A stretch of DNA of 64,000 nt, taken from NCBI RefSeq assembly GCF_018614095.1, contig NZ_JAGGOY010000017.1:62001-126000 (forward strand), given 5' to 3'. Positions 1 to 64,000 of this stretch are shown piece after piece; position 1 is the stretch's first letter; each line of letters begins with the position of its first letter. The translations under genes were made by a program, and so were the position numbers. Under the pieces are notes generated by a model, which ran no database searches, was not told the origin of the DNA, and worked only from the letters and a program-made list of their open reading frames with translations. This DNA is from Streptomyces sp. ISL-87 (lineage in GTDB: Bacteria > Actinomycetota > Actinomycetes > Streptomycetales > Streptomycetaceae).

Positions 1-460
1 CACGATCCTCGTCATCGAGAACGGCGTGGTGAAGCGGGCGATCTTCAAGGACATCGCCGAGGAGATCGTGGTCATGGACCCGGACGCGGTCCTGCCGCCC
101 GCGGTGGAGCGGGTCCGGGCGGACATCCCGGAGGACATGAAGCTGCTGTCCGTCTTCACGGACGTCTTCGACTGCTTCTTCCGCTTCCTGGGCTCGATCC
201 TGGCCTCCGAGGGCATCTGCACCGAGGAAACGTTCTGGCGGGCGGTGGCGGACTGCGCCCACGACTACCAGGACTCCGTGCCGGCCCTGGCGGACCGCTT
301 CGAGCGGTACGACCTCTTCGCGGAGGAGTTCCAGCTGTCCTGCCTGAACCGGCTCCAGCTGCGCAACAACAAGCAGATGGTCGACCTCGCCGACCCGGCG
401 GCCGCCCTCCAGCTGATCGGCACCCTCAAGAACCCCGTCGCGCCCTTCGCCCGACGGTGA
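1..460 (+). CDS. desD: DesD-like NIS siderophore synthetase, C-terminal fragment (partial)
   Basis: The open frame enters from the left edge at base 2 and ends at TGA 458-460, so only the last ~152 residues are present. The segment LRNNKQMVDLADPAAALQ is the characteristic C-terminal signature of IucA/IucC (NIS) synthetases. In Streptomyces the DesD enzyme joins hydroxamate units with ATP to make desferrioxamines in the cytoplasm. I assign desD because the next genes (hexosaminidase, glmS, adpA) are its neighbours in S. coelicolor from memory; the des genes upstream are outside the window. An aerobactin- or other NIS-type paralogue cannot be excluded from the C-terminus alone. Confidence 0.82.
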   Translation, partial: TILVIENGVVKRAIFKDIAEEIVVMDPDAVLPPAVERVRADIPEDMKLLSVFTDVFDCFFRFLGSILASEGICTEETFWRAVADCAHDYQDSVPALADRFERYDLFAEEFQLSCLNRLQLRNNKQMVDLADPAAALQLIGTLKNPVAPFARR

Positions 461-473
461 AAAAGGGGGCGGT

Positions 474-508
474 GCGCGCTTCCCGATACGGTCCCTCGGG
501 AGGCGCGC
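474..508. terminator. Convergent terminator hairpin
   Basis: Two 13-base arms (474-486 and 496-508) pair with a single G-T wobble around a 9-base loop. It lies between the 3' end of the siderophore synthetase (+) and that of the hexosaminidase (-) and could serve both. Confidence 0.6.
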
Positions 509-559
509 CCGTCCCTGCCCGGGCTCCCCGGAAGCCGGTCCCGTGCCTCACTCCGGGCC

Positions 560-2158
560 CTAGGACCACGGCACGTCCGGGGCCCTGTAGAAGGTGATGT
601 CCTGCGCGTCCAGGCGGGGGCCCTGCGCGGACAGCCGCTGGCGGTACGACGTCCAGTCCAGGGCCGAGGCCGGGGACCAGCCCAATTCCGACAGGCCCAG
701 GACCCGCGGGAACGCCATGTACTCCAGGTCGCCCCGCGTCCCGATCGTCTCCGTCCACAGCGGCGCCTCCACGCCCAGCACCGAGGACTCCGCGACGCCG
801 GGCAGGTAGGACCCGGGGTTCCACGCGTAGGCACGCTGCACCGGGACGTACCCCGCCCACGCCAGGCCCGGCTTCGTGGCCCGGTCGTACTTCATGTCCA
901 GGTACAGCCGGTCCGCCGGCGACAGGATCACCGGGTGTCCGGCCTTCGCCGCCGCGGCCACGGCCGCCTTGTCCGCCGCCGCTGTCCGGTCGTGGCCCCA
1001 GTACTGCAGCACGGCCCCCTTCGCCGGGCGGGCCGTCGCCAGCTGGTGCCAGGCCACCACCGTCTTCCCGTACCGCCCGACCGTCTTCTGCGCCCGGTCC
1101 ATGAACGCCGCGTAGTCCGCCGCCGGCGTCGAGAGGGCCTCGTCGCCCCCGATGTGAAGGTAGCGGCCGGGCGTCAGCCGCGCGAGCTCCCCGAGCACCT
1201 CGTCGACGAACTCGTACGTCCGCTCCTTGCCGACGCACAGCGAGCTGAAGCCGACCTTGATCCCGGTGTAGCGCTCGCGCGCCTTGCCGTCGCAGTTCAG
1301 TTCCGCGTACGAGGCCTGCGCCGCGTTCACGTGCCCCGGCATGTCGATCTCCGGGACCACGTCCACGTACCGCGCTCCCGCGTAGGCGACGAGTTCCCGG
1401 TAGTCCTCCTTGGTCCAGTACCCGCCCGGGCCGCCGCCGACCTCGCTGCCGCCCCCGTACTCCGCCAGGCGCGGCCACGCGTCGATCGCGATCCGCCAGC
1501 CCTGGTCGTCGGTGAGGTGCAGGTGCAGCGCGTTGACCTTGTACTGGGCGAGCTGGTCGACGTACCGCTTCACCTGCTCGACCGTGAAGAAGTGCCGGGC
1601 GATGTCGAGCATCGCCCCCCGGTACGCGAACCGCGGCGCGTCCGTGACCGTCCCGCCCGGCACCGTCCCCGGACCGGACAGCGGCACCAGCTGGCGCAGC
1701 GTCTGCCCCGCGTGGAAGAGCCCCGCCGGGGTCCGGGCGGTCAGGGTGACCCCCGAGGCCGCCGTCTCCAGCCGGTACCCCTCCCGCCCCAGTCCGGCGG
1801 CGTCCTCGTCGAGGCGCAGCCGGATCCCGTCGGCGTCCTTGTCGTCCGCTGCGTCGACCACCGGCAGCGGCAGCCCGCTGGGCCCGCGCAGCTGCTCCGC
1901 GAGCAGCTCGCCGACCTGCCGGACCTCGTCGGCGGCCGCGCCGTCCGCGAGGCCGGTGCGGATGACGGTGCCCGCGCCGAAGGCGTATCCGGGGCCCGCC
2001 GCCCGCACGGAGGCGGGCGCGGGGAGGAGCCGTTCGTAGGGGGCCAGGGCGGCGGGGCGCTCGCCCCGGGGTTTGGCGTCGTCGCCGTGGGCGGCGGTGC
2101 AGGAGACGGCCGCGCCGAGGACGAGGAGGGTGCCGAGCGTGCGTCGCAGGACTCTCAT
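560..2158 (-). CDS. GH20 beta-N-acetylhexosaminidase, exported lipoprotein
   Basis: A 532-residue glycoside hydrolase family 20 enzyme that removes terminal N-acetylglucosamine from chito-oligosaccharides outside the membrane. The N-terminus (MRVLRRTLG..LLVLGAAVSC) is a signal peptide ending in a possible lipobox Cys. A GH20b-like domain covers roughly residues 40-160. The (beta/alpha)8 domain follows, with HLHLTDDQGWR and the catalytic Asp-Glu pair in HIGGDEALS at about residue 338. I chose ATG 2158 rather than an upstream start at 2224 because the signal peptide begins there. The divergent region upstream holds a DasR-like palindrome (2324-2335), which fits control by GlcNAc status. Confidence 0.93.
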   Translation of the reverse strand: MRVLRRTLGTLLVLGAAVSCTAAHGDDAKPRGERPAALAPYERLLPAPASVRAAGPGYAFGAGTVIRTGLADGAAADEVRQVGELLAEQLRGPSGLPLPVVDAADDKDADGIRLRLDEDAAGLGREGYRLETAASGVTLTARTPAGLFHAGQTLRQLVPLSGPGTVPGGTVTDAPRFAYRGAMLDIARHFFTVEQVKRYVDQLAQYKVNALHLHLTDDQGWRIAIDAWPRLAEYGGGSEVGGGPGGYWTKEDYRELVAYAGARYVDVVPEIDMPGHVNAAQASYAELNCDGKARERYTGIKVGFSSLCVGKERTYEFVDEVLGELARLTPGRYLHIGGDEALSTPAADYAAFMDRAQKTVGRYGKTVVAWHQLATARPAKGAVLQYWGHDRTAAADKAAVAAAAKAGHPVILSPADRLYLDMKYDRATKPGLAWAGYVPVQRAYAWNPGSYLPGVAESSVLGVEAPLWTETIGTRGDLEYMAFPRVLGLSELGWSPASALDWTSYRQRLSAQGPRLDAQDITFYRAPDVPWS

Positions 2159-2323
2159 GCGCCCAGGTATAGGCCAACTCCCGCTTCCAGGTGGGCGGAA
2201 GAAGCTCCGGACGGCGGAAATCATCCGGAAGGACGGTATGTGGACCGTCGACGGTTGCCGGGTGACGAAAGTGGGGATTTTGGGCGGCTTCCCTCCGAAC
2301 CAGACCGGAATTTCCCCCTCCGT

Positions 2324-2335
2324 TGGTCCAGACCA
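2324..2335. promoter_or_regulatory. DasR-like dre palindrome
   Basis: TGGTCCAGACCA differs by one base from the core TGGTCTAGACCA of the DasR responsive element. It sits in the divergent region between the hexosaminidase (-) and the small gene upstream of glmS (+). The match is read directly; DasR binding is inference. Confidence 0.6.
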
Positions 2336-2401
2336 GCCGGATCCTGCCCGATTCCGGGCAGGATTTTTGCATTCCGGTCTGAGGCCCGTCAGTATCTACG
2401 G

Positions 2402-2677
2402 ATGCTCGACCGCCGCCCGTCGCACGACGAACTCGTCGATCACCTGGTGCGCAGCACCGCGCTCCAGCGCGGTGAAGCCGCCCGGGTGGTACTCGACGTG
2501 CTCGCGTACTTCGACGAGACGACGGAGGAATTCGTCCGCCGCCGCCACCGTGAGCTCCAGTCCGGTGGCGCGGTCAACGCGGAGACCTTCGAGCGGATCG
2601 CGGCAGAACTGCCGCACCGCGCGGTGGCGCCCCCGGAGCTCTCGCTCCGGCAGCTGCGCCGCATCGTCTACGGCTGA
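2402..2677 (+). CDS. Conserved small actinomycete protein upstream of glmS
   Basis: A 91-residue, charged, probably helical cytoplasmic protein (MLDRRPSHDELVDHL... SLRQLRRIVYG). It contains no transmembrane segment and no catalytic motif that I recognise. It lies 73 bp upstream of glmS on the same strand and may be co-transcribed with it. From memory a similar small ORF precedes glmS in other Streptomyces. The function is unknown, and the start is the only ATG that keeps the conserved-looking N-terminus. Confidence 0.75.
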   Translation: MLDRRPSHDELVDHLVRSTALQRGEAARVVLDVLAYFDETTEEFVRRRHRELQSGGAVNAETFERIAAELPHRAVAPPELSLRQLRRIVYG

Positions 2678-2750
2678 GCAGCCGCGACGGCCGGCGAAAG
2701 CGCCGGCCGGAGCGGCAAGAGCGAACGAACTTCAGGAGGGGCAAAACCGT

Positions 2751-4568
2751 ATGTGCGGAATCGTTGGTTACATCGGCAAGCGTGACGTGGCACCGCTGCT
2801 GCTGGAGGGTCTCCAGCGCCTTGAGTACCGCGGCTACGACTCGGCGGGCATCGTCGTCAACAGCCCGAAGGCCGCGGCGCTGAAGGTCGTAAAGGCCAAG
2901 GGCCGCGTCCGCGAGCTGGAGTCCCGGGTCCCCAAGCGCTTCGCCGGTACCACCGGTATCGCCCACACCCGCTGGGCCACCCACGGCGCTCCGAGCGACA
3001 TCAACTCCCACCCGCACCTGGACGCCGACAACAAGGTCGCGGTCGTCCACAACGGCATCGTCGACAACGCCGCCGAGCTGCGCGCCAAGCTGGAGGCCGA
3101 CGGCATCGTCTTCGTGTCGGAGACCGACACCGAGGTCATCGTCCACCTGATCGCCCGCTCCCAGGCCGCCACCCTGGAGGAGAAGGTCCGCGAGGCCGTC
3201 AAGGCGATCGAGGGCACCTACGGCATCGCCGTCATGCACGCCGACTTCCCGGACCGCATCGTCGTCGCCCGCAACGGCTCCCCGGTCGTCCTGGGCATCG
3301 GCGAGAAGGAGATGTTCGTCGCCTCGGACGTCGCCGCGCTGGTCGCCCACACCCGCCAGATCGTCACCCTCGACGACGGCGAGATGGCCACCCTCAAGGC
3401 CGACGACTTCCGCACCTACACCACCAGCGGTGCCACCACCACCGCCACTCCGGAGACCGTGGAGTGGGAGGCCGCCTCCTACGACATGGGCGGCCACGAC
3501 ACCTACATGCACAAGGAGATCTCCGAGCAGCCCGACGCGGTCGACCGCGTGCTGCGCGGCCGGATCGACGACCGCTTCAGCACGGTCCACCTGGGCGGCC
3601 TGAACCTGGACCCGCGCGAGGCGCGCGGTATCCGCCGGGTCAAGATCCTGGGCTGCGGCACCTCGTACCACGCGGGCATGATCGGCGCCGGCCTCATCGA
3701 GGGCATGGCCCGCATCCCCGCGGACGCCGAGCCGGCCTCCGAGTTCCGCTACCGCAACCCGGTCGTGGACCCCGACACCCTGTACATCGCGGTCTCCCAG
3801 TCCGGTGAGACGTACGACGTGCTCGCGGCCGTGCAGGAGCTCAAGCGCAAGGGCGCCCGCGTCCTCGGCGTGGTCAACGTGGTCGGCTCCGCGATCGCCC
3901 GCGAGGCCGACGGCGGCGTGTACGTGCACGCCGGCCCCGAGGTCTGCGTCGTCTCCACCAAGTGCTTCACCAACACGGTCGTGGCCTTCGCGCTGCTCGC
4001 CGTGCACCTCGGCCGGATCCGGGACCTCTCGGTCACCGACGGCAAGCGGATCATCGAGGGCCTGCGCAAGCTGCCCGCGCAGATCCAGGAGATCCTCGAG
4101 GGCGAAGAGGACATCAAGAAGCTGGCGGCCGAGTACGCCGAGGCCAAGTCGATGATGTTCATCGGCCGGGTCCGCGGCTACCCGGTGGCCCTGGAGGCCT
4201 CCCTGAAGCTCAAGGAGATCTCCTACATCCACGCCGAGGCCTACCCGGCCTCCGAGCTCAAGCACGGCCCGCTCGCGCTCATCGAGCCGGCCATGCCGAC
4301 GGTCGCGATCGTCCCGGACGACGACCTGCTGGAGAAGAACCGCGCGGCGCTGGAGGAGATCAAGGCCCGCAGCGGCCGGATCCTTGCGGTCGCCCACCGC
4401 GAGCAGGAGAAGGCCGACCACACCATCCTCGTGCCCAAGAACGAGGACGAGCTGGACCCGATCCTGATGGGCATCCCGCTCCAGCTGTTCGCGTACCACA
4501 CCGCCCTGGCCATGGGCCGGGACATCGACAAGCCGCGCAACCTGGCGAAGTCCGTCACGGTCGAGTAG
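2751..4568 (+). CDS. glmS: Glutamine--fructose-6-phosphate aminotransferase (isomerizing)
   Basis: A full-length 605-residue GlmS that makes glucosamine-6-phosphate from fructose-6-phosphate and glutamine, the entry step to UDP-GlcNAc. The protein begins MCGIVGYIG, with the N-terminal Cys nucleophile of class II glutamine amidotransferases. The amidotransferase domain occupies about residues 1-230 (HTRWATHG, HNGIV). Two SIS isomerase domains follow (GCGTSYHAG, SQSGETYD, SELKHGPLALI), and the protein ends in the canonical LAKSVTVE. A strong AGGAGGGG ribosome site precedes ATG 2751. Streptomyces often carry two GlmS paralogues; the position next to adpA suggests the copy sometimes named glmS2. 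Confidence 0.97.
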   Translation: MCGIVGYIGKRDVAPLLLEGLQRLEYRGYDSAGIVVNSPKAAALKVVKAKGRVRELESRVPKRFAGTTGIAHTRWATHGAPSDINSHPHLDADNKVAVVHNGIVDNAAELRAKLEADGIVFVSETDTEVIVHLIARSQAATLEEKVREAVKAIEGTYGIAVMHADFPDRIVVARNGSPVVLGIGEKEMFVASDVAALVAHTRQIVTLDDGEMATLKADDFRTYTTSGATTTATPETVEWEAASYDMGGHDTYMHKEISEQPDAVDRVLRGRIDDRFSTVHLGGLNLDPREARGIRRVKILGCGTSYHAGMIGAGLIEGMARIPADAEPASEFRYRNPVVDPDTLYIAVSQSGETYDVLAAVQELKRKGARVLGVVNVVGSAIAREADGGVYVHAGPEVCVVSTKCFTNTVVAFALLAVHLGRIRDLSVTDGKRIIEGLRKLPAQIQEILEGEEDIKKLAAEYAEAKSMMFIGRVRGYPVALEASLKLKEISYIHAEAYPASELKHGPLALIEPAMPTVAIVPDDDLLEKNRAALEEIKARSGRILAVAHREQEKADHTILVPKNEDELDPILMGIPLQLFAYHTALAMGRDIDKPRNLAKSVTVE

Positions 4569-4603
4569 TCGGACCGGGACCCCGCCGGGCCCGCGAATGC
4601 CAA

Positions 4604-4648
4604 AACGGCCCCCCGAACCTCATCTTGATCGAGGTCCGGGGGGCCGTT
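4604..4648. terminator. Bidirectional terminator after glmS
   Basis: A long inverted repeat (arms 4604-4621 and 4631-4648) centred on a C6/G6 run lies between the convergent ends of glmS and the acetate-transporter-like gene. Confidence 0.85.
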
Positions 4649-4675
4649 CGCGTACTGCTTGCTCTCCTGCGTCCC

Positions 4676-5245
4676 TCAGCTCGCGGCGACCGCGCCGCTG
4701 CCCGAGGTCTTGCCCACCGTCATGGGCCAGTGGGCCAGCGCGGCCGTGGCTCCGTACCAGGCCAGCAGCCCGGAGACCGCGGCCACCCAGCCGGCGGCCT
4801 TGGCCAGCCCGCCGTTGTCGGCGAGCACGCCTATCGCCAGGAGCAGCAGGGAGAGGGTGAACAGGGCGTACACACCCTGGCCGAACAGTCCGCTCGGGGC
4901 TGCCATCGTGAGGGTCAGCGCGAGCAGGGCGAACAGGATGAGGAACATTCCGGCGGCGTCTGCCGAAACCTTTCCGTCGGACCCGGTGGCCCAGGTGAAC
5001 CAGAAGGCGCCGAGGCCCGCGAACGCCGTGCCGTTGAACCCGTTGCCATCACGGAATTCGAGGATTCCGAGGACGAACAGGGCGAGACCGCCGACGTATG
5101 TCGCGAGCGACACGGAGTTGGCCGCGGTCACGCCGTCGACGACGCCGGTGTGGCCGATACCGAACGCGAGAAGAGTGAGACCCAGGGCGATGTTCCCGAG
5201 GGTCGAAGTCGAGGCCGTGCTTCCCGCAGAGACACCTTTGTCCAC
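4676..5245 (-). CDS. GPR1/FUN34/YaaH-family (AceTr) membrane transporter
   Basis: A 189-residue protein with six predicted membrane segments and the N-terminal family signature region (GNIALGLTLLAFGIGH, related to the NPAPLGL motif). Members such as E. coli SatP move acetate or succinate with protons across the inner membrane. GTG 5245 was chosen because a GGGAG ribosome site lies 6 bases upstream. The short C-terminal tail is Ser/Ala rich. The substrate is not determinable from sequence. Confidence 0.85.
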   Translation of the reverse strand: MDKGVSAGSTASTSTLGNIALGLTLLAFGIGHTGVVDGVTAANSVSLATYVGGLALFVLGILEFRDGNGFNGTAFAGLGAFWFTWATGSDGKVSADAAGMFLILFALLALTLTMAAPSGLFGQGVYALFTLSLLLLAIGVLADNGGLAKAAGWVAAVSGLLAWYGATAALAHWPMTVGKTSGSGAVAAS

Positions 5246-5344
5246 GGCGGGCTCCCTTCGATCTGCTGTTGTTTGCTGCGTCCCAGCAGCATTTATCTAC
5301 CCTTTACAAGGGGGTTCACAACCGCACAATCGGCGTACAGCGGG

Positions 5345-5875
5345 TTACGGAATGACAACAACCGGTCGCTGCGCGCGCTTTGCCAGCCGGCCCGCCACCG
5401 AGCCGAAGATCCGGCCGACGATCCCGTGTGTGGAACCGACCACAATGGCGTCGGCCGAGTACTCGCGGCCGACCTCCTCCAGCTCGTGGCAGATGTCTCC
5501 GCCCCGCTCGACGAGGATCCACGGCACCTCGGCCAGGTAGTCCGCGCAGGCGAGTTCCAGCCCCAGCACCTCGGTGCGGTGGTCCGGGACGTCCACGAAG
5601 ACCGGGGGCTCACAGCCGGCCCATACGGTGGTGGGCAGCCGGTTGGCCACATGGACGATGATCAGACCGGATCCGGAGCGGCGGGCCATTCCGATCGCGT
5701 ACGCGAGAGCTCGCTCACTGGACGTGGAGCCGTCGAATCCCACGACGACCCCGTGCCGGAAGGCCGGGTCGCAGGGATGGCGTGTCTGTTCCACCGCGCG
5801 CAGGTCGCTCGACGCGTGGTCGGCGAGGGGTTTGCGCTTGCGGTCCGCGGGTTCGGGGAATTCGTGACCGGCCAT
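5345..5875 (-). CDS. Universal stress protein (UspA family)
   Basis: A 176-residue single Usp domain with a ~40-residue charged N-terminal extension. VVVGFDGSTSSERAL is the first strand with the nucleotide-contacting Asp, and GSTHGIVGRIFGS near the C-terminus is the Gly-rich ATP-binding loop, spaced slightly differently from the textbook pattern. These cytoplasmic proteins bind ATP or AMP and act in stress adaptation. In S. coelicolor a Usp also lies just upstream of adpA (from memory). Confidence 0.9.
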   Translation of the reverse strand: MAGHEFPEPADRKRKPLADHASSDLRAVEQTRHPCDPAFRHGVVVGFDGSTSSERALAYAIGMARRSGSGLIIVHVANRLPTTVWAGCEPPVFVDVPDHRTEVLGLELACADYLAEVPWILVERGGDICHELEEVGREYSADAIVVGSTHGIVGRIFGSVAGRLAKRAQRPVVVIP

Positions 5876-6202
5876 GAATGTCTCGGCGAAGAGATCCTCG
5901 GGGGAAGGGACAAGGCGACGGGGCTACAGCGGGCGAAAACGACGACTCAGTGTGACGGAGCTCTGTCCGGGAAGCATCTTCCCAAGCCCATACCCACCAG
6001 GGTACGGCGACACTCCTGTCCTGCACAGGGCATGCCGCCCTTGGAGAGCGTCCCAGGGAGCATGCCGGAGCGGTCGCCGCTTGGCAATGACCACTGTCCC
6101 CTACAGCCAGTGACGAGCCACCCGTGCGCGCAGTGACCGAGCCCGGGCGCGGGGCGTTGGACAGGCGTCCGACCGTCCAGGAAGAGCCGCAGGGAGTACG
6201 CC
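5876..6202. other. Divergent intergenic region, no gene seen
   Basis: About 330 bp between the Usp gene (-) and the small membrane protein (+). Neither strand holds an open frame with convincing composition. It presumably carries the two divergent promoters, but I see no clear -10/-35 pair or palindrome. Confidence 0.5.
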
Positions 6203-6631
6203 GTGCCCGGCCATCCGGTTCGCCCCGTCCAGCCCGCTCCGCCGACGCAGTCCGTCCGCCCCCCGCACCCGTTCCCGCCCTCCCCCCTTCACTCGTCCGT
6301 GCACCCCGGCAGGCGCCCCCATGACGACCCCGCGGGTGACGTGGTGCGCTGGGCCGCCTTCAGCTGTCTGCTCGTCCCGGTGGTCCTCGTCGTGTACGGG
6401 ACCTCCTTCGGCGGGGCGGCGGTCGCGACCCTGGGCCTGGCCGCCGTCACGGCCGCGTGCCGGGTGCTGCTGCGCCACTCGGAGAAGGCCGAGCGGGCCG
6501 CGGCCCGGGTCCTCGCGGAGGACCGGCCGCAGGCGAGCGGTCCGTCCGGGCACCGCGGCCGGCATTCGCGCGGCGGGGCCGGTTCCCACCGCGGCTGCCA
6601 CAGTCCCTCGGGCGTGTCCCCTCAGGACTGA
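6203..6631 (+). CDS. Small conserved Streptomyces membrane protein
   Basis: A 142-residue protein with a proline-rich N-terminus (about 1-45), two adjacent membrane segments (WAAFSCLLVPVVLVVYGTSF and GGAAVATLGLAAVTAACRVLL) and an arginine/glycine/histidine-rich tail. Both ends are therefore probably cytoplasmic. GTG 6203 follows an AGGGAG ribosome site by seven bases. The central hydrophobic part looks conserved among Streptomyces upstream of adpA. The function is unknown. Confidence 0.75.
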   Translation: MPGHPVRPVQPAPPTQSVRPPHPFPPSPLHSSVHPGRRPHDDPAGDVVRWAAFSCLLVPVVLVVYGTSFGGAAVATLGLAAVTAACRVLLRHSEKAERAAARVLAEDRPQASGPSGHRGRHSRGGAGSHRGCHSPSGVSPQD

Positions 6632-7007
6632 CCGGTTCGTACGCACACACCCGCACGTTTTCAGCCAACTTCCGGGTGAGGTCCGTTCCTTGCCGGAATG
6701 TCCCCCCAACCCCCCTACCACCAGCGACTACAGAGCCCGAGGGACCTCAAGACCCTACGGGTACTGGCCAAGGCCGTGCGGAACCCCTCCTTCACCGGTA
6801 GCGGAATGCAACGCTTACTGATCGAATGCTTTTCGCCAAGTTGCCAAGTCGACATAGCGCTGCGTGCTGAACTTGTCACGCCGACACCACGGGACGCAGT
6901 AGATTCGATCATGTATTTACGGCGGGGGATCCACGTGCAAGGCCGAGGGGAAACGTGCAGGTGCGACCAGACCAAGGAGTCGCGACACCCAAGGGGGGCT
7001 TAGCGCC
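6632..7007 (+). promoter_or_regulatory. adpA upstream region
   Basis: A 376-bp non-coding region, noticeably less GC-rich in its last 180 bases, as is usual for the long adpA promoter. On the minus strand 6830-6848 carries two overlapping TGGC half-sites resembling the degenerate AdpA consensus TGGCSNGWWY, compatible with autoregulation. The ribosome site AAGGGGGGC lies nine bases before ATG 7008. I could not fix the transcription start. Confidence 0.5.
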
Positions 7008-8180
7008 ATGAGCCAGGATTCCACCGCCGTCGTCGCAGACGCCGGCCGGAAACTCACGGGGCGTCGCCGCAGGGAGATCGTCGCGGTGCTGCTCTTCAGC
7101 GGCGGACCGATCTTCGAGAGCTCCATTCCGCTTTCAGTGTTCGGCATCGACCGACAGGACGCGGGAGTTCCACGCTATCGACTACTCGTGTGCGCCGGGG
7201 AGGACGGTCCGCTTCGGACCACCGGCGGACTCGAACTGACCGCGCCATACGGGTTGGAGGCGATCGCCCGGGCAGGCACGGTCGTCGTCCCGGCATGGCG
7301 CTCCATCACCTCACCTCCGCCGCCTGAAGCGCTCGAAGCGCTTCGCCAGGCACACGAGGAGGGGGCCAGGATCGTCGGACTGTGCACGGGAGCCTTCGTG
7401 CTCGCCGCCGCCGGTCTGCTGGACGGGCGGCCCGCGACGACGCACTGGATGTACGCGCCGACGCTGGCCAAGCGGTACCCGTCCGTCCACGTCGATCCGC
7501 GCGAGCTGTTCGTCGACGACGGCGATGTGCTGACGTCCGCGGGCACCGCGGCCGGAATCGATCTGTGCCTGCACATCGTGCGCACGGACCACGGCAGCGA
7601 GGCGGCCGGGGCTCTGGCCCGCCGGCTCGTCGTGCCGCCGCGCCGCACGGGCGGCCAGGAGCGCTATCTCGACCGGTCGCTGCCGGAGGAGATCGGCGCC
7701 GACCCGCTGGCCGAGGTCGTCGCGTGGGCGCTGGAACACCTCCACGAGCAGTTCGACGTGGAGACGCTGGCGGCGCGCGCCTACATGAGCAGGCGCACGT
7801 TCGACCGGCGGTTCCGCTCGCTGACCGGCAGCGCGCCGCTGCAGTGGCTGATCACCCAGCGGGTGCTCCAGGCCCAGCGGCTGCTGGAGACCTCCGACTA
7901 CTCGGTCGACGAGGTCGCCGGGCGCTGCGGGTTCCGTTCGCCCGTCGCGCTGCGCGGGCACTTCCGGCGCCAGCTGGGGTCCTCCCCGGCCGCCTACCGC
8001 TCCGCCTACCGGGCGCGCCGGCCGCAGGCCGACGTGGCACAGGTGGCGCAGCTCTCGGAGGGGCCGGTTCCGCACCAGCGCACTCCGCAGCCCCAGCGGA
8101 CGGCCGCGGCCCTGGCCGCGGCGGGCCCGACGGTGACGGAGCTGTACGCACCGGGACGGGGCCTGCGCGAACACGCGTGA
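7008..8180 (+). CDS. adpA: AdpA (BldH) global developmental regulator
   Basis: A 390-residue GlxA/AraC-type activator. Residues ~15-210 form the DJ-1/PfpI-like dimerisation domain (VAVLLFSGGPIFESS, IVGLCTGAFVLAAAG). Residues ~235-335 are the AraC/XylS double helix-turn-helix (ARAYMSRRTFDRRFRSLTG, DEVAGRCGFRSPVALRGHF). The sequence agrees almost residue for residue with the S. griseus and S. coelicolor AdpA I remember, apart from the variable C-terminal tail. AdpA switches on morphological differentiation and secondary metabolism. Orn follows directly, as in other streptomycetes. Unusually, no TTA codon occurs anywhere in the gene (see findings). Confidence 0.96.
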   Translation: MSQDSTAVVADAGRKLTGRRRREIVAVLLFSGGPIFESSIPLSVFGIDRQDAGVPRYRLLVCAGEDGPLRTTGGLELTAPYGLEAIARAGTVVVPAWRSITSPPPPEALEALRQAHEEGARIVGLCTGAFVLAAAGLLDGRPATTHWMYAPTLAKRYPSVHVDPRELFVDDGDVLTSAGTAAGIDLCLHIVRTDHGSEAAGALARRLVVPPRRTGGQERYLDRSLPEEIGADPLAEVVAWALEHLHEQFDVETLAARAYMSRRTFDRRFRSLTGSAPLQWLITQRVLQAQRLLETSDYSVDEVAGRCGFRSPVALRGHFRRQLGSSPAAYRSAYRARRPQADVAQVAQLSEGPVPHQRTPQPQRTAAALAAAGPTVTELYAPGRGLREHA

Positions 8181-8217
8181 CGCTCGCCCTGGGCGCTGTA
8201 TGAGCGCTGTCTGACGG

Positions 8218-8256
8218 AGGTCCCCCGCATCGGTCCAGCACCGGTGTGGGGGACCT
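8218..8256. terminator. Hairpin between adpA and orn
   Basis: The arms AGGTCCCCC (8218-8226) and GGGGGACCT (8248-8256) pair perfectly, with further partial pairing inside. It probably terminates adpA transcripts 38 bp after the stop. Confidence 0.6.
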
Positions 8257-8287
8257 TCCGCGTGGGGGACCCCCTAAGGTGGGACGC

Positions 8288-8890
8288 ATGAACGATCGCA
8301 TGGTGTGGATCGACTGCGAGATGACCGGGCTCTCGTTGACGGACGACGCACTTATCGAGGTGGCCGCACTGGTCACCGACTCGGAGCTCAACGTGCTCGG
8401 TGACGGCGTGGACATTGTGATCCGCCCGCCGGACGCGGCCCTGGAGACCATGCCCGACGTGGTGCGCGCGATGCACACCGCCTCCGGACTGCTTGACGAG
8501 CTGGCCGGCGGGACCACCCTGGCGGATGCCGAGGCCCAGGTCCTGGCGTACGTACGGGAGCACGTGAAGGAGCCCCGCAAGGCGCCGCTGTGCGGAAACT
8601 CGGTCGGCACCGACCGCGGCTTCCTGCTGCGTGACATGCCCGCGCTGGAGAGCCACCTGCACTACCGGATCGTTGACGTGTCCTCGGTCAAGGAGCTGGC
8701 ACGCCGCTGGTACCCGCGGGCGTACTTCAACAGCCCCCCGAAGAACGGCAACCACCGGGCGCTCGCGGACATCAAGGATTCCATCGCCGAGCTGCGCTAC
8801 TACCGGGAGGCGGTCTTCGTACCGCAGCCCGGGCCCGACTCGGACACCGCGCGGACCATCGCCGCGAAGCACGTGGTGCCCGCCGAGTAG
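8288..8890 (+). CDS. orn: Oligoribonuclease
   Basis: A 200-residue DEDDh 3'-5' exonuclease that degrades 2-5-nt RNAs and, by family knowledge, pGpG left from c-di-GMP breakdown. The DEDD motifs are visible: WIDCEMTGL (Exo I, with D and E), [15 protein letters not shown] (Exo II) and [12 protein letters not shown] (Exo III with the catalytic His and Asp). I chose ATG 8288, which gives the family-standard N-terminus; an in-frame GTG at 8246 lies inside the upstream hairpin. It sits between adpA and tRNA-His, as in S. coelicolor (ornA). Confidence 0.95.
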
Positions 8891-8984
8891 TACTCCCGGA
8901 GACGGGCGCGGGGAAAGGGGGGAGCGAGCACCCTCCCGGACCCTGTACCCTTTTCTTCGGCCGGTCGGTTTTCTGACCGGACAT

Positions 8985-9058
8985 GGTGGGTGTAGCTCAG
9001 TTGGTAGAGCACCTGGTTGTGGTCCAGGTGGCCGCGGGTTCAAGTCCCGTCACTCACC
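8985..9058 (+). tRNA. tRNA-His (GTG anticodon)
   Basis: A complete cloverleaf: acceptor arms 8986-8992 and 9051-9057, an extra 5' G at 8985 opposite the discriminator C9058 (the tRNA-His hallmark), anticodon GTG at 9019-9021, and a T-loop GGTTCAAGTCC. The CCA end is not encoded. It lies directly downstream of orn. Confidence 0.96.
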
Positions 9059-9064
9059 CTGCGA

Positions 9065-9100
9065 GAAGGCCCCGGTCCGCGAAAGCGGACCGGGGCCTTC
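9065..9100 (+). terminator. Terminator after tRNA-His
   Basis: A perfect 16-bp stem (9065-9080 / 9085-9100) with a GAAA tetraloop. Confidence 0.9.
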
Positions 9101-9161
9101 TGCGTATCCGCGAGGGCCGTGTGGGCCGCGTGGCCTGCGTCACGTCCGTAGCTCACCTGCC

Positions 9162-10187
9162 CTACGAGGACTCCCGGACCACCAGCTCGGTCGGCAGCAC
9201 GATGGCGTGGTCCGGGGACTCCCCCGCGATCCGCTCCAGCAGCACCCGCGCCATGGTGCGGCCCATCTCCTCGATCGGCTGGCGCACGCTGGTCAGCGGC
9301 GGGTCCATGTGCCTGGCCACCACCGAGTCGTCGAAGCCGACCAGCGCCACGTCGTCCGGTATCCGGCGGCCGGCCGCGCGCAGCTCCCGCCGGGCGCCCG
9401 CCGCCATCACGTCGGAGGCGGCGAAGACCGCGTCGAGCCCGGGGCGGCGCTCCAGCAGCTCACGCATGGCCCGGCGGCCGCCCTCCTCGGTGAAATCACC
9501 GGCCGCGATCAGCAGCTCGTCAACGGGGTGCCCCGCGGCGGTGAGTGCCTGCCGGTAGCCGTCCAGTCGGCACTGGGCCCCGTACACGTCCAGCGAGCCG
9601 GTGATCGTGGCGATCGCACGGCGGCCCTGCCCGAGGAGGTGGCGTACGGCTTCGGCCGCGCCCGCCAGGTTGTCGGAGTCCACCCACGGCAGTGCCTCGT
9701 CGGCCGAGCGCCGGCCGCTGATCACGGCCGGGATGCCCAGCTCGGCCAGCAGGTCGGGCAGCGGGTCCCCGGCGTGCACGGAGACCAGCAGCACACCGTC
9801 GACTCGGTGCCCGGACAGGTACTGGGCGAGGCGGCGGCGCTCACGGTCGCTCCCCGCCAGGGTGAGGACCAGCTGGACGTCGGTCTCGGCGAGGGCGGCA
9901 CCGACCCCGCGCACCACATCGGAGAAGTACGGCTCGGCGAAGAAGCGGGCCTCGGGCTCGGGGACGACGAGGGCGATGGCGTCGGTGCGGTTGGCCGCGA
10001 GGGCGCGTGCGGCGCGGTTGGGCACGTACCCGAGCTCGGCGACCGCGGCCTCGACGGCGGCCCTCGTGTGCTCGCTAACCTTGGACGATCCGTTGATCAC
10101 CCGGGAGACGGTGCCGCGCCCGACACCCGCCCGGACAGCCACCTCTTCCAGCGTCGGCCGTCCCCCACTGCGCCCGTGCCCGTTCAT
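9162..10187 (-). CDS. LacI-family transcriptional regulator
   Basis: A 341-residue repressor-type protein. The N-terminal LacI helix-turn-helix (TLEEVAVRAGVGRGTVSRVI, residues ~12-31, then the hinge YVPNRAARALA) is followed by a periplasmic-binding-protein-like sugar-sensing domain. The ending (PPLTSVRQPIEEMGR) is typical for the family. It is transcribed towards tRNA-His. No sugar-utilisation operon lies beside it in this window, so the effector is unknown. It matches the LacI gene after orn in S. coelicolor by position. Confidence 0.93.
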   Translation of the reverse strand: MNGHGRSGGRPTLEEVAVRAGVGRGTVSRVINGSSKVSEHTRAAVEAAVAELGYVPNRAARALAANRTDAIALVVPEPEARFFAEPYFSDVVRGVGAALAETDVQLVLTLAGSDRERRRLAQYLSGHRVDGVLLVSVHAGDPLPDLLAELGIPAVISGRRSADEALPWVDSDNLAGAAEAVRHLLGQGRRAIATITGSLDVYGAQCRLDGYRQALTAAGHPVDELLIAAGDFTEEGGRRAMRELLERRPGLDAVFAASDVMAAGARRELRAAGRRIPDDVALVGFDDSVVARHMDPPLTSVRQPIEEMGRTMARVLLERIAGESPDHAIVLPTELVVRESS

Positions 10188-10261
10188 GGCTCCCTCCCAG
10201 CTGTGAATCTACTCCCTACTCCCCGGGCGTCGACGGCCACAGCGCCCCGCAGCCGTCACGC

Positions 10262-10801
10262 TTACCCCCGCAGCGGAAACGACGCCCGCATCTGCCAGCC
10301 CGTGCCGTCGTGGACCATCAGCTGGACCGACGAGACGCGCGCCGTCAGCGGGAGCCTGCCGACGAGGTCGGCCTCAACCTCCTCCAGGATCCCGTCGTCT
10401 TCCGTCTGGGCAACGGTGAGATGCGGGATGACCTCGGCGAACCGGCCGCCGTACGGCGGGGTCTCGGGCCACCGATCGGCGATCGCCTGGGTGAGCTGCC
10501 GCAGCTGCGTGTCCGGCTCGGGGGCGAGGTACAGAATGCCGGGGAGACGGCGGGTTTTCTCAAACCGCACGTCGAAAGCCCGATGGCTGTCCAGGGTCTG
10601 GGCGATCTCCGCGTGGACGAGGGCGTCTATCCGGCTCGCTTCGAGGAACGGGAAGAGGATGGTGACGTGTGCCGGAACGCCAGCCTGGGCCGAGGGGTCG
10701 AACCGCTGACGCCACGCGTCGACGGCGGCTTCGGCCTCCGGAAACCTGACGATGAGGCCCGTCTGCCCTGCCTGGAACGTGCTGGAGCTGTCCTTTGTCA
10801 T
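10262..10801 (-). CDS. 2'-5' RNA ligase / phosphoesterase family protein (2H superfamily)
   Basis: A 179-residue protein with the two paired histidine motifs of 2H phosphoesterases: AHVTILFPF (HxT, about residue 43) and IPHLTVAQ (HxT, about residue 132). Members act on 2'-5' bonds or cyclic phosphates in small RNAs. The start ATG 10801 (MTKDSSSTFQ) lies 43 bp downstream of the NmrA-like gene, so the two may be co-transcribed. The true substrate is not predictable. Confidence 0.85.
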   Translation of the reverse strand: MTKDSSSTFQAGQTGLIVRFPEAEAAVDAWRQRFDPSAQAGVPAHVTILFPFLEASRIDALVHAEIAQTLDSHRAFDVRFEKTRRLPGILYLAPEPDTQLRQLTQAIADRWPETPPYGGRFAEVIPHLTVAQTEDDGILEEVEADLVGRLPLTARVSSVQLMVHDGTGWQMRASFPLRG

Positions 10802-10844
10802 GGCACGGCATGGTGCCACCACGTCGATCCGGACCGGGCATGGT

Positions 10845-11696
10845 TTACGCGGTCGCGGCGAACTCCGCGGCGTGGTCTTCCACCCAGGTTTCGAAGGAGC
10901 GGGCCGGGTGGCCGGTGAGGTGCTCGACCGCGTCGGTGATCTCGACCGGGAGGCCGTCGTTGGCGGCCCAGTAGGCGAGCAGCGCATCCGCGTACGCGGC
11001 GGGTATGTAGCCGTCGACCTCGGACTTCCACTGCTCGGGGGAGACGGCCTCCATGGGCACGGGGCGGCCGAGGACGCCGCCGAGTATCGCGAGCTGGGTC
11101 GTGAAGGTCAGCGAGTGCGGGCCGGTCAGGGTGTAGGCGCGGCCGGCCAGGGCGGGGTCGGTGAGGACGGCGAAGGCGGCCTCGGCGATGTCGGCCTCGT
11201 GGACGGGGTCGCAGTGGGAGCCCGGGTAGGGCAGGTGGACCGGGCGGCCGGACTCCAGGGACCAGGCCCAGCCGCGGGCGTTGCTCGCGAAGGAGCCGGG
11301 CCGCAGCAGGGTGGTGCGCAGCGGGGAGGCGAGCAGGGCCTCCTCCACGGCCAGGTGCGAGGCGGAGAGCGGGCTGTCGGCGGCGTCGGGGGCGAGCACC
11401 GAGGAGGAGGACAGGAGTATGACGTGCTCGACTCCGGCGGTGACGGCCTCCTTGATGAACGCGTCGATGGCGGCGGCTTCGGCGTAGAGGAAGACGGAGC
11501 GGACGCCGGCGAGGGCGCCGGGGAAGGTGGCCGGGTCGGTGAGGTCGCAGTGGATGGTGCCGGGTGAGTCGGGCTCGCGGGAGGCGAGGCGGTGCGGGAG
11601 GTCGTGGGCGGTCAGGAGGCCGGAGAGGCCCCGGGCGACGGCGCCGCGGCCGCCGGTGACGAGGATCGGGGAGTTGGTCACGGTGCTGTTCGACAT
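10845..11696 (-). CDS. NmrA-like atypical short-chain dehydrogenase / NAD(P)-binding protein
   Basis: A 283-residue Rossmann protein. PILVTGGRGAVARGLSGLL is the N-terminal dinucleotide-binding loop (GxxGxxA type). The middle contains VEHVILLSSSSVL and LRTTLLRPGSFASN, as in NmrA/NAD(P)H-binding family proteins, and the canonical SDR YxxxK is not obvious. It is divergent from a MarR regulator with a 29-bp near-palindrome in between, so repression by that regulator is likely (inference). The reaction is unknown. Confidence 0.85.
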   Translation of the reverse strand: MSNSTVTNSPILVTGGRGAVARGLSGLLTAHDLPHRLASREPDSPGTIHCDLTDPATFPGALAGVRSVFLYAEAAAIDAFIKEAVTAGVEHVILLSSSSVLAPDAADSPLSASHLAVEEALLASPLRTTLLRPGSFASNARGWAWSLESGRPVHLPYPGSHCDPVHEADIAEAAFAVLTDPALAGRAYTLTGPHSLTFTTQLAILGGVLGRPVPMEAVSPEQWKSEVDGYIPAAYADALLAYWAANDGLPVEITDAVEHLTGHPARSFETWVEDHAAEFAATA

Positions 11697-11757
11697 GGCT
11701 GGGGTTCCTCACGTTGGTGCGCACGGCTCCCGCTAAGATGGGCACGTGGCGCAGATT

Positions 11758-11786
11758 CTGTGTGGCGCATTCCCTGCGTCACACAG
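11758..11786. promoter_or_regulatory. MarR operator candidate
   Basis: Two 12-base arms (11758-11769 and 11775-11786) form an inverted repeat with one mismatch around a 5-base centre, in the divergent promoter region of the NmrA-like and MarR genes. The size and symmetry fit a MarR dimer. Confidence 0.65.
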
Positions 11787-11811
11787 TCAAATTTGAAGCA
11801 TGGAGAAGCCG

Positions 11812-12312
11812 ATGTCAACCGATTCCCCTCGTTCGAGTGGTGAGTGGAGCCGAGCCGAGCTGCTCGCGCGCATCGTCACCGAGAGCCAGCGGCACTACGC
11901 CGACTACTCGCTCTTCAACCAGGCCATGGCCGACCACGTCGGCCTACACCCCACCGACATGCAGTGCGTCGCCCTCCTCGACATGGAGCCAGACCCGGTA
12001 AGCACCGGCGACATCGCCCGCCTCACCGGCCTGACCTCGGGCTCCGCCACCCGCCTGGTCGACCGGCTGGTCAAGGCCGGCATCGTCGAACGGCAGGCCG
12101 ACCCGCACGACCGCCGCCGCTCCCTCGTCGCGCTCACGTCCGAGGCCCGCGAACGGATCGGCGCGGCCTGGGACACCCCCGGCCGGGCCTTCGGCGCCGT
12201 ACTGGACGGCTACTCCGACTCCGAACTCACCGTCATCGCCGACTACCTGCACCGCGCCGCCGAGGTCGGCCGCGCCCAGGCCAAGCGGCTGACCACAGAG
12301 AATCGGACCTGA
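11812..12312 (+). CDS. MarR-family transcriptional regulator
   Basis: A winged-helix regulator of 166 residues from ATG 11812 (an in-frame ATG at 11800 would add four). The DNA-binding region is PVSTGDIARLTGLTSGSATRLVDRLVKAGIVER split over helix, turn and recognition helix, followed by the wing DPHDRRRSLVALT. It is divergent from the NmrA-like oxidoreductase with a strong palindrome between, so it probably represses both genes in response to a small ligand. Confidence 0.92.
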   Translation: MSTDSPRSSGEWSRAELLARIVTESQRHYADYSLFNQAMADHVGLHPTDMQCVALLDMEPDPVSTGDIARLTGLTSGSATRLVDRLVKAGIVERQADPHDRRRSLVALTSEARERIGAAWDTPGRAFGAVLDGYSDSELTVIADYLHRAAEVGRAQAKRLTTENRT

Positions 12313-12434
12313 CCGGCCCCCGAACAGGGGCTTCCGAGGCGGGCATTCCGCGATTACGGTCGGCTCTACGGGCAACGGTGCGCGCCGGAGACACGGGAGG
12401 GTCGGCGTGCGGATGGAGGTTGTCCGCGTTGTCC

Positions 12435-13109
12435 GTGTCGCCTGTGTCGCCTGTGTCGCCCAAATCCACAGCCGGTTTCCGCGGGGTGTTCGCACTCGGC
12501 GGTCCCGCCCTGCCCGTCTTCGCGTTCCTCGCCCGGCTGCCCGCCGCGCTGTGCCCCATCGGAACGCTTCTGCTCATCAACGAACGCGACGGCATCGGCG
12601 ACGCCGGCGCCGTCGCGGCCGCGCTCTGGCTCGGCCAGGCCCTCGGCGGCCCGGTCATCGGCCGGCTCGCCGACCGGCGCGGGCACCGCCCCGTGCTGCT
12701 CGCCGCCTGCGCCGCGAACGCCGCCGCTGCTGGCGGTGTCGGGGCTGTGGGGCGCCGCGTTCGCCGTCGCCGGAATCGGGCTGGCCGTGGCCCCGCACCT
12801 GATCGCGCTGTTCGGGCTCGTCGAGCGGGCGGGCCGGCGGAGCGGATGGGCGAGGCCATGACCGTAGTGGGCAGCGGCCTGATCGTCGGCCAGGCACTGG
12901 CCGCGGCGGCGGCCGGCCCGCTGGCGGGGGCGTACGGCTACCAGGCGGCCTTCGCGGTGTCGTGCGCGGCGGCGGCCGCCTCCGCCGTACTGGCATGGGC
13001 GGCCGCCGGGCAGGGGCCGCTGGTCAGCCCGGCGAGGACTCCATCGCCGCCAGCCCCTTCGCCAGCCCCGCCGCGTCCATCACCGGAGCCACCTCGATAT
13101 CGGCGTTGA
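12435..13109 (+). pseudogene. Decayed MFS transporter (internal deletion and frameshifts)
   Basis: The first part encodes MFS helices 1-3 with the loop GRLADRRGHRP. At about 12722 the transporter-like sequence moves to another frame (PLLAVSGLWGAAFAVAG... FGLVERAG). At about 12838 it returns to the first frame (AERMGEAMTVVGSGLIVG..., resembling the last helices). Only ~225 of the usual ~400 residues are accounted for, so the central helices are missing as well. The final ~25 codons are Pro/Ser-rich and overlap the convergent gene at 13024, which suggests the original stop is lost. Start uncertain (GTG 12435 or 12378). Confidence 0.65.
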
Positions 13110-13326
13110 AGTTCAGGAAGAGTTCCTCCATCAGGGGCGGCATCATCGAGCTGTCCTGCAGGTCGAAGACGATCCAACAGGACCTGACACCCTCGTGGAG
13201 GCCGAAGTAGGCCGCCTCCGGCTTGAGCTTGTCCATGAGCTTCTTCATGGACTGGGGCAGGGCGCCGCTCTTGATGCCCTCGTTGCCGGCCGCGGTGTCC
13301 AGGTGGGCGCGGAGCATGACTCTCAT
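13024..13326 (-). CDS. Small conserved protein, DUF3303-like
   Basis: A 100-residue protein (MRVMLRAHLDTAAGNE... AAYFGLHEGVRSCWIVFDL...) that resembles the small alpha/beta ferredoxin-like single-domain family often annotated DUF3303 in Streptomyces. It has no export signal. Its 3' end overlaps the decayed transporter frame on the other strand. The function is unknown. Confidence 0.75.
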   Translation of the reverse strand: MRVMLRAHLDTAAGNEGIKSGALPQSMKKLMDKLKPEAAYFGLHEGVRSCWIVFDLQDSSMMPPLMEELFLNFNADIEVAPVMDAAGLAKGLAAMESSPG

Positions 13327-13496
13327 GCGTGACTCCTTCCGTCAGGCCCACACTCGGCGGGGCCCCCGAACCCGGCAACATCTGCGCCGCCGTCCGGGGA
13401 CCGCCACCCGCGCCGCCCCGACCTCGGAGAATCCCGGGTGCGGGCGAGCGGGCGCCGACGCTACAGTCCTCTTTTCACCTGGGGAGGGGAACGTCT

Positions 13497-14171
13497 GTGC
13501 GCATGACTCGACGTCGCGCGGTCTGGAGTTCGATCGCGGTCGCCGTGACCGCCGCCGTGGTCGTCACGAACGTCTGGGGAAACGCCCCGCGGTACGCCGC
13601 AGCCGACGATCTGCCGGAGTCTCTGGCCGCCGACGGGACGACCGTCCTGGTGGGCGCCCCGGACGCGAAGGTCACACTGCGCGTGTACGAGGACATGAGC
13701 TGCCCGTCCGCCCGCGAATACGAGACCGAGGGGGCCGGGCCGGGGATCCGGACGGCGGTCCTCAACGGGGAGATCAACACCGAGTACCGGCTGGCGAGCT
13801 TCTTGGACCGGGACAGCGGGGACAGCTCGAAGAAGGCCGCCAACGCGCTGCGGGCGGCCCTGGAACAGGGAAAGTTCGCGGCGTTCCACCAGGTGCTGTT
13901 CGCCAGCCCGGCGCCGCCCGGCGGATACACGGACGCGGTGCTGCTGGAGCGTGCGGGTGAGGTCAAGGGGCTGCGGGGGCACGCATTCGACTCGGCGGTG
14001 AAGGAGATGAAGTACGCGGCGTGGGTGACCGCTTCAGAGCGCGCCTACGAGGAGGCGGGGAACCCGGGGACCCCCACCGTCGAGGTCAACGGCCACCGGC
14101 TGAAGGACGAGGACAGGTGGGTGCTGTACGAGCCGGGCACCGTGCAGGCCATCGTCACCTACTACCGCTGA
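13497..14171 (+). CDS. Membrane-anchored DsbA/thioredoxin-fold protein with a single active-site Cys
   Basis: A 224-residue protein with an uncleaved-looking N-terminal membrane anchor (AVWSSIAVAVTAAVVVTNVW) and a DsbA/DSBA-like domain outside the cell (TLRVYEDMSCPSAREYE, then a helical insertion and a cis-Pro-like GTPTVEVNG). The usual CxxC is CPSA here: the second Cys is absent, which argues against a simple disulfide oxidase. GTG 13497 was chosen because GGGGAGGGG lies six bases upstream. Two genes downstream, on the other strand, is a DsbB-like protein. Confidence 0.85.
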   Translation: MRMTRRRAVWSSIAVAVTAAVVVTNVWGNAPRYAAADDLPESLAADGTTVLVGAPDAKVTLRVYEDMSCPSAREYETEGAGPGIRTAVLNGEINTEYRLASFLDRDSGDSSKKAANALRAALEQGKFAAFHQVLFASPAPPGGYTDAVLLERAGEVKGLRGHAFDSAVKEMKYAAWVTASERAYEEAGNPGTPTVEVNGHRLKDEDRWVLYEPGTVQAIVTYYR

Positions 14172-14186
14172 CCCGACCGGCCCGCC

Positions 14187-14846
14187 TCAGCCCGTGGTTT
14201 CCGCGGTCTGAATCTGGAAGTTGAAGTCCGCGTGGCCCAGGGTGCCCATCAGGCGGAGCCACAGCGGGAGGACCATCTCCGGACCGCGGGCCGTTTCGAT
14301 GCCGCCGAGGTCGAGGATGCGCGGGTCCGGCCAGCCGAAGGAGCGCAGCAGGGCCCGTACGGACTGCTTGGCGTCCGGGTCCTCGCCGGACAGGAACACG
14401 TTGTGGTCCCCCGGGACCCGCTCCGGCTCGACCATGATCCGGCAGTTCATGGTGTTCAGCGTCTTCACCACCCGCATCCCCGGGAACGTCCGCTGGATCA
14501 GCTCGCCCAGGCTGTCGTCGTTCACCACACCCAGTGGGGGCGGGAATCCCCGAGAGGAGTCCAGCGCGTTCGCGACGTCGATCAGGATCCTGCCGTCCAG
14601 GTCCGCCGCGCCCGCCTCCGTCAGCGCGGCCACGCTCACCAGCCCGCTCGTGGCGTTGACCAGCGTCTCGCCCTCCCGCGCGGCATCCGCGAAGGACGCC
14701 AGCGGGAGGTGCCCGTGGGAGAACTCGGGGCGCGCGCGGGTGACCTCGGGGTCCCGCGTGCCGACGACCACCTCGTGGCCCAGGGAGAGCAGGCGGGCGG
14801 CCACCGTACGGCCGACCATGCCCGTGCCCAGAACTGCGTAGCGCAT
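14187..14846 (-). CDS. NAD(P)-binding reductase, F420H2:NADP oxidoreductase (NpdG)-like
   Basis: A 219-residue Rossmann protein opening MRYAVLGTGMVGRTVAARL (GxGxxG), with EVVVGTRDP and IDVANALDSSRGFPP, the layout of NADPH-dependent F420 reductases and related pyrroline-5-carboxylate-reductase-like proteins. The dinucleotide domain covers the first ~150 residues. It starts 2 bp after the dsbB-like stop, so it is the last gene of that operon. ATG 14846 is preferred over GTG 14852 for ribosome-site spacing. Its substrate is uncertain. Confidence 0.85.
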   Translation of the reverse strand: MRYAVLGTGMVGRTVAARLLSLGHEVVVGTRDPEVTRARPEFSHGHLPLASFADAAREGETLVNATSGLVSVAALTEAGAADLDGRILIDVANALDSSRGFPPPLGVVNDDSLGELIQRTFPGMRVVKTLNTMNCRIMVEPERVPGDHNVFLSGEDPDAKQSVRALLRSFGWPDPRILDLGGIETARGPEMVLPLWLRLMGTLGHADFNFQIQTAETTG

Positions 14847-14848
14847 GC

Positions 14849-15511
14849 TCACTTCCGATCCAGGATGCCGACGTCATAGAGGAGTTCGTAGCGCGAGGGG
14901 TCGTCCGGCAGGAACGAGTGGAGGCCCTCCTCGAAGAACACCGCCACAGCGTTCACGGCGATCACCAGCCCCAGGAACCACAACGTCAGCGTTCCCAGCG
15001 TCCGGTACGGCCCGGGCCCGGAGGTCGGGATGGCGCGGTCGGCCGTCGAGTGGGCGAAGGCCAGCACGATGCCGATCGCGACGGCCGAGGCCTGGAAGAG
15101 GATCCACGCCCATGCGTACAGGTGCAGGCCGAACACCTCGCTGCCGTAGCCCTTGTCGCCCGGCAGGATGTGCAGCATCATCTGCCGCCAGGACGCGAAC
15201 GAGCCCGCGATCATCGCGACGAGGGCCAGGCCCCAGCCCATCATGTAGTCGCGGCCGGTCACCGCCCCGTCCGTCAGCGCCGTGCGGACGATGTACGCCG
15301 CGCCCATCGCCGCCAGCAGCATGAACATCCGCTGCACGATGCAGAGCGGGCACGGGTACTCCCAGAGCCCGAACTGGTAGAAGAGCCCGCCGCAGACCAC
15401 GCCCGTCCACCCGATGGCGAACAAGCACGCGAACCAGTACTGCACCCGCCCCAGCAGCCCGCCCTCCAGCGGGGCCTCCGGGACGAGGTTGTTCAGCGCC
15501 GACAGTGTCAT
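14849..15511 (-). CDS. DsbB-family disulfide bond formation membrane protein
   Basis: A 220-residue, multi-pass protein. The sequence YPCPLCIVQRMFMLLAAMG carries the CxxC of DsbB and the conserved QR region just before a membrane helix. Five hydrophobic segments are recognisable. DsbB-type proteins reoxidise a DsbA-like partner using quinone. The gene overlaps the preceding DUF5993 gene by one base and is followed after 2 bp by the reductase, so all three are translated as a unit. I do not see the second Cys pair of E. coli DsbB clearly. Confidence 0.85.
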   Translation of the reverse strand: MTLSALNNLVPEAPLEGGLLGRVQYWFACLFAIGWTGVVCGGLFYQFGLWEYPCPLCIVQRMFMLLAAMGAAYIVRTALTDGAVTGRDYMMGWGLALVAMIAGSFASWRQMMLHILPGDKGYGSEVFGLHLYAWAWILFQASAVAIGIVLAFAHSTADRAIPTSGPGPYRTLGTLTLWFLGLVIAVNAVAVFFEEGLHSFLPDDPSRYELLYDVGILDRK

Positions 15512-15675
15512 CAGTAGCTCAGGGTCAGGGCGAGGCCGCTGGTGATGTGGTGCGCCATCAGCAGGATCACGGCGACGAGCATGACCCACCAGGCCCCGAG
15601 CACGATCATCCGGGACGAGTCCCGGTACATCGCGATCAGCGTGGCGAGGAGGCCGCCGAAGATGAGGGTGTCCAT
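15511..15675 (-). CDS. DUF5993-like 54-residue membrane protein
   Basis: A short gene in frame directly upstream of dsbB (stop TGA overlaps the dsbB ATG by one base). It begins MDTLIFGGLLATLIAMYRDS and ends HHITSGLALTLSY. Two short hydrophobic segments make almost the whole protein membrane-embedded. From memory this family (DUF5993) accompanies DsbB-like proteins in actinomycetes, suggesting a subunit of the redox complex. Translational coupling supports this. Confidence 0.85.
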   Translation of the reverse strand: MDTLIFGGLLATLIAMYRDSSRMIVLGAWWVMLVAVILLMAHHITSGLALTLSY

Positions 15676-15814
15676 GCCGCGGACCGTACCGAGACGCGGA
15701 CATACCGGCCGCTAGGCGCGCCCCCGACTGCCGCCCGGTTACTTCAGTTGCCCGGTCGGCCGCCCCGTCGCGGCCGGTTGCCCCGCCCCGCCACGGCCCG
15801 TCGCCTCACCGCCG

Positions 15815-17191
15815 TCAGGCGCCCCGTCGCTTACGTCGGCGCCCGCGTGCACCCTCGGTCCCGCCCCGCGCGCGGTCGTCCAGGGCGATCCACACGCGGA
15901 CCTCGGTCCCGCCGAGTACCGAGCGCCCCAGCCGCACATCGCCGCCCGTCGACTCCGCGACCCGCCGCACGATGTCCAGGCCGAGCCCCGTCGAGCCGTC
16001 CCGGCCGCCGTCGTTGCCGCGCCGCAGGGCCGCGTCCGGGTCGGCGATCCCGGGGCCCGCGTCCGAGACGAGCACGATGACCGCGTCCCCCGCGTCATGC
16101 ACGTCCACCGCGAACGGGGTGGCCTCGGGGGTGTGCCGGAAGACGTTGCCGAGCATGGCGTCCAGGGCGGCCGCGAGCTCGGGCCGGGCCACGGGGATCC
16201 GCACCGGCCGCTCCACCCCCGCGAGCCGCACCTCGCGGCCCTCGTCCTCCGCGAGCGCCGACCAGAAGGCCATCCGGTCGCGGATCACCTCGGAGGCGTC
16301 GCAGCCGGCCCCCGCCCCGCCCATGGCGCCGGGGGCACGCTGTTCGCGGGCCGTACGGATGATCGTGTCGACCTCCCGTTCCAGCTGTTCCACCGCCGAC
16401 CGGGTCTGCTCGGCGGCCGGCCCGTCCCCGAGCGAGGCCGTGTTGAGCCGCAGCACCGTCAGCGGCGTCCGCAGCCGGTGCGACAGGTCGGCGGCCAGCT
16501 CCCGCTCGTTGGCCAGGAGTTCCACCACCTGGTCCGCCATGGAGTTGAACGCGACGGCTGCCGAGCGGAGTTCCTTCGGCCCGTCCTCCGGAACCCGCGC
16601 CCCGAGCCGGCCCTCGCCCAGCTGGTGCGCGGCGTCCGCGAGCCGTTCGGCCGGCCGTACCAAGCGGGCGCCGAGCCGGTCCGCGACCGCCACCGAGCCC
16701 ACGATCAGGGCCAGGCCCACGCCGGCGAGCACCAGCCAGGCGGTCGCGACGCCATTGCTGACCTCGCTCTCCGGTACGTAGATCTCGATGACCGCGATGT
16801 CCCCGGAACCGAGCGCGGTGGGCTGGAGCAGGGCCGAACCGCCACCCGCCACGGAGGCCGTGGTGGCCCGCCCGATCCGGCGGGTCTCGGCCACCGCGCG
16901 CTCGCCCACCCAGCCCTTGCCGATGTCCACGGGCGCGCGGTCACCCACCGCCGGCACGTGTACGGCCATCCGCCGGGCGGCGCCCATCTGCGTGGACTCC
17001 ACCGCCTTGCGCAGCTGCGCCGGGTCCGTGGTGATGGACAGGGTCGGCCCCATCGTGGCGGCCTGCCGCTCGGCGTTGGAGAAGGCCCGGTCGCTGGCCA
17101 TCTCCTGGACCACCAGCCCGAGCGGCACGGCGAAGGCCACGACCACCATGGCGGTGACCGCGAGACACACCTTGACCAGCGCCCACCTCAT
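15815..17191 (-). CDS. Sensor histidine kinase
   Basis: A 458-residue membrane kinase. One helix at ~10-30, an extracytoplasmic sensor of ~130 residues, and a second helix (WLVLAGVGLALIVGSVAVAD) are followed by HAMP, the dimerisation/phosphoacceptor box (ADLSHRLRTPLTVLR) and the ATPase domain with N box (LGNVFRHTPEA), G1 (DAGPGIAD) and G2 (GSTGLGLDIV). It is transcribed with the response regulator upstream (44-bp gap). ATG 17191 is used; GTG 17200 is possible. The start lies in a short direct repeat (17180-17228). Confidence 0.95.
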   Translation of the reverse strand: MRWALVKVCLAVTAMVVVAFAVPLGLVVQEMASDRAFSNAERQAATMGPTLSITTDPAQLRKAVESTQMGAARRMAVHVPAVGDRAPVDIGKGWVGERAVAETRRIGRATTASVAGGGSALLQPTALGSGDIAVIEIYVPESEVSNGVATAWLVLAGVGLALIVGSVAVADRLGARLVRPAERLADAAHQLGEGRLGARVPEDGPKELRSAAVAFNSMADQVVELLANERELAADLSHRLRTPLTVLRLNTASLGDGPAAEQTRSAVEQLEREVDTIIRTAREQRAPGAMGGAGAGCDASEVIRDRMAFWSALAEDEGREVRLAGVERPVRIPVARPELAAALDAMLGNVFRHTPEATPFAVDVHDAGDAVIVLVSDAGPGIADPDAALRRGNDGGRDGSTGLGLDIVRRVAESTGGDVRLGRSVLGGTEVRVWIALDDRARGGTEGARGRRRKRRGA

Positions 17192-17228
17192 CGCGCACAC
17201 CTCATCGCGCTCGCGCCCACCTCATCGC
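17180..17228. repeat. Three 16-bp direct repeats at the kinase start
   Basis: GCGCCCACCTCATCGC-like units occur three times in a row, spanning the kinase start codon and the intergenic gap. Each unit offers an ATGAGGTG start-like sequence on the minus strand, so kinase start choice is ambiguous. Confidence 0.5.
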
Positions 17229-17235
17229 CGCTGCC

Positions 17236-17922
17236 TCACAGCGGCGGCTCCAGCTTGACCCCGACCCCCCGCAGCGTGTGCAGATAGCGGGGGCTCGCGG
17301 CCGTCTCGCCCAGTTTGCGGCGCAGCCAGGACAGGTGGACGTCGATGGTCTGGTCGTCCCCGTACGACTGCTGCCAGACCTCGGCGAGCAGCTCGCGCCG
17401 GGCCACGACCACCCCGGGCCGCCCGGCGAGGAAGGCCAGCAGGTCGAACTCCCGCCGCGTGAGGTCCAGCACGGCCCCGTCCAGCTCGGCCTGGCGCCGC
17501 AGCGGGTCGATGGCCAGCCCGCCGACGCGCAGCACACGCGAGGGCGGTTCGGCCGCGGCTGCTTGAGAGCGGCGCAGGACGGCGGCCATCCGGGCGGACA
17601 GGTGCTCCACGGAGAAAGGTTTGGTCAGGTAGTCGTCGGCGCCGTCGTTGAGCAGCCGGACGATCTCGGCCTCGTCGTCGCGCGCGGTCGCGATGATCAC
17701 GGGCACGTCGGTGATGCCGCGCAGCATCTTCAGCGCCTCCGACCCGTCCAGGTCGGGCAGCCCGAGGTCGAGGATGACCACGTCGAAGCGGTGGTGGGCG
17801 ACCTCGCGCAGGGCCTCCAGGGCCGTGCCGACGCTCCGCACGGTGTGGGAGGCCTCGGTCAGGTGCCGGATGAGGGCGGAACGTACGAACTGGTCGTCCT
17901 CGACCACGAGCACACTAGCCAT
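17236..17922 (-). CDS. OmpR/PhoB-family response regulator
   Basis: A 228-residue two-domain regulator. The receiver (residues ~3-115) has the acidic pair VEDD, phospho-acceptor DLGLPDLDG, the Thr in TARDD and the Lys in LTKPFSVEH. The C-terminal winged helix is at ~135-225 (LTRREFDLLAFLA, SWLRRKLGE, LHTLRGVGVKL). It is the first gene of the pair with the kinase. ATG 17922 gives the standard MASVLVVEDD N-terminus; ATG 17940 is an alternative. Confidence 0.95.
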   Translation of the reverse strand: MASVLVVEDDQFVRSALIRHLTEASHTVRSVGTALEALREVAHHRFDVVILDLGLPDLDGSEALKMLRGITDVPVIIATARDDEAEIVRLLNDGADDYLTKPFSVEHLSARMAAVLRRSQAAAAEPPSRVLRVGGLAIDPLRRQAELDGAVLDLTRREFDLLAFLAGRPGVVVARRELLAEVWQQSYGDDQTIDVHLSWLRRKLGETAASPRYLHTLRGVGVKLEPPL

Positions 17923-18000
17923 GGCCGCACCGTAGTCCATTCGGGCGACCCCGAGGGGTGTCGGGCCACCTCTGGGGCGGGTGGTGCAGTATGTCCCCTG

Positions 18001-18540
18001 ATGCGACGAGGACTTGTACATGCCATGGCGTGGACGCTGTCGACCGCGGCGGCCGTGACGCTGTCGTGGTGGGGCGTGCACACCGTCATGTCCGGTACCG
18101 CCTACGATCCTCCGCTCGCGGTTCCCCTCGCGACGCAGCCCCTGTCCTCCTCCACGCAGGGCTCGGATCCGCCGCCTTCCGCTTCCGCTTCCCCTTCCGG
18201 TTCCGCTTCGCCGTCGGCGTCGCCCGCTGGCAGCGCGTCCCCCTCCTCCCCCGCGAAGCCCTCGCAGAAGCCGTCGGCCGCGCCGCGCCCCAGCCGGCAG
18301 CAGGAGGAGGCGAGTCAGGGCGACGTCAAGGGGTACTCGGTCTCGGGCGGCCGGGTCGTCTTCGACCTCGGGGAGTCCTCGGCCGAGCTGGTCTCCGCGA
18401 CCCCGGCGGCGGGCTGGCGGATGCAGCTGTGGAAGCAGGATTTCTGGATCCGGGTCACCTTCACCCGGGACGGCCGCGAGGTCTCGGTGTTCTGCACCTG
18501 GCACGACCATGCGCCGGTGGTGGAGATCGACGAACGGTAG
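18001..18540 (+). CDS. Membrane-anchored hypothetical protein with Ser/Pro-rich stalk
   Basis: A 179-residue protein: N-terminal membrane segment or signal (~10-33), a low-complexity Ser/Ala/Pro/Lys linker (~55-105), then a small globular C-terminal domain (GYSVSGGRVVFDLGE... RVTFTRDGREVSVFCTWHD) of about 60 residues. It is divergent from the response regulator and may be its target (inference). I do not recognise the C-terminal domain. Confidence 0.8.
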   Translation: MRRGLVHAMAWTLSTAAAVTLSWWGVHTVMSGTAYDPPLAVPLATQPLSSSTQGSDPPPSASASPSGSASPSASPAGSASPSSPAKPSQKPSAAPRPSRQQEEASQGDVKGYSVSGGRVVFDLGESSAELVSATPAAGWRMQLWKQDFWIRVTFTRDGREVSVFCTWHDHAPVVEIDER

Positions 18541-18660
18541 CGCGGCCGGGCCGGTCGGCGACCGGGCACGCGTCCGCCTTGCCCACGTGGGGCGGCCCCC
18601 CTCTCCGGCTCGGCCGCGGAAGCCGACTGCCGCCCGTCCGCCCGTCCGCCCGGACCCGCC

Positions 18661-19545
18661 CTAACGGAACACCGACGGCGGCGGCTCCGGGGAGGGCGTC
18701 GCCGAGGCGTCGCCGACAGGGGCCGCGCCGCCCGCGAAGTCCGCGAGGGCCCGGCCGTGCTCGACCCGGCCGGGGTGCGGGTCACTGGCCACCCGGCGGG
18801 TGAACTCCGCGACGGGCAGTTCCCGGTCGGCAGCCACGAGTACCGCGTTGCCGAACCGTTTCCCCCGCCACACCACCGGGTCGGCGGCCAGCGCCAGATC
18901 CGTGAAGCGCGAGGCGGCCGTGGCGATCTGGCCCCGCAGATGCGCGAGCGGCGGACCGTCCGCGAGGTTGGCCACGTACCACCCGGTGGGCGCCAGGGCA
19001 CGGCGTACGTCGTCCAGGAACTCGGTGCTCGTCAGGTGCGCCGGTGTGCGCGCGCCGCTGAACACGTCCGCGATCACCAGGTCGGCCCAGCCGTCCGGGA
19101 TCTTGGCCAGGCCCGCCCGCGCGTCGACCGCCCGGACCCGGACCCGCGCCTGGGGGTCCAGCGGCAGGTGTTCCCGTACGAAGGCCACCAGACCGGCGTC
19201 GATCTCCACCACCTGCTGGGTCGAGCGGGGGCGGCCGGCGGCCGTGTAGCGGGCGAGGGTGAAGGCGCCACCGCCCAGGTGCACCACGTTCAAGGGCTGC
19301 CGGGCAGGCGCGGCGAGGTCGATCAGGTGGCCGATCCGCCGCTGGTACGCGAAGTCCAGGTACCCGGGGTCGTCGAGGTCGACGTGCGACTGCGGGGCCC
19401 CGTCGATCAGCAGGGTCCAGGCATTGGAGCGCTCCCGGTCCGGCGTCAGCTCCGCCCGGCCGCCGTCCACCTGCCCGACGACCGCCTCGGAGGTACCGCG
19501 TCCGCGCTGCCTGCTGTCCTTGCCCTTGCCCTTGCCTGCCACCAC
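18661..19545 (-). CDS. Spermidine synthase-like SAM-dependent enzyme
   Basis: An ~294-residue class I SAM-binding protein with the spermidine-synthase family layout: NVVHLGGGAFTLARY (SAM/dcSAM loop), VEIDAGLVAFVREHL (acidic end of strand 2), VRVRAVDARAGL and WADLVIADVFSG. The Lys/Gly/Arg-rich N-terminus and Pro-rich tail are not part of the fold. Such polyamine-synthase-like genes are common in Streptomyces and often lack proof of aminopropyl transfer. The start is uncertain: GTG 19545 or 19542 within MTSHNGVVAGKGKG, or TTG 19563. Confidence 0.8.
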   Translation of the reverse strand: MVAGKGKGKDSRQRGRGTSEAVVGQVDGGRAELTPDRERSNAWTLLIDGAPQSHVDLDDPGYLDFAYQRRIGHLIDLAAPARQPLNVVHLGGGAFTLARYTAAGRPRSTQQVVEIDAGLVAFVREHLPLDPQARVRVRAVDARAGLAKIPDGWADLVIADVFSGARTPAHLTSTEFLDDVRRALAPTGWYVANLADGPPLAHLRGQIATAASRFTDLALAADPVVWRGKRFGNAVLVAADRELPVAEFTRRVASDPHPGRVEHGRALADFAGGAAPVGDASATPSPEPPPSVFR

Positions 19546-19576
19546 CCCATTGTGACTGGTCAACGCTGCGGAGGGG

Positions 19577-20014
19577 TCAGCGGCAGTTGTCCGCCGCCTC
19601 GATCAGCCGGGCCGCCTCGCCGAGCGCCGCACGCAGCACGTCCGGGTCGGTGACCGGCCCGACCGCCTCCGGCGGGAGCAGCCAGCCCGTACAGCCCGCG
19701 ACGGGGGACGCGATGTCGGCGTCACCGAAGCGCATCCCGCGCCCGTTGGTCTGCGTACACGCGCTGCCCGGCAGGTCCCAGGCGTCGGCGGTGCCGGGCG
19801 GGACGAGGAAACCGAGGGTGTCGCCGGAGCCGTCGTGCAGCACCGGGCCGACGCCGGAGGCGGCTTGGCTGGCGGCCCGGCGGATGATGTCCACCGCCTC
19901 CAGTCCCTGGCGGGTGGGGACGGTGACCAGGTCCGGGGCGCCGGCCGGTGTCCCGACCAGTACCGGGGTGGCAACGCCCGGCCCGGGCGCGGTGTTCGTT
20001 CCAGTGCTCTCCAT
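19577..20014 (-). CDS. Conserved actinomycete hypothetical protein
   Basis: A 145-residue soluble protein (VATPVLVGTPAGAPDLVTVPTRQGLEAVD...) with a ProGly-rich core, DGSGDTLGFLVPPGTAD, and two Cys residues around GSACTQTNGRG and AGCTGWLLPP. It resembles the small proteins related to the N-terminal part of bifunctional primase/polymerase-like ORFs of Streptomyces (compare the gene at 30985), but the similarity is weak. Divergent from the NsdA-like regulator with ~300 bp between. Confidence 0.7.
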   Translation of the reverse strand: MESTGTNTAPGPGVATPVLVGTPAGAPDLVTVPTRQGLEAVDIIRRAASQAASGVGPVLHDGSGDTLGFLVPPGTADAWDLPGSACTQTNGRGMRFGDADIASPVAGCTGWLLPPEAVGPVTDPDVLRAALGEAARLIEAADNCR

Positions 20015-20310
20015 GAAAGGGAACCCCTCCTCGATCCGCGTACGAGCGCAGGAGACTGCGCCGGAGTCTGCGCTGGAGTTTGAGAGTCACCTCCCACTCC
20101 GCATGGGTTCAACGCACGGGAACGTCAACGGGTGCGGCGCAACGATGCCGCAAAGGATGGCAGTTCATGGCGGATCGCGGGTGAGATATCCGTTTTGTAG
20201 CTAAACACCGCATGCGCGCACCGTCGCTGGCGGTACGTTCATGCGCGCCGGGCCCCCGCGTCACATGTCGCAGCACCGGCGCTGCGTTCCTTGCCAGAGA
20301 GGCCACGTCC
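20015..20310. other. Divergent intergenic region
   Basis: About 296 bp between the hypothetical gene (-) and the NsdA-like regulator (+). It holds promoters by position. Bases 20165-20215 are locally AT-richer (GAGATATCCGTTTTGTAGC). No further gene is seen. Confidence 0.5.
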
Positions 20311-21639
20311 ATGGCGGCGTCCCCCCACTCACCCAACCAGGCGTTCCGGCGGCTGCGCGCACAGCACTCACCGGCCGAGTTCGCCGCCATGGTGCGCCGG
20401 GCGGCTAGGGAGATCGGAGAAACGGTTTCCTGCGACGCCCGCTACATCGGCCGGGTCGAGTCCGGCGAGATCCGCTGTCCCAATTACGCGTACGAGCGGG
20501 TCTTCCTGCACATGTTCCCCGGCCTCACCCTGGCCGACCTGGGCTTCTCCCCGCGCGAGGCGGTCCGCGGCCGCTCCGCCCAGCGCCCGCCCGCGCCCCC
20601 CGTCTTCACCCACCTCACCCATCTCACCCACCGTTCCAAGGAGAGCGACGTGCTGCGTCGCGCGTTCATGGCGGGCGGCTCCGCGACCGTGGCGGCCGCG
20701 ACACTGGGCCTCACCCTGCTCGGCGACAGCCGCCGCCTCCCCTCCCGCGCCGGCGAGTCCGAGGCCGCGGCCGTCGAGGACGCCGTACGCCAGATCCGGC
20801 TGCTGGACGACCGGCACGGGGCCGACGCCCTCTACCAGCGCGCCGCCGAACCACTGCGCACCGCCTACGCACTGCTGGACGCGGGGGCCACCCGGCAGTC
20901 CACCGAGGACCGGTTGCACGCGGGCGCCGGCGAACTGGCCGTCTCGGTCGGCTGGCTGGCCCACGACTCGGGCCGCTTCGAGGACGCCCGCTCGCACTAC
21001 GCCGAGGCGCTGGCCACGGCCCGGGTCGCGGGGGACGCCGGTCTGGAGGCGCACGCCTTCAGCAACATGGCCTTCCTGGCCCGGGACTGCGGGCGCCCCC
21101 GCGAGGCGGTACGGGCGGCCCAGGCGGGCCGGCGCGCCGCCCGCTCCCTCGGTTCCCCGCGGCTGCTCTCGCTGCTGGCCCTGCGGGAGGCGGGCGGCTG
21201 GGCGGGGCTGGCGGACCGCAGGGCCTGCGAGGAGGCGCTGACCCGGGCGCACACGGACTTCTCCCGGGGCGACGCGGCCGCGGACCCCGAGTGGATGTCC
21301 TTCTTCGGCGAGGCCGAACTGGAGTCCCTGGAAGCGCGTTGCTGGGCGGCGCTCGGGGAGCACGCCCGCGCGGCCCGGCACGCCCGCCGCGCCGCGGACC
21401 TCCAGGACCCGCACTTCGCCCGGAACGTGGCCCTCTACACCGCCGAGCTCGCCGACAACCTGGCCCGCGCGGGCGCCCCCGACGAGGCCGCCTGGGCGGG
21501 CGGCCGCGTCCTGGACCTGCTCACCGAGGTCCAGTCCACCCGGATCGAGTCCATGCTGTCCGCGACGGCCCGCACCCTGGTCCCCCACCAGCGTTCACCC
21601 CGCGTCGGCGCGTTCCTGTCCCGTCAGGCAGCCGTCTGA
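20311..21639 (+). CDS. NsdA/NsdB-like TPR regulatory protein with XRE-type N-terminus
   Basis: A 442-residue protein. The N-terminus (NQAFRRLRAQHSPAEFAAM, VSCDARYIGRVESGEIRCP, YERVFLHMFPG) matches the DNA-binding region of the Streptomyces NsdA family of negative regulators of differentiation. A short Ala/Gly hydrophobic stretch (~120-140) and about six TPR-like helix pairs follow (ALATARVAGDAGLEAHAFS...). ATG 20311 follows GAGAGG. An extension from ATG 20212 is possible. The specific targets are unknown. Confidence 0.85.
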   Translation: MAASPHSPNQAFRRLRAQHSPAEFAAMVRRAAREIGETVSCDARYIGRVESGEIRCPNYAYERVFLHMFPGLTLADLGFSPREAVRGRSAQRPPAPPVFTHLTHLTHRSKESDVLRRAFMAGGSATVAAATLGLTLLGDSRRLPSRAGESEAAAVEDAVRQIRLLDDRHGADALYQRAAEPLRTAYALLDAGATRQSTEDRLHAGAGELAVSVGWLAHDSGRFEDARSHYAEALATARVAGDAGLEAHAFSNMAFLARDCGRPREAVRAAQAGRRAARSLGSPRLLSLLALREAGGWAGLADRRACEEALTRAHTDFSRGDAAADPEWMSFFGEAELESLEARCWAALGEHARAARHARRAADLQDPHFARNVALYTAELADNLARAGAPDEAAWAGGRVLDLLTEVQSTRIESMLSATARTLVPHQRSPRVGAFLSRQAAV

Positions 21640-21720
21640 CGGGAGCCGTCGGCGGGCGTGTCCGCCGGAGCGCCGGGCGGGCCCAGGCGGCGCGCCCCCC
21701 GTAAGGGCTGCCCGGCAGGG

Positions 21721-22317
21721 CTACGCGTCCAGGTGTCCGGTGTCGTTCCAGCGCTCCAGCGCCGGGGCTCCGTATGCCCAGCCCAGCACCGAGAGGGAGG
21801 TCGGCTCCAGTCGGATGCGGGCGCCGAAGGAGACGTCGAAGCCGAGCCAGCGGGCCGCCAGGGTGCGCAGGATGTGGCCGTGGGCGAAGACCAGGACATC
21901 ACGCTCGGCCGAGCGGGCCCAGCCGATCACCTCGTCCGCGCGGGCGCCGATGTCGGCGATCGATTCGCCGCCGGGGACGCCGTCGCGCCAGATGAGCCAG
22001 CCGGGGCGGACCGCCTGGATCTCTGCCGGGGTCATGCCCTCGTAGTCGCCGTAGTCCCACTCCATCAGCGCGTCCCACGGCTCCGCCTGGCCGCCGAAGC
22101 CGGCCAGGTCGCAGCTCTCGCTCGCGCGGACCAGCGGGCTGGTGCGGACCTCGACACCGGGCAGGCCGTTCCACGGTTCGCGGGCCAGCCGCTCGCCGAG
22201 CAGCTTCGCGCCCCGCTTGCCCTCCTCCAGCAGGGGCACGTCCGTGCGTCCGGTGTGCTTGCCGAGCTGGGACCACGCCGTCTGGCCGTGGCGGGCCAGC
22301 AGGATGCGGGGGGCCAT
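21721..22317 (-). CDS. Histidine phosphatase (phosphoglycerate mutase-like) family protein
   Basis: A 198-residue member of the histidine phosphatase superfamily. [11 protein letters not shown] at the N-terminus is the RHG motif with the phosphorylated His; the second His is in [15 protein letters not shown], and the acid/base Glu region is [10 protein letters not shown]. It is probably a broad acid phosphatase or an alpha-ribazole/PGM-type enzyme; sequence alone does not decide. It is divergent from the nuclease operon. Confidence 0.9.
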
Positions 22318-22492
22318 GTGAATTTCTCCCGGTCCATGGGGGTTCGCACGTTTATACGGCGATTCCGTCGTCCGTACATCATCCATCACACCGGTGGCGG
22401 ACAGCCCGCCCCGGTCCCGGAAATCGGCGCAGGAACAGCCGGTTTCCCTGGTAAGTCCACGATTGTCAGTGGCGGATGGGACACTTCCGCCC

Positions 22493-23722
22493 GTGAGCTC
22501 CTACCCGCGCAGCGGTCCGCAGCCGAAGACCCCGCAGCCGACGTCCCCGCAGCCGACGTCCCCGCGGCCGACGACACTGCAGCCGACGACACTGCGGCAG
22601 CGGCTCGCCGATCTGCGCGGCCCCGCCGTGCCGCCGCGCCCGCTCGACGCACGGGCGCTGGCGGCGCTCGCCGCCAACCCCGGCTGCGGCAGACGCGCCC
22701 TGCTCGACGGCGCCGGCGTGGACAAGACGGCGCTCGCCGCGGCCCTCGGCTCGCCCCCCGCCTTCGGGCAGTCGCAGTTCGCGATCATCCGCGGGAACTC
22801 CTTCGAGGCCAAGGTCAAGGGCGACGGCGGAACGGAGCTGCTGCGCCTGGTGTACGAGCGCCTCGGCGCCGGTGCCGAGCCGCCCGGGCCGGCCGCCCGC
22901 GTCCCGGATCTGACCGCCGCCGGGCCCGAGGGCCGCGCCGCCCGCACCGCGCTCGCGCTGCGCGAGGCGACGGCAGCGGGGGCCGCCGACGGCGCGTGGA
23001 CCCTGCTGGACCACCCGATGCTGGCCCTGGAGGTCGCGGGCACCCCCGCGTACCTGGAGCCGGATGCCGTCGTGGTGCATCCCGACGGCCGCTGGACCGT
23101 CGTGGAGATCAAGTCGTTCCCGATGATCGATGGGGCCGCCGACGCCGCGAAGGTGGGCGCCGCCGCCCGGCAGGCCGCCGTCTACGTACTGGCACTGGAG
23201 AAGACGGCCGGGAAGGTGGAGGGGGCCGCCGTCGGGCACCAGGTGCTGCTGGTCTGCCCCAAGGACTTCTCCAACCTGCCCACCGCCGCCGTGGTCGACG
23301 TCCGCCGCGAGCGCTCGGTCACCCGGCGCCAGCTTGACCGGCTGACCCGGGTCGAGGAGCTGGCCGCCGCCCTGCCCGAGGGGCTCAGCTTCGATCCCGC
23401 CAAGCCGGCCGAGGAGCTGACCGAGGCGGTGTCCGCCGTCTCCGCCGCCTACGCCCCCGAGTGCCTGGCCGCCTGCGAGCTGGCCTTCCACTGCCGGGAC
23501 CGGGCCCGCGCCGCCGACGAGGTGACCGCGCTGGGCCGTTCCGTACGGGGTGAGCTGGGCGCGCTGACCACCGTCGAGGCGGCTCTCGCGGCGGCCGCCG
23601 GGGGCGGTTCCCCCGAGGACCCGACCGCGGCCGCGCTGCACCGGGCGGCCCGGCTGCGCGCGGAGGCGCTGGAGCAGGCCCCCGCCCGCATCCACCGGGA
23701 GGAGGCCGGATGTCCCTGCTGA
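22493..23722 (+). CDS. Cas4/RecB-type PD-(D/E)XK nuclease with putative Fe-S cysteines
   Basis: A ~409-residue protein, first gene of a three-gene operon. A Pro-rich repeat tail (PQPTS units, 22517-22591) precedes a domain with Cys near residue 65 ([10 protein letters not shown]) and the nuclease core [23 protein letters not shown] (D...ExK at ~190-206). Three further Cys lie after it ([13 protein letters not shown]). One Cys before and three after the core is the arrangement that binds a 4Fe-4S cluster in Cas4, AddB and Dna2. GTG 22493 is preferred; GTG 22394 would add 33 residues. The 3' end overlaps the next gene by 13 bp. Confidence 0.82.
22517..22591 (+). repeat. 15-bp tandem repeat encoding PQPTS-like units
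   Basis: Five consecutive 15-bp units, CCGCAGCCGACGTCC with drift, in frame within the nuclease N-terminus. They encode a Pro/Gln/Thr-rich flexible tail. Confidence 0.8.
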
Positions 23723-25323
23723 CCACCCTGGCCCGGCTGGAGGCCGTCCGCGCGGGGAAGGCGCAGCCGCTGGCGACCGTACGGCACCGGCATCTGAGCG
23801 AGAACCCGCTGGTCTTCGTACCCCTGACGACGGCGGGTGAGGCCGGGGCTCCGCTGGGGGCGATGGTCGGCACCGACCCCCACGATCCGCGGATCCTCGT
23901 CATACCGCAGCCGCGCGACCGGGACCTGCGCTGGGAGTTCCTGGCGGACCTGGCGAAGCGCGTGATGCCGTACATCGACGAGTACGCCGATGTCGTCGAG
24001 CCGGTCGAGCGGACCGAGACCGACCCGGAGACCGGCAAGCGGGTCAAGGTGGAGGCCGAGCTGTGCGTGGACGCGCCGCAGCTGATCGTGCCGAGCCGGG
24101 CGGGCATCGAGTACGTCCGCCTGCTGGGGCGGTCGATGCGGTTCCGGCGGACCGCCGAGGAGGATCCGGATAACCCCTACCCGGCGCCCGCCCAGGTGCC
24201 GCTGCTGGGGCGCTGGTTCACGCACCTCGGCGAGCGCTCCCGGGTGCCCGGTTCCTCGATGCTGCTGTCGGCGACGGATCTGCTGTCCCGGCACTGGGCG
24301 ACCGGCCAGAGCAACCTGGAGGACCAGCACCTGCGCGCGCTGCTGGAGTGGATCGACCCGGCGGAGGGGCAGTCCGGGGCCGAGCGGGCGCTGGCCGTGG
24401 AGCTCGGCCGCGACGGGAACGGCCAGTTGCTGGTCCCGCCGGCCGGCCCCGCCACCGATCCGGCGTTCGACAACAAGCTGCTGGCCCCGGCCATCGCGAA
24501 GTTCGACGCGGCGCGGGCGGCCGGGCCCCGGGAGGGGGACGGGGGCGGCGACGCGGAGGGGGACGGCGACCGGATGCGGTTCGCCGAGCAGGCGATCCGG
24601 CGGCTGGTCGTGGAGCAGATGTCGAGCACCTGGTGGGCGGTGTGGCACGCGCTGGACCTGCTGCGCGAGCTGCCGCCCGGGGAGCGGGCCGAGGAGCGCT
24701 GGACCCGCGACCGCTGGTCCTACACCGGCCACCGGGACCGGGTCCGCGCGGGCGAGCCCCCGCAGCCACGCCGCGACGACGCGGTGACGGCGGCGCAGAA
24801 GCTGGCGACGCGGGAGACCGAGCAGGTGCGCCTGGACGCGCAGGAGGCCCTCGACGACCCGCTGGTGATGGCGGGCCGGCGGCTCGTGGGCGAGGCCTTC
24901 GCCGGCGAGGTCACCGAGGTGGTCATGGAGTGGACACAGTCCAAGCGGCCGAGCCCGCGCCCGCTGGTGACGGTGGCGACGGAGGACCGGCCGCAGCTCG
25001 CGGACGGGGGCGGCGGGAAGGTGTTCCGTTCGCTGGACGGGCGCCCGCAGGCCGCCGAGTTCGTGTGCTGGGAGGAGGACGGGCAACTGGTGCTGCGGCT
25101 GCTGGACAAGATGGGCCGCGGCCGGGAACCGGAGGAGGGTTCGGTGCCGGAGAAGGGCGACCGGGTGTGCTGGACGCTGTTCGAGCACGACGCGCGCGGC
25201 GGCCCGAAGCTGCCCGACCCGGAGCAGACCCCGTGGACGCACGGCGGGCCGCCCGGACACCTGTCCGCCGCCCGGATGCCCGATGCCGCGCCCGACCCCG
25301 TGACCGCTGAGGACGTGCTGTGA
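23710..25323 (+). CDS. Unknown protein of the nuclease-helicase operon
   Basis: A 537-residue soluble protein between the nuclease and the helicase, coupled to both (13-bp overlap upstream, 4-bp overlap downstream). I recognise no known domain. Visible traits: a conserved-looking N-terminal block (NPLVFVPLTTAGEAGAPLG, DPHDPRILVIPQPRDRDL), an acidic Asp/Gly insert around residues 270-285 and a C-terminal beta-rich part (FVCWEEDGQLVLRLLDKM... RVCWTLFEHDARGG). Coupling on both sides suggests a stoichiometric subunit of a DNA-processing complex (inference). Confidence 0.85.
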   Translation: MSLLTTLARLEAVRAGKAQPLATVRHRHLSENPLVFVPLTTAGEAGAPLGAMVGTDPHDPRILVIPQPRDRDLRWEFLADLAKRVMPYIDEYADVVEPVERTETDPETGKRVKVEAELCVDAPQLIVPSRAGIEYVRLLGRSMRFRRTAEEDPDNPYPAPAQVPLLGRWFTHLGERSRVPGSSMLLSATDLLSRHWATGQSNLEDQHLRALLEWIDPAEGQSGAERALAVELGRDGNGQLLVPPAGPATDPAFDNKLLAPAIAKFDAARAAGPREGDGGGDAEGDGDRMRFAEQAIRRLVVEQMSSTWWAVWHALDLLRELPPGERAEERWTRDRWSYTGHRDRVRAGEPPQPRRDDAVTAAQKLATRETEQVRLDAQEALDDPLVMAGRRLVGEAFAGEVTEVVMEWTQSKRPSPRPLVTVATEDRPQLADGGGGKVFRSLDGRPQAAEFVCWEEDGQLVLRLLDKMGRGREPEEGSVPEKGDRVCWTLFEHDARGGPKLPDPEQTPWTHGGPPGHLSAARMPDAAPDPVTAEDVL

Positions 25324-26669
25324 CCGCGACTGCCTCCGCCGCCGCCTTCGACCCGGGCGCGGCCGCCGACCGGGCGACGTCCGCGATCCTGCACGACACC
25401 CTGCACGGGACGGAGCGGGGCGTGGTCGTCGATTCCCCGCCCGGGGCCGGCAAGTCCACGCTCGTGGTCCGGGCGGCCCGGGAGCTGGCCGCGGCGGGGC
25501 GCCGGCTGATGGTGGTCGCGCAGACCAACGCGCAGGTCGACGACCTGGTGCTGCGGCTGCACGGCAAGGACCCTGGGCTGAAGGTCGGCAGGCTGCACAG
25601 CAGCGAGGGGGACGCGTACGACCCGGCGCTGCGCGAGCTGCCCTCCGTCACCCTCTCGGCCAAGCCGGGGGACCTCGCCGAGCTGCCGATCACCATCTCC
25701 ACGGCCGCGAAGTGGGCCTACGTCAAGGACGCGGAGCCCTGGGAGCACGCCATCGTGGACGAGGCGTACCAGATGCGCTCGGACGCGCTGCTGGCCGTGG
25801 CCGGGCTGTTCGAGCGGGCGCTGTTCGTGGGCGACCCGGGGCAGCTGGACCCGTTCAGCGTGGTCGGCGCGGAGCAGTGGGCCGGGCTGTCCTACGACCC
25901 TTCGGCGTCGGCGGTGACCACCCTGCTGGCGCACAACCCGCAGCTGCCGCAGCACCGGCTGCCGGTGTCCTGGCGGCTCCCGGCGACGGCCGCGCCGCTG
26001 GTCTCCCGCGCCTTCTACCCGTACACGCAGTTCCGCAGCGGCACGGGCCCGGGCGAGCGGCGGCTGTCGTACGGGGTCGCGGGCGACGGCTCTGGCCCGG
26101 ACCGGGTGCTGGACGAGGCCGCCGAGTCGGGCTGGGGCCTGCTGGAGCTGCCCGCCCGGCACACCCCGCGCACCGACCCGGAGGCGGTGCGGGCGGTGGC
26201 CCTGGTGGTCCGCCGCGCCCTGGACCGGGGCGCCGTCACCGCCGACGAGCAGTCGCCCGGGCCCATCCCGCTGACCCCGGACCGGATCGCCGTCGGCACC
26301 GCGCACCGCGACCAGGCGGCCGCCGTCCGCGCGGCACTGGTCTCGCTCGGGGTCACCGGGGTCACGGTGGACACCGCGAACCGGCTCCAGGGGCGCGAGT
26401 ACGACCTCACGGTGGTGCTGCACCCGCTGTCGGGCCGCCCGGACGCGACGGCCTTCCACCTGGAGACGGGGCGGCTGTGCGTGCTGGCCTCCCGGCACCG
26501 GCACGCCTGCGTGGTGGTGGCCCGGGCGGGCATAGCGGAGCTGCTGGACGACCACCCGTCGACGGAACCGGTCCAGCTGGGGGTGACGGTGAAGTTCCCG
26601 GACGGCTGGGAGGCGATGATGGCCACGTGGGATTTCTGGTCCAACCACCGCGTCTCGTGGCGGCCGTAG
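25320..26669 (+). CDS. Superfamily 1 (Upf1/Dna2-like) DNA helicase
   Basis: A 449-residue ATPase with the SF1 motif series: Walker A SPPGAGKSTL, motif Ia AQTNAQVDDL, Walker B AIVDEAYQM, motif III FVGDPGQLDP, motif IV/V region DTANRLQGREYDL and motif VI VLASRHRHACVVV. LQGREYDL and the DEAY box point to the SF1B Upf1/Dna2 branch. GTG 25320 overlaps the preceding stop by 4 bp. The last ~22 codons (after GWEA) appear to be supplied by the integrated element downstream; a second, different C-terminus is found at 30308-30394. Confidence 0.92.
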   Translation: MTATASAAAFDPGAAADRATSAILHDTLHGTERGVVVDSPPGAGKSTLVVRAARELAAAGRRLMVVAQTNAQVDDLVLRLHGKDPGLKVGRLHSSEGDAYDPALRELPSVTLSAKPGDLAELPITISTAAKWAYVKDAEPWEHAIVDEAYQMRSDALLAVAGLFERALFVGDPGQLDPFSVVGAEQWAGLSYDPSASAVTTLLAHNPQLPQHRLPVSWRLPATAAPLVSRAFYPYTQFRSGTGPGERRLSYGVAGDGSGPDRVLDEAAESGWGLLELPARHTPRTDPEAVRAVALVVRRALDRGAVTADEQSPGPIPLTPDRIAVGTAHRDQAAAVRAALVSLGVTGVTVDTANRLQGREYDLTVVLHPLSGRPDATAFHLETGRLCVLASRHRHACVVVARAGIAELLDDHPSTEPVQLGVTVKFPDGWEAMMATWDFWSNHRVSWRP

Positions 26670-26682
26670 GGCAGCGCTGCCC

Positions 26683-27789
26683 TCAGGGCCCGGTCACTTC
26701 GTCCATGAGCATCCGCAGCGTCAGAGAGTGCTTCTCGGGTGGCAGAGCAGCCAAGGCGGCCCGTGCATGCGCTGCTCCACCTGCCCGGTCACCGGACCGA
26801 GCCAGCATCAGACCCCGGTGCATCTCCAGGTGCGTACGGAAGCGAGGAAGCGTTTCGGGAAGCTCTCGAAGGGCTTCCTCCTGTGCGCTGACGGCTCCCT
26901 TCTCGTCACCGAGTCGGGCCAGCAGCAGCGACAGGAAGACGTTCATCCGCCACCAGGGAACGGCGTAGTCCGAGGTCTGTTCGTACGACCCTGCCCCGTC
27001 GAAGATGCGTCGCCCGTGGTCGGCAAGCTTCAGAGCCTCGTCCCGGTCGCCTCGGAGTGCTGCGGCGTGAGCCTTGCCCATCACGGCGTTGAGCAACCCC
27101 AGGGAGGGACGTCCCCCTATGACCAGGGCCTGATCGGCAAGCACATCGGCAACGCCCAGGGAAGCCCCTTCATAGCCCAGAGCGATGGCCGCCCGGCCCC
27201 GGACCCACACTCTCGCTTCGTCGTCGCCGGACTCGTCTGCGGCCTTCGCGGCCATGCGGTACCAGTGCACCGCCTTCGATCCGTCCGATCCCGGAAAGGT
27301 CTTGGCGTACAAGGTCATGAGGCGGGAAGCGACAGACCAGAGCCGACGGTTCTCCAGTTGCTGTTGAACAACGACCAGTTCGCCGGACACCCGGCGCTGG
27401 ATGTCAGCCGCTCCCAGCGACATGTACTCGGTGCCGTAGGTCGCCAGCTTGCCTTCCCAGGCGTCCGCTGTCGGGCCACCTTGCAGCCGCGCAGCGAACC
27501 CCTTGGACAAGAGATCCGAGGCAACCACAGGAGCTATGGAAGCTCCCGCAACATCCGTGAGGAACTGACGTCGGTCCACTTCACCTTCCAGGACAGCTAG
27601 GGGCACGTCCAGAACACCGGACAGTGCAGCGAGATAGAAACCGCCGGGCCGGATCTTCGAGCGCTCCCAGTTGCTGACGTACTCCCGGGAGAGTGCCGTC
27701 CCGTGCGCCTTGTTGATCTCAGAGGCCAGCCGCCCCTGGCTCCATCCGCGAGCCTTCCGCAGGTCCCTGATCAGCTCCCCTACGTCCAT
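26683..27789 (-). CDS. XRE-family regulator with TPR-like sensor domain
   Basis: A 368-residue protein: Cro/C1 helix-turn-helix at residues ~1-60 (LIRDLRKARGWSQGRLASEI, REYVSNWERSKIRPG), then VDRRQFLTDVAGASIAP and about 250 residues of TPR-like helical repeats. This layout is frequent in Streptomyces accessory DNA, where it pairs with small proteins such as the two divergent genes here. Direct CACTAG repeats upstream may be its operator. Its stop is only 14 bp from the convergent helicase stop, at the element edge. Confidence 0.9.
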   Translation of the reverse strand: MDVGELIRDLRKARGWSQGRLASEINKAHGTALSREYVSNWERSKIRPGGFYLAALSGVLDVPLAVLEGEVDRRQFLTDVAGASIAPVVASDLLSKGFAARLQGGPTADAWEGKLATYGTEYMSLGAADIQRRVSGELVVVQQQLENRRLWSVASRLMTLYAKTFPGSDGSKAVHWYRMAAKAADESGDDEARVWVRGRAAIALGYEGASLGVADVLADQALVIGGRPSLGLLNAVMGKAHAAALRGDRDEALKLADHGRRIFDGAGSYEQTSDYAVPWWRMNVFLSLLLARLGDEKGAVSAQEEALRELPETLPRFRTHLEMHRGLMLARSGDRAGGAAHARAALAALPPEKHSLTLRMLMDEVTGP

Positions 27790-27814
27790 GCCCCCACCCT
27801 GCCACTACAGGCGC

Positions 27815-27871
27815 CACTAGACGACCAAATTCCCTACCGATGAGGCCACTTCGCACTAGGAATCACACTAG
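27815..27871. promoter_or_regulatory. CACTAG repeats in the XRE/small-gene divergent region
   Basis: CACTAG occurs at 27815, 27854 and 27866; the last two are direct repeats 12 bp apart. They lie in the 144-bp divergent promoter region and could bind the XRE regulator (inference). Confidence 0.4.
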
Positions 27872-27933
27872 GCCGCGCCGGTGATCGGCGGGACGATCAC
27901 CGACACCAGTGGGCGACTTGAATGGGGTGCAGC

Positions 27934-28140
27934 ATGACCGGCACAACGACAAGGCAGTGGCACCGGGTTCCGCAACGCGATCCCTTCCCGAAGCCTGACC
28001 CCAAGCCGGCTCCCAACTGTGCCGTCTGCGCCGCCCTGGGCAAACAGCGGACGGAGCACTACCAGCTACGGGACTTGTCCGGAGTGGTGGACTGCAACGT
28101 AGAGATCCGCCAGCACCCGCACGGTCAGGCTGCCCGGTGA
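27934..28140 (+). CDS. Small accessory protein with CxxC
   Basis: A 68-residue hydrophilic protein (MTGTTTRQWHRVPQRDPFPKP..., NCAVCAALGKQR, DCNVEIRQHPHG). A CAVC pair plus a later Cys and several His could bind zinc. ATG 27934 was chosen; ATG 27922 is in frame. It is coupled (TGATG) to the next small gene and divergent from the XRE regulator, an arrangement typical of Streptomyces accessory DNA. The function is unknown. Confidence 0.75.
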   Translation: MTGTTTRQWHRVPQRDPFPKPDPKPAPNCAVCAALGKQRTEHYQLRDLSGVVDCNVEIRQHPHGQAAR

Positions 28141-28361
28141 TGCGCACCACGTTCCGATACGTCGAGCACGCCATTCGCCACGCCCCCGAGGGCGGAGTTA
28201 CTTGGGAGCTCTTCTGTACCGCCGTCGACTGCGGAGCCGACTCTGGTCCACAGGAAGAACAGGAGACCGCCCAGGACTGGGCCTTACGACACTCCGGCCG
28301 GACGGGCCATGAACTGTTCCGCCGGCTGGCTAGCGACCATGCACGAGTGACCCGCACCTAG
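28140..28361 (+). CDS. DUF7848-like small protein
   Basis: A 73-residue protein (MRTTFRYVEHAIRHAPEGG, CTAVDCGADSGP, AQDWALRHSGRTGHELFRRL). From memory this matches the small family annotated DUF7848 that accompanies XRE-TPR regulators in Streptomyces. ATG 28140 overlaps the previous stop by one base. Two Cys and several His suggest metal binding. The function is unknown. Confidence 0.8.
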   Translation: MRTTFRYVEHAIRHAPEGGVTWELFCTAVDCGADSGPQEEQETAQDWALRHSGRTGHELFRRLASDHARVTRT

Positions 28362-28476
28362 GGTTCTCCAAGGTGCCTGTAGAGGGTGGACCTGGACACT
28401 CCGAGAGCCTTGGCAATGGCACTGACGCTCTCCCCCTTGGCCTTCCGGACCTTGGCCACCGCGGGCCCACATGATC
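28358..28476 (-). pseudogene. Remnant of a resolvase-type recombinase C-terminal HTH
   Basis: On the minus strand the last ~38 codons read ...VRKAKGESVSAIAKALGVSRSTLYRHLG-stop, a typical C-terminal helix-turn-helix of Tn3/Hin-type serine resolvases. An in-frame stop lies just upstream (about 28480) and no catalytic domain is found. It is a fragment of a recombinase distinct from the one at 28864. Confidence 0.8.
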
Positions 28477-28863
28477 ATCCGTGGGTGGTGCGTTGATCCC
28501 TTGAGCCCGCCACGGTTTCTGAGATCGACTGCCGTCGTCACGGTGCGCTACACCTCGGGGGTATCGCACGGGTCGGCCCGGACGGGAACCGCACGGAGAG
28601 CCACCCTCCAATCCAGTACGGGTTTCGGAGAGCCGCGAGCCACCCTGCGGGCCCTTCTCCGGCCCATTACCCCAGGGGGCGGGGCCGACGAGCCTCCCTT
28701 GAGTACTCTCCACTCGACCCTGTGATCCCCATCCCACTTGCTTCGCGGCTTGTCCGGGATGCCTCAAGAGGACACGTACCTTATTTATGCGGTTGGTTAT
28801 ATATTACTACCAGTATCTAAGTGGCGGGAAGGGGCCCTGCCTTAGCAGAGGCCCAGGCCTCAG
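28477..28863. other. Non-coding stretch with an AT-rich island
   Basis: No convincing gene. At 28780-28822 a run such as TTATTTATGCGG... TTATATATTACTACC is strikingly AT-rich for this genome and lies just beyond the integrase 3' end. It could be old phage/plasmid control DNA. Confidence 0.5.
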
Positions 28864-30288
28864 CTAAGAGGCACTAACCCTCGACTGAGTAATCTCCAAC
28901 TCCAGCACCTCCTTGAAGGCTTTCAAGGCTTCAAGATTCCACGCTTCTTCGTCACTCGGCTCAACAGATCCAGCCAGAGCATCACTCGCCCTCTCGGCGA
29001 CATCATGCGGCGAGATGACATAGACAGCCACATCTCGCCCCTTTTCCTTGGGGTGCCCCCAGACAAAGAGCCGAAATCCAGCTTCACGAAGGAAGGGTCC
29101 CTGTTCCTTCCAGCCTGCCATTTTTGACCACTTCTCGGCGTAGGTCTGGCCAGTGCTGGTGACCTCCCAACGCCCTGGCACAAAGGGTTCAGCCATCAGC
29201 GCTTCGAGGTTGGCCGCGTGCCGCTCCATCGTGCCGGTCAGGGAAGAAACAACAACAGGGGAAGCGGCCAATGCGATAGATTGCGACAGATTTCCGATGG
29301 CGCGCTCAAGCTCCTGGATCTGCTTCCTGTTGTCCCTACCCGGAACATACTGACGTTCCATGATTTCGTCATTGCCCAACTTGGCAAGGAATGCATGCTC
29401 CGCCATGGCGTAGAGCTCATCCTGAGGCCAGGAGACGGAGAACTCACACGCCTTGCCGTTGGACCACGAGGAGCAGCGGAAGTACTTGTGGGGCCGGATC
29501 TCTCCCGTGTTCAACTTTCCGACCGAGCTGTTCTCGTACATCTTCTTGCCGCACGGACAGTGGAGAACACCTGCCATGGGAGATGCGTTGGACTTGATGC
29601 CGGCACGATGCTGACCGAGGGCGGTAACGGCCACCTGCAACTTGGTGAATTCATCATCGCTGAGGATTGGGTCTGCCCATCGCACAGGAATGCCGTCACG
29701 AAGAAGCGGCTCACCCTTATGCATGGCGATTCCTTGAAGGATCGGCTTCTTCAGAATCTTCCCCAAGGTGGAGGTGGTCCACCGAGTTCCCTTTATGGCC
29801 GTCTTGACGCCACCCTTTTTCTCGCCGGCATTCACGCTCCGCTGGTAATCCTGCGACGTAAGGACACCCCGCTTGTTCCAGTCCTCACAGAGGCGGCTCA
29901 TGCTCCACCCCTGGACACCGATCCGCTCGTACGCCTCACGGATCAGGGGTCCCGTCACTGGGTCGATGACCAGCTTGTAGCGCTGCCTGCCCTGGTACTC
30001 CGTCAGCACCGGGCGGTAACCGAAGGGCCAAGTCCCGCCACCCCACAGGGATTCATCACGGTAGTACTGAGTCTGATTCCGGCGTTTCTGCACGATGGCT
30101 TCCCGGTACTCCTGCGCTTGCGTCGCCTTGATGTAAGCGATCATCCGGCCATTGCCGGGGGTGATGTCCAAGGAAGGATCATCGAGACAGATGACGTCCT
30201 TTCCTCCCTGGTAGCACTTGTCAGCAAACATCTCCCAGTGGGTCTGATTCCGAGTGATGCGGTCGAGGGACGTGACCGTAGTCCCCAT
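28864..30288 (-). pseudogene. Large serine integrase lacking its catalytic N-terminus
   Basis: 474 codons of a phage-type large serine recombinase. SLDRITRN near the N-terminus corresponds to the DRxxR part of the resolvase domain, normally ~70-80 residues into the protein. The recombinase domain (WGGGTWPFGYRP, DWNKRGVLTS, RWTTSTLGKILKKP), the zinc ribbon (HCPCGKKM ... YFRCSSWSNGKACEF) and the coiled-coil tail are intact. The segment with the catalytic Ser is missing, and TAG stands in frame directly before the ATG. It is almost certainly inactive. Lower GC than its surroundings. Confidence 0.85.
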
Positions 30289-30307
30289 CTACTTCCGATG
30301 AGGCTAC

Positions 30308-30394
30308 ATGGTGATCCTGTTTTCCGAGGGCTGGGAGGCCAACCACTCGGTACTCGCCCACCTCGCGGAGCACCGGGTGAGCTGGAGGCCGTAG
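30308..30394 (+). pseudogene. Displaced original 3' end of the SF1 helicase gene
   Basis: 28 codons plus stop (MVILFSEGWEANHSVLAHLA then EHRVSWRP) that align with the helicase C-terminus at 26598-26669: shared F..GWEA and HRVSWRP with a different middle. It has no domain or ribosome site of its own. Best explained as the chromosomal gene end pushed aside by the element. Confidence 0.75.
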
Positions 30395-30528
30395 CCCTGG
30401 CCGGACCGCCGGGCCTGTCCCTCGCCGGCCATGCGTGGGTTCCAGCCCGTCCCCGGGCACTCTTGCGCGGCGTTGGACAATGGACGGTGGCCCGGAAGGT
30501 CAGCACGCAGACAAGCAGGAGGACACGC

Positions 30529-30876
30529 ATGGCAGAGCCCGAGCGGACCGAGCGGAAGCTGCGGCCCGCGCCGCTGCTCTTCGAGCCCTCGGAAGCCGCC
30601 ACGGACCCGGAGCACTTCTTCGACCTGGAGTCCATCGAGGACCCGGGCGAGCTGCTGGACCGCGCCACGGAGCTGGCGCTGGCGTTTCGGGCCGCGCAGG
30701 ACCGGGCCGTGGAGTTCCAGGCTCTGGCGGCGGCGCAGCTGGCGGACCCGCGGCGGTTCGACCGGCTCTCCGAGGCCGAGATCGCCGAGCGGGCGGAATG
30801 GACCGAGGACTACGCCCGCAAGATGATCGAATTCGGCGAGGACCTCCAGCGCGGCGCCGGACCCGAGGCCTTGTAG
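30529..30876 (+). CDS. Conserved Streptomyces hypothetical protein
   Basis: A 115-residue acidic, mostly helical protein (FEPSEAATDPEHFFDLESIEDPGEL, then TELALAFRAAQDRAVEF... YARKMIEFGEDLQRG). A strong CAGGAGG site lies seven bases before ATG 30529. It is the first chromosomal gene after the element, so in an uninterrupted genome it would follow the helicase by about 135 bp. The function is unknown. Confidence 0.8.
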   Translation: MAEPERTERKLRPAPLLFEPSEAATDPEHFFDLESIEDPGELLDRATELALAFRAAQDRAVEFQALAAAQLADPRRFDRLSEAEIAERAEWTEDYARKMIEFGEDLQRGAGPEAL

Positions 30877-30984
30877 AGGGCAAGCGGCATATGCGGGGCG
30901 CAACATACTCCAGGCACACCCGCCCTGTCCCGGTTTTCGGTAACTCCGCGGAACGACTGCGTCACGCCCGGTAGACCTTGGCAT

Positions 30985-31536
30985 ATGACGACCCTGACCG
31001 GCTGCCCCGCCCTCGACGTCCGCAACACCGCCCCCGCGACGCACGTCACCCCGCAGGGCGCCGCCTGGCTCGCCTCCGCGGCCGCCCATCCCCGCAGCAC
31101 CCTCGCGCTGTGGCAGGCCCGGCCCACCGCCCCCGCCGTACTGCCCTGCGGCACGGCCTTCGACGTCGTCAACGTCCCGCTCGTCCTCGGGCGCCGCATG
31201 CTGGACCTGCTGTGGGCCGAGGGGCCCGGCTCCGGTCCGGCCGCCGTGCACCGCGGCCGGGTACTGCTCTTCGCCACTCCGGGCACGGCCCACCGGCTGC
31301 CCGCCCTGCTGGCGTGGGAGGAGTGGAAGAAGCCCGTCGCGGCGCCGCTCTGTCACGGCCTCGGCGACGCCGTCACCGTACCGCCGCTGGCCGCCGACCC
31401 CGGGCCGTCGCGCTGGCTGGTGGCCCCCGACGCCCGGGAGCCCTGGCTGCCCGGGCCCGAGGCGCTGCTCTGGGCCTTCGTCCGCGCCGCCCGAGCTGCG
31501 GATATCGATTTTTCGTTCCGCCGGTCCGGATGCTAA
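30985..31536 (+). CDS. Primase/polymerase-like (prim-pol N-terminal region) protein
   Basis: A 183-residue protein (HVTPQGAAWLASAAAHPRS, PAVLPCGTAFDVVNVP, ... LLWAFVRAARAADI). The pattern of GTAFDVV... and later WLVAP blocks resembles the N-terminal part of the bifunctional DNA primase/polymerase-like proteins common in Streptomyces, but it is too short for the whole enzyme and I see no clear metal-binding DxD. It lies 18 bp upstream of tRNA-Lys. Function uncertain. Confidence 0.7.
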   Translation: MTTLTGCPALDVRNTAPATHVTPQGAAWLASAAAHPRSTLALWQARPTAPAVLPCGTAFDVVNVPLVLGRRMLDLLWAEGPGSGPAAVHRGRVLLFATPGTAHRLPALLAWEEWKKPVAAPLCHGLGDAVTVPPLAADPGPSRWLVAPDAREPWLPGPEALLWAFVRAARAADIDFSFRRSGC

Positions 31537-31554
31537 TGTCTACGACGTCAGCAG

Positions 31555-31628
31555 GCGCCGCTAGCTCAGTTGGTTAGAGCAGCTGACTCTTAATCAGCGG
31601 GTCCGGGGTTCGAGTCCCTGGCGGCGCA
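31555..31628 (+). tRNA. tRNA-Lys (CTT), copy 1
   Basis: A complete cloverleaf with acceptor GCGCCGC (31555-31561) / GCGGCGC (31621-31627), anticodon loop CTCTTAA giving anticodon CTT, and T-loop GGTTCGAGTCC. The gene is identical to those at 39482 and 47267. Confidence 0.96.
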
Positions 31629-31637
31629 CAGACGGTC

Positions 31638-31667
31638 GAAGGCCCCCCACGCGAGTGGGGGGCCTTC
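31638..31667 (+). terminator. Terminator after tRNA-Lys copy 1
   Basis: A perfect 13-bp stem around GCGA, G/C-rich with a C6/G6 core, followed by TTCGTG. Confidence 0.88.
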
Positions 31668-31706
31668 TTCGTGTCCCGGAGGCCTTCTTCGTGCCCCGTA
31701 AGCCGG

Positions 31707-32942
31707 CTACGTCGTGACCTTGACCGTGTACGCGCCCGACTGGGTCCGGTCCGCCACCTCGATCGTGATCCGCTCCCCCGGCACCGTGTACGTCTCCCCC
31801 ACCCCCAGCGGCGCGTCCGCCAGCGGCGGGTACACCGAGCGGTCCCAGCACGCCTCGGTGTCCGGATGCGCGTCCAGCACCTCGATCGGCCCGCCGCCCG
31901 AGGCCGCCTCGTTGCGAACCCGGTAGACCAGGACCCCCTCCGTGCAGGTGTCCCCGTCGTTGCCGGCGGACCCCCTGGCCTCGATGGCGATAGCGCTGCC
32001 GGGGCCGGTACGGACCACCGCGAGCCGGGTCCCGCCGGTTCCGCCGCTCGGCACGCCCTCCGCCAGCGGCTGGAGGGTGTGCAGCGAGGAGCCGGACTGC
32101 ACGCAGTCCACCTGCGAGGGGTCCAGCCAGCCCAGCTTCCACTTGTGCCAGGCGAACAGGTCCGGGGCCATCCCGAACTGGCTGCCCATGACGTCCCAGT
32201 CCCCGACGTGGGTGTCCCAGTCGCCCTTGCCGTCCGTCGGCCGGTGGTAGAGGTCGGGCAGGTCGAAGACGTGCCCGGTCTCGTGGGCCAGCACATTGCG
32301 GTCCGGCGGGTGCTGCTCGAAGACGGTGACGATCCGGCGCAGGTCGATGCCGTCGGCGCGGATGGGCCGGTCGAAGTTGACGACCTTGGTCGCGTCGGAG
32401 TCCACGCCGGGCGCGTCCGGGTCGGCGACGAAGTACACGATGTCGTACTTGCTGAAGTCCACTTCCGGGTCGGCGCTCGCGACCGCGTCCCGGAGGTAGG
32501 CGGCCCGGTCCGCGGGGGCCCAGTCGCGCTGTATCCCGTACGCGGTGGACGGCCTGGGCATCCGGATCCACCGCTTCTGCGGGTGCGGGAGAAGGTGGAA
32601 CCGCCCGTAGGAGGCCCGCTCGAAGAAGTCGCTGGTCGCCGGGAAGTAGTCGCCGGTGAGTTCCTCGGGCGTGAGGGCGGTGCGGTGGTCGGGGAAGGAG
32701 AGGAAGACCATGACCGCGTTGAGGGTGCGCTCGGGCTTGGGGTAGGCGCGGTTCCAGGTGTCCAGACCCAGGGAGTGGTGCGCCGCGGTGCGGGTCAGTA
32801 CGCAGGGTCCGGATCCGGAATCGGCCACTGCGGGCCCCGCGACGAGCGACATGGCGGCGAGCGCCGCCAGGGAGGTGACCCCTGCCGCCGTGCTTCGCAA
32901 GCGGGAGCGGTCCACTCCCCCGGGTGTCTGCTGTCGCGGCAC
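31707..32942 (-). CDS. Secreted M6-family (immune inhibitor A-like) metalloprotease
   Basis: A 411-residue exported protease. The signal peptide is at residues ~15-40 (AAGVTSLAALAAMSLVAGPAVA). The zinc-binding motif is VLAHETGHVFDLPDLY (HExxH followed by H and a conserved D), the M6 signature. NAVMVFLSFPDH near the N-terminus and the C-terminal beta-rich domain (VADRTQSGAYTVKVTT) agree with the family. It probably degrades extracellular protein. The stop lies just after tRNA-Lys copy 1. Confidence 0.92.
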   Translation of the reverse strand: MPRQQTPGGVDRSRLRSTAAGVTSLAALAAMSLVAGPAVADSGSGPCVLTRTAAHHSLGLDTWNRAYPKPERTLNAVMVFLSFPDHRTALTPEELTGDYFPATSDFFERASYGRFHLLPHPQKRWIRMPRPSTAYGIQRDWAPADRAAYLRDAVASADPEVDFSKYDIVYFVADPDAPGVDSDATKVVNFDRPIRADGIDLRRIVTVFEQHPPDRNVLAHETGHVFDLPDLYHRPTDGKGDWDTHVGDWDVMGSQFGMAPDLFAWHKWKLGWLDPSQVDCVQSGSSLHTLQPLAEGVPSGGTGGTRLAVVRTGPGSAIAIEARGSAGNDGDTCTEGVLVYRVRNEAASGGGPIEVLDAHPDTEACWDRSVYPPLADAPLGVGETYTVPGERITIEVADRTQSGAYTVKVTT

Positions 32943-33298
32943 ATCGACCTCCGGTGGTGGATTCGTACCTTTCTAGCCACCTTGAGGCGATTGTCTTATT
33001 AATGCCATGTTCCGCTGCCCCACACGGGTGAGCGATACGGCAAGCCGGTGACCCCTGGGCTTCACGCGCCACCTACAGAACGTCACGACCGATCACGTGA
33101 GATCAGCGGCGACCACCGCATGCTCACAGCCGCGCAGAAACGGTCGCCCGGCGATCGGCGGACGAACCGTCATCACGGCGTCATCCCGCCGAAGTACCGT
33201 CCCCCCACCCGGCGACGCCGCTGGATAGGCCGTACGGCAGCCTCTATGATCGGCACACTTTCCTGCACGGACACTCACGAGCACTGCGGGAGCCAACG
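32943..33298. other. Divergent region between the M6 protease and the c-di-GMP gene
   Basis: About 356 bp without a gene. It contains an 8-bp palindrome TCACGTGA (33095-33102) and AT-richer patches near 32980-33005. I looked for a BldD-type box, because cdgA is a known BldD target, and found no exact match. Confidence 0.45.
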
Positions 33299-35131
33299 GT
33301 GAGCGGAACCTCAGAGGGAACCGGTTCGGCGGCCGACAGCATCCGATCGGCCATCACGGAGCGTCACCCGACAGTGTCGGTGGCGGCAACTCCGTCCCGG
33401 GCCGAGTCCGAACTGCGCGACTACCGGGCCGCTTTCAACGCGGCCCATCTCGCGATGGCCGTCGTCGACCGGGAGGGATACGTCGTCGCCGCCAACCAGG
33501 CCCTCGCCGGACTGCTGGGCAGCGAGCCGCACTCGCTCGTCGAGCAGCGTGCCGCGGACCTGGTGGACCTGGCCGCGGAGGCCCGTACCTGGCAGGCCTA
33601 CCAGGAGGTGCTGCGCGGCCGGCAGGCCCGGCTGCGCTGCACCCGCCGGCTCAAACACCCCGACGGGCACTCCCTGTGGACCGAGGTCACCGTCGGACCC
33701 GTGCCCGGGACCGGCGACGTCCTGCTGTCCGTCGCCGATATCAGCGACCGGCGCGACCTCCAGGCCCGGCTGCGGCACCTCCAGATGCACGACCCGGTGA
33801 CCCGGCTGCCCAACCGGGCCCTGTTCTTCGAGCGGCTCTCCGCCGCCCTGGAGGCCTCCTCCTACGAGGAGGGCGGCACCGGCCGGATCGGCCTGTGCTA
33901 TCTGGACCTCGACGGGTTCAAGGCGGTCAACGACACCCTGGGCCACCGCGTCGGCGACCGGCTGCTGACCGCCGTCGCGGCCCGGCTGACCCAGTGCGCC
34001 GACCAGTCCGGCTACGGGCGCACGGGCGGGCACCTGGTCGCGCGGCTCGGCGGCGACGAGTTCGCCCTGCTGGTCGAGGAATCCACCGGCACCGAGCAGC
34101 TCGCGGATCTGGCGCGGAGCGTACTGACCGCCGTACAGGAGCCGTTCGACCTGGCCGGGCAGCGGCTGTCGGTCTCCGCGTCGATCGGCGTGGTGGAGCG
34201 GGCGGCGGCGGACACCTCTGCGACCGCGCTGATGCAGGCCGCTGACACCACCCTGTACTGGGCGAAAGCGGACGGCAAGGCCCGCTGGACCCTCTTCGAC
34301 CCGGAGCGCAACGCGCACCGCATGACCCGCCAGGCGCTCTCGTCCACCCTGCGGCCGGCCGTGGAGCGGGGGGAGTTCGAGCTGGAGTACCAGCCGCTCG
34401 TGGACCTGGAGAGCGGGGTGGTGCGCGGGGTCGAGGCCCTGGTGCGGTGGAACCACCCGCAGTTCGGGACCTTGACGCCGAATCGGTTCATCGGAATTGC
34501 GGAAGAGGACGGCTCCATCGTCCAGCTGGGTCAGTGGGTGCTGCGTACCGCCTGCCGGCAGGCCCGGCGCTGGCAGATCGAGCAGCCCAGCGACGCCCCG
34601 GTCTTCGTGTCCGTCAACGTCGCGGTGCGCCAGGTCTGGGACTCGGACCTGGTGGGTGACGTGGCGGAGATCCTGGCCGACACCGGGCTCGCGCCGCAGC
34701 TGCTGCAACTGGAGCTCACGGAGTCGGCGGTGATGGGCTCCGCGGGCCGGCCCCTGCAGGCGCTCCAGGCCCTGAGCGACATGGGCGTGCGGATCGCCAT
34801 CGACGACTTCGGCACCGGGTACTCGAACCTCGCGTACCTGAGCCGGCTGCCGGTCTCGGTGCTGAAACTGGACGGCTCCTTCGTCCGGGGCTTCCGCTAC
34901 GAGGAGGGCACCCATCCGAACCCGGCCGACGAAACGATCGTGGAGGCCCTGGTCCAGCTCGCGCACCGGCTGGGCCTGACGGTGACGGCGGAGTGCGTGG
35001 AGACCGCCGGCCAGGCGGCCCGGCTGCGCCGCGTCGGCTGCGACACGGGCCAGGGCTGGCTCTACTCCCGCGCGGTGGCCCCCGAACGGATCGCCGAGAT
35101 GATCGGAACCCGCCCGGGGACCCTCGCGTAG
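33299..35131 (+). CDS. cdgA: PAS-GGDEF-EAL c-di-GMP turnover protein (CdgA-type)
   Basis: A 610-residue soluble protein. PAS domain at ~45-160 (FNAAHLAMAVVDREGYVVAA), GGDEF domain at ~165-330 with an intact ARLGGDEFALL active site, EAL domain at ~345-600 with EALVRW, LELTESAV, DDFGTGYSNL and KLDGSF. Both the diguanylate cyclase and phosphodiesterase motifs look complete. No membrane segment. From memory S. coelicolor SCO2817 (cdgA), a BldD target, has this architecture and lies in this chromosomal region; I use the symbol on that basis. GTG 33299 start. Confidence 0.87.
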   Translation: MSGTSEGTGSAADSIRSAITERHPTVSVAATPSRAESELRDYRAAFNAAHLAMAVVDREGYVVAANQALAGLLGSEPHSLVEQRAADLVDLAAEARTWQAYQEVLRGRQARLRCTRRLKHPDGHSLWTEVTVGPVPGTGDVLLSVADISDRRDLQARLRHLQMHDPVTRLPNRALFFERLSAALEASSYEEGGTGRIGLCYLDLDGFKAVNDTLGHRVGDRLLTAVAARLTQCADQSGYGRTGGHLVARLGGDEFALLVEESTGTEQLADLARSVLTAVQEPFDLAGQRLSVSASIGVVERAAADTSATALMQAADTTLYWAKADGKARWTLFDPERNAHRMTRQALSSTLRPAVERGEFELEYQPLVDLESGVVRGVEALVRWNHPQFGTLTPNRFIGIAEEDGSIVQLGQWVLRTACRQARRWQIEQPSDAPVFVSVNVAVRQVWDSDLVGDVAEILADTGLAPQLLQLELTESAVMGSAGRPLQALQALSDMGVRIAIDDFGTGYSNLAYLSRLPVSVLKLDGSFVRGFRYEEGTHPNPADETIVEALVQLAHRLGLTVTAECVETAGQAARLRRVGCDTGQGWLYSRAVAPERIAEMIGTRPGTLA

Positions 35132-35247
35132 GGCGGCGGCGGTTGTTGGAGAGACAGCCGCTGGAGAGACAGCCGCTGAGAGACAGCCGCCCCCGCACCC
35201 TGGATGGGGGCGGGGGCGGCCGTCGCTCGGCGCGGGGTGGGGGGAGA

Positions 35248-36945
<1,698 letters not shown>

Positions 36946-37026
36946 GAACTGTCTCCGTGGGGGTGGGAGGGGAAAGCGAGAGTTCGGGTGGGAGAAGTGA
37001 TAGCGATCGCTCCACACCCGAGTCAA

Positions 37027-37056
37027 TGGTTTGGACCAAAGAAGGACTAGACCACT
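37027..37056 (-). promoter_or_regulatory. Two dre-like (DasR) sites upstream of the chitinase
   Basis: On the minus strand, TGGTCTAGTCCT (37043-37054, flanked by AG as in the consensus) and TGGTCCAAACCA (37027-37038) stand four bases apart, about 80-110 bp before the start codon. Both fit the TGGTCTAGACCA core with one or two changes. Confidence 0.75.
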
Positions 37057-37199
37057 CGCGGAAGAAATCCCCTTGTCAGAGACCTGAGCTGACGTAGGAA
37101 ACCGCTCGCCACCCCGGGTGACGAGCGATTTAAGGCTGCCTTCAGGCACTCCCTCGCAAGGTTTCGGCAACAAACCAGCCGAACCCCGTTCGCACTCGG

Positions 37200-38411
37200 T
37201 CAACCAGCCGCGGGACCCGCCTCCGGCATCCCGTACGCATCTGCGACGAGTCCGTAGGAGCGCAACCGGGCGGCGCCGCTGTGGGCGTTGGCGGTCAGCA
37301 TCAGCTCGTCGGCGCCCGTCCGCCCGGCCAGGTCGTCGAGTCCGGCGCGGACCTCGTCGGGCGTGCCGTGCACGATGTTCGCGAGCCAGCCGTCCACGAA
37401 CTCCCGCTCCAGCGGGGAGTACGGGTACGCCGCCGCCTCCTCGGGCGTCGGGACCAGCCCGGGCCGTCCGGTGCGCAGCCGCAGCATCGACAGCGCGCCC
37501 GTGAGGACCTGGGCGCGGGCCTCCTCCGCCGTGTCGGCGGCGAGCGCCGCTACCCCGATGACGGCGTACGGGGCATCCAGTACGGCCGAGGGGCGGAAGG
37601 TCTGCCGGTAGAGGTCCAGGGCGGGCAGGGTGCCGGCCGCCGAGAAGTGGTGGGCGTACGCGAAGGGCAGACCCAGCTCGCCGGCGAGGCGCGCACTGAA
37701 CCCGGAGGACCCGAGCAGCCACAGCGGCGGCCGCCCGGCCGGGCCCTGCACGGGGCCGGGCACGGCGTGCACGCGGGAGTACGGATGCCCGTCGGGGAAG
37801 TCGTCGTCGAGGAAGCGGGTCAGCTCCGAGAGCCGCCGGGGGAACTCGTCCGCGGCCTCGTCGAGGCGCCCGGGCCCGCGCAGCGCGGCGGCGGTGCCCC
37901 CGTCGGTGCCGGGGGCGCGGCCCAGCCCGAGGTCGATCCGGCCCGGGGCGAGCGCCTCCAGGGTGCCGAACTGCTCCGCGACGGCGAGCGGGGCGTGGTT
38001 GGGCAGCATGACCCCGCCCGAGCCGAGCCGTATCCGGGAGGTGTGGGCGGCGAGGTGGGCCAGGATCACGGCCGGGGAGGAGCTGGCGACCCCGGGCATG
38101 GAGTGGTGCTCGGCGACCCAGTGGCGGTGGTAGCCGCGGGACTCGGCGAGCCGGGCGATGTCCACACTGGTACGCAGGGACGCATGGGCGGTACTGCCGG
38201 CGCCGACGGTGACGAGGTCCAGCACGGACAGCGGTACCGGGGCCCGGCCCCGGGCGGTCCCGCGGACCGGGTCACCGCCGGCCGCCGCCCCTCCTGCCCC
38301 GGCGACTGTCCCGGCGCCTGCCCCAGCGACCGCCCCCGCGACCGTCCCTCCGGCCTCGCCCTCGGCCGCCCCTTCGCCCGCGGTCCGGCCGGCGTCCCCG
38401 GTGTCACTCAT
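37200..38411 (-). CDS. LLM-class flavin-dependent oxidoreductase
   Basis: A 403-residue luciferase-like monooxygenase family protein: PLSVLDLVTVG, HRHWVAEHHSMPGVASSSP (family signature), IRLGSGGVMLPNHAPL and LDLGLGRAPGTD are all characteristic. The first ~55 residues are an Ala/Gly-rich low-complexity extension. ATG 38411 is the best start; a shorter start inside the extension is possible. These enzymes use FMN or F420; the substrate is unknown. Divergent from an IclR regulator. Confidence 0.92.
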   Translation of the reverse strand: MSDTGDAGRTAGEGAAEGEAGGTVAGAVAGAGAGTVAGAGGAAAGGDPVRGTARGRAPVPLSVLDLVTVGAGSTAHASLRTSVDIARLAESRGYHRHWVAEHHSMPGVASSSPAVILAHLAAHTSRIRLGSGGVMLPNHAPLAVAEQFGTLEALAPGRIDLGLGRAPGTDGGTAAALRGPGRLDEAADEFPRRLSELTRFLDDDFPDGHPYSRVHAVPGPVQGPAGRPPLWLLGSSGFSARLAGELGLPFAYAHHFSAAGTLPALDLYRQTFRPSAVLDAPYAVIGVAALAADTAEEARAQVLTGALSMLRLRTGRPGLVPTPEEAAAYPYSPLEREFVDGWLANIVHGTPDEVRAGLDDLAGRTGADELMLTANAHSGAARLRSYGLVADAYGMPEAGPAAG

Positions 38412-38549
38412 CGTCGCTCCCGTCACATTCGGCGTCCGTACGAAGAAGTCGAACCGTGGGGCGTCGCCGGGCATTCCCGGCACAGCGGGGCCGTGCGCAT
38501 GACAGGGGCATATGCCAAGTGAGTAGGGCCTGGCCGGGGGACCTGATTG

Positions 38550-38597
38550 AGCCATCAATCTCATCAACAGGCGCTCCACGTGGGCCGCTTGATGGCT
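38550..38597. promoter_or_regulatory. Inverted repeat upstream of the IclR gene
   Basis: AGCCATCAA (38550-38558) and TTGATGGCT (38589-38597) form a perfect 9-bp inverted repeat, 30 bp apart, in the LLM/IclR divergent promoter region. It could be an IclR-family operator or a looped regulatory site. Confidence 0.45.
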
Positions 38598-38639
38598 ATC
38601 GTGGTAGGGCAAGCGGTAACAACCTGGTAGGGGGAAACC

Positions 38640-39398
38640 GTGGCGCTGAAGCCCGAGCCGACCGCGCCGTTCCATTCGGTGCAGTACGCCCTGCGCGTAC
38701 TCGAAACGATCGCACGGCACACCGGTGGTGTGACCGACGTCCAGATCGCGCGTGAGACAGGCCTGCCCGCGGCCCATCTCACGCCGATGCTGCTCATGCT
38801 GCGACGGGAGGGGTACGTACTGCAGGTGTCCGACGGTGCCTATGCCATAGGCGACTCACTCGTCCTGCTCGGCTCCGGTATCGACCGGAAACAGGCGCTC
38901 CAGGACAAGCTCCAGGAGACTCTGGACCGGTTGCGGGACTCGGTCGGCGCGGCGGTCTACATCAGCCGGTACGTGGACGGCGAGGTCAAGATCACGCAGT
39001 TCGCGGACAGCCCGCGCACTCCGAAGGTGCACGAGTGGGTCGACTTCCGCTCGGCGGCGCACGCCAGCGCGGTCGGAAAGTGCCTGCTGACCCAGCTCGA
39101 CCAGAACGGGCGGCGTGACCACCTGTCCCGTCACAAGATCGCGCGGCTCACGTCGAAGACGATCGTGAACGAGCGGATCCTGTTCTCGAAGCTGGACAGT
39201 CAGCCCGCCACGGTTCCGGTACTGGACCTCCAGGAGTACGCCGTGGGCACGGTCTGCGCTGCGGTGCCGATCACGGCCGGGGCCTCGGTCGGCTGCCTGG
39301 CCCTGTCGCTGCCGGTCGAGCACGCCCACCGGCTGCGGGCCGCCGCGGACGTGCTGAACCGGAAGGCCGCGCCGCTGCTGCTGTCGCTCACGCTGTGA
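38640..39398 (+). CDS. IclR-family transcriptional regulator
   Basis: A 252-residue regulator. Winged helix-turn-helix at ~12-75 (VTDVQIARETGLPAAHLTPML), effector domain at ~90-250 with SAAHASAVGKCLLTQL and GTVCAAVPITAGASVGCLAL. The N-terminus HSVQYALRVLETIARHTGG is typical of the Streptomyces subgroup. GTG 38640 follows GGTAGGGGG. It is divergent from the LLM oxidoreductase and may control it. The ligand is unknown. Confidence 0.93.
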   Translation: MALKPEPTAPFHSVQYALRVLETIARHTGGVTDVQIARETGLPAAHLTPMLLMLRREGYVLQVSDGAYAIGDSLVLLGSGIDRKQALQDKLQETLDRLRDSVGAAVYISRYVDGEVKITQFADSPRTPKVHEWVDFRSAAHASAVGKCLLTQLDQNGRRDHLSRHKIARLTSKTIVNERILFSKLDSQPATVPVLDLQEYAVGTVCAAVPITAGASVGCLALSLPVEHAHRLRAAADVLNRKAAPLLLSLTL

Positions 39399-39436
39399 GG
39401 ACCGCCGTCGTCCCTGGTGCGCGGGCCCCAGAAAAC

Positions 39437-39476
39437 ACTTCGGGCGGTTTCCGGTGAACCGGAAACCGCCCGAAGT
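39437..39476. terminator. Bidirectional terminator between IclR gene and tRNA-Lys
   Basis: A perfect 18-bp inverted repeat (39437-39454 / 39459-39476) with a TGAA loop between convergent genes. Confidence 0.92.
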
Positions 39477-39481
39477 ACAGG

Positions 39482-39555
39482 TGCGCCGCCAGGGACTCGA
39501 ACCCCGGACCCGCTGATTAAGAGTCAGCTGCTCTAACCAACTGAGCTAGCGGCGC
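39482..39555 (-). tRNA. tRNA-Lys (CTT), copy 2
   Basis: The reverse complement is identical over all 74 bases to the tRNA-Lys genes at 31555 and 47267, but in opposite orientation. Confidence 0.96.
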
Positions 39556-39612
39556 CTGACAGAGAAAATACTACCTGCTCCTCCGGAGTGCTCAAAACCA
39601 TTACCGGGGGTG

Positions 39613-41322
39613 TCACCGGGCCGTGGTGGCGATCTCCAGGAGGTGGCGGCGGCCCTGGGAGTCGTACGCCGCCAGCAGGGCCGCGAGTGCCCCGGCGTCC
39701 AGGGGGCGGTAGCCCGACCGGCCCGGCGGGGACCACCAGACCGGGTCCGGGGTGAGGAAACCGGTGCGGCGGAGGGCGACCCGGTGGACCTTGTTCGTCG
39801 CCGTGGTCGGCAGGGCTTCGAGGATCCGGACGTAGCGCGGGGACATCTTCGTGCCCAGGTCCGGCTGCGCGGCGAGGAACGCGGCGAAGGCCTCCGGGTC
39901 GAAGGCCGCGCCCTCGCGGAGGGCGAGCGCGGCCATCACCTGGTCGCCCGCCACCTCGTCCGGGACGGCGTACACGGCGACCGCGGCCGCGTCGGACCAC
40001 CGGGCCAGGATGTTCTCGATCACTGCCGCGGCCAGGTTCTCGCTGTCGACCCGCAGGCGATCGTCCGTGCGCCCCGCGAAGTAGAGGAAGCCCTCGGGGT
40101 CGCGGAAGAAGAGGTCGCCGGTCCAGTACCAGCCGTCGCGGGTACGGGCGGCCTCCGCGTCCGGATTGCGCCAGTAGCCCTCGAACAGGCTGCGGCCGCG
40201 GTTGACGAGCTCGCCGATGGCCGCGTCGCCGTTGAGCAGGCGGCCCCTCGCGTCGAGGACCGCCGGCGGGCACTCCGCGCCCGTGGCCGGGTCGATCACC
40301 GCGAGGTCGTCCCCCGCGCCGGCCCGCCCGAGAGCGCCCGGCGGGGTGTCCGGGGTGCGCTGGACCGAGGCGCCGCCCTCGGTGGCCCCGTAGCCCTCCA
40401 CCAGCCGGACCCCGAACCGCTCGGCGAAGCGGGCCGCGTCCACCGCCCCGGCCTCGGTGCCGAAGCCGAGCCGGAGGGTGTGGTCGCGGTCGTCGGGGCG
40501 GGGGTCGGTGGCCAGGAGGTACTGGACGGCCCGGCCGACGTAGGTGAAGTACGTCGCCCCGTACGCCCGTACGTCGTCCAGGAACGCGGAGGCCGAGAAG
40601 CGCCGGCGCAGCGCCACCGCGGCCCCGCCGGCCAGGGCAGGGAGCCAGTCGGCGATGACCGCGTTGCCGTGGAAGAGCGGCATGCAGATGTAGTGGACGT
40701 CGTCCGGGGTGACCGAGAAGTGGCGGGCCAGGGAGGCACCGGCGCCGGCGAGCCGGCCCTGGGTGCAGATGGCCGCCTTGGGGGCGCCGGTGGAGCCGGA
40801 GGTGAAGTAGAGGAGCAGGCGGGTGGCGGGACCGGGGGTGCGGGGCGCGCCGGGGGCGCCAAGGGTCGCGTCACCCGGCTTGGCCCCCGCGTATGGCGCG
40901 AGGAGGGCCTCGTACTCCTCGGTGTCGGTCACGAGGATCCGTACGCCGGGCAGGTCGAGGCCGCGGAGCAGCGTCAGGTGGGCACGCTCGGTGATCAGGA
41001 TCCGGCAGTCGGTGTGCAGGATGTCGCGGGCCAGCTCGGGGCCGCGCCGGGTCGGGTTGATCCCGGCGACGGCGGCCCCGGCGAGGGCCGCCGCGCCGAG
41101 CCAGAACGGGAACTCGGGGGTGTTGTCGAGCAGCACCCCCAGGTGCGGCTCCGCCCCCGGCGGCAGGAGGTCGACGAGCAGCGCGGCGCGCACGGCGGCC
41201 TGCTGGGCGGCCTGGTGGTGGCTGAGGACGGTGACGGGCGTGCCCTCGCTCTTCAGCCCTGGCCGGTGGTCGCCCCATTGGCGCGCTATGAGCTCCGCGA
41301 CGGTTTCGGGTGTCGTCCGCAT
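39613..41322 (-). CDS. AMP-dependent acyl-CoA synthetase/ligase
   Basis: A 569-residue ANL-superfamily enzyme. P-loop LLLYFTSGSTGAPKAAI (~residues 168-184), YGATEGG (A5), WYWTGDLFF and FAGRTDDRLRVDSENL (A7/A8), and TATNKVHRVALR at the C-terminal hinge with the adenylation Lys. It activates a carboxylic acid as acyl-AMP and then acyl-CoA. Substrate chain length cannot be read reliably. Its 3' end is followed by tRNA-Lys copy 2. Confidence 0.93.
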   Translation of the reverse strand: MRTTPETVAELIARQWGDHRPGLKSEGTPVTVLSHHQAAQQAAVRAALLVDLLPPGAEPHLGVLLDNTPEFPFWLGAAALAGAAVAGINPTRRGPELARDILHTDCRILITERAHLTLLRGLDLPGVRILVTDTEEYEALLAPYAGAKPGDATLGAPGAPRTPGPATRLLLYFTSGSTGAPKAAICTQGRLAGAGASLARHFSVTPDDVHYICMPLFHGNAVIADWLPALAGGAAVALRRRFSASAFLDDVRAYGATYFTYVGRAVQYLLATDPRPDDRDHTLRLGFGTEAGAVDAARFAERFGVRLVEGYGATEGGASVQRTPDTPPGALGRAGAGDDLAVIDPATGAECPPAVLDARGRLLNGDAAIGELVNRGRSLFEGYWRNPDAEAARTRDGWYWTGDLFFRDPEGFLYFAGRTDDRLRVDSENLAAAVIENILARWSDAAAVAVYAVPDEVAGDQVMAALALREGAAFDPEAFAAFLAAQPDLGTKMSPRYVRILEALPTTATNKVHRVALRRTGFLTPDPVWWSPPGRSGYRPLDAGALAALLAAYDSQGRRHLLEIATTAR

Positions 41323-41346
41323 GCCGCCGGAGGATAGCTGACGTAG

Positions 41347-41396
41347 CGTCAGAACTGAACGTCAGTCGTCAGTCGTCAGTCGTCAGAACTGAACGT
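41347..41396. repeat. Short tandem repeat at the LPMO 3' end
   Basis: AGAACTGAACGTC occurs at 41350 and again within the LPMO stop region (41385), separated by three AGTCGTC heptamers. It duplicates the last codons of the LPMO gene, probably by slippage. Confidence 0.6.
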
Positions 41397-42024
41397 CGGA
41401 GCAGGCGTAGAACGCCATGGGGGTGTCGTTGACGGTCCAGACGGCCAGGATCATGTGCCGGCCGGTCTTGCCGCTCGGCATGGCGCCCTGGTGGACGGTG
41501 GTCATGGCGGGGCGGGCGCCGTTGTAGGCGACCGTGAGGAAGGGCTGGGGGTCGAGGGCGGCGCGGGTGAGGGGCTTGGTGGGGTCCCAGCCGTTCTTGG
41601 TGACGTAGTACTTGAAGTCGGTGGTGGAGTGGTTGGCGGTGAACTGCCAGCGGAAGCCGTAGCTCTGGCCGCTGGTCACCTTGGTGGTGGGCCAGGCGCC
41701 CCCGCGCGGGTCGTCGAGCTGGGCGAACTCACTGTGGCCGCCGGCGCAGATCGTGCCGTCGGCGGGGCCGGCGGCCGGGAAGCCCTTGTAGCCCTCGACG
41801 CTCTGCGGCTCCCACTGGATGGGGCCGCAGTCGGAGACGGTCTTGTTGGCGCAGAGCTTCTGGCGGCTGATGGGGGTGTCGGTGTAGCCGTGGCTGCTGG
41901 CGGTGGGAGCGCCGAGCAGGCTGACGGCGGCGACGATGCCGACGCCGAGCGCGGCGACGCCGGCCCGCCTGAGGCCGGGCGCTCTGGGATCGCTGGGGAT
42001 TGCGGACATGCGGACGGTACGCAT
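41383..42024 (-). CDS. AA10 lytic polysaccharide monooxygenase / chitin-binding protein (Chb-type)
   Basis: A 213-residue secreted copper enzyme. After the signal peptide (...LLGAPTASS) the mature protein begins HGYTDTP, the N-terminal His of the copper brace; the second His is in FTANHSTTDFKYY. The core matches Streptomyces AA10 chitin LPMOs (CHB/Chb), which cut crystalline chitin oxidatively. Two DasR-like palindromes lie directly upstream. Corresponds by position to S. coelicolor chb (from memory). Confidence 0.94.
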   Translation of the reverse strand: MRTVRMSAIPSDPRAPGLRRAGVAALGVGIVAAVSLLGAPTASSHGYTDTPISRQKLCANKTVSDCGPIQWEPQSVEGYKGFPAAGPADGTICAGGHSEFAQLDDPRGGAWPTTKVTSGQSYGFRWQFTANHSTTDFKYYVTKNGWDPTKPLTRAALDPQPFLTVAYNGARPAMTTVHQGAMPSGKTGRHMILAVWTVNDTPMAFYACSDVQF

Positions 42025-42086
42025 GATGCTCCTTGGACGTGGGGGGAGTTCGGCAAGGGCGTGCGCACGCGTGGGGATGTTTTTTC

Positions 42087-42138
42087 AGGTCTAGACCAAG
42101 TCCCACAGTATTGACGGGAGTTGGCCGTGTCTAGACCA
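42087..42138 (-). promoter_or_regulatory. Two dre-like (DasR) sites upstream of the LPMO
   Basis: GGTCTAGACC is a perfect palindrome within 42087-42098, and GTGTCTAGACCA (42127-42138) is a one-mismatch copy 40 bp away, 63-115 bp upstream of the LPMO start. Confidence 0.78.
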
Positions 42139-42143
42139 ATGGG

Positions 42144-42180
42144 GGAACGGGTGGTCCGGTCGTATCCGGCCACCCGTTCC
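42144..42180 (-). terminator. Terminator hairpin after the SPFH gene
   Basis: GGAACGGGTGG... and ...CCACCCGTTCC pair with one bulge. It lies ~43 bp downstream of the SPFH stop on the minus strand. Confidence 0.7.
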
Positions 42181-42222
42181 GTATGCCTCGCCGTGCCTTC
42201 GCCGTGCCCTCGCCGCCGCCGG

Positions 42223-45200
42223 TTACTCGGAGCGGCCGGTGTAGAAGGCGACGGTGAGGTCCTTCACGAGGGCCTTGCGTTCGTAGTCGTCCAGCTCGAC
42301 GAGCCCGCGCGAGGTCAGCCGGTGGACGGTGTCGTCCACGGCGTCCACGACCGAGGTCAGCACGGTGTCCCGGTGCTTGGCGTCGATCGCCGCGACCCGG
42401 CGGCGGCGCATGGCCTCGGCGACCTCGGGGGCGTACTCGATCCGGGTCGGCTGGGCGGAGAACACCTCGACCCCGACCGCCTCGGTCTCGGCCGCCAGCA
42501 TCCGGGTCAGCGCGTCGCCGACGGCCTCGGCGTCGCGCAGGGTCGGGGCGTCCTCGTGGAAGGCGTCGGCGGGGAGCTGGGACAGGACCCGGGCCATGGC
42601 CGATTCCACCTGTTCGGCGAGGTACTCGGTGTGGTCCGCGACGGCGAGGGTGGCCCGGGCGGTGTCCTTGACCTGCCAGACGACTTGGACGACGACCTGG
42701 AGGGCGAGGCCGCCGGAGTCCACGGCGGGCATGGGGTCGCTGCGCCAGTGGCGCAGGCGCACGTCGACGCGGCGGCGCAGCAGGAGGGGGCTGACCCAGG
42801 TGAGTCCGGTACGCCGGACCGTGCCGCGGTAGCGGCCGAAAAGGGTGAGTACCCAGGCGTGGCCGGCCTTGGCGCGGCCGAGGCCGCCGAGGGCGAGGAG
42901 GGCCACGACGCCGAGGAAGGCGAGCGGGGGCCAGTGGGTGGCGCGGAGCCCGTGGTAGGCCCGGGGGGCCGCCCCGAAGGCGGCCACCATCGGGGCGGGG
43001 ATGGCGCCGGCCCGCCAGAGCACTGCCGTGCAGCCGGCGAAGGCGAGCCCGCCGACGAGCACGGCGGCCCACCCGGGCAACACGGGCCCACGATGCTCCC
43101 GCAACCGGTCGTCCCCCCGAGGGACCCGCCGACCGGCGGGCGGCCGGGGGGCGTAGGCCTGGGGGGCGTGGCCCGGGGCGGGGGCAGGGCTGGGGTTTGA
43201 GACACGGGCCGGATCTGAGACACGGGTCGGATCGACGGCGCGGCCCGGGTCGGAGCCACAGCTCGGGTCGGAGCCACAGCTCGGGTCGGAGGCGCGGCCC
43301 GGGCCGGAGTCACGGCTCGGGTAGAAGGCGCCGCCCGGGTAAAGGGCATGGGAGCCCAGGTCGGAGGCGTGGCTCGGGTCGGAGGGGTGGCCTGGCGCCG
43401 GGGTCGGGCGCAGGGCGGAGGTCGGGTGCGGGGCCGGGGAGGCCTCGGCCGTGCCGGTGGCCATGGGCTTCGAGTGCGCACGGAACGGGAGGTGAACGGG
43501 CACCTCCGTGACCGCGGCCCCACGGACCGGCCCGATGCGGGGGATGTCCTGCGGGTCCTCGTCACCCTCCCCCTCCGCCATGCCGCGGGCCACGGCCCGG
43601 GCGACGAGACCCGCTACGCCGAACCGGGCGGGGCGCCCTGCGGCCGAATCCCCGTCCGGCTCCATGCCGCGCGCCACAGCCTGGCTGCCCAGACCCGCCA
43701 GACCAACCTCGGTAAGAGGCCCCGCGGCCCAATCACCGTCCGGCTCCGCGCCACGGGCCACACCCTGGGCGCCCAGACCCGCCACACCGAACCCGGCAGG
43801 GGGCCCTGCAGCCCAATCCCCTTCCGGCTCCAAGTCGCGGGCCACGGCCTGGGTGCCCAGGCTGGCCACACCAGGGCCGGGAACACCAAGCCCGGCAGGG
43901 GGGACAGCGGCCCCGCCGCCGTCGCCCTGCCCCATGTCACGGGGCACAGCCTGGGTGCCGCCCAGGCCCGCAACGTCGGGCCCGGCAGGGGGCCCTGCGG
44001 CCCAATCCCCGTCCGGCCCCATGCCACGGGCCGCACCCTGGGTGCCCAGACCCGCCACACCGAGCCTGGCGGAGGGCCCGGCCCCGCCGTCGTCCCCCTC
44101 CCCCGTGCCACGGGCCGCAGCCTGGGCGACCAGGCCGGCGGGGGGCTCGGCGGTGCCCTCGCCCGGGCCGGTTTCGAGGGTGCGCAGGCGCTGGGTGGCC
44201 GGCGCGTCCTGTGGGTGCGGGATGTCCACCGCCGGGGGCGGTACGGGTCCGGACGGTTCGGGGTCGCCGCCGTGCGGGCGGCCCGCGCCGGACTCGGCCC
44301 GGTCGCCGGCCGGGGCGTGCACCGGCTCCGGTTCGGGCTGAACCCGGGCCGCCGGTACGTCGCTTCGGGCGGGGCGGACATCCGGCCCGTCGGCGTCGTG
44401 GCCGGCCGGGCCCCCGTAGGCCGGCTCGGCGGCCCAGTCCGGGGTGGCATACCGCCCGTACGGCGCGGCCGCGCCCACGGTGGCCACGGCGTCGGCCTCC
44501 TGGGCGGGCCGGGTATGCGGCACGACCGGTGCCTCCGCCGACGCGGGATGCCCGTGCGGCGCGGCCACCTCGGCTTGGGCCTCATACGACGCGGGATGCC
44601 CGTGCGGCGCGGCCACCTCGGCTTGGGCCTCATACGGCGCGGGATGCCCGTGCGGCGCGGCCACCTCGGCTTGGGCCTCATACGACGCGGGATGCCCGTA
44701 CGGCGCGGCCGCTGCTTGGGCCTCCGCCGACGCGGGGCGCCCGTACGGCGCGACCCGCTCGGCCGGGGCCACGGCCCGTGCGGGCACCGCCGCCGGGGCG
44801 GTGGCCGCCGGGGCCTCCACGGCAGTCGGCCGGGGCGCGACCTCGGTCCACCGACCGGGCCGGGGGGCCGGCCGCCCAGACGGCGCAGCCGCAGCCGGAC
44901 GTTCGCCCGGGTGCTCGGCCGAGGCGCCCGCCGCCCCCGCCGCGACGGAGTCCGACCCGGCCGCCGACGCCTGGCCGGCAGCCCACACCGGGGAAGCAGC
45001 CACCGGGGCCAGGGACTCGGCCCGGGATCCCACCGCCCCCGCCCGGGCGGACTCCGGCGCGGCCATCGACGCCTGGCCGGCAGCCCGCGCCGGGGAAGCA
45101 GCCGCCGGAGCCAGGGACTCGGCCCGGGATCCCACCGCCCCCGCCGGGACGGACTCCGGCGCGGCCATCGACGCCTGGCCGGCAGCCCGCGCCGGGGAAG

Positions 45201-45708
45201 CAGCCGCCGGGATCTGGGCCTCGGCCAGGGCGCCCGCCGCCCCCGCCGGGACGGATTCCGGCCCGGCAGCCGATGCCTGGTCGGCAGCCCACACGCGGGA
45301 AGCAGCCGTCGGGGCCAGGGACTCGGCTCGGGATCCCACCGCCCCCGCCCGGGCGGGCTCCGGCCCGGCCGCCGATGCCCGGGCGGCAGCCCGCGCCGGG
45401 GAAGCAGCCGCCGGGGTCAGGGACTCGGTCCGCGTTTCCGCCGACCGCGTCGGGGCGTGTTCCGGCCCGCCCGCCTGGAGCTGGGCGGTGTGGGAGGAGG
45501 CGGGCCCGGGGGTTGGGGTGTCGGCCCGGGGCCCCGGCCACGCAGTCGCGCAGGTCGGGGAGGTGGCCGACGGGGTCGCAGAGGCGGCCCGCCGGGTCAC
45601 GGGCTCGGTGCTGGATGGGGAAGCGGCCGCCGGGGTGGGGGTCGGCGGGATGTGGAAGGTGCCCGTGCTGGATGTGGTGCGGGTGGGGTACATCGTTGCC
45701 TCCGTCAT
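42223..45708 (-). CDS. Giant SPFH/band-7 membrane protein with repetitive disordered N-terminus
   Basis: A 1161-residue protein. Only the last ~300 residues look folded: two membrane helices (~875-950: GWAAVLVGGLAFAGCTAVLW and PPLAFLGVVALLALGGL), then a band-7 domain (GLTWVSPLLLRRRVDVR, VQVVWQVKDTARATLAV, EVFSAQPTRIEYAPEVAEAM). Residues 1-860 are Ala/Pro/Gly-rich repeats of at least four kinds. ATG 45708 overlaps the preceding stop by 4 bp, coupling it to the wall hydrolase. SPFH proteins scaffold membrane microdomains. The bulk of the N-terminus is one uninterrupted frame, so I treat it as real. Confidence 0.8.
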   Translation of the reverse strand: MTEATMYPTRTTSSTGTFHIPPTPTPAAASPSSTEPVTRRAASATPSATSPTCATAWPGPRADTPTPGPASSHTAQLQAGGPEHAPTRSAETRTESLTPAAASPARAAARASAAGPEPARAGAVGSRAESLAPTAASRVWAADQASAAGPESVPAGAAGALAEAQIPAAASPARAAGQASMAAPESVPAGAVGSRAESLAPAAASPARAAGQASMAAPESARAGAVGSRAESLAPVAASPVWAAGQASAAGSDSVAAGAAGASAEHPGERPAAAAPSGRPAPRPGRWTEVAPRPTAVEAPAATAPAAVPARAVAPAERVAPYGRPASAEAQAAAAPYGHPASYEAQAEVAAPHGHPAPYEAQAEVAAPHGHPASYEAQAEVAAPHGHPASAEAPVVPHTRPAQEADAVATVGAAAPYGRYATPDWAAEPAYGGPAGHDADGPDVRPARSDVPAARVQPEPEPVHAPAGDRAESGAGRPHGGDPEPSGPVPPPAVDIPHPQDAPATQRLRTLETGPGEGTAEPPAGLVAQAAARGTGEGDDGGAGPSARLGVAGLGTQGAARGMGPDGDWAAGPPAGPDVAGLGGTQAVPRDMGQGDGGGAAVPPAGLGVPGPGVASLGTQAVARDLEPEGDWAAGPPAGFGVAGLGAQGVARGAEPDGDWAAGPLTEVGLAGLGSQAVARGMEPDGDSAAGRPARFGVAGLVARAVARGMAEGEGDEDPQDIPRIGPVRGAAVTEVPVHLPFRAHSKPMATGTAEASPAPHPTSALRPTPAPGHPSDPSHASDLGSHALYPGGAFYPSRDSGPGRASDPSCGSDPSCGSDPGRAVDPTRVSDPARVSNPSPAPAPGHAPQAYAPRPPAGRRVPRGDDRLREHRGPVLPGWAAVLVGGLAFAGCTAVLWRAGAIPAPMVAAFGAAPRAYHGLRATHWPPLAFLGVVALLALGGLGRAKAGHAWVLTLFGRYRGTVRRTGLTWVSPLLLRRRVDVRLRHWRSDPMPAVDSGGLALQVVVQVVWQVKDTARATLAVADHTEYLAEQVESAMARVLSQLPADAFHEDAPTLRDAEAVGDALTRMLAAETEAVGVEVFSAQPTRIEYAPEVAEAMRRRRVAAIDAKHRDTVLTSVVDAVDDTVHRLTSRGLVELDDYERKALVKDLTVAFYTGRSE
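43190..43390 (-). repeat. 18-bp coding repeats (SDPGR/SDPSCG-like) in the SPFH N-terminus
   Basis: Units resembling CTCGGGTCGGAGCCACAG recur with drift, encoding six-residue SDPxxx motifs just before the membrane region. Confidence 0.7.
43600..44130 (-). repeat. 84-bp coding repeats (about 28 residues) in the SPFH N-terminus
   Basis: About six degenerate units, each containing GLGTQAVAR...PDGDWAAGPPAG-like sequence. The frame is preserved across all of them. Confidence 0.75.
44543..44710 (-). repeat. 48-bp near-identical tandem repeat in the SPFH N-terminus
   Basis: Units start at 44543, 44591, 44639 and 44687 (GCGGGATGCCCGT...), encoding a 16-residue HPASYEAQAEVAAPHG motif. The first three are almost identical in DNA, which suggests recent expansion. 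Confidence 0.9.
44900..45430 (-). repeat. 102-bp coding repeats (34 residues) in the SPFH N-terminus
   Basis: The landmark GGGGAAGCAGCC recurs at 44990, 45092, 45194, about 45296 and 45398, exactly 102 bp apart. It encodes about five AASPARAAGQAS...SRAESLAP units. Confidence 0.9.
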
Positions 45709-47084
45709 GCGAACAGCCGGCGCCAGGTTTCCGGGTCCGGGTAGCCGTCGGCCTGGGCGCCGCGCCAGCCCTGGGCACGCTGGAAGGCCTCGACGTTGCG
45801 GCGGTCGGCCTCGCTCCAGCGACGGCCCGGCCGGGATGTGTAGTGCTTGCCGAAGCCTCTCGACACCAAGCGGCGACCGAGGGCCTCGATGGCGGCATGG
45901 GACGAGCCCGGGCGGAATACCGACGCGCCCGGGTAGTCCCGTACCCCGCCCGGACCCGGCGCGCCCGCCTCCGTCGGCCGGATGTCGTCGCCCTGGTTCT
46001 CCACCAGCAGCCGCCAGGTTTGCGCGCCGGGGAGCCCGTCCGCGTCCGCCCCCGTCCAGCCCTGCGCCTGCTGGAAGGCCTGGGTGGCCAGCCGGTCGGC
46101 GTCGGTCCACTTCGAGGCCGCGCCCTTGGGGTAGAAGCGGCGGCCGCCGCGGTCGATCAGCATCTTGCCGAGCTGCTTCACGTACTCGTTGTCCGCGCCC
46201 GGGCCGAACTTCCCGGCGCCGGGGAACACCGTCGAGGTCCCCGGCTTCGCACCCCCGGCCGGATCCTCCGGAACGATGCCGCCCGTCACCCCGTTGAAGC
46301 GGTACGGGACGTATTTCGTCGCGTTGCTCCAGTACCCGTACGGCGTCGCCAGCTTCCGCGTGTTCGGCTGCGTCTGCTCGTAGGCGATGTAGTGCGTGCG
46401 CGTCTCGTCCACCCAGCCGCCGAAGATGACGACGTGGGAGCCCTTGTTGGGGTCTGCCGGGTTGTGGAAGAGCAGCATGTCCCCCGGCAGCAGCTCCTCT
46501 TTCGTGATCTTGGTGGCGAACTTGTCGAGGCTGCCGGTCCACTCGTTCGTTCCGAGGTTCCAGACCATCGAGACGTAGCCCGAGCAGTCCTGGCGGTACC
46601 CGTCCGACCAGTACTCGGACATGCTGTACGGGACTTCCGCCTCCAGCCACAGCTTCGCCCGGTTGATGATCGTCGTCCGGTCGAGCCGCTTCAGGGCGCC
46701 CGGCGCGGCCGGCGCCCCGGGCGCGCCGACGGGCTTGGCCTTCGGCCCGTGCAGCGGGGCCCGGTCGCCCTGCGGGGAGCCCGGGTCGTCCAGCTTCACC
46801 GGCCCGGGGACGGGGGGCCGGGGGGTCGCCGCGAGCACCGCGCTGCTGCCGCCGCCCAGGACCACGCCCGCCGCGGTGGCCAGCACCAGTGCGCGGCGGG
46901 CCCCGCGTGCGGCGGGGTGGCCGCCGTCGCGCAGCGGTATGGCCCGCGCGCGGGCGAGGGCGCGTCGCCGCTGCACGCACCCGAGGCACACGCAGTCGCC
47001 GGCGGGCTCGTACTCCTGGAAGACCGGCATAGGCATGGGCATCCGCGTCGGCATCTGCACATGCATCGGAGGCTGCGTCGTCAT
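45705..47084 (-). CDS. NlpC/P60-type cell-wall hydrolase with two peptidoglycan-binding-like repeats
   Basis: A 459-residue protein. The N-terminal cytoplasmic part has a Cys pair (DCVCLGCVQRR), then an Ala/Leu membrane segment (~70-90). A catalytic domain follows with the Cys nucleophile in YRQDCSGYVSMVW, GDMLLFHNP and the His in SHVVIFGGW. Two C-terminal repeats (DADRLATQAFQQAQGW and EADRRNVEAFQRAQGW, each followed by a GLPG/GYPDPETW block) look like wall-binding modules. It overlaps the giant SPFH gene by 4 bp, so the two probably act together at the envelope. Confidence 0.88.
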   Translation of the reverse strand: MTTQPPMHVQMPTRMPMPMPVFQEYEPAGDCVCLGCVQRRRALARARAIPLRDGGHPAARGARRALVLATAAGVVLGGGSSAVLAATPRPPVPGPVKLDDPGSPQGDRAPLHGPKAKPVGAPGAPAAPGALKRLDRTTIINRAKLWLEAEVPYSMSEYWSDGYRQDCSGYVSMVWNLGTNEWTGSLDKFATKITKEELLPGDMLLFHNPADPNKGSHVVIFGGWVDETRTHYIAYEQTQPNTRKLATPYGYWSNATKYVPYRFNGVTGGIVPEDPAGGAKPGTSTVFPGAGKFGPGADNEYVKQLGKMLIDRGGRRFYPKGAASKWTDADRLATQAFQQAQGWTGADADGLPGAQTWRLLVENQGDDIRPTEAGAPGPGGVRDYPGASVFRPGSSHAAIEALGRRLVSRGFGKHYTSRPGRRWSEADRRNVEAFQRAQGWRGAQADGYPDPETWRRLFA

Positions 47085-47266
47085 GCGGTTCCGTCCACTC
47101 CCCTGCTCGTACCCTGCTCGTCCACAAACCTGGCGGGGCGTCAGGTTTGGCTCGGCTCAGACATATCGTGCACGATAAACCCCGCAAACATGGGTTAATC
47201 GGACAAGGCGGGCGTGGCTGGTCACGAGCACCGCTGGAGGTGGGGTAGAGTTTTCCCTGTCAGCAA

Positions 47267-47340
47267 GCGCCGCTAGCTCAGTTGGTTAGAGCAGCTGACT
47301 CTTAATCAGCGGGTCCGGGGTTCGAGTCCCTGGCGGCGCA
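47267..47340 (+). tRNA. tRNA-Lys (CTT), copy 3
   Basis: The acceptor arms are 47267-47273 / 47333-47339, the anticodon is CTT and the discriminator is A47340. The gene is identical to copies 1 and 2. Confidence 0.96.
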
Positions 47341-47346
47341 CAGACG

Positions 47347-47386
47347 GAAGAAGCCCCTCGCAGCGAAAGCTGCGAGGGGCTTCTTC
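47347..47386 (+). terminator. Terminator after tRNA-Lys copy 3
   Basis: A perfect 18-bp stem with a GAAA loop. Confidence 0.92.
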
Positions 47387-47511
47387 GTTGCGCCCTGCGG
47401 CCCTACAGTGGCGGGCGGACCTCCCGCACAGGCTCCCGGACTCCTCCCGCGGTCCGGGCGCGCCCCGCGGTCGAGGACCGGACCGGGCGGCGGCTGCCCC
47501 GGGCGCACAGC

Positions 47512-48180
47512 TCACGCCGCCGTGCCGGACCGGACTCCCTCCCCGGTCAGGTACGCCGAGACGACCACGTTCGCCGTGTACTGCTTCGCCTTCTTGTCGT
47601 ACGCGCCCCCGCAGGTCACCAGCCGCAGTTCGGCCCGGCCCCTGACCCGCGGCCCGTACGCCTTGTGCGCGTCGAAGCCGGCGCGCTCGTAGACCCGTAC
47701 GTCCTCGATGGTGAACTCGGCGATCGTGCCGTCCGCCCGCACCACCCGCACTTTGTCGCCCTGCTGCGCCGAGCTCAGGCCGTAGAACACCGCGGGCTTG
47801 GACGCGGTGTCCACGTGGCCGACCAGCAGTGCGGTCCCGGCCTCGCCGGGCTGGGCGCCGCCGCCCCACCAGCCCACCGTGCCCGGGCGGTCGTAGGGCG
47901 GCGGCTCGATCGCGCCGTCGGCGTCCAGGCCCCGGGGGATCACCGGGGCCTGGACGCCTATGGACGGTACGTCGACCCGCGCGGGCGGGGCCCCGGACAG
48001 CGGGGCGTGCGCGACGGGCAGGCCGAGGCCCACCGCCGCACCGCCCTGTCCGGGGACCGGGGCCGGGACCCCGGTGATCTCCCGGCCCCACAGCCACAGG
48101 CCGAGGACCAGCACCGACCAGGCGGCGAAGGTCAGCAGCCTCGCACCGGCGCTGGACCGCGGCTCATCCGGGGCCGTCAC
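47512..48180 (-). CDS. Class F sortase
   Basis: A 222-residue membrane transpeptidase. N-terminal anchor helix at ~15-33 (FAAWSVLVLGLWLWG), then the sortase barrel with the catalytic His in ALLVGHVDTAS and the catalytic Cys in LRLVTCGGAY; the downstream Arg region is less clear. Class F sortases are actinobacterial housekeeping-type enzymes. It follows the surface protein gene at 48191 by 10 bp, which points to that protein as a partner or substrate. Confidence 0.9.
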   Translation of the reverse strand: MTAPDEPRSSAGARLLTFAAWSVLVLGLWLWGREITGVPAPVPGQGGAAVGLGLPVAHAPLSGAPPARVDVPSIGVQAPVIPRGLDADGAIEPPPYDRPGTVGWWGGGAQPGEAGTALLVGHVDTASKPAVFYGLSSAQQGDKVRVVRADGTIAEFTIEDVRVYERAGFDAHKAYGPRVRGRAELRLVTCGGAYDKKAKQYTANVVVSAYLTGEGVRSGTAA

Positions 48181-48190
48181 CGCCGGGCCC

Positions 48191-48805
48191 TCACTCGCCG
48201 TTGCGGCGCCGGCGCAGGGTCAGCGCCCGGCCTGCGACCGCGAGCGTGGCCGCGGCGGCGAGGACCGCGCCGATCAGCGTGTGCGGCAGGCCCGGGCCGT
48301 CGCCGCCATGACTCTTCTTCGCGGCCGCCGTGTCGGCCACCCGGGCCGGGTCGGCAAGCTCCTCGGCCATACCGCCACCGCCCGCGTGGACCGGCCAGAC
48401 CGGGGTGTGCTGGGGGTACGGGTGGTGCTGGTCCTGCCGGTGCTCGAGGATCTGGATGGAGCCGCGCAGCCCGTCGCCCCGGCCGCCGCAGCTGACCCGG
48501 ATGTCGTGCCAGCCGGCCTGGGCGTGCGAGCTGATCAGCGCCACGCCCGACAGGGTTTTGCCGCTGTCACGGGCGGAGAGGTCGACGTCCGCGACGAACA
48601 CGGAGGACTTGGCGGACGCCCATTTGCCGTCACAGCCGTTGACGCGCAGTTTGACCTGCGCCCCCGGCTCGGCCGGGTTCGGATCCGCCGAGACACTGCC
48701 GCGGTCGTCGTCGTTGGCGAGGGCGATGGGCGCGGTCGCGGCGGAGAGGGCCGTCAGGGCGACGGCCACCCCGGCGGCACGGAAAGCGATCAGAGCACTG
48801 CGCAT
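48191..48805 (-). CDS. Secreted, membrane-anchored surface protein paired with the sortase
   Basis: A 204-residue protein. Signal peptide at ~1-30 (...SAATAPIALA), an Ig-like domain (VSADPNPAEPGAQVKLRVNGC...), a His/Pro/Gln-rich linker, and a C-terminal tail GLPHT followed by a hydrophobic helix and RRRR. The tail looks like a sorting signal, but the motif reads LPHTL rather than LPxTG. It is the first gene of the pair with the class F sortase. Confidence 0.85.
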   Translation of the reverse strand: MRSALIAFRAAGVAVALTALSAATAPIALANDDDRGSVSADPNPAEPGAQVKLRVNGCDGKWASAKSSVFVADVDLSARDSGKTLSGVALISSHAQAGWHDIRVSCGGRGDGLRGSIQILEHRQDQHHPYPQHTPVWPVHAGGGGMAEELADPARVADTAAAKKSHGGDGPGLPHTLIGAVLAAAATLAVAGRALTLRRRRNGE

Positions 48806-48837
48806 GGTGAACCTCCTCAACAAGGAGATTCACGCGC

Positions 48838-48869
48838 GGCGCGCCGCTCCGCATCCGGAGCGGCGCGCC
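48838..48869 (-). terminator. Terminator hairpin after the HAD gene
   Basis: A perfect 14-bp GC-rich stem (48838-48851 / 48856-48869) with a CATC loop lies ~84 bp past the HAD stop and upstream of the surface-protein gene. Confidence 0.75.
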
Positions 48870-48952
48870 CTTGGCCCGTACGTGTCAGCCGTCAGCCTTA
48901 CACGTGAGGCCGAACGCCTCATAGGAAGCGCGTGCGCCGAGCGCCGAGCACC

Positions 48953-49732
48953 TCAGACGAGGTCGACCAGGTCCGCGATCGAGTTGACCGTCCTGGTCGG
49001 GCGGTACGGGAACTTCTCCGTGTCGGCGACCGTGGTCAGGCCGGTCAGCACGAGGAAGGTCTGCATCCCCGCCTCCAGCCCGGCCAGTACATCGGTGTCC
49101 ATCCGGTCGCCGATCATCGCGCTGCTCTCGGAGTGCGCGCCGATGGCGTTCAGGCCGGTCCGCATCATCAGCGGGTTGGGCTTGCCCGCGAAGTACGGCT
49201 GCTTGCCGGTCGCCTTGGTGATCAGCGCGGCCACCGCGCCGGTGGCCGGGAGCGGGCCCTCGGTGGAGGGGCCGGTCTCGTCGGGGTTGGTGCAGATGAA
49301 GCGGGCGCCGGCGTTGATCAGGCGGACCGCCTTCGTCATCGCCTCGAAGCTGTACGTCCGGGTCTCACCCAGCACCACGTAGTCGGGCTCGTGGTCGGTC
49401 AGGACGTAGCCGATGTCGTGCAGGGCGGTGGTCAGGCCGGCCTCGCCGATGACGTACGCCGTGCCGCCCGGACGCTGGTCGTCGAGGAACTTCGCGGTGG
49501 CGAGCGCCGAGGTCCAGATGTTCTCGACGGGGACGTCCAGGCCCATGCGGCTGAGCCGGGCCTGGAGGTCGCGCGGGGTGTACATGGAGTTGTTGGTCAG
49601 CACCAGGAAGGGCTTGCCGGACTCGCGCAGCCGCTTGATGAAGGCATCAGCGCCGGGGATGGGAGTTCCCTCGTGGATGAGGACCCCGTCCATGTCGGTG
49701 AGCCAGGATTCGATCGGCTTGCGCTCTGCCAC
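48953..49732 (-). CDS. HAD-IIA (NagD-like) phosphatase
   Basis: A 259-residue haloacid-dehalogenase superfamily phosphatase: motif I WLTDMDGVLIHEG, motif II FLVLTNNS, motif III Lys in FAGKPNPLMM, motif IV MIGDRMDTDVLAG. The large C2a cap between motifs II and III is typical for NagD/p-nitrophenylphosphatase. GTG 49732 gives the standard N-terminus. The substrate is not known; NagD acts on nucleotides and sugar phosphates. Confidence 0.93.
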   Translation of the reverse strand: MAERKPIESWLTDMDGVLIHEGTPIPGADAFIKRLRESGKPFLVLTNNSMYTPRDLQARLSRMGLDVPVENIWTSALATAKFLDDQRPGGTAYVIGEAGLTTALHDIGYVLTDHEPDYVVLGETRTYSFEAMTKAVRLINAGARFICTNPDETGPSTEGPLPATGAVAALITKATGKQPYFAGKPNPLMMRTGLNAIGAHSESSAMIGDRMDTDVLAGLEAGMQTFLVLTGLTTVADTEKFPYRPTRTVNSIADLVDLV

Positions 49733-49852
49733 GGGACTGTTCTCCGCTCTGCGGGGCCTCTGACCTCTGGGGCCTCTGGTCTGTACCACCCTATCGGGCA
49801 CGGTCCGTGGACGCGTTCGGCGTCCACGGCCCGGACAGGGCGGCCGGACAGG

Positions 49853-50211
49853 CGCCACTGGTCGCGCTGCGCCTGGCTCCAGAACTCGTCGGTCGCGAAG
49901 GCCCAGCCGGCCCACTCGGTGACACCGCCGGTGCCCATCTTGGAGTTGTCGACGGACCAGCCGGCCGACGGGGTGTGCGTGAAGCCCTTCACGCCGGCCG
50001 GGATGCCCGTCTCGTCCACGCGCCCCTGGAGGTTCGGGCGCAGAGTATCGAACGCGTCGTTGTCGTCGGGGGCGTTCAGCGGGATGCCGTCGACGGCGGC
50101 GCCGGGGGTAACGCCGACGTGGGCGAGGGCGGTCGCGGCGACGTCGACGAGCTTCACGTCGCAGGAGGGTGAGGGGGAGGCAACAGTCAGCTTCCGGTTG
50201 CCGACTTCCAC
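49853..50211 (-). pseudogene. Fragment of a secreted phosphodiesterase/phosphatase
   Basis: About 120 codons (CDVKLVDVAATALAHVGVTP, FTHTPSAGWSVDNSKMGTGG, TEWAGWAFATDEFWSQAQRDQ) match the C-terminal part of Streptomyces alkaline phosphatase / type I phosphodiesterase family proteins. Recognisable similarity ends at ~49853 after AQRDQWR, and the catalytic N-terminal domain is absent. It begins inside the 3' end of the neighbouring ABC fragment. Both ends are truncated. Confidence 0.7.
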
Positions 50212-50478
50212 GCGTCGACGTAGCCGGTGAGGTTCTTGTCGATGTCGGCCCAGTCCGGCTCGAAGATCTCGACGCCGTTCATGATCTTGAGGAGTTCGAC
50301 GGCGTTGGCGTGGGCCGGCTTGACGTCGTTACGCGCCGGGAAGCCGCCGCCGACCTCGCTGACCAGCTTCTGGGCGTCCTCGCTGAGCAGGTAGTCGAGG
50401 AGCTTCTTGCCGTTCTCGGCGTGCGGGGCATTGGCCACCAGGCCGGCCGCGTACGGGAGGGCGAAACTGGTGGGCTTT
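50187..50478 (-). pseudogene. C-terminal fragment of an ABC transporter substrate-binding protein
   Basis: About 96 codons including [34 protein letters not shown] and YVDAWKSATGS-stop, the C-terminus of an extracellular solute-binding protein of the iron/2-aminoethylphosphonate type. The frame runs straight into integrase-like sequence at ~50478, so the N-terminal two thirds, with signal peptide, are gone. Confidence 0.75.
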
Positions 50479-51019
50479 GCGCCGTCTCCTGGGCGTCAAC
50501 ATCGAGGAGCTGGACTTCGCCGGGCGCCGTTGCCTGGTCAAGGCCAAGGGCGCCCGGACCAAGGCCCGCCGCCGGGGCCAGTCGCGTGGGGACTACGTGC
50601 TGGAGCCGGTGTACTGGGATGCCGGCACCGCCCGGCTGCTGCCCCGGCTGCTCAAGGGCCGCGCTCGCGGTCCGGTGTTCGTCACCGCCCGCCGTGCGGG
50701 GCCGGGGAAGGTCATTGACCCTCGGGACGTGTGCCCAGACACCGGGGCGGCGCGCCTGTCCTACGGCCAGGCCCGCGCCCTGCTGGACATCCACACCGCC
50801 ACACAGGGCCCGGGGACGGGCTGGGACCTGCACGAATACCGCCACTCCGCACTGACGCGCCTGGGCGAGGCTGGCGCGTCGCTGCTGATGCTGATGGCCA
50901 AGTCCCGGCACCGCAAGCCGGAGAACCTGCGCCGCTACTTCAAGCCGTCGCCGGACGCCATCGCCGAACTCACCAGCCTGCTCGCACCCGGCGACACACG
51001 CCGAGGCGGCGGCACGTAA
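50478..51019 (+). pseudogene. C-terminal fragment of a tyrosine recombinase
   Basis: About 180 codons: [18 protein letters not shown], then [19 protein letters not shown] (the HxxR box) and [17 protein letters not shown] (the final His/Tyr region) of an XerC/phage-type integrase. Its N-terminal arm- and core-binding regions and the first catalytic Arg are missing; the left end coincides with the truncation point of the ABC fragment. Probably the trailing end of an old insertion. Confidence 0.75.
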
Positions 51020-51087
51020 CCGAGCCGGCCGACCCGTCGATCCTGATCATCCCGACCGACCCGAAACCACCGAGCCCTGGAGTTGAC

Positions 51088-51642
51088 ATGGCTGACATGA
51101 TCGTGACCGACCCCGTCACGCGGGACATTCTCGCGATCTTCGAACGCGCGCGATCCCGGCTGTTCGAGCGCCTTGAGGACCTGACCGACGCCGAGTACCA
51201 CTGGGAGCCGGTCAGCGACTGCATCAGCATCCGCCCCGGCGACGACGGCATCTTCCGCGTCGCCGCGCTATTTCCGGAATCGAGTCCGGAGGCGCCGGAC
51301 CCCCTCACGACGATCGCCTGGCGCATCTGGCACATCGGCAGCCTCTGCCTGCGCGGCTATGTGATCCACTTCTTCGAGGACGTCCCCGAGTTCGGCGACC
51401 GCCACGAGTGGCCGGGCACCGCGAAAGAGGGCGTCCAGGCGCTCGCCGAGGACTGGGAGCACTTCATCTCCCGTATCGCAGCCCTCGGCGACAAGCGCCT
51501 GTTGGCGCCGATAGGCATGGGCCCCGGCGGTTGGGCCGATGAGACCTATCTGAAGCTCGCGCTGCACGCTCTGGTCGAGGTCGCGCATCACGGCGGCGAG
51601 ATCGGCCTGCTGCGCGACCTGTACCTGCGCGAAGGCGTCTGA
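51088..51642 (+). CDS. DinB-superfamily protein
   Basis: A 184-residue four-helix-bundle protein (MADMIVTDPVTRDILAIFE, LEDLTDAEYHWEP, TIAWRIWHIGSLCLRGYVIH, EVAHHGGEIGLLRDLYL). The spaced His residues (WRIWHIG and AHHGGEIG) are the metal-binding positions of DinB/YfiT-like thiol-dependent enzymes, which often use mycothiol in actinomycetes. ATG 51088 follows GGAG. It seems intact, but it lies inside a scar between truncated genes and probably arrived with the integrase fragment. Confidence 0.88.
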   Translation: MADMIVTDPVTRDILAIFERARSRLFERLEDLTDAEYHWEPVSDCISIRPGDDGIFRVAALFPESSPEAPDPLTTIAWRIWHIGSLCLRGYVIHFFEDVPEFGDRHEWPGTAKEGVQALAEDWEHFISRIAALGDKRLLAPIGMGPGGWADETYLKLALHALVEVAHHGGEIGLLRDLYLREGV

Positions 51643-51657
51643 TTTCGGCGGTGGGCG

Positions 51658-52362
51658 ACCTAGCATCGGGAGGGCCGGCGGGGTGCCGATCAGCAGGGCC
51701 TCGCGCGGCGTCGCGAGAACCGTCTCCAGCTTCTCGTCCGCGTCCCCGAAGGCGATGCCGAGGCTGTCGTGGAGGTAGCCGTAGAAGGACGAGTCCGGCT
51801 GGAAATCGCTGTCGAGGCGCGGCGCGCGGGCCACCCGGATGTACGTGCTCTCCAGCCCGACCCGCTCGTCGTCGGCCAGCAGCACCCGCTCCAGGTGCCA
51901 GACGGCCTCGTCGGGCTCGGCGCCGATGCCGCGGGCCAGCTCGGGCGGGCAGGGGAACTGCTCCAGGCCGATGAGGTTCCGGCCGGGGCGGCGGCCCTGG
52001 CGGCGCACGCCCTCGGTGTAGCTGGCGAGGGAGAGCGGCTGCTCCAGCTTCGGCCCGGCGACGACGGTGCCCCGCCCGGAGCGGCGGAGCCGGCCCTCCA
52101 GCAGCAGCTCGCGCAGGGCCTGGCGTACGGTCTCGCGCGATACCTCGTACTGCTCGGCGAGATCGCGCTCGGTGGGCAGCAGCCCGCCTTCGCCGAGCTC
52201 GTCGAGCAGCCCCGCGATGCGGGCTTTGACGGCGTAGTACTTGGGGATGCGGCCGTGCTCGGGGATGCCGGAACGGACGGGCGAGCCGGGGAGGTGGGGC
52301 GGGATCTGGTGGGGCGGGTTCTGGTGGGGCGGGACCTGAGGGGGCGGGGTCTGTTCTTCCAC
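51658..52362 (-). pseudogene. GntR/UTRA-family regulator, truncated at its C-terminus
   Basis: About 235 codons: a Pro/His-rich leader (~1-25), a GntR winged helix (LPTERDLAEQYEVSRETVRQ), and a UTRA effector domain up to TPPALPML. In HutC/DasR-type proteins ~30 more residues complete the UTRA barrel; here the sequence switches at ~51658 to unrelated DNA (the end of the DinB segment) and stays open into antisense DinB. The head-to-tail arrangement with the ABC fragment suggests it once controlled a phosphonate-type transporter. Residual function is possible but unlikely. Confidence 0.75.
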
Positions 52363-52405
52363 GCTCGGACTGTACTGACTGTACGTGGATCACCCCGTAG
52401 GTGGA

Positions 52406-53149
52406 TCAGCGCAGTCGGCGTGCTCCGAGGAGGAGTCCGCCGCCGGCGCCGAGGGCCACCACGGCGGCGGTCCCGTACGCCCACTCGCGAGGCCGCCCGG
52501 TGTGCGCGAGCGACCCGGCCTCGGCGGCGGGAGCCTCCTCCTCGTCCGCCTCCGGCCCATCGACGGAGAACCGGTAGCCGCCCGCCTCGCCCACCCATTC
52601 CCCGTCGTCGCCCTTGCGCTGGACGAGGGCGGCATCGGCGACGACCTCGCCGAGGGGGGTATCGGGCGCGAAGGCCAGCTGCACCTTGACGGTCAGGGAT
52701 CCGCCGGCGGCCACGGTGAACCCGGGGAAGGCGTCCCCTCCGTCGAACACCGCGATGATCTCGTCGCGGTCGGTGCGCTCCAGGCTGACGGGGAAGGTGC
52801 CGCCGGGCGCCTCGAACTCCATCCGGAAATGGGCGGGGCGCAGGCTACGGGTCTTGTCCGTGAACACGACGACGGGGTGAATGGCCGTGCACTGGGAGCC
52901 GGTGGTGTTGGTCAGGTCCAGGAACCAGGTCTGCGGCCCGCCACCGGTGCGGTAGACGGCGGGGCCGCCGCGGATCCGCGCCCCGATCGGGAACGCGGTG
53001 CTCTTCCCGTCGCCGCAGCTGGCCTGGACCCGGGAGGGCAGGGCGGGGGCGGGGCGGGCACCGCCGCCGGTGCCGATGTCCGCGGCGGCGCTCGGCGCGG
53101 CGGTGGCGAGGAGCACGGCGGAGAGGGCAAGGGCTTTGCGCAGTCGCAT
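52406..53149 (-). CDS. Secreted LAxTG-anchored surface protein
   Basis: A 247-residue protein. Signal peptide at ~1-23 (ALALSAVLLATAAPSAAA), a ~150-residue beta-rich extracellular domain with two Cys (SCGDGKSTAFPIG, GSQCTAIHP), an acidic stalk (EADEEEAPAAEAG) and a C-terminal sorting signal SLAHTGRPREW-helix-GARRLR. LAxTG is the motif of class E sortases; such an enzyme is encoded at 59953. The function of the domain is unknown. Confidence 0.87.
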   Translation of the reverse strand: MRLRKALALSAVLLATAAPSAAADIGTGGGARPAPALPSRVQASCGDGKSTAFPIGARIRGGPAVYRTGGGPQTWFLDLTNTTGSQCTAIHPVVVFTDKTRSLRPAHFRMEFEAPGGTFPVSLERTDRDEIIAVFDGGDAFPGFTVAAGGSLTVKVQLAFAPDTPLGEVVADAALVQRKGDDGEWVGEAGGYRFSVDGPEADEEEAPAAEAGSLAHTGRPREWAYGTAAVVALGAGGGLLLGARRLR

Positions 53150-53912
53150 GGAAGACCTTCGCTGCTCGCCGGACGGGATGCCGATCATCGGACGAGGCGA
53201 CAATCACCCCGGCCTCCCCGCACCTTCCCACGCGCGCGCGACCCCGAACCGGGCACCACGCCTGGGCCGTCCCGGTTTACGCCTGATCGGCCCAGGGGGT
53301 CAAGCGAAGCCCCTCCGGGCGGGTCCGCAGGGGGGTCGGGCCGCGCCGTGCAGACGGCCCGGGGGCGGGGGGGCCGCGGCCGGGCAGCCTGTCCGCAAGC
53401 CGAGGGCCGCGCCGCCTCAACCCGCCCGGGGGGAGGGTCCGCAGCCGGACAGCCCGCCTGAAACGGCACGCCCGGGGGGCCCGGAAGCCGGAGCCACGGC
53501 GCAGACGGCCGCCCGAAAACCGAGCCAAGGCTGGGACCGCCCGGCGCGAGGGCCAAGGCCGCTCGACCCACCCCGGGGGACCCGGAGACCAGAGCCACGG
53601 CGCAGGCGGCCGCCCGGAAGCCGGAGCCAGGGCTGGGGGGCCGGGGCGAGGGCCGAGGCCGCTCAACCCGCCCGGGGGGCGCATGGCGGCGGGGGCTAAC
53701 TGCCCAATCCGCCGGGGGGCCCGCAGCTGGCAGCGCGCCCGGGGGCGCCCGAAAGTCAGGGCCGCAACGCAGGAGGCCGCCCCGAAGCGGAGCCAGGGCT
53801 GGGGGGCCGGGCGAGGGCCGAGACCGCTCAACCCGCCCGGGGGGCATGGCGGCGGGGGCCAGCTGCTCAACCCGCCCCGAGGGCGCGGGCGTGTCGACTC
53901 GGCTCGCCCGGT
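53150..53912. repeat. Non-coding GC-rich stretch with degenerate ~100-bp repeats
   Basis: About 760 bp without a credible gene. The motif GAGCCAGGGCTGGGG recurs near 53522, 53624 and 53789, and GCCGCTCAACCCGCCCGGGGGG near 53410, 53558, 53660 and 53822; two of the spacings are 102 bp. Open frames here are artefacts of extreme GC content. Confidence 0.7.
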
Positions 53913-55007
53913 TCAGGCCGAGCTGCCGAAGAAGGGGCGCAGGAGCAGCTGGGCCGCGCCCTCTGCCACGCCGCCCTCGGCGAGGGCTACCGTCGCCGGG
54001 GTGGTGGTCGGGACCAGGGCCCGGGCGGTGAGGGCCGCGCGGACGCCGGCCGCGAACACCTCCGGCGCGGACGCCACCACGCGGCCGCCCAGCAGGACCC
54101 GGTCCACATCCAGCAGGGCCACCAGGTTCGCCGCCGCCTCCCCCAGGATCCGCGCCGCCTCCGCCACGTCCCCGCGGGCCACCGCCGCCAGGCACAGCAC
54201 CTCCACGCACCCACGCCCCCCGCACCGGCACAACGGCCCGTCCAGCTGGAGCACCTGGTGCCCGAACTCCCCCGCCGCCGACCGCGCGCCCCGGTACACC
54301 TCGCCGTCCAGCCGCAGCCCCGCCCCCAGACCGGTCCCGACGTGCAGGTACACCGAGGTCCCGGAACCGCCGGCGATGGCCGCGCCCGCGTTGGTGTCCT
54401 TGTCCACCACCACCGGCACCCCGAGCCGCCCCGACAACGCCTCCCGCAACGCAAACCCCTCCCAGCCGGGGAACCCCGTCACCCGCCCCAGCACCCCGGC
54501 CCGCCAGTCCAGCGGCCCCGGCGCGACGACCCCCACCCCGAGGGACGACTCCGGCCGCGCCCCGTCGGTAACCCGCGCGACCGCCCGTACCACCGCATCC
54601 ACCACCGCATCCGGGCCCGCCCCGAAGTCCAGCGGCCCGCGCCACTCCCCCACAACGAGGCCGGCCAGGTCCACCCGTACCGCCCGGAGCTCGTCTCGGT
54701 CCGCATGGACCCCGACCGCGTACCGCGCCTGCGGGACCAGCCTCAACAGCGTCCGCGGCTTGCCCCCGGTCGACGCACCGCGACCCGCCTCCGCGACCAG
54801 CCCTTCCGCCCGCAGCCGCGCCGTGATCTTGCTGACGGCCTGTGGCGTGAGCCCCGTACGGCCGGCCAGCTCGGCCCGCCCCAGCCCGGCCGGGCCGGCG
54901 CCGCGCAGCAGGTCCAGTACCAGCGCGTCGTTGTGCCCGCGCAGCGCCGGCAGATTCACCCCGCCGCGCCCCTCACCGTTTCCCCTGTTCACTCGCTCAT
55001 TGTCCAC
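53913..55007 (-). CDS. ROK-family transcriptional regulator
   Basis: A 364-residue regulator/kinase-fold protein. N-terminal winged helix (GRAELAGRTGLTPQAVSKIT, ~40-60), then a ROK domain with AVGVHADRDELRAV, the ROK loop VVVDKDTNAGA and the zinc motif CRCGGRGCVE. It is divergent from a Gfo/Idh/MocA oxidoreductase with a palindrome between, so it probably senses a sugar and controls that gene. GTG 55007 is the longest start; GTG 54992 is also reasonable. Confidence 0.92.
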   Translation of the reverse strand: MDNERVNRGNGEGRGGVNLPALRGHNDALVLDLLRGAGPAGLGRAELAGRTGLTPQAVSKITARLRAEGLVAEAGRGASTGGKPRTLLRLVPQARYAVGVHADRDELRAVRVDLAGLVVGEWRGPLDFGAGPDAVVDAVVRAVARVTDGARPESSLGVGVVAPGPLDWRAGVLGRVTGFPGWEGFALREALSGRLGVPVVVDKDTNAGAAIAGGSGTSVYLHVGTGLGAGLRLDGEVYRGARSAAGEFGHQVLQLDGPLCRCGGRGCVEVLCLAAVARGDVAEAARILGEAAANLVALLDVDRVLLGGRVVASAPEVFAAGVRAALTARALVPTTTPATVALAEGGVAEGAAQLLLRPFFGSSA

Positions 55008-55021
55008 CCTCCTTGCACTTA

Positions 55022-55036
55022 GGCAACGCTGTTGCC
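55022..55036. promoter_or_regulatory. ROK operator candidate
   Basis: GGCAAC-GCT-GTTGCC, a perfect 6+6 inverted repeat, lies in the 35-bp gap between the divergent ROK and oxidoreductase genes, seven bases before the oxidoreductase start. Confidence 0.65.
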
Positions 55037-55042
55037 AAAGTA

Positions 55043-56182
55043 ATGGCCATGAACGCCAACGCCCCGGCCACCACTCCCGCCGCCTCCCCGACCGGCTCCC
55101 CCGCAGGCACCGCCCCCCTCCGCGTCGGCCTCGTCGGCTACGGACTCGCCGGTTCCGTCTTCCACGCCCCGCTCGTGTCCGCCACCGACGGCCTCGTCCT
55201 CGACACGGTCGTGACCTCCGACCCCGGCCGCCAAGCCCAGGCCCGCGAGGAGTTCCCCGGCATCCGGATCGCCGCCTCCGCCGCCGAGCTGTGGGACCGC
55301 GGGGACGCCCCGGGGCTGGACCTCGTCGTCATCGCCTCCCCGAACAAGACCCACGTCCCGCTGGCCACCGCCGCCCTCACCGCCGGCATCCCCGTCGTCG
55401 TGGACAAGCCGCTCGCCGCCACCGCCGCCGAGGCCCGGGAACTCGCCGCCCTCGCCGACCGGACCGGAACCTTCCTCTCCGTCTTCCAGAACCGCCGCTG
55501 GGACAACGACTTCCTCACCCTGCGCCGACTCCTCGCGGACGGCGAGCTCGGCGATATCCAGCGCTTCGAGTCCCGCTTCGAGCGTTGGCGGCCGCAACTC
55601 AAGGGCGGCTGGCGCGAGTCCGGGGCCCCGGAGGAGATCGGCGGCCTGCTGTACGACCTCGGCAGCCATGTGGTGGACCAGGCGCTGGTGCTGTTCGGCC
55701 CGGCCGTACGGGTCTACGCGGAGACGGACGTGCGCCGCCCGGGCGCCGAGACCGACGACGACACCTTCATCGCGATCACCCACGCGGGCGGGGTCCGCTC
55801 ACACCTCTACGTCAGCGCGACCACCGCCCAGCTGGGGCCGCGTTTCCGCGTCCTCGGCTCCCGGGCTGGCTACGTCAAGTACGGCCTCGACCCGCAGGAG
55901 GCGGCGCTGCGCGAGGGGTTGCGGCCGGGCTCGGACCAGCCGTGGGGCGAGGAGCCCGAGCACATGTGGGGCCGGCTCGGTTCCGGGGAGTCCCCGGCGA
56001 CCGGTGGCGGCACGCCCGTGCCGACCGTCCCGGGCGACTACCCGGCGTACTACGCGTCGGTGGCGGCGGCCCTGCGCGAGGGCGGGCCGGCCCCGGTCAC
56101 CGCACACGAGGCGGCGCAGTGCCTGGCCGTGCTGGAGGCAGCGCGCACATCGTCCCGCGACGGGGTGACCGTAACCCTTTAG
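55043..56182 (+). CDS. Gfo/Idh/MocA-family oxidoreductase
   Basis: A 379-residue NAD(P)-dependent sugar dehydrogenase-like protein. After a Thr/Pro-rich leader of ~25 residues comes the Rossmann motif VGLVGYGLAGSVFHAPL, then VVIASPNKTHVP, PVVVDKPLAATAAEA (the EKP-like lysine motif) and the C-terminal substrate domain with IGGLLYDLGSHVVDQAL. It is close to the YdgJ/scyllo-inositol dehydrogenase subgroup. ATG 55043 or 55049; no clear ribosome site, so possibly leaderless. Confidence 0.92.
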   Translation: MAMNANAPATTPAASPTGSPAGTAPLRVGLVGYGLAGSVFHAPLVSATDGLVLDTVVTSDPGRQAQAREEFPGIRIAASAAELWDRGDAPGLDLVVIASPNKTHVPLATAALTAGIPVVVDKPLAATAAEARELAALADRTGTFLSVFQNRRWDNDFLTLRRLLADGELGDIQRFESRFERWRPQLKGGWRESGAPEEIGGLLYDLGSHVVDQALVLFGPAVRVYAETDVRRPGAETDDDTFIAITHAGGVRSHLYVSATTAQLGPRFRVLGSRAGYVKYGLDPQEAALREGLRPGSDQPWGEEPEHMWGRLGSGESPATGGGTPVPTVPGDYPAYYASVAAALREGGPAPVTAHEAAQCLAVLEAARTSSRDGVTVTL

Positions 56183-56290
56183 CCAAAGGCGACCGACTCT
56201 GCCCGGAAATCAATTCCGACATGTTCGATATTCGATCTATTCTTCACAGGCGTTGCCGATCATCGCATATGTGAAGAATGGATTCCGCTT

Positions 56291-57517
<1,227 letters not shown>

Positions 57518-57536
57518 TCCTCACCGCGCACACACG

Positions 57537-57572
57537 GAAGAGGCGGGGCTGCCATCGGCACCCCGCCTCTTC
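57537..57572. terminator. Terminator between the ALF protein and FAH genes
   Basis: GAAGAGGCGGGG... / ...CCCCGCCTCTTC pair with one bulge, between convergent genes. Confidence 0.8.
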
Positions 57573-57586
57573 CCGCCTGACCGGGA

Positions 57587-58444
57587 TCAGGCGCTCTTGA
57601 ACTCCTGGCGCTGGCGCCCGAGACCCTCGATCTCCACCTCGACGACCGCACCGGCCCGCAGGAACGGCTTCGGCTCCGGCTGGCCCGCGGCCACACCCGC
57701 CGGGGTGCCGGTGACGATGACATCGCCCGGGTACAGGGTCATGAAGTGGCTCAGGTACCGCACGACCTCGCCGACCGGGAAGATCTGGTCCGAGGTGTGG
57801 CCGTCCTGCTTCAGCTCACCGTCCACCCACAGCTTCACGTCCAGGACCTGCGGGTCCGGGATCTCGTCGGCGGTGACCAGCCACGGGCCGAGCGGGGTGA
57901 AGGTCTCGCAGTTCTTGCCCTTGTCCCAGGTGCCGCCGCGCTCGATCTGGAACGCGCGCTCCGTGACGTCGTTGGCCAGCACGTACCCCCCGACGTGCGC
58001 GAGGGCCTCCTCGGCGGAGGCCAGGTAGCGGGCGGTGCTGCCGATGACGACGCCGAGCTCGGCCTCCCAGTCGGTCTTCACGCTGCCGCGCGGGATCAGC
58101 ACGGTGTCGTCGGGGCCGACCACGGTGTCCGGGGCCTTCAGGAAGACGATCGGCTCGGCCGGAGCCTCCGCGCCGACCTCGGCCGCGTGCCCGTGGTAGT
58201 TCAGCCCGATGCCCACGATCTTGCCGATCCGGCCGATCGGGGAGCCGATGCGCAGCCCCTCCGCGTCGAGGACCGGGAGCTCGCCGGCCGCCGCCGCGTC
58301 CCGTACCCGGGACAACACGGAGTCGTCGGCGAGCAGAGCGCCGTCCACATCCGTGATCAGGCCGGACAGGTCCCGAAGGGTCCCGTCCTGGTCGAGCAGC
58401 GCGGGACGCTCCGACCCGACGGGTCCGACACGCAGCAGCTTCAT
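57587..58444 (-). CDS. Fumarylacetoacetate hydrolase (FAH) family protein
   Basis: A 285-residue FAH-fold protein: GIGLNYHGHAAEVG, FLKAPDTVVGPDD, the metal-ligand motif DWEAELGVVIG, YVLANDVTER and DVIVTGTPAGV are diagnostic. Members include fumarylpyruvate hydrolase, 2-hydroxyhepta-2,4-diene-dioate isomerase and oxaloacetate tautomerases. No catabolic partners lie next to it, so the specific reaction is open. ATG 58444 (MKLLRVG). Confidence 0.93.
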   Translation of the reverse strand: MKLLRVGPVGSERPALLDQDGTLRDLSGLITDVDGALLADDSVLSRVRDAAAAGELPVLDAEGLRIGSPIGRIGKIVGIGLNYHGHAAEVGAEAPAEPIVFLKAPDTVVGPDDTVLIPRGSVKTDWEAELGVVIGSTARYLASAEEALAHVGGYVLANDVTERAFQIERGGTWDKGKNCETFTPLGPWLVTADEIPDPQVLDVKLWVDGELKQDGHTSDQIFPVGEVVRYLSHFMTLYPGDVIVTGTPAGVAAGQPEPKPFLRAGAVVEVEIEGLGRQRQEFKSA

Positions 58445-58566
58445 GGGCATTCTCCCGTGGTCGAGGGTGGTCGGCCCATGGGCATGCCCCGGGCCGGACG
58501 ATGGGTTGCGGCCATCGGAGGATTGGCTGATCCTCCAAGATGGCCACCCAATCCGCAAGACCCTGT

Positions 58567-59340
58567 TCACAGACTGGAACGTGCCCCTCCATCGCCCCCG
58601 TCGGCAACGGCCCCCGCCCGCTCCTTGCGGTACTGGAGCCAGGCCCGCTCCGCCACCGACCATGCGGTGGTGGTGAGCAGGTACAGCCCCGCCGCCAGCG
58701 GCACCACGGCCGCCGTGATCAGCGTCCCGAAGGACAGCAGGGGCAGTACGCCGCCCAGCTTGCGCAGCACCTCCTGCTGCTCGGCAGTCACCGCGGCCCC
58801 AGCCGAACCGGCAGCCGAAACCGGGGCCGACCCACGGGAGGACCGACGGGCCGAACCAGGAGCCGACCGAGGGGCCGACCCAAGGGCCGACCCAGCAACC
58901 GCCCCAGCAGCGATGGCAGCAACCGCGGCAGCCCGCCGCCCCCGCACCGCGCTCCACGCGGCCACCGCCCCGATTGCCGCGAACAGCCCGAGGAACACCA
59001 GCCCCTGCGCCCCGAGCAGCCCGCCCGCCCCCAGCGCCTCGGTCCACCGCGCCCCGAGCGGCGCGGCGAACAGCCGGTGTCCCAGCAGCTCATTGGCCGC
59101 CCCGCCGACCTCCGCCGAGGAGAAGGCCCGGTACATCACGAAGAACACCGGCAGCTGGAGCAGCACGGGAAGACAGCCGGCCACCGGCGTGGCACCGCGG
59201 AATGCCGCACGGCTCAGCGGGTGCAGGGCAAGCCGTACGAGCACGGTGAACAGCACGATCGCGGCAGCGGTCGCGGACTCTGCCAGCGCCGGCTCCAGCA
59301 GCCGACCCAGCTCAGCAACAAGTTGGACAAAAACGGACAC
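58567..59340 (-). CDS. Second YidC/Oxa1-type membrane insertase
   Basis: A 257-residue paralogue of YidC/Oxa1. The domain is recognisable by AAIVLFTVLVRLALHPLSRA (conserved Arg of the groove), LPVLLQLPVFFVMYRAFSS and, near the end, VLPLLSFGTLITAAVVPLAAGLY, after an Ala/Gly/Ser/Arg low-complexity loop. The main YidC of the replication-origin cluster is elsewhere, so this is a specialised copy. It lies downstream of a small DUF6412-like membrane gene. GTG 59340. Confidence 0.88.
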   Translation of the reverse strand: MSVFVQLVAELGRLLEPALAESATAAAIVLFTVLVRLALHPLSRAAFRGATPVAGCLPVLLQLPVFFVMYRAFSSAEVGGAANELLGHRLFAAPLGARWTEALGAGGLLGAQGLVFLGLFAAIGAVAAWSAVRGRRAAAVAAIAAGAVAGSALGSAPRSAPGSARRSSRGSAPVSAAGSAGAAVTAEQQEVLRKLGGVLPLLSFGTLITAAVVPLAAGLYLLTTTAWSVAERAWLQYRKERAGAVADGGDGGARSSL

Positions 59341-59487
59341 GCGGGCCCTCCGAGGGGTCTCGTCAAACGTCGAAAGAGATGCATTTCGGCGTGACGACCC
59401 GCGAGGGGCGACGACAGTGATCAGACCGCCAACCAGAACATCGATCAGCGGCAAGCAGCAAAAGGCAGTACGAAGTACTACACGCCC

Positions 59488-59805
59488 CTACGCGGCCGTC
59501 AGGACAAGACGACCGGGCGCCCTGGGCCGCGACCGGCCTGAGGCATCGGGATCACGCTGCGGCAGAAACGCCGTGCGCTGCTCGCGATCACGGATCGCGG
59601 TGCGTATTCGGTGCGGCGGCACAAGCCGTACGAGCCGAGCGGCGAGGGCCGCGGCACCCACAGCGACCGTGGCGGCAAGCGCGACCACAGCGGCGGCCAG
59701 CCCGCTCTCCCCGAGGAGCAGCCCGAGGAACCCCCCGAGCAGCAGCAGGGACACGAGCAGCTGAGCCGCCCGGGAGAACGCCGGATAGCCGACTCGCCCA
59801 GCCAT
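59488..59805 (-). CDS. DUF6412-like small membrane protein
   Basis: A 105-residue protein with two membrane helices (AAQLLVSLLLLGGFLGLLLG and LAAAVVALAATVAVGAAALA) and an Arg-rich cytoplasmic tail. A GGAGGGGGC ribosome site supports ATG 59805. From memory this small family (DUF6412) is found beside the accessory yidC in Streptomyces, as here (147-bp gap, same strand). Possibly a partner of the insertase. Confidence 0.8.
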   Translation of the reverse strand: MAGRVGYPAFSRAAQLLVSLLLLGGFLGLLLGESGLAAAVVALAATVAVGAAALAARLVRLVPPHRIRTAIRDREQRTAFLPQRDPDASGRSRPRAPGRLVLTAA

Positions 59806-59952
59806 ACAGACCGCCCCCTCCCACTCGCCGTTCTCAGCCCACGCCCGCACGAACTCCCGTACGAGATCAGGCCCTCGTGATCGATACTAACCGGGCCCAC
59901 CGACAACGGACCCGGCAGCGGGTGCGGCAATGGGTGCAGCCGTGGAACGGAA

Positions 59953-60807
59953 CTACCGCTTCAGCGTCCCCCACACCACGAGCCGGTACTTGGAGGTGTA
60001 CTCGGGCGTGCAGGTGGTGAGCGTGATGTACGCACCGGGCTCGCTGTACCCCTCGCCCGGCTTGACCGAACTCCGCGGCACCGGCGCGATCACCCCGGTA
60101 TCCCGCTCGCTCGTCTCGCCGAGCGTCTTACCCACCGTGTACGTGTACCTCCGCCCCCGGACATCGACGATCAGCTCGTCCCCCGCCCTCAGCCGGTTGA
60201 TGTACCGGAACGGCTCCCCATGGGTATTGCGGTGCCCGGCCAGCGCGAAATTCCCCTGCGCCCCCGGCTGCCCGGTCCCCGGGTAATGCCCGGCGTACCC
60301 CTTGTCCAGCACGGACCGCTTGTCGACCCCCTGAGCCACAGGCACGACCAGCCCGAGCCGCGGAATGCGCAGCACGGCATACGCCGCCGCCGCAGGCCTA
60401 TGTTCAGGAGAACCAGAACCCGCCGACGGAACAACACCCTCCGGCACACCGCCGGAATCCCCAGAGGACCCGACACCAGGTTCGATGCCCGACCCATCCG
60501 ACTCACCCGACGCACCGGACTCCCCCGACTTACCGGCCTCACCCGACTCACCGGAAAGAACAGGTCCCCCCGCCCCACCGGCATCATCCGCCCACTCGTC
60601 CTCCAGCGCCTGGACCTGCTCCCTCGCACCCGCCAGCGCCTGCCGATTGGTCCACCACACCTGGTGCACCACCAGCAACAACACCACCACACCCACCGTG
60701 ACGGCCATCTCCGCGGCCGCCCACAGCACCCCCGCGAGCCCGGCCCGCCGCCCCCGCCGGCCACGCCCCTGCACCACCACACGCACGCGATCCCGCACGG
60801 CCCGCAC
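59953..60807 (-). CDS. Class E sortase
   Basis: A 284-residue sortase. Basic N-terminus, one membrane helix at ~33-50, a Ser/Gly/Glu-rich linker (~75-130) and the sortase domain with the catalytic His in FALAGHRNTHGEPF, the catalytic Cys in ITLTTCTPEYTS and the Arg in KYRLVVWG. These are class E motifs; such enzymes attach LAxTG proteins, including chaplins, to the Streptomyces wall. Two LAxTG proteins lie nearby (52406, 56291). GTG 60807 follows GGGGGAGG. Confidence 0.93.
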   Translation of the reverse strand: MRAVRDRVRVVVQGRGRRGRRAGLAGVLWAAAEMAVTVGVVVLLLVVHQVWWTNRQALAGAREQVQALEDEWADDAGGAGGPVLSGESGEAGKSGESGASGESDGSGIEPGVGSSGDSGGVPEGVVPSAGSGSPEHRPAAAAYAVLRIPRLGLVVPVAQGVDKRSVLDKGYAGHYPGTGQPGAQGNFALAGHRNTHGEPFRYINRLRAGDELIVDVRGRRYTYTVGKTLGETSERDTGVIAPVPRSSVKPGEGYSEPGAYITLTTCTPEYTSKYRLVVWGTLKR

Positions 60808-60854
60808 CTTAAGACCTCCCCCGCCAACTGAACAGCCGCAGTACGGTGTGATCC

Positions 60855-61871
60855 ATGCGCCCCGACACGCCTGCCGAGCACATCGCCGAAGCCGAGCGCC
60901 TCATCCGCACGGCGACCCGCTACCCCGAGGACCAGGAGCCCTTGCTCCTCCAGGCCGCGGCCCACCTCGAACTGGCCGACTCACGCGAACGGGCGAGCGC
61001 GCTCTACGACCAACTCCTGGCCGGCGACCCGGCCGACCCGCACCTCATCAAGGCCCTCCAGGCCGCCAACCTGTGGGAGTACGGCCACGAGCCCGAGGCC
61101 CGCGCCCTCATCCAGGGCATCCGCGCCGCCGCCCCCACGGACCCGGCGCCCTGGGAGGTCATCGCCGAAGCCCTCGAAGCCCACGACGAGTTGACCACCT
61201 CGGAAGAGTGCTTCACGCAGGCCGCGACCCTCCTCCTCGCGGAGGACACCCCCCTCACCCCGGCCACCACCGCGCTCCTCACGGGCCGCCACCGCGTACG
61301 CCGCCTCCTCGGACTCCGCCACGACGACTGGGACATGGTCGCCGACACCCGCCACGTCGGCCCGATCCCGCTGGACGAGCTCCACGACCCGAAGCGCATC
61401 TGGGCCCTGGGCTCCGACGACCCGGCCGAACTCCGCGCCGAGATCGCCCGCCTCCGCGCCGAACTCGGCGACCGCCGGGCCGCCCTCTCCCGCCCCTTCC
61501 CGGTGGCCATCCTCCACTGGCCCCAGCGCGAACTGGCCGAGCTCCTGACCAGCTACCCCACCCTCACCGCCGAGTACCCCTCCCACGCGGCCCACCTGAC
61601 GGAAATCGAAACGTCCCTCCGCGCCCTGGCCGCCTCGGGCACCACCAACCTCGGCATCGTCACCGCGAGCGTCCCCTCCTACGAGGCCTTCGCCGCCTCG
61701 GAGAAAACCTCCCCGGCCTCCCCGTCCCTCCTGGCCGAATACGCCACCACCCTGGCCGCCCGCGGCAAAGCCACCCCCTGGCCCCCCTCCCCCACAGCCC
61801 CCTGCTGGTGCACCTCGGGCAAGCCCTACGCGGAGTGCCACAGCCAGGCCGCCGAGGCCGACGGCCGATGA
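60855..61871 (+). CDS. TPR-like protein with C-terminal SEC-C zinc motif
   Basis: A 338-residue soluble protein. The first ~130 residues are TPR-like helices (HIAEAERLIRTATRYPEDQE, ALQAANLWEYGHEPEARAL). The C-terminus PCWCTSGKPYAECH is a SEC-C zinc finger (CxC...CH), as at the end of SecA. Its stop overlaps the NaeI-like gene start by 4 bp (ATGA), so it may be co-translated with the restriction locus. From memory such SEC-C/TPR proteins are core Streptomyces genes, so the coupling could be fortuitous. Confidence 0.87.
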   Translation: MRPDTPAEHIAEAERLIRTATRYPEDQEPLLLQAAAHLELADSRERASALYDQLLAGDPADPHLIKALQAANLWEYGHEPEARALIQGIRAAAPTDPAPWEVIAEALEAHDELTTSEECFTQAATLLLAEDTPLTPATTALLTGRHRVRRLLGLRHDDWDMVADTRHVGPIPLDELHDPKRIWALGSDDPAELRAEIARLRAELGDRRAALSRPFPVAILHWPQRELAELLTSYPTLTAEYPSHAAHLTEIETSLRALAASGTTNLGIVTASVPSYEAFAASEKTSPASPSLLAEYATTLAARGKATPWPPSPTAPCWCTSGKPYAECHSQAAEADGR

Positions 61872-62767
61872 GCAAGGGGCGGCTCGTTCTGCAGGAGCCG
61901 GGCGGGGTCTGCGTCAACACTCTTGCTGGAGAGCACGTCCTGATGAGTCCGGACCAGGACTCCGAGATGCTGGCCGTGCTGGACTGGCTGCGTCCCCGCG
62001 ACGTGGCGGGGCTCTATACGGGCGCCATAGCCAACGCGATCGACTACGTACTCGACGGGCCGAGGACGGGCCGGTACGACCTGCTGGGAGCCGACGTCCA
62101 CCCGGGTGAGAAGGCGTCGGTCGGTGCCAAGCTGGAGTACGAGGTACTGCGGTCGTTCGGTCTCCCGAAGAAGCCGCCGCTCGACACCCTGATCGCCGGC
62201 GTGCCCGTCGACATCAAAGCGACGGTGGGCTCCAACTGGTCGATTCCAGCTGAGGCGCACTGCCAGGTCTGTATCTGCACGCAGATACAGCTGGGAAAGA
62301 GCAGGCACCGTTCCTGGCTGGTCCGCGCACACCGCTCCTGGCTCTACCGCGGTGCGGGCAACCGCGACGGCAAGCGCGGGCTCGCCGTGCACGCTCGCGA
62401 TCACTGGAGCGTCCCGCTCTACGACTGGACCCCGCTGCCCGTGAATCCGCTGACGCTCCTCACGCCGGAACAAGCCGGCTGGGTGCTGGCTGAGAAGCCG
62501 GGCCAGGAGCGACGGTTCACGATGATGTTCCAGCTCCTGGAAGGGCACATCATCCCGCGCAGCGTGATCACGACGGTGGGTGCCGGAAAGCACGACCCAC
62601 TGCGGCGCGCGAGGAACGTCAGGGCCCGCTTGGAACGTGGCGGTCTTACGCTGCTCTGCGGCAAGTTCCCGCAGCAGCGGGACCTGGCGGCGGCCCACAA
62701 GATCACGCTCGGGCCAGAGGACTGGATCGCCTTGCGGATGGACGGAGAGCACAGCGGTGCCGGATGA
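61868..62767 (+). CDS. NaeI-like type II(E) restriction endonuclease
   Basis: A 299-residue protein resembling R.NaeI from memory: the N-terminal VLDGPRTGRYDLL block corresponds to the ligase-like LYDGQRTGRW of NaeI, AKLEYEVLRSFG to its catalytic Glu helix, and LIAGVPVDIKATVGSNWS to the DxK catalytic strand. The C-terminal DNA-binding Topo-like domain has NRDGKRGLAV and IPRSVITTVGAGKHDP. NaeI cuts GCCGGC and needs a second site as activator. Position 43 (Leu in NaeI, Lys in ligases) aligns with Val. ATG 61868 overlaps the previous stop. Confidence 0.83.
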   Translation: MSKGRLVLQEPGGVCVNTLAGEHVLMSPDQDSEMLAVLDWLRPRDVAGLYTGAIANAIDYVLDGPRTGRYDLLGADVHPGEKASVGAKLEYEVLRSFGLPKKPPLDTLIAGVPVDIKATVGSNWSIPAEAHCQVCICTQIQLGKSRHRSWLVRAHRSWLYRGAGNRDGKRGLAVHARDHWSVPLYDWTPLPVNPLTLLTPEQAGWVLAEKPGQERRFTMMFQLLEGHIIPRSVITTVGAGKHDPLRRARNVRARLERGGLTLLCGKFPQQRDLAAAHKITLGPEDWIALRMDGEHSGAG

Positions 62768-63224
62768 GCCTGACTGGCAGCCCCCCGAGGGTTCCTGGGC
62801 ATCCTCGGCAGCGCGCCGACGCAACATGCAGGCCATCCGGAGCCGCGATACAAAGCCCGAGAAGGTCATCCGCCGGCTCGTCCACGCGAAGGGTCTGCGC
62901 TTCCGGATCGCGGCCCGCCCGCTTCCGGATCTCCGCCGGACGGCGGACCTCGTATTCCGGCCGACGAAAGTGGCCGTCTTCGTCGACGGCTGCTACTGGC
63001 ACGGCTGCCCGGTGCACTACGTACCGCCCAGGACCAATCCGGGCTACTGGTCGGAAAAGGTGGCCCGGAACATCGCCCGGGACCGCGATACCGACCAGAA
63101 GCTGACAGAGGCCGGCTGGCTTGTGCTCCGCTTCTGGGAGCATGAGGACTCGGGCCATTGCGCGGCGGAGATCGCCGATGCCGTCCGGGAGCGGCAGAGC
63201 CGCTCCCGGAGCGGGGACGACTAG
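62757..63224 (+). CDS. vsr: Very short patch repair (Vsr) endonuclease
   Basis: A 155-residue Vsr-family mismatch nuclease: RRRNMQAIRSRDTKPE, then RTADLVFRPTKVAVFVDGCYWHGCP (catalytic Asp, with Cys/His zinc ligands), and GWLVLRFWEHE. Vsr nicks T:G mismatches produced by deamination of 5-methylcytosine and is normally encoded with C5 methyltransferases. GTG 62757 overlaps the endonuclease gene by 11 bp. Its stop overlaps the convergent methyltransferase stop (shared CTAG, 63221-63224). Confidence 0.93.
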   Translation: MPDEPDWQPPEGSWASSAARRRNMQAIRSRDTKPEKVIRRLVHAKGLRFRIAARPLPDLRRTADLVFRPTKVAVFVDGCYWHGCPVHYVPPRTNPGYWSEKVARNIARDRDTDQKLTEAGWLVLRFWEHEDSGHCAAEIADAVRERQSRSRSGDD

Positions 63225-64000
63225 CTGCCGGCCTGTGCGGCAGGGCGCGCGTCGCGGAGAACCTTGGCGATGGACTCACCGACGGCGTGGGCGACGGGCG
63301 GTGGAAACGCGTTACCGACCTGGCGGTACTGGGCAGTCTTACCCGGCACCGGCTTCTCCGTCTTCTTGTCCCCGGCGAAGTCCCACGCCTCGGGGAAGCC
63401 CTGGATGACCGCCGCTTGGGTGACGGTCAGCATCGGGCCCTCGGGACGGAAGAGGTCCCGGTCCCAGCTCTTCTTCTCCTCCACCTCGTCCGGCGAGTTG
63501 GCCACGCCCATGGCGTTGACTCCGAGGAGCTTCCATGCGGCCTTCGCCCGGCTCGGCCCGAGGTCGGCGCCGCCGTGCTTCTTGGACCCGCCCACGAGCG
63601 TCGGGGCGATCCCGTCACGCTGGTCTTCCCAGCGCTTCAGGGCTTCCTCTGCTTTGGCTCCCAGTACGCCGCCCTTGTCCACGAAGGGCTTGAACCGCGC
63701 CTTCATCGACTCGCCGAGAGCAGCGCGTACGGTGACTGCCCCGGGCTTCGCCACCGGCCACTCGAACTTCCTGTCCCCCAGCACGTCCGTGCGGATGGCG
63801 ACCAGGATGGCCCGCGGCCGCAGCTGGGGCACTCCGAAGTCGCTGGCCTCAAGGACCTCCCAGCCGCAGACCGTGTAGGAGCCCTCATACTCGACTTTCT
63901 CACCCGTCTGCGGGTCCTTGGCGAGGCCGCCTTCGAGGCGTGCGATCACCCAGTCGCGGTATTCCTGGAACTTGTCGTCCTTGATTCCCCGGACGTTCTC
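63221..64000 (-). CDS. DNA (cytosine-5) methyltransferase, partial
   Basis: The C-terminal ~260 residues of a C5 methyltransferase; the gene continues past the right edge. ENVRGI (motif IV, ENV) lies at the very end of the window. VPQLRPRAILVAI is motif VIII (QxRxR), RDGIAPTLVGGSKK precedes motif IX, and QYRQVGNAFPPPVA is motif X. The PCQ nucleophile motif is outside. With the NaeI-like nuclease and Vsr it forms a restriction-modification locus; NaeI-type methylases are C5 enzymes. Confidence 0.92.
   Translation of the reverse strand, partial: ENVRGIKDDKFQEYRDWVIARLEGGLAKDPQTGEKVEYEGSYTVCGWEVLEASDFGVPQLRPRAILVAIRTDVLGDRKFEWPVAKPGAVTVRAALGESMKARFKPFVDKGGVLGAKAEEALKRWEDQRDGIAPTLVGGSKKHGGADLGPSRAKAAWKLLGVNAMGVANSPDEVEEKKSWDRDLFRPEGPMLTVTQAAVIQGFPEAWDFAGDKKTEKPVPGKTAQYRQVGNAFPPPVAHAVGESIAKVLRDARPAAQAGS

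Follow-up and report, generated by a model that had tools for sequence, protein, structure and literature searches.

How Streptomyces focus their wall-cutting enzymes is, to our knowledge, an open question. A locus of Streptomyces sp. ISL-87, in which an SPFH membrane protein with a very long N-terminal tail is encoded between a peptidoglycan hydrolase and an LPMO, raises it in concrete form: does such a tail belong to the protein, and which part of it could matter? The features of the locus are listed below, with coordinates referring to the window, i.e., the whole stretch of 64,000 nt that was analyzed.

Features of the SPFH locus and its neighbors, in positions of the window.
Feature	Position	Strand	Remarks
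NlpC/P60-like, peptidoglycan-binding protein	45705..47084	-	upstream; SCO2835-like by context
SPFH gene if upstream ATG is used	42223..45708	-	1161 aa plus stop
GGAGG, ribosome-binding site	45699..45703	-	immediately 3′ of ATGA overlap; equal spacing in 20 clade loci
SPFH gene, likelier start ATG	42223..45693	-	1156 aa
Conserved N-terminal segment MYPTRTTSSTGTFHIPPT	45640..45693	-	M[YFH]PT[RH]TT begins 20/20 resolved clade relatives
102-bp array, 5.4 copies	44927..45475	-	TRF; pN/pS 1.76, copies without amino-acid constraint
48-bp array, 4.9 copies	44539..44770	-	TRF; 89–90% matches
Clade island DIPHPQDAPATQRLR	44182..44226	-	in part of the clade relatives
Six helix-like block copies, clade form GVAEIVAQAVARGMEEDD	43567..44145	-	contains the 84-bp array
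84-bp array, 3.5 copies	43578..43872	-	TRF
Conserved short peptide VPVHLPFR, residues 736–743	43480..43503	-	clade form of IPVHLLFR
18-bp array, 8.1 copies	43237..43385	-	TRF; loose, 72% matches
Juxtamembrane block GRRVPRGDDRLREHRGP, residues 859–875	43084..43134	-	
Two hydrophobic segments, residues 879–897 and 923–941	42886..43074	-	putative membrane hairpin
Band_7/SPFH domain, residues 946–1110	42379..42873	-	Pfam, fold match
LPMO (AA10 type, Pfam LPMO_10)	41383..42024	-	LpmP/SCO2833-like by context

The first-pass annotation had described an SPFH frame of 1161 codons with at least four in-frame repeat families, and translation and TRF analysis bear this out: the array periods (102, 48, 84, and 18 bp) are each divisible by three, as are those of 143/158 arrays overall. 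Stops were counted from 60 nt past the hydrolase stop in 53 of 80 loci, the other 27 being skipped because the hydrolase was absent from the locus, the gap was short, or Ns were present. Over these 53 tails (75,597 nt) the SPFH frame contains no stop, compared to 39–163 in the remaining frames and 210 expected, so that the open tail frame is not a GC artefact. The gene had also been described as coupled to a cell-wall hydrolase by an ATGA. The hydrolase is indeed located upstream and co-directional, and its stop overlaps the first ATG of the SPFH frame in this manner. However, GGAGG and an ATG are kept 11 nt past the hydrolase stop in all 20 clade loci open to this comparison (hydrolase in the locus, no N run), out of 28. 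Translation therefore probably does not begin at the ATGA, and the second ATG, at position 45693, is the likelier start.

In line with the proposed SPFH/band-7 membrane module, the core matches Pfam Band_7 with an E value of 3.1e-25 (89.7 bits vs. a curated cut-off of 23.6), the only Pfam family found in the protein at E 0.001, and its predicted fold is stomatin-like. The fold assignment uses a 448-aa model (mean pLDDT 63), since the full-length AlphaFold model is poor in the SPFH core too; the best structure matches (VIA) are stomatin SPFH domains with Z scores of 15–16 (one with an rmsd of 1.9 across 106 residues at Z 16.2). Matches to prohibitin, HflK/C, QmcA, and flotillin were obtained as well; like stomatin, these have both the Band_7 family of Pfam and the SPFH fold, as predicted here, in common with the window protein. 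A PDB sequence search returned nothing at E 0.01. The C-terminal domain of flotillin (SPFH2), for which the Pfam library presumably includes a model, was not found in the window protein at E 0.001, and none of the five other window genes scanned gave an NfeD-type match.

As in members of the SPFH superfamily, two hydrophobic segments lie ahead of the SPFH domain, whereas the very long N-terminal tail preceding them sets the window protein apart. Judged by hydropathy, 74 of 78 orthologs have two such segments and four have three; in four of the named loci (L134, L138, L168, and L170) a hydrophobic stretch lies within the tail. Two segments would place the tail in the cytoplasm, as had been presumed, and the positive-residue counts (3.6, 2.4, and 3.2) weakly favor an N-in orientation. 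The disorder previously claimed for the tail is likewise predicted: 931/1161 residues have a pLDDT below 50, including nearly all of residues 1–870. The genome also contains a paralogous frame of 322 codons on contig C123 (35% identity), which has hydrophobic segments and an SPFH domain but a short N-terminus without a long tail, and the conserved short peptide is absent from its sequence.

Tail length ranges from 64 to 864 aa among 61 resolved orthologs, the collections compared having a single genome for each species, and tails differ by up to 317 aa where the cores are at least 95% identical. This 13-fold range and the changes between near-identical cores weaken the earlier suggestion of length-dependent tethering. 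In the window clade, all 21 resolved tails, including that of the window, are at least 328 aa long, and short-tailed orthologs retain the gene context. Repeat arrays, including smaller ones, make up a fraction of 0.50 of the tail, and comparison of clade loci supports their being lineage-specific. The near identity reported for the 48-bp copies holds for the inner copies but not for the outer ones, which have diverged. In the SPFH frame, the 102-bp, 48-bp, and 18-bp arrays have pN/pS values of 1.76, 1.17, and 1.77, indicating that there is no purifying selection on their amino acids, and the value pooled over 47 arrays is 1.07; overall, the repeat copies are thus without amino-acid constraint. 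The 84-bp array, with a pN/pS of 0.58 over three copies, is the sole one that seems constrained. Substitutions within repeats were considered as proof of translation and rejected, since other frames gave similar or lower values (0.52 and 0.53 for the 102-bp array, 0.56 in one antisense frame of the 84-bp array, and 0.78 for the pooled arrays in frame 2).

The 84-bp family comprises six recognizable copies of a helix-like block, of which TRF lists fewer. Scored by ungapped BLOSUM against 1000 shuffles, the copies reach 38–56, compared to a 95% shuffle maximum of 27 and an overall shuffle maximum of 39, which the two weakest copies (39 and 38) do not surpass. Exactly one copy is found in 23/28 clade loci, in a search that is blind to copies scoring below 34; of the five loci without the block, L133 is one and the other four are truncated at the end of a contig. 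Judged from these scores, the 84-bp array is part of a sixfold amplification of a block that is single-copy in those 23 loci. The first-pass annotation had noted neither this amplification nor the conserved peptide, and it did not mention that the genomic context was known.

The conserved short peptide has the consensus ExTxxIPVHLLFR[DE] and the form TEVPVHLPFRA in the window. A loose pattern occurs exactly once in 59/60 resolved named tails, with 0.05 expected from shuffles, and the strict form in 50/60. In another genome set, from which 10 of 51 rows had been dropped (second copies, or divergent, truncated, or N-broken sequences), it is present in 40/41 tails, window included. Conservation extends to flanks beyond the search pattern, with I at −8 in 42/44, E at −5 in 39, and T at −3 in 41 (loci L145 on). 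The distance from peptide to core spans 23–827 aa, and their geometry is therefore not conserved. When searched as a DNA pattern, PVHLLFR[DE] has matches in 34/100 genomes and a reversed control pattern one; 32 of the 34 matches adjoin an SPFH core according to their coordinates, whereas those in G031 and G092 lie in other frames and are judged to be chance hits rather than the peptide in other proteins. The own-genome form is found only once, within the SPFH gene. Two second-copy SPFH genes (L034 and L035) carry a variant, IPM[ND]DLFR, and have no hydrolase match in their 11-kb loci, so that the neighboring hydrolase need not be the partner of the peptide. The exact string IPVHLLFR was not found in the literature searched. 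Being near-universal within a hypervariable tail, the short peptide may be a docking site whose leash varies in length.

By gene context, the SPFH protein is of the SCO2834 type. SCO2834 of S. coelicolor is described as an SPFH protein encoded between LpmP (an LPMO) and a peptidoglycan-binding protein (PMC9040799), and the three-gene context SCO2833–2835 equals that of the window and of most of 51 rows, with an upstream hydrolase match in 42/51 and a downstream LPMO match in 44/51. The likeness is one of gene context. In the literature searched, SCO2834 and SCO2835 each appear in a single paper; PMC9040799 names SCO2834 once, in a passage that does not mention a tail. The upstream hydrolase of the window has an N-terminal CxCxxC ahead of a hydrophobic segment. 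In contrast to the S. coelicolor setting, there is no cslA or glxA within the window and no CslA match in the host genome. Hydrolase, SPFH protein, and LPMO are kept together in 11/11 genomes without a CslA match (the host and ten others), which fits the proposal in PMC9040799 of a further function for LpmP and/or CslZ, separate from the apical glycan. A link between tail length and a neighboring cslA was rejected: with the window clade excluded, 40 resolved loci were compared, and the median tail is 270 in the 19 that contain cslA and 342 in the 21 that do not (P 0.54 by Mann-Whitney test, without correction for kinship).

The explanation we favor, with about even confidence, is that the SPFH hairpin protein is a scaffold whose disordered tail, an evolvable tether, carries a putative docking peptide, and that this scaffold helps to position cell-wall remodeling enzymes. 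The tail would be cytoplasmic and would change in length by in-frame tandem duplication. If the SPFH domains oligomerize like those of other SPFH proteins, many tails would be displayed together; the peptide would dock a cytosolic partner, with the rest of the tail as a flexible spacer, and the sixfold helix-like block beside it may raise avidity. In this way, the scaffold could bring together the peptidoglycan hydrolase and the LPMO encoded beside it where the wall is being remodeled. FtsZ likewise combines a hypervariable disordered linker with a short conserved docking peptide, and in E. coli only linkers of 43–95 aa are viable, as reported in PMC9939409, compared to SPFH tails of 64–864 aa; however, the FtsZ peptide is C-terminal, the tail of the window protein is N-terminal, and the proteins are unrelated. 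A more specific version, which we regard as rather unlikely, is that the oligomer displays the cytosolic peptide on a species-specific leash and attracts a factor involved in growth or division of the cell, perhaps through mimicry of the FtsZ C-terminal peptide, thus positioning hydrolase and LPMO. The likeness between the own-genome FtsZ C-terminus (ELDVPDFLK) and the SPFH peptide (TEVPVHLPFR) is visual only.

A possible, though less probable, alternative to the docking scaffold is that the tail is near-neutral filler, lengthened by replication slippage in GC-rich DNA and kept in frame and composition only for translation of the downstream SPFH part, the peptide having a minor or local role in stability or targeting. 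Repeat copies lacking overall amino-acid constraint, length differences reaching 317 residues where the cores share 95% identity or more, and an ortholog with a tail of only 64 aa are in agreement with this, whereas the conservation of the distal start, the N-terminal segment, and the peptide is not, nor is the fact that tails in the window clade never fall below 328 aa (21/21 resolved). Alternatively, the peptide could fold back onto an SPFH domain, either in the same subunit or in an adjacent one, and regulate oligomerization. Its presence in nearly all members, the 32/34 pattern matches beside an SPFH core, and a report (PMC12747378) of an FtsZ tail binding its own core would fit such a role, which we nevertheless hold to be unlikely: the monomer model shows no docking of the peptide onto the SPFH domain, the peptide having a pLDDT below 50.

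Membrane condensates driven by the tail, as the first-pass annotation suggested, are unlikely and not specifically supported. Although the tail is long, of low complexity, and predicted to be disordered, has one block amplified sixfold, and would be multivalent if the SPFH part oligomerizes, it consists to 52% of Ala/Pro/Gly, with 2.9% aromatics, almost no lysine, and a near-neutral charge. Such an Ala/Pro/Gly-rich, aromatic-poor, near-neutral make-up is not typical of sticker-rich phase-separating tails; moreover, the gene context is unchanged in short-tailed orthologs. Finally, the tail might not be expressed at all, if translation began close to the hydrophobic segments and high GC alone kept the frame ahead of them open. 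One antisense frame is also free of stops in 28/53 tails of this GC-rich DNA, and codons ending in A/T account for 14% of the tail but 4% of the core. Nevertheless, the absence of stops from the SPFH frame, the conserved ribosome-binding site and start, the peptide conserved in frame, and array periods divisible by three make this very improbable. Conservation of the distal start, together with the open frame, also contradicts a start near 43150, which would have left the repeats untranslated.

The SCO2833–2835-type gene context was already known (PMC9040799), and the hydrolase and LPMO neighbors have already been linked to wall remodeling. The putative scaffold encoded between them offers, in its conserved peptide, a defined and testable element. 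The locus also represents a case of in-frame repeats expanding between a conserved start, a conserved peptide, and a membrane core, and tails of 64–864 aa provide a natural series in which the importance of tether length in a disordered region can be studied.

The minus-strand SPFH frame translates into 1161 residues, as the first-pass annotation had stated. Its proposed ATGA coupling to the upstream hydrolase gene holds as an overlap of that gene's stop codon by the first ATG, but the sequence favors the second ATG, with GGAGG a short way ahead of it, as the likelier start. In the window clade (its close relatives among the named loci), all 20 loci with an unbroken hydrolase-SPFH junction begin with M[YFH]PT[RH]TT and share the GGAGG-ATG spacing of the window.

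Features of the SPFH locus and its surroundings
Feature	Position	Strand	Remark
SPFH protein frame	42223-45708	-	first ATG
Likelier start	45693	-	second ATG; 1156-aa product
Hydrophobic segments	residues 879-897, 923-941		ahead of Band_7 domain
Band_7 domain	residues 946-1110
Upstream hydrolase	45705-47084
AA10-type LPMO	41383-42024		downstream of SPFH gene
Sortase-domain gene (Pfam)	47512-48180	-	upstream of the above genes
tRNA-Lys(CTT)	39480-39555	-	identical to the two below
tRNA-Lys(CTT)	47267-47341	+
tRNA-Lys(CTT)	31555-31629	+

TRF recovered all four in-frame repeat families reported earlier (102, 48, 84 and 18 bp, each a multiple of three), and half of the window tail consists of tandem arrays. 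Across 53 named loci (27 of 80 were skipped), the 75,597 nt between 60 nt past the hydrolase stop and the core contain no stop in the SPFH frame, compared with 39-163 in the other five frames and 210 expected from shuffling. The period is a multiple of three in 143 of the 158 non-overlapping tandem arrays counted in 53 tails, the window's own tail among them. Because of this lack of stops, the conserved start and spacing, and the array periods, the tail is taken as translated.

Over 61 orthologs, made up of the window and 60 named loci (in the other 20 of 80 the start could not be resolved), tail length ranges from 64 to 864 aa (median 449), and it differs by up to 317 aa between cores at least 95% identical. 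Array periods also vary among the listed relatives, for the subset of array pairs compared. In an unrooted tree of 51 cores, every one of the nine tails longer than 400 aa falls within a single 23-row fork (support 93/91, not starred).

Conspicuous against this drifting background is a short peptide of the IPVHLLFR type (VPVHLPFR in the window). Of 60 tails, 59 hold one and only one match to the loose pattern [IV]P[VLMA][HDNG][LFMDP][LP][FY], where 0.05 are expected, and 50 hold the strict form; the sole exception to the loose pattern, L179, reads IPVHLLSR. Conservation extends to positions beyond the search pattern. The distance from the peptide to the start varies between 19 and 798 aa, and that to the core between 23 and 827 aa. 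In S. purpureus (L188) the usual arrangement is reversed, with the peptide near the N-terminus and an 827-aa spacer to the core.

A helix-like block, GVAEIVAQAVARGMEEDD, is kept shortly before the peptide in clade relatives, with one above-threshold copy in 23 of 28 loci. In the window the block is present six times, with scores of 38-56; the best score of a shuffle stays at or below 27 in 95% of cases and never exceeds 39. The last copy occupies the conserved site, and the full-length model gives it, at low confidence, the tail's sole helix of at least four residues (698-710); in that model 931 of 1161 residues have pLDDT below 50. We read the 84-bp array as an amplified conserved element, not arbitrary repeat growth. 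In a 448-residue model (33 sequences; mean pLDDT 63), pLDDT is roughly 70-95 through the hairpin and the SPFH region, save residues 233-269, and below 50 around the peptide; its VIA-align matches are led by stomatin SPFH domains (8gn9, Z 16.2, rmsd 1.9 over 106) and include prohibitin, HflK/C, QmcA-YbbJ and flotillin.

The upstream protein combines peptidoglycan-binding domains with an NlpC/P60 match below cut-off (21.3 vs 23 bits), and its DCSG motif is present in 62/62 named relatives examined. Ahead of its hydrophobic segment, an N-terminal CxCxxC (GDCVCLGC; 60/62) is possibly a metal site or cytoplasmic-side docking element. The window shares its gene arrangement with SCO2835, SCO2834 and SCO2833/LpmP, which PMC9040799 places near cslA-glxA-cslZ, describing LpmP as binding peptidoglycan and facilitating its hydrolysis. 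Among 51 SPFH loci tabulated with their neighbors, several being second copies or ending at contig edges, 42 have a hydrolase match upstream, 44 an LPMO match downstream and 22 a sortase match. The tRNA-Lys(CTT) pair is inverted around these genes in the window and in clade relatives L118, L119, L121 and L125, and same-strand in L146, L151, L165 and L176.

Of 61 genomes of the genus, counting the host's, 46 have the SPFH core at E 1e-60. CslA was not found at this threshold in the host, despite an estimated completeness of 100 (155 contigs), nor in ten other genomes with the core (G003, G013, G016, G020, G023, G030, G038, G039, G042, G054); in all eleven, hydrolase and LPMO adjoin the SPFH gene. 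Conversely, G017, G018, G035, G051, G058 and G060 carry CslA (73-85% identity) but no SPFH match passing that threshold. The best GlxA-like match in the host reaches 42% over part of the query only.

A serious rival is that the tail is a neutral, drifting spacer. Read in the SPFH frame, repeat copies differ from one another as neutral sequence would (pN/pS 1.07, 47 arrays), and the window 102-, 48- and 18-bp arrays lack constraint (1.76, 1.17 and 1.77); for the 84-bp array the ratio is 0.58, based on three copies. A lone conserved peptide within a drifting spacer matches expectation for a tethered docking motif of the kind that PMC9939409 describes in FtsZ. The partner is not necessarily the hydrolase, since second-copy SPFH genes of two genomes (L034, L035), with no hydrolase match within their 11-kb locus, keep variant peptides (IPMNDLFR, IPMDDLFR).

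The SPFH family and the gene's genomic location are already known; among the papers covered by our searches, no report of the hypervariable tail, conserved peptide or amplified block was found. Positive residues are slightly more numerous on the two outer flanks of the hydrophobic segments than in the loop, which most likely puts the tail in the cytoplasm together with the SPFH domain. Known SPFH proteins build large cages (HflK/C 24 subunits, flotillin 22 pairs; PMC11260169), and if this one did likewise, many tails would be displayed together. As a candidate docking motif, the peptide may recruit a cytosolic partner and would thereby help to place the hydrolase and LPMO.
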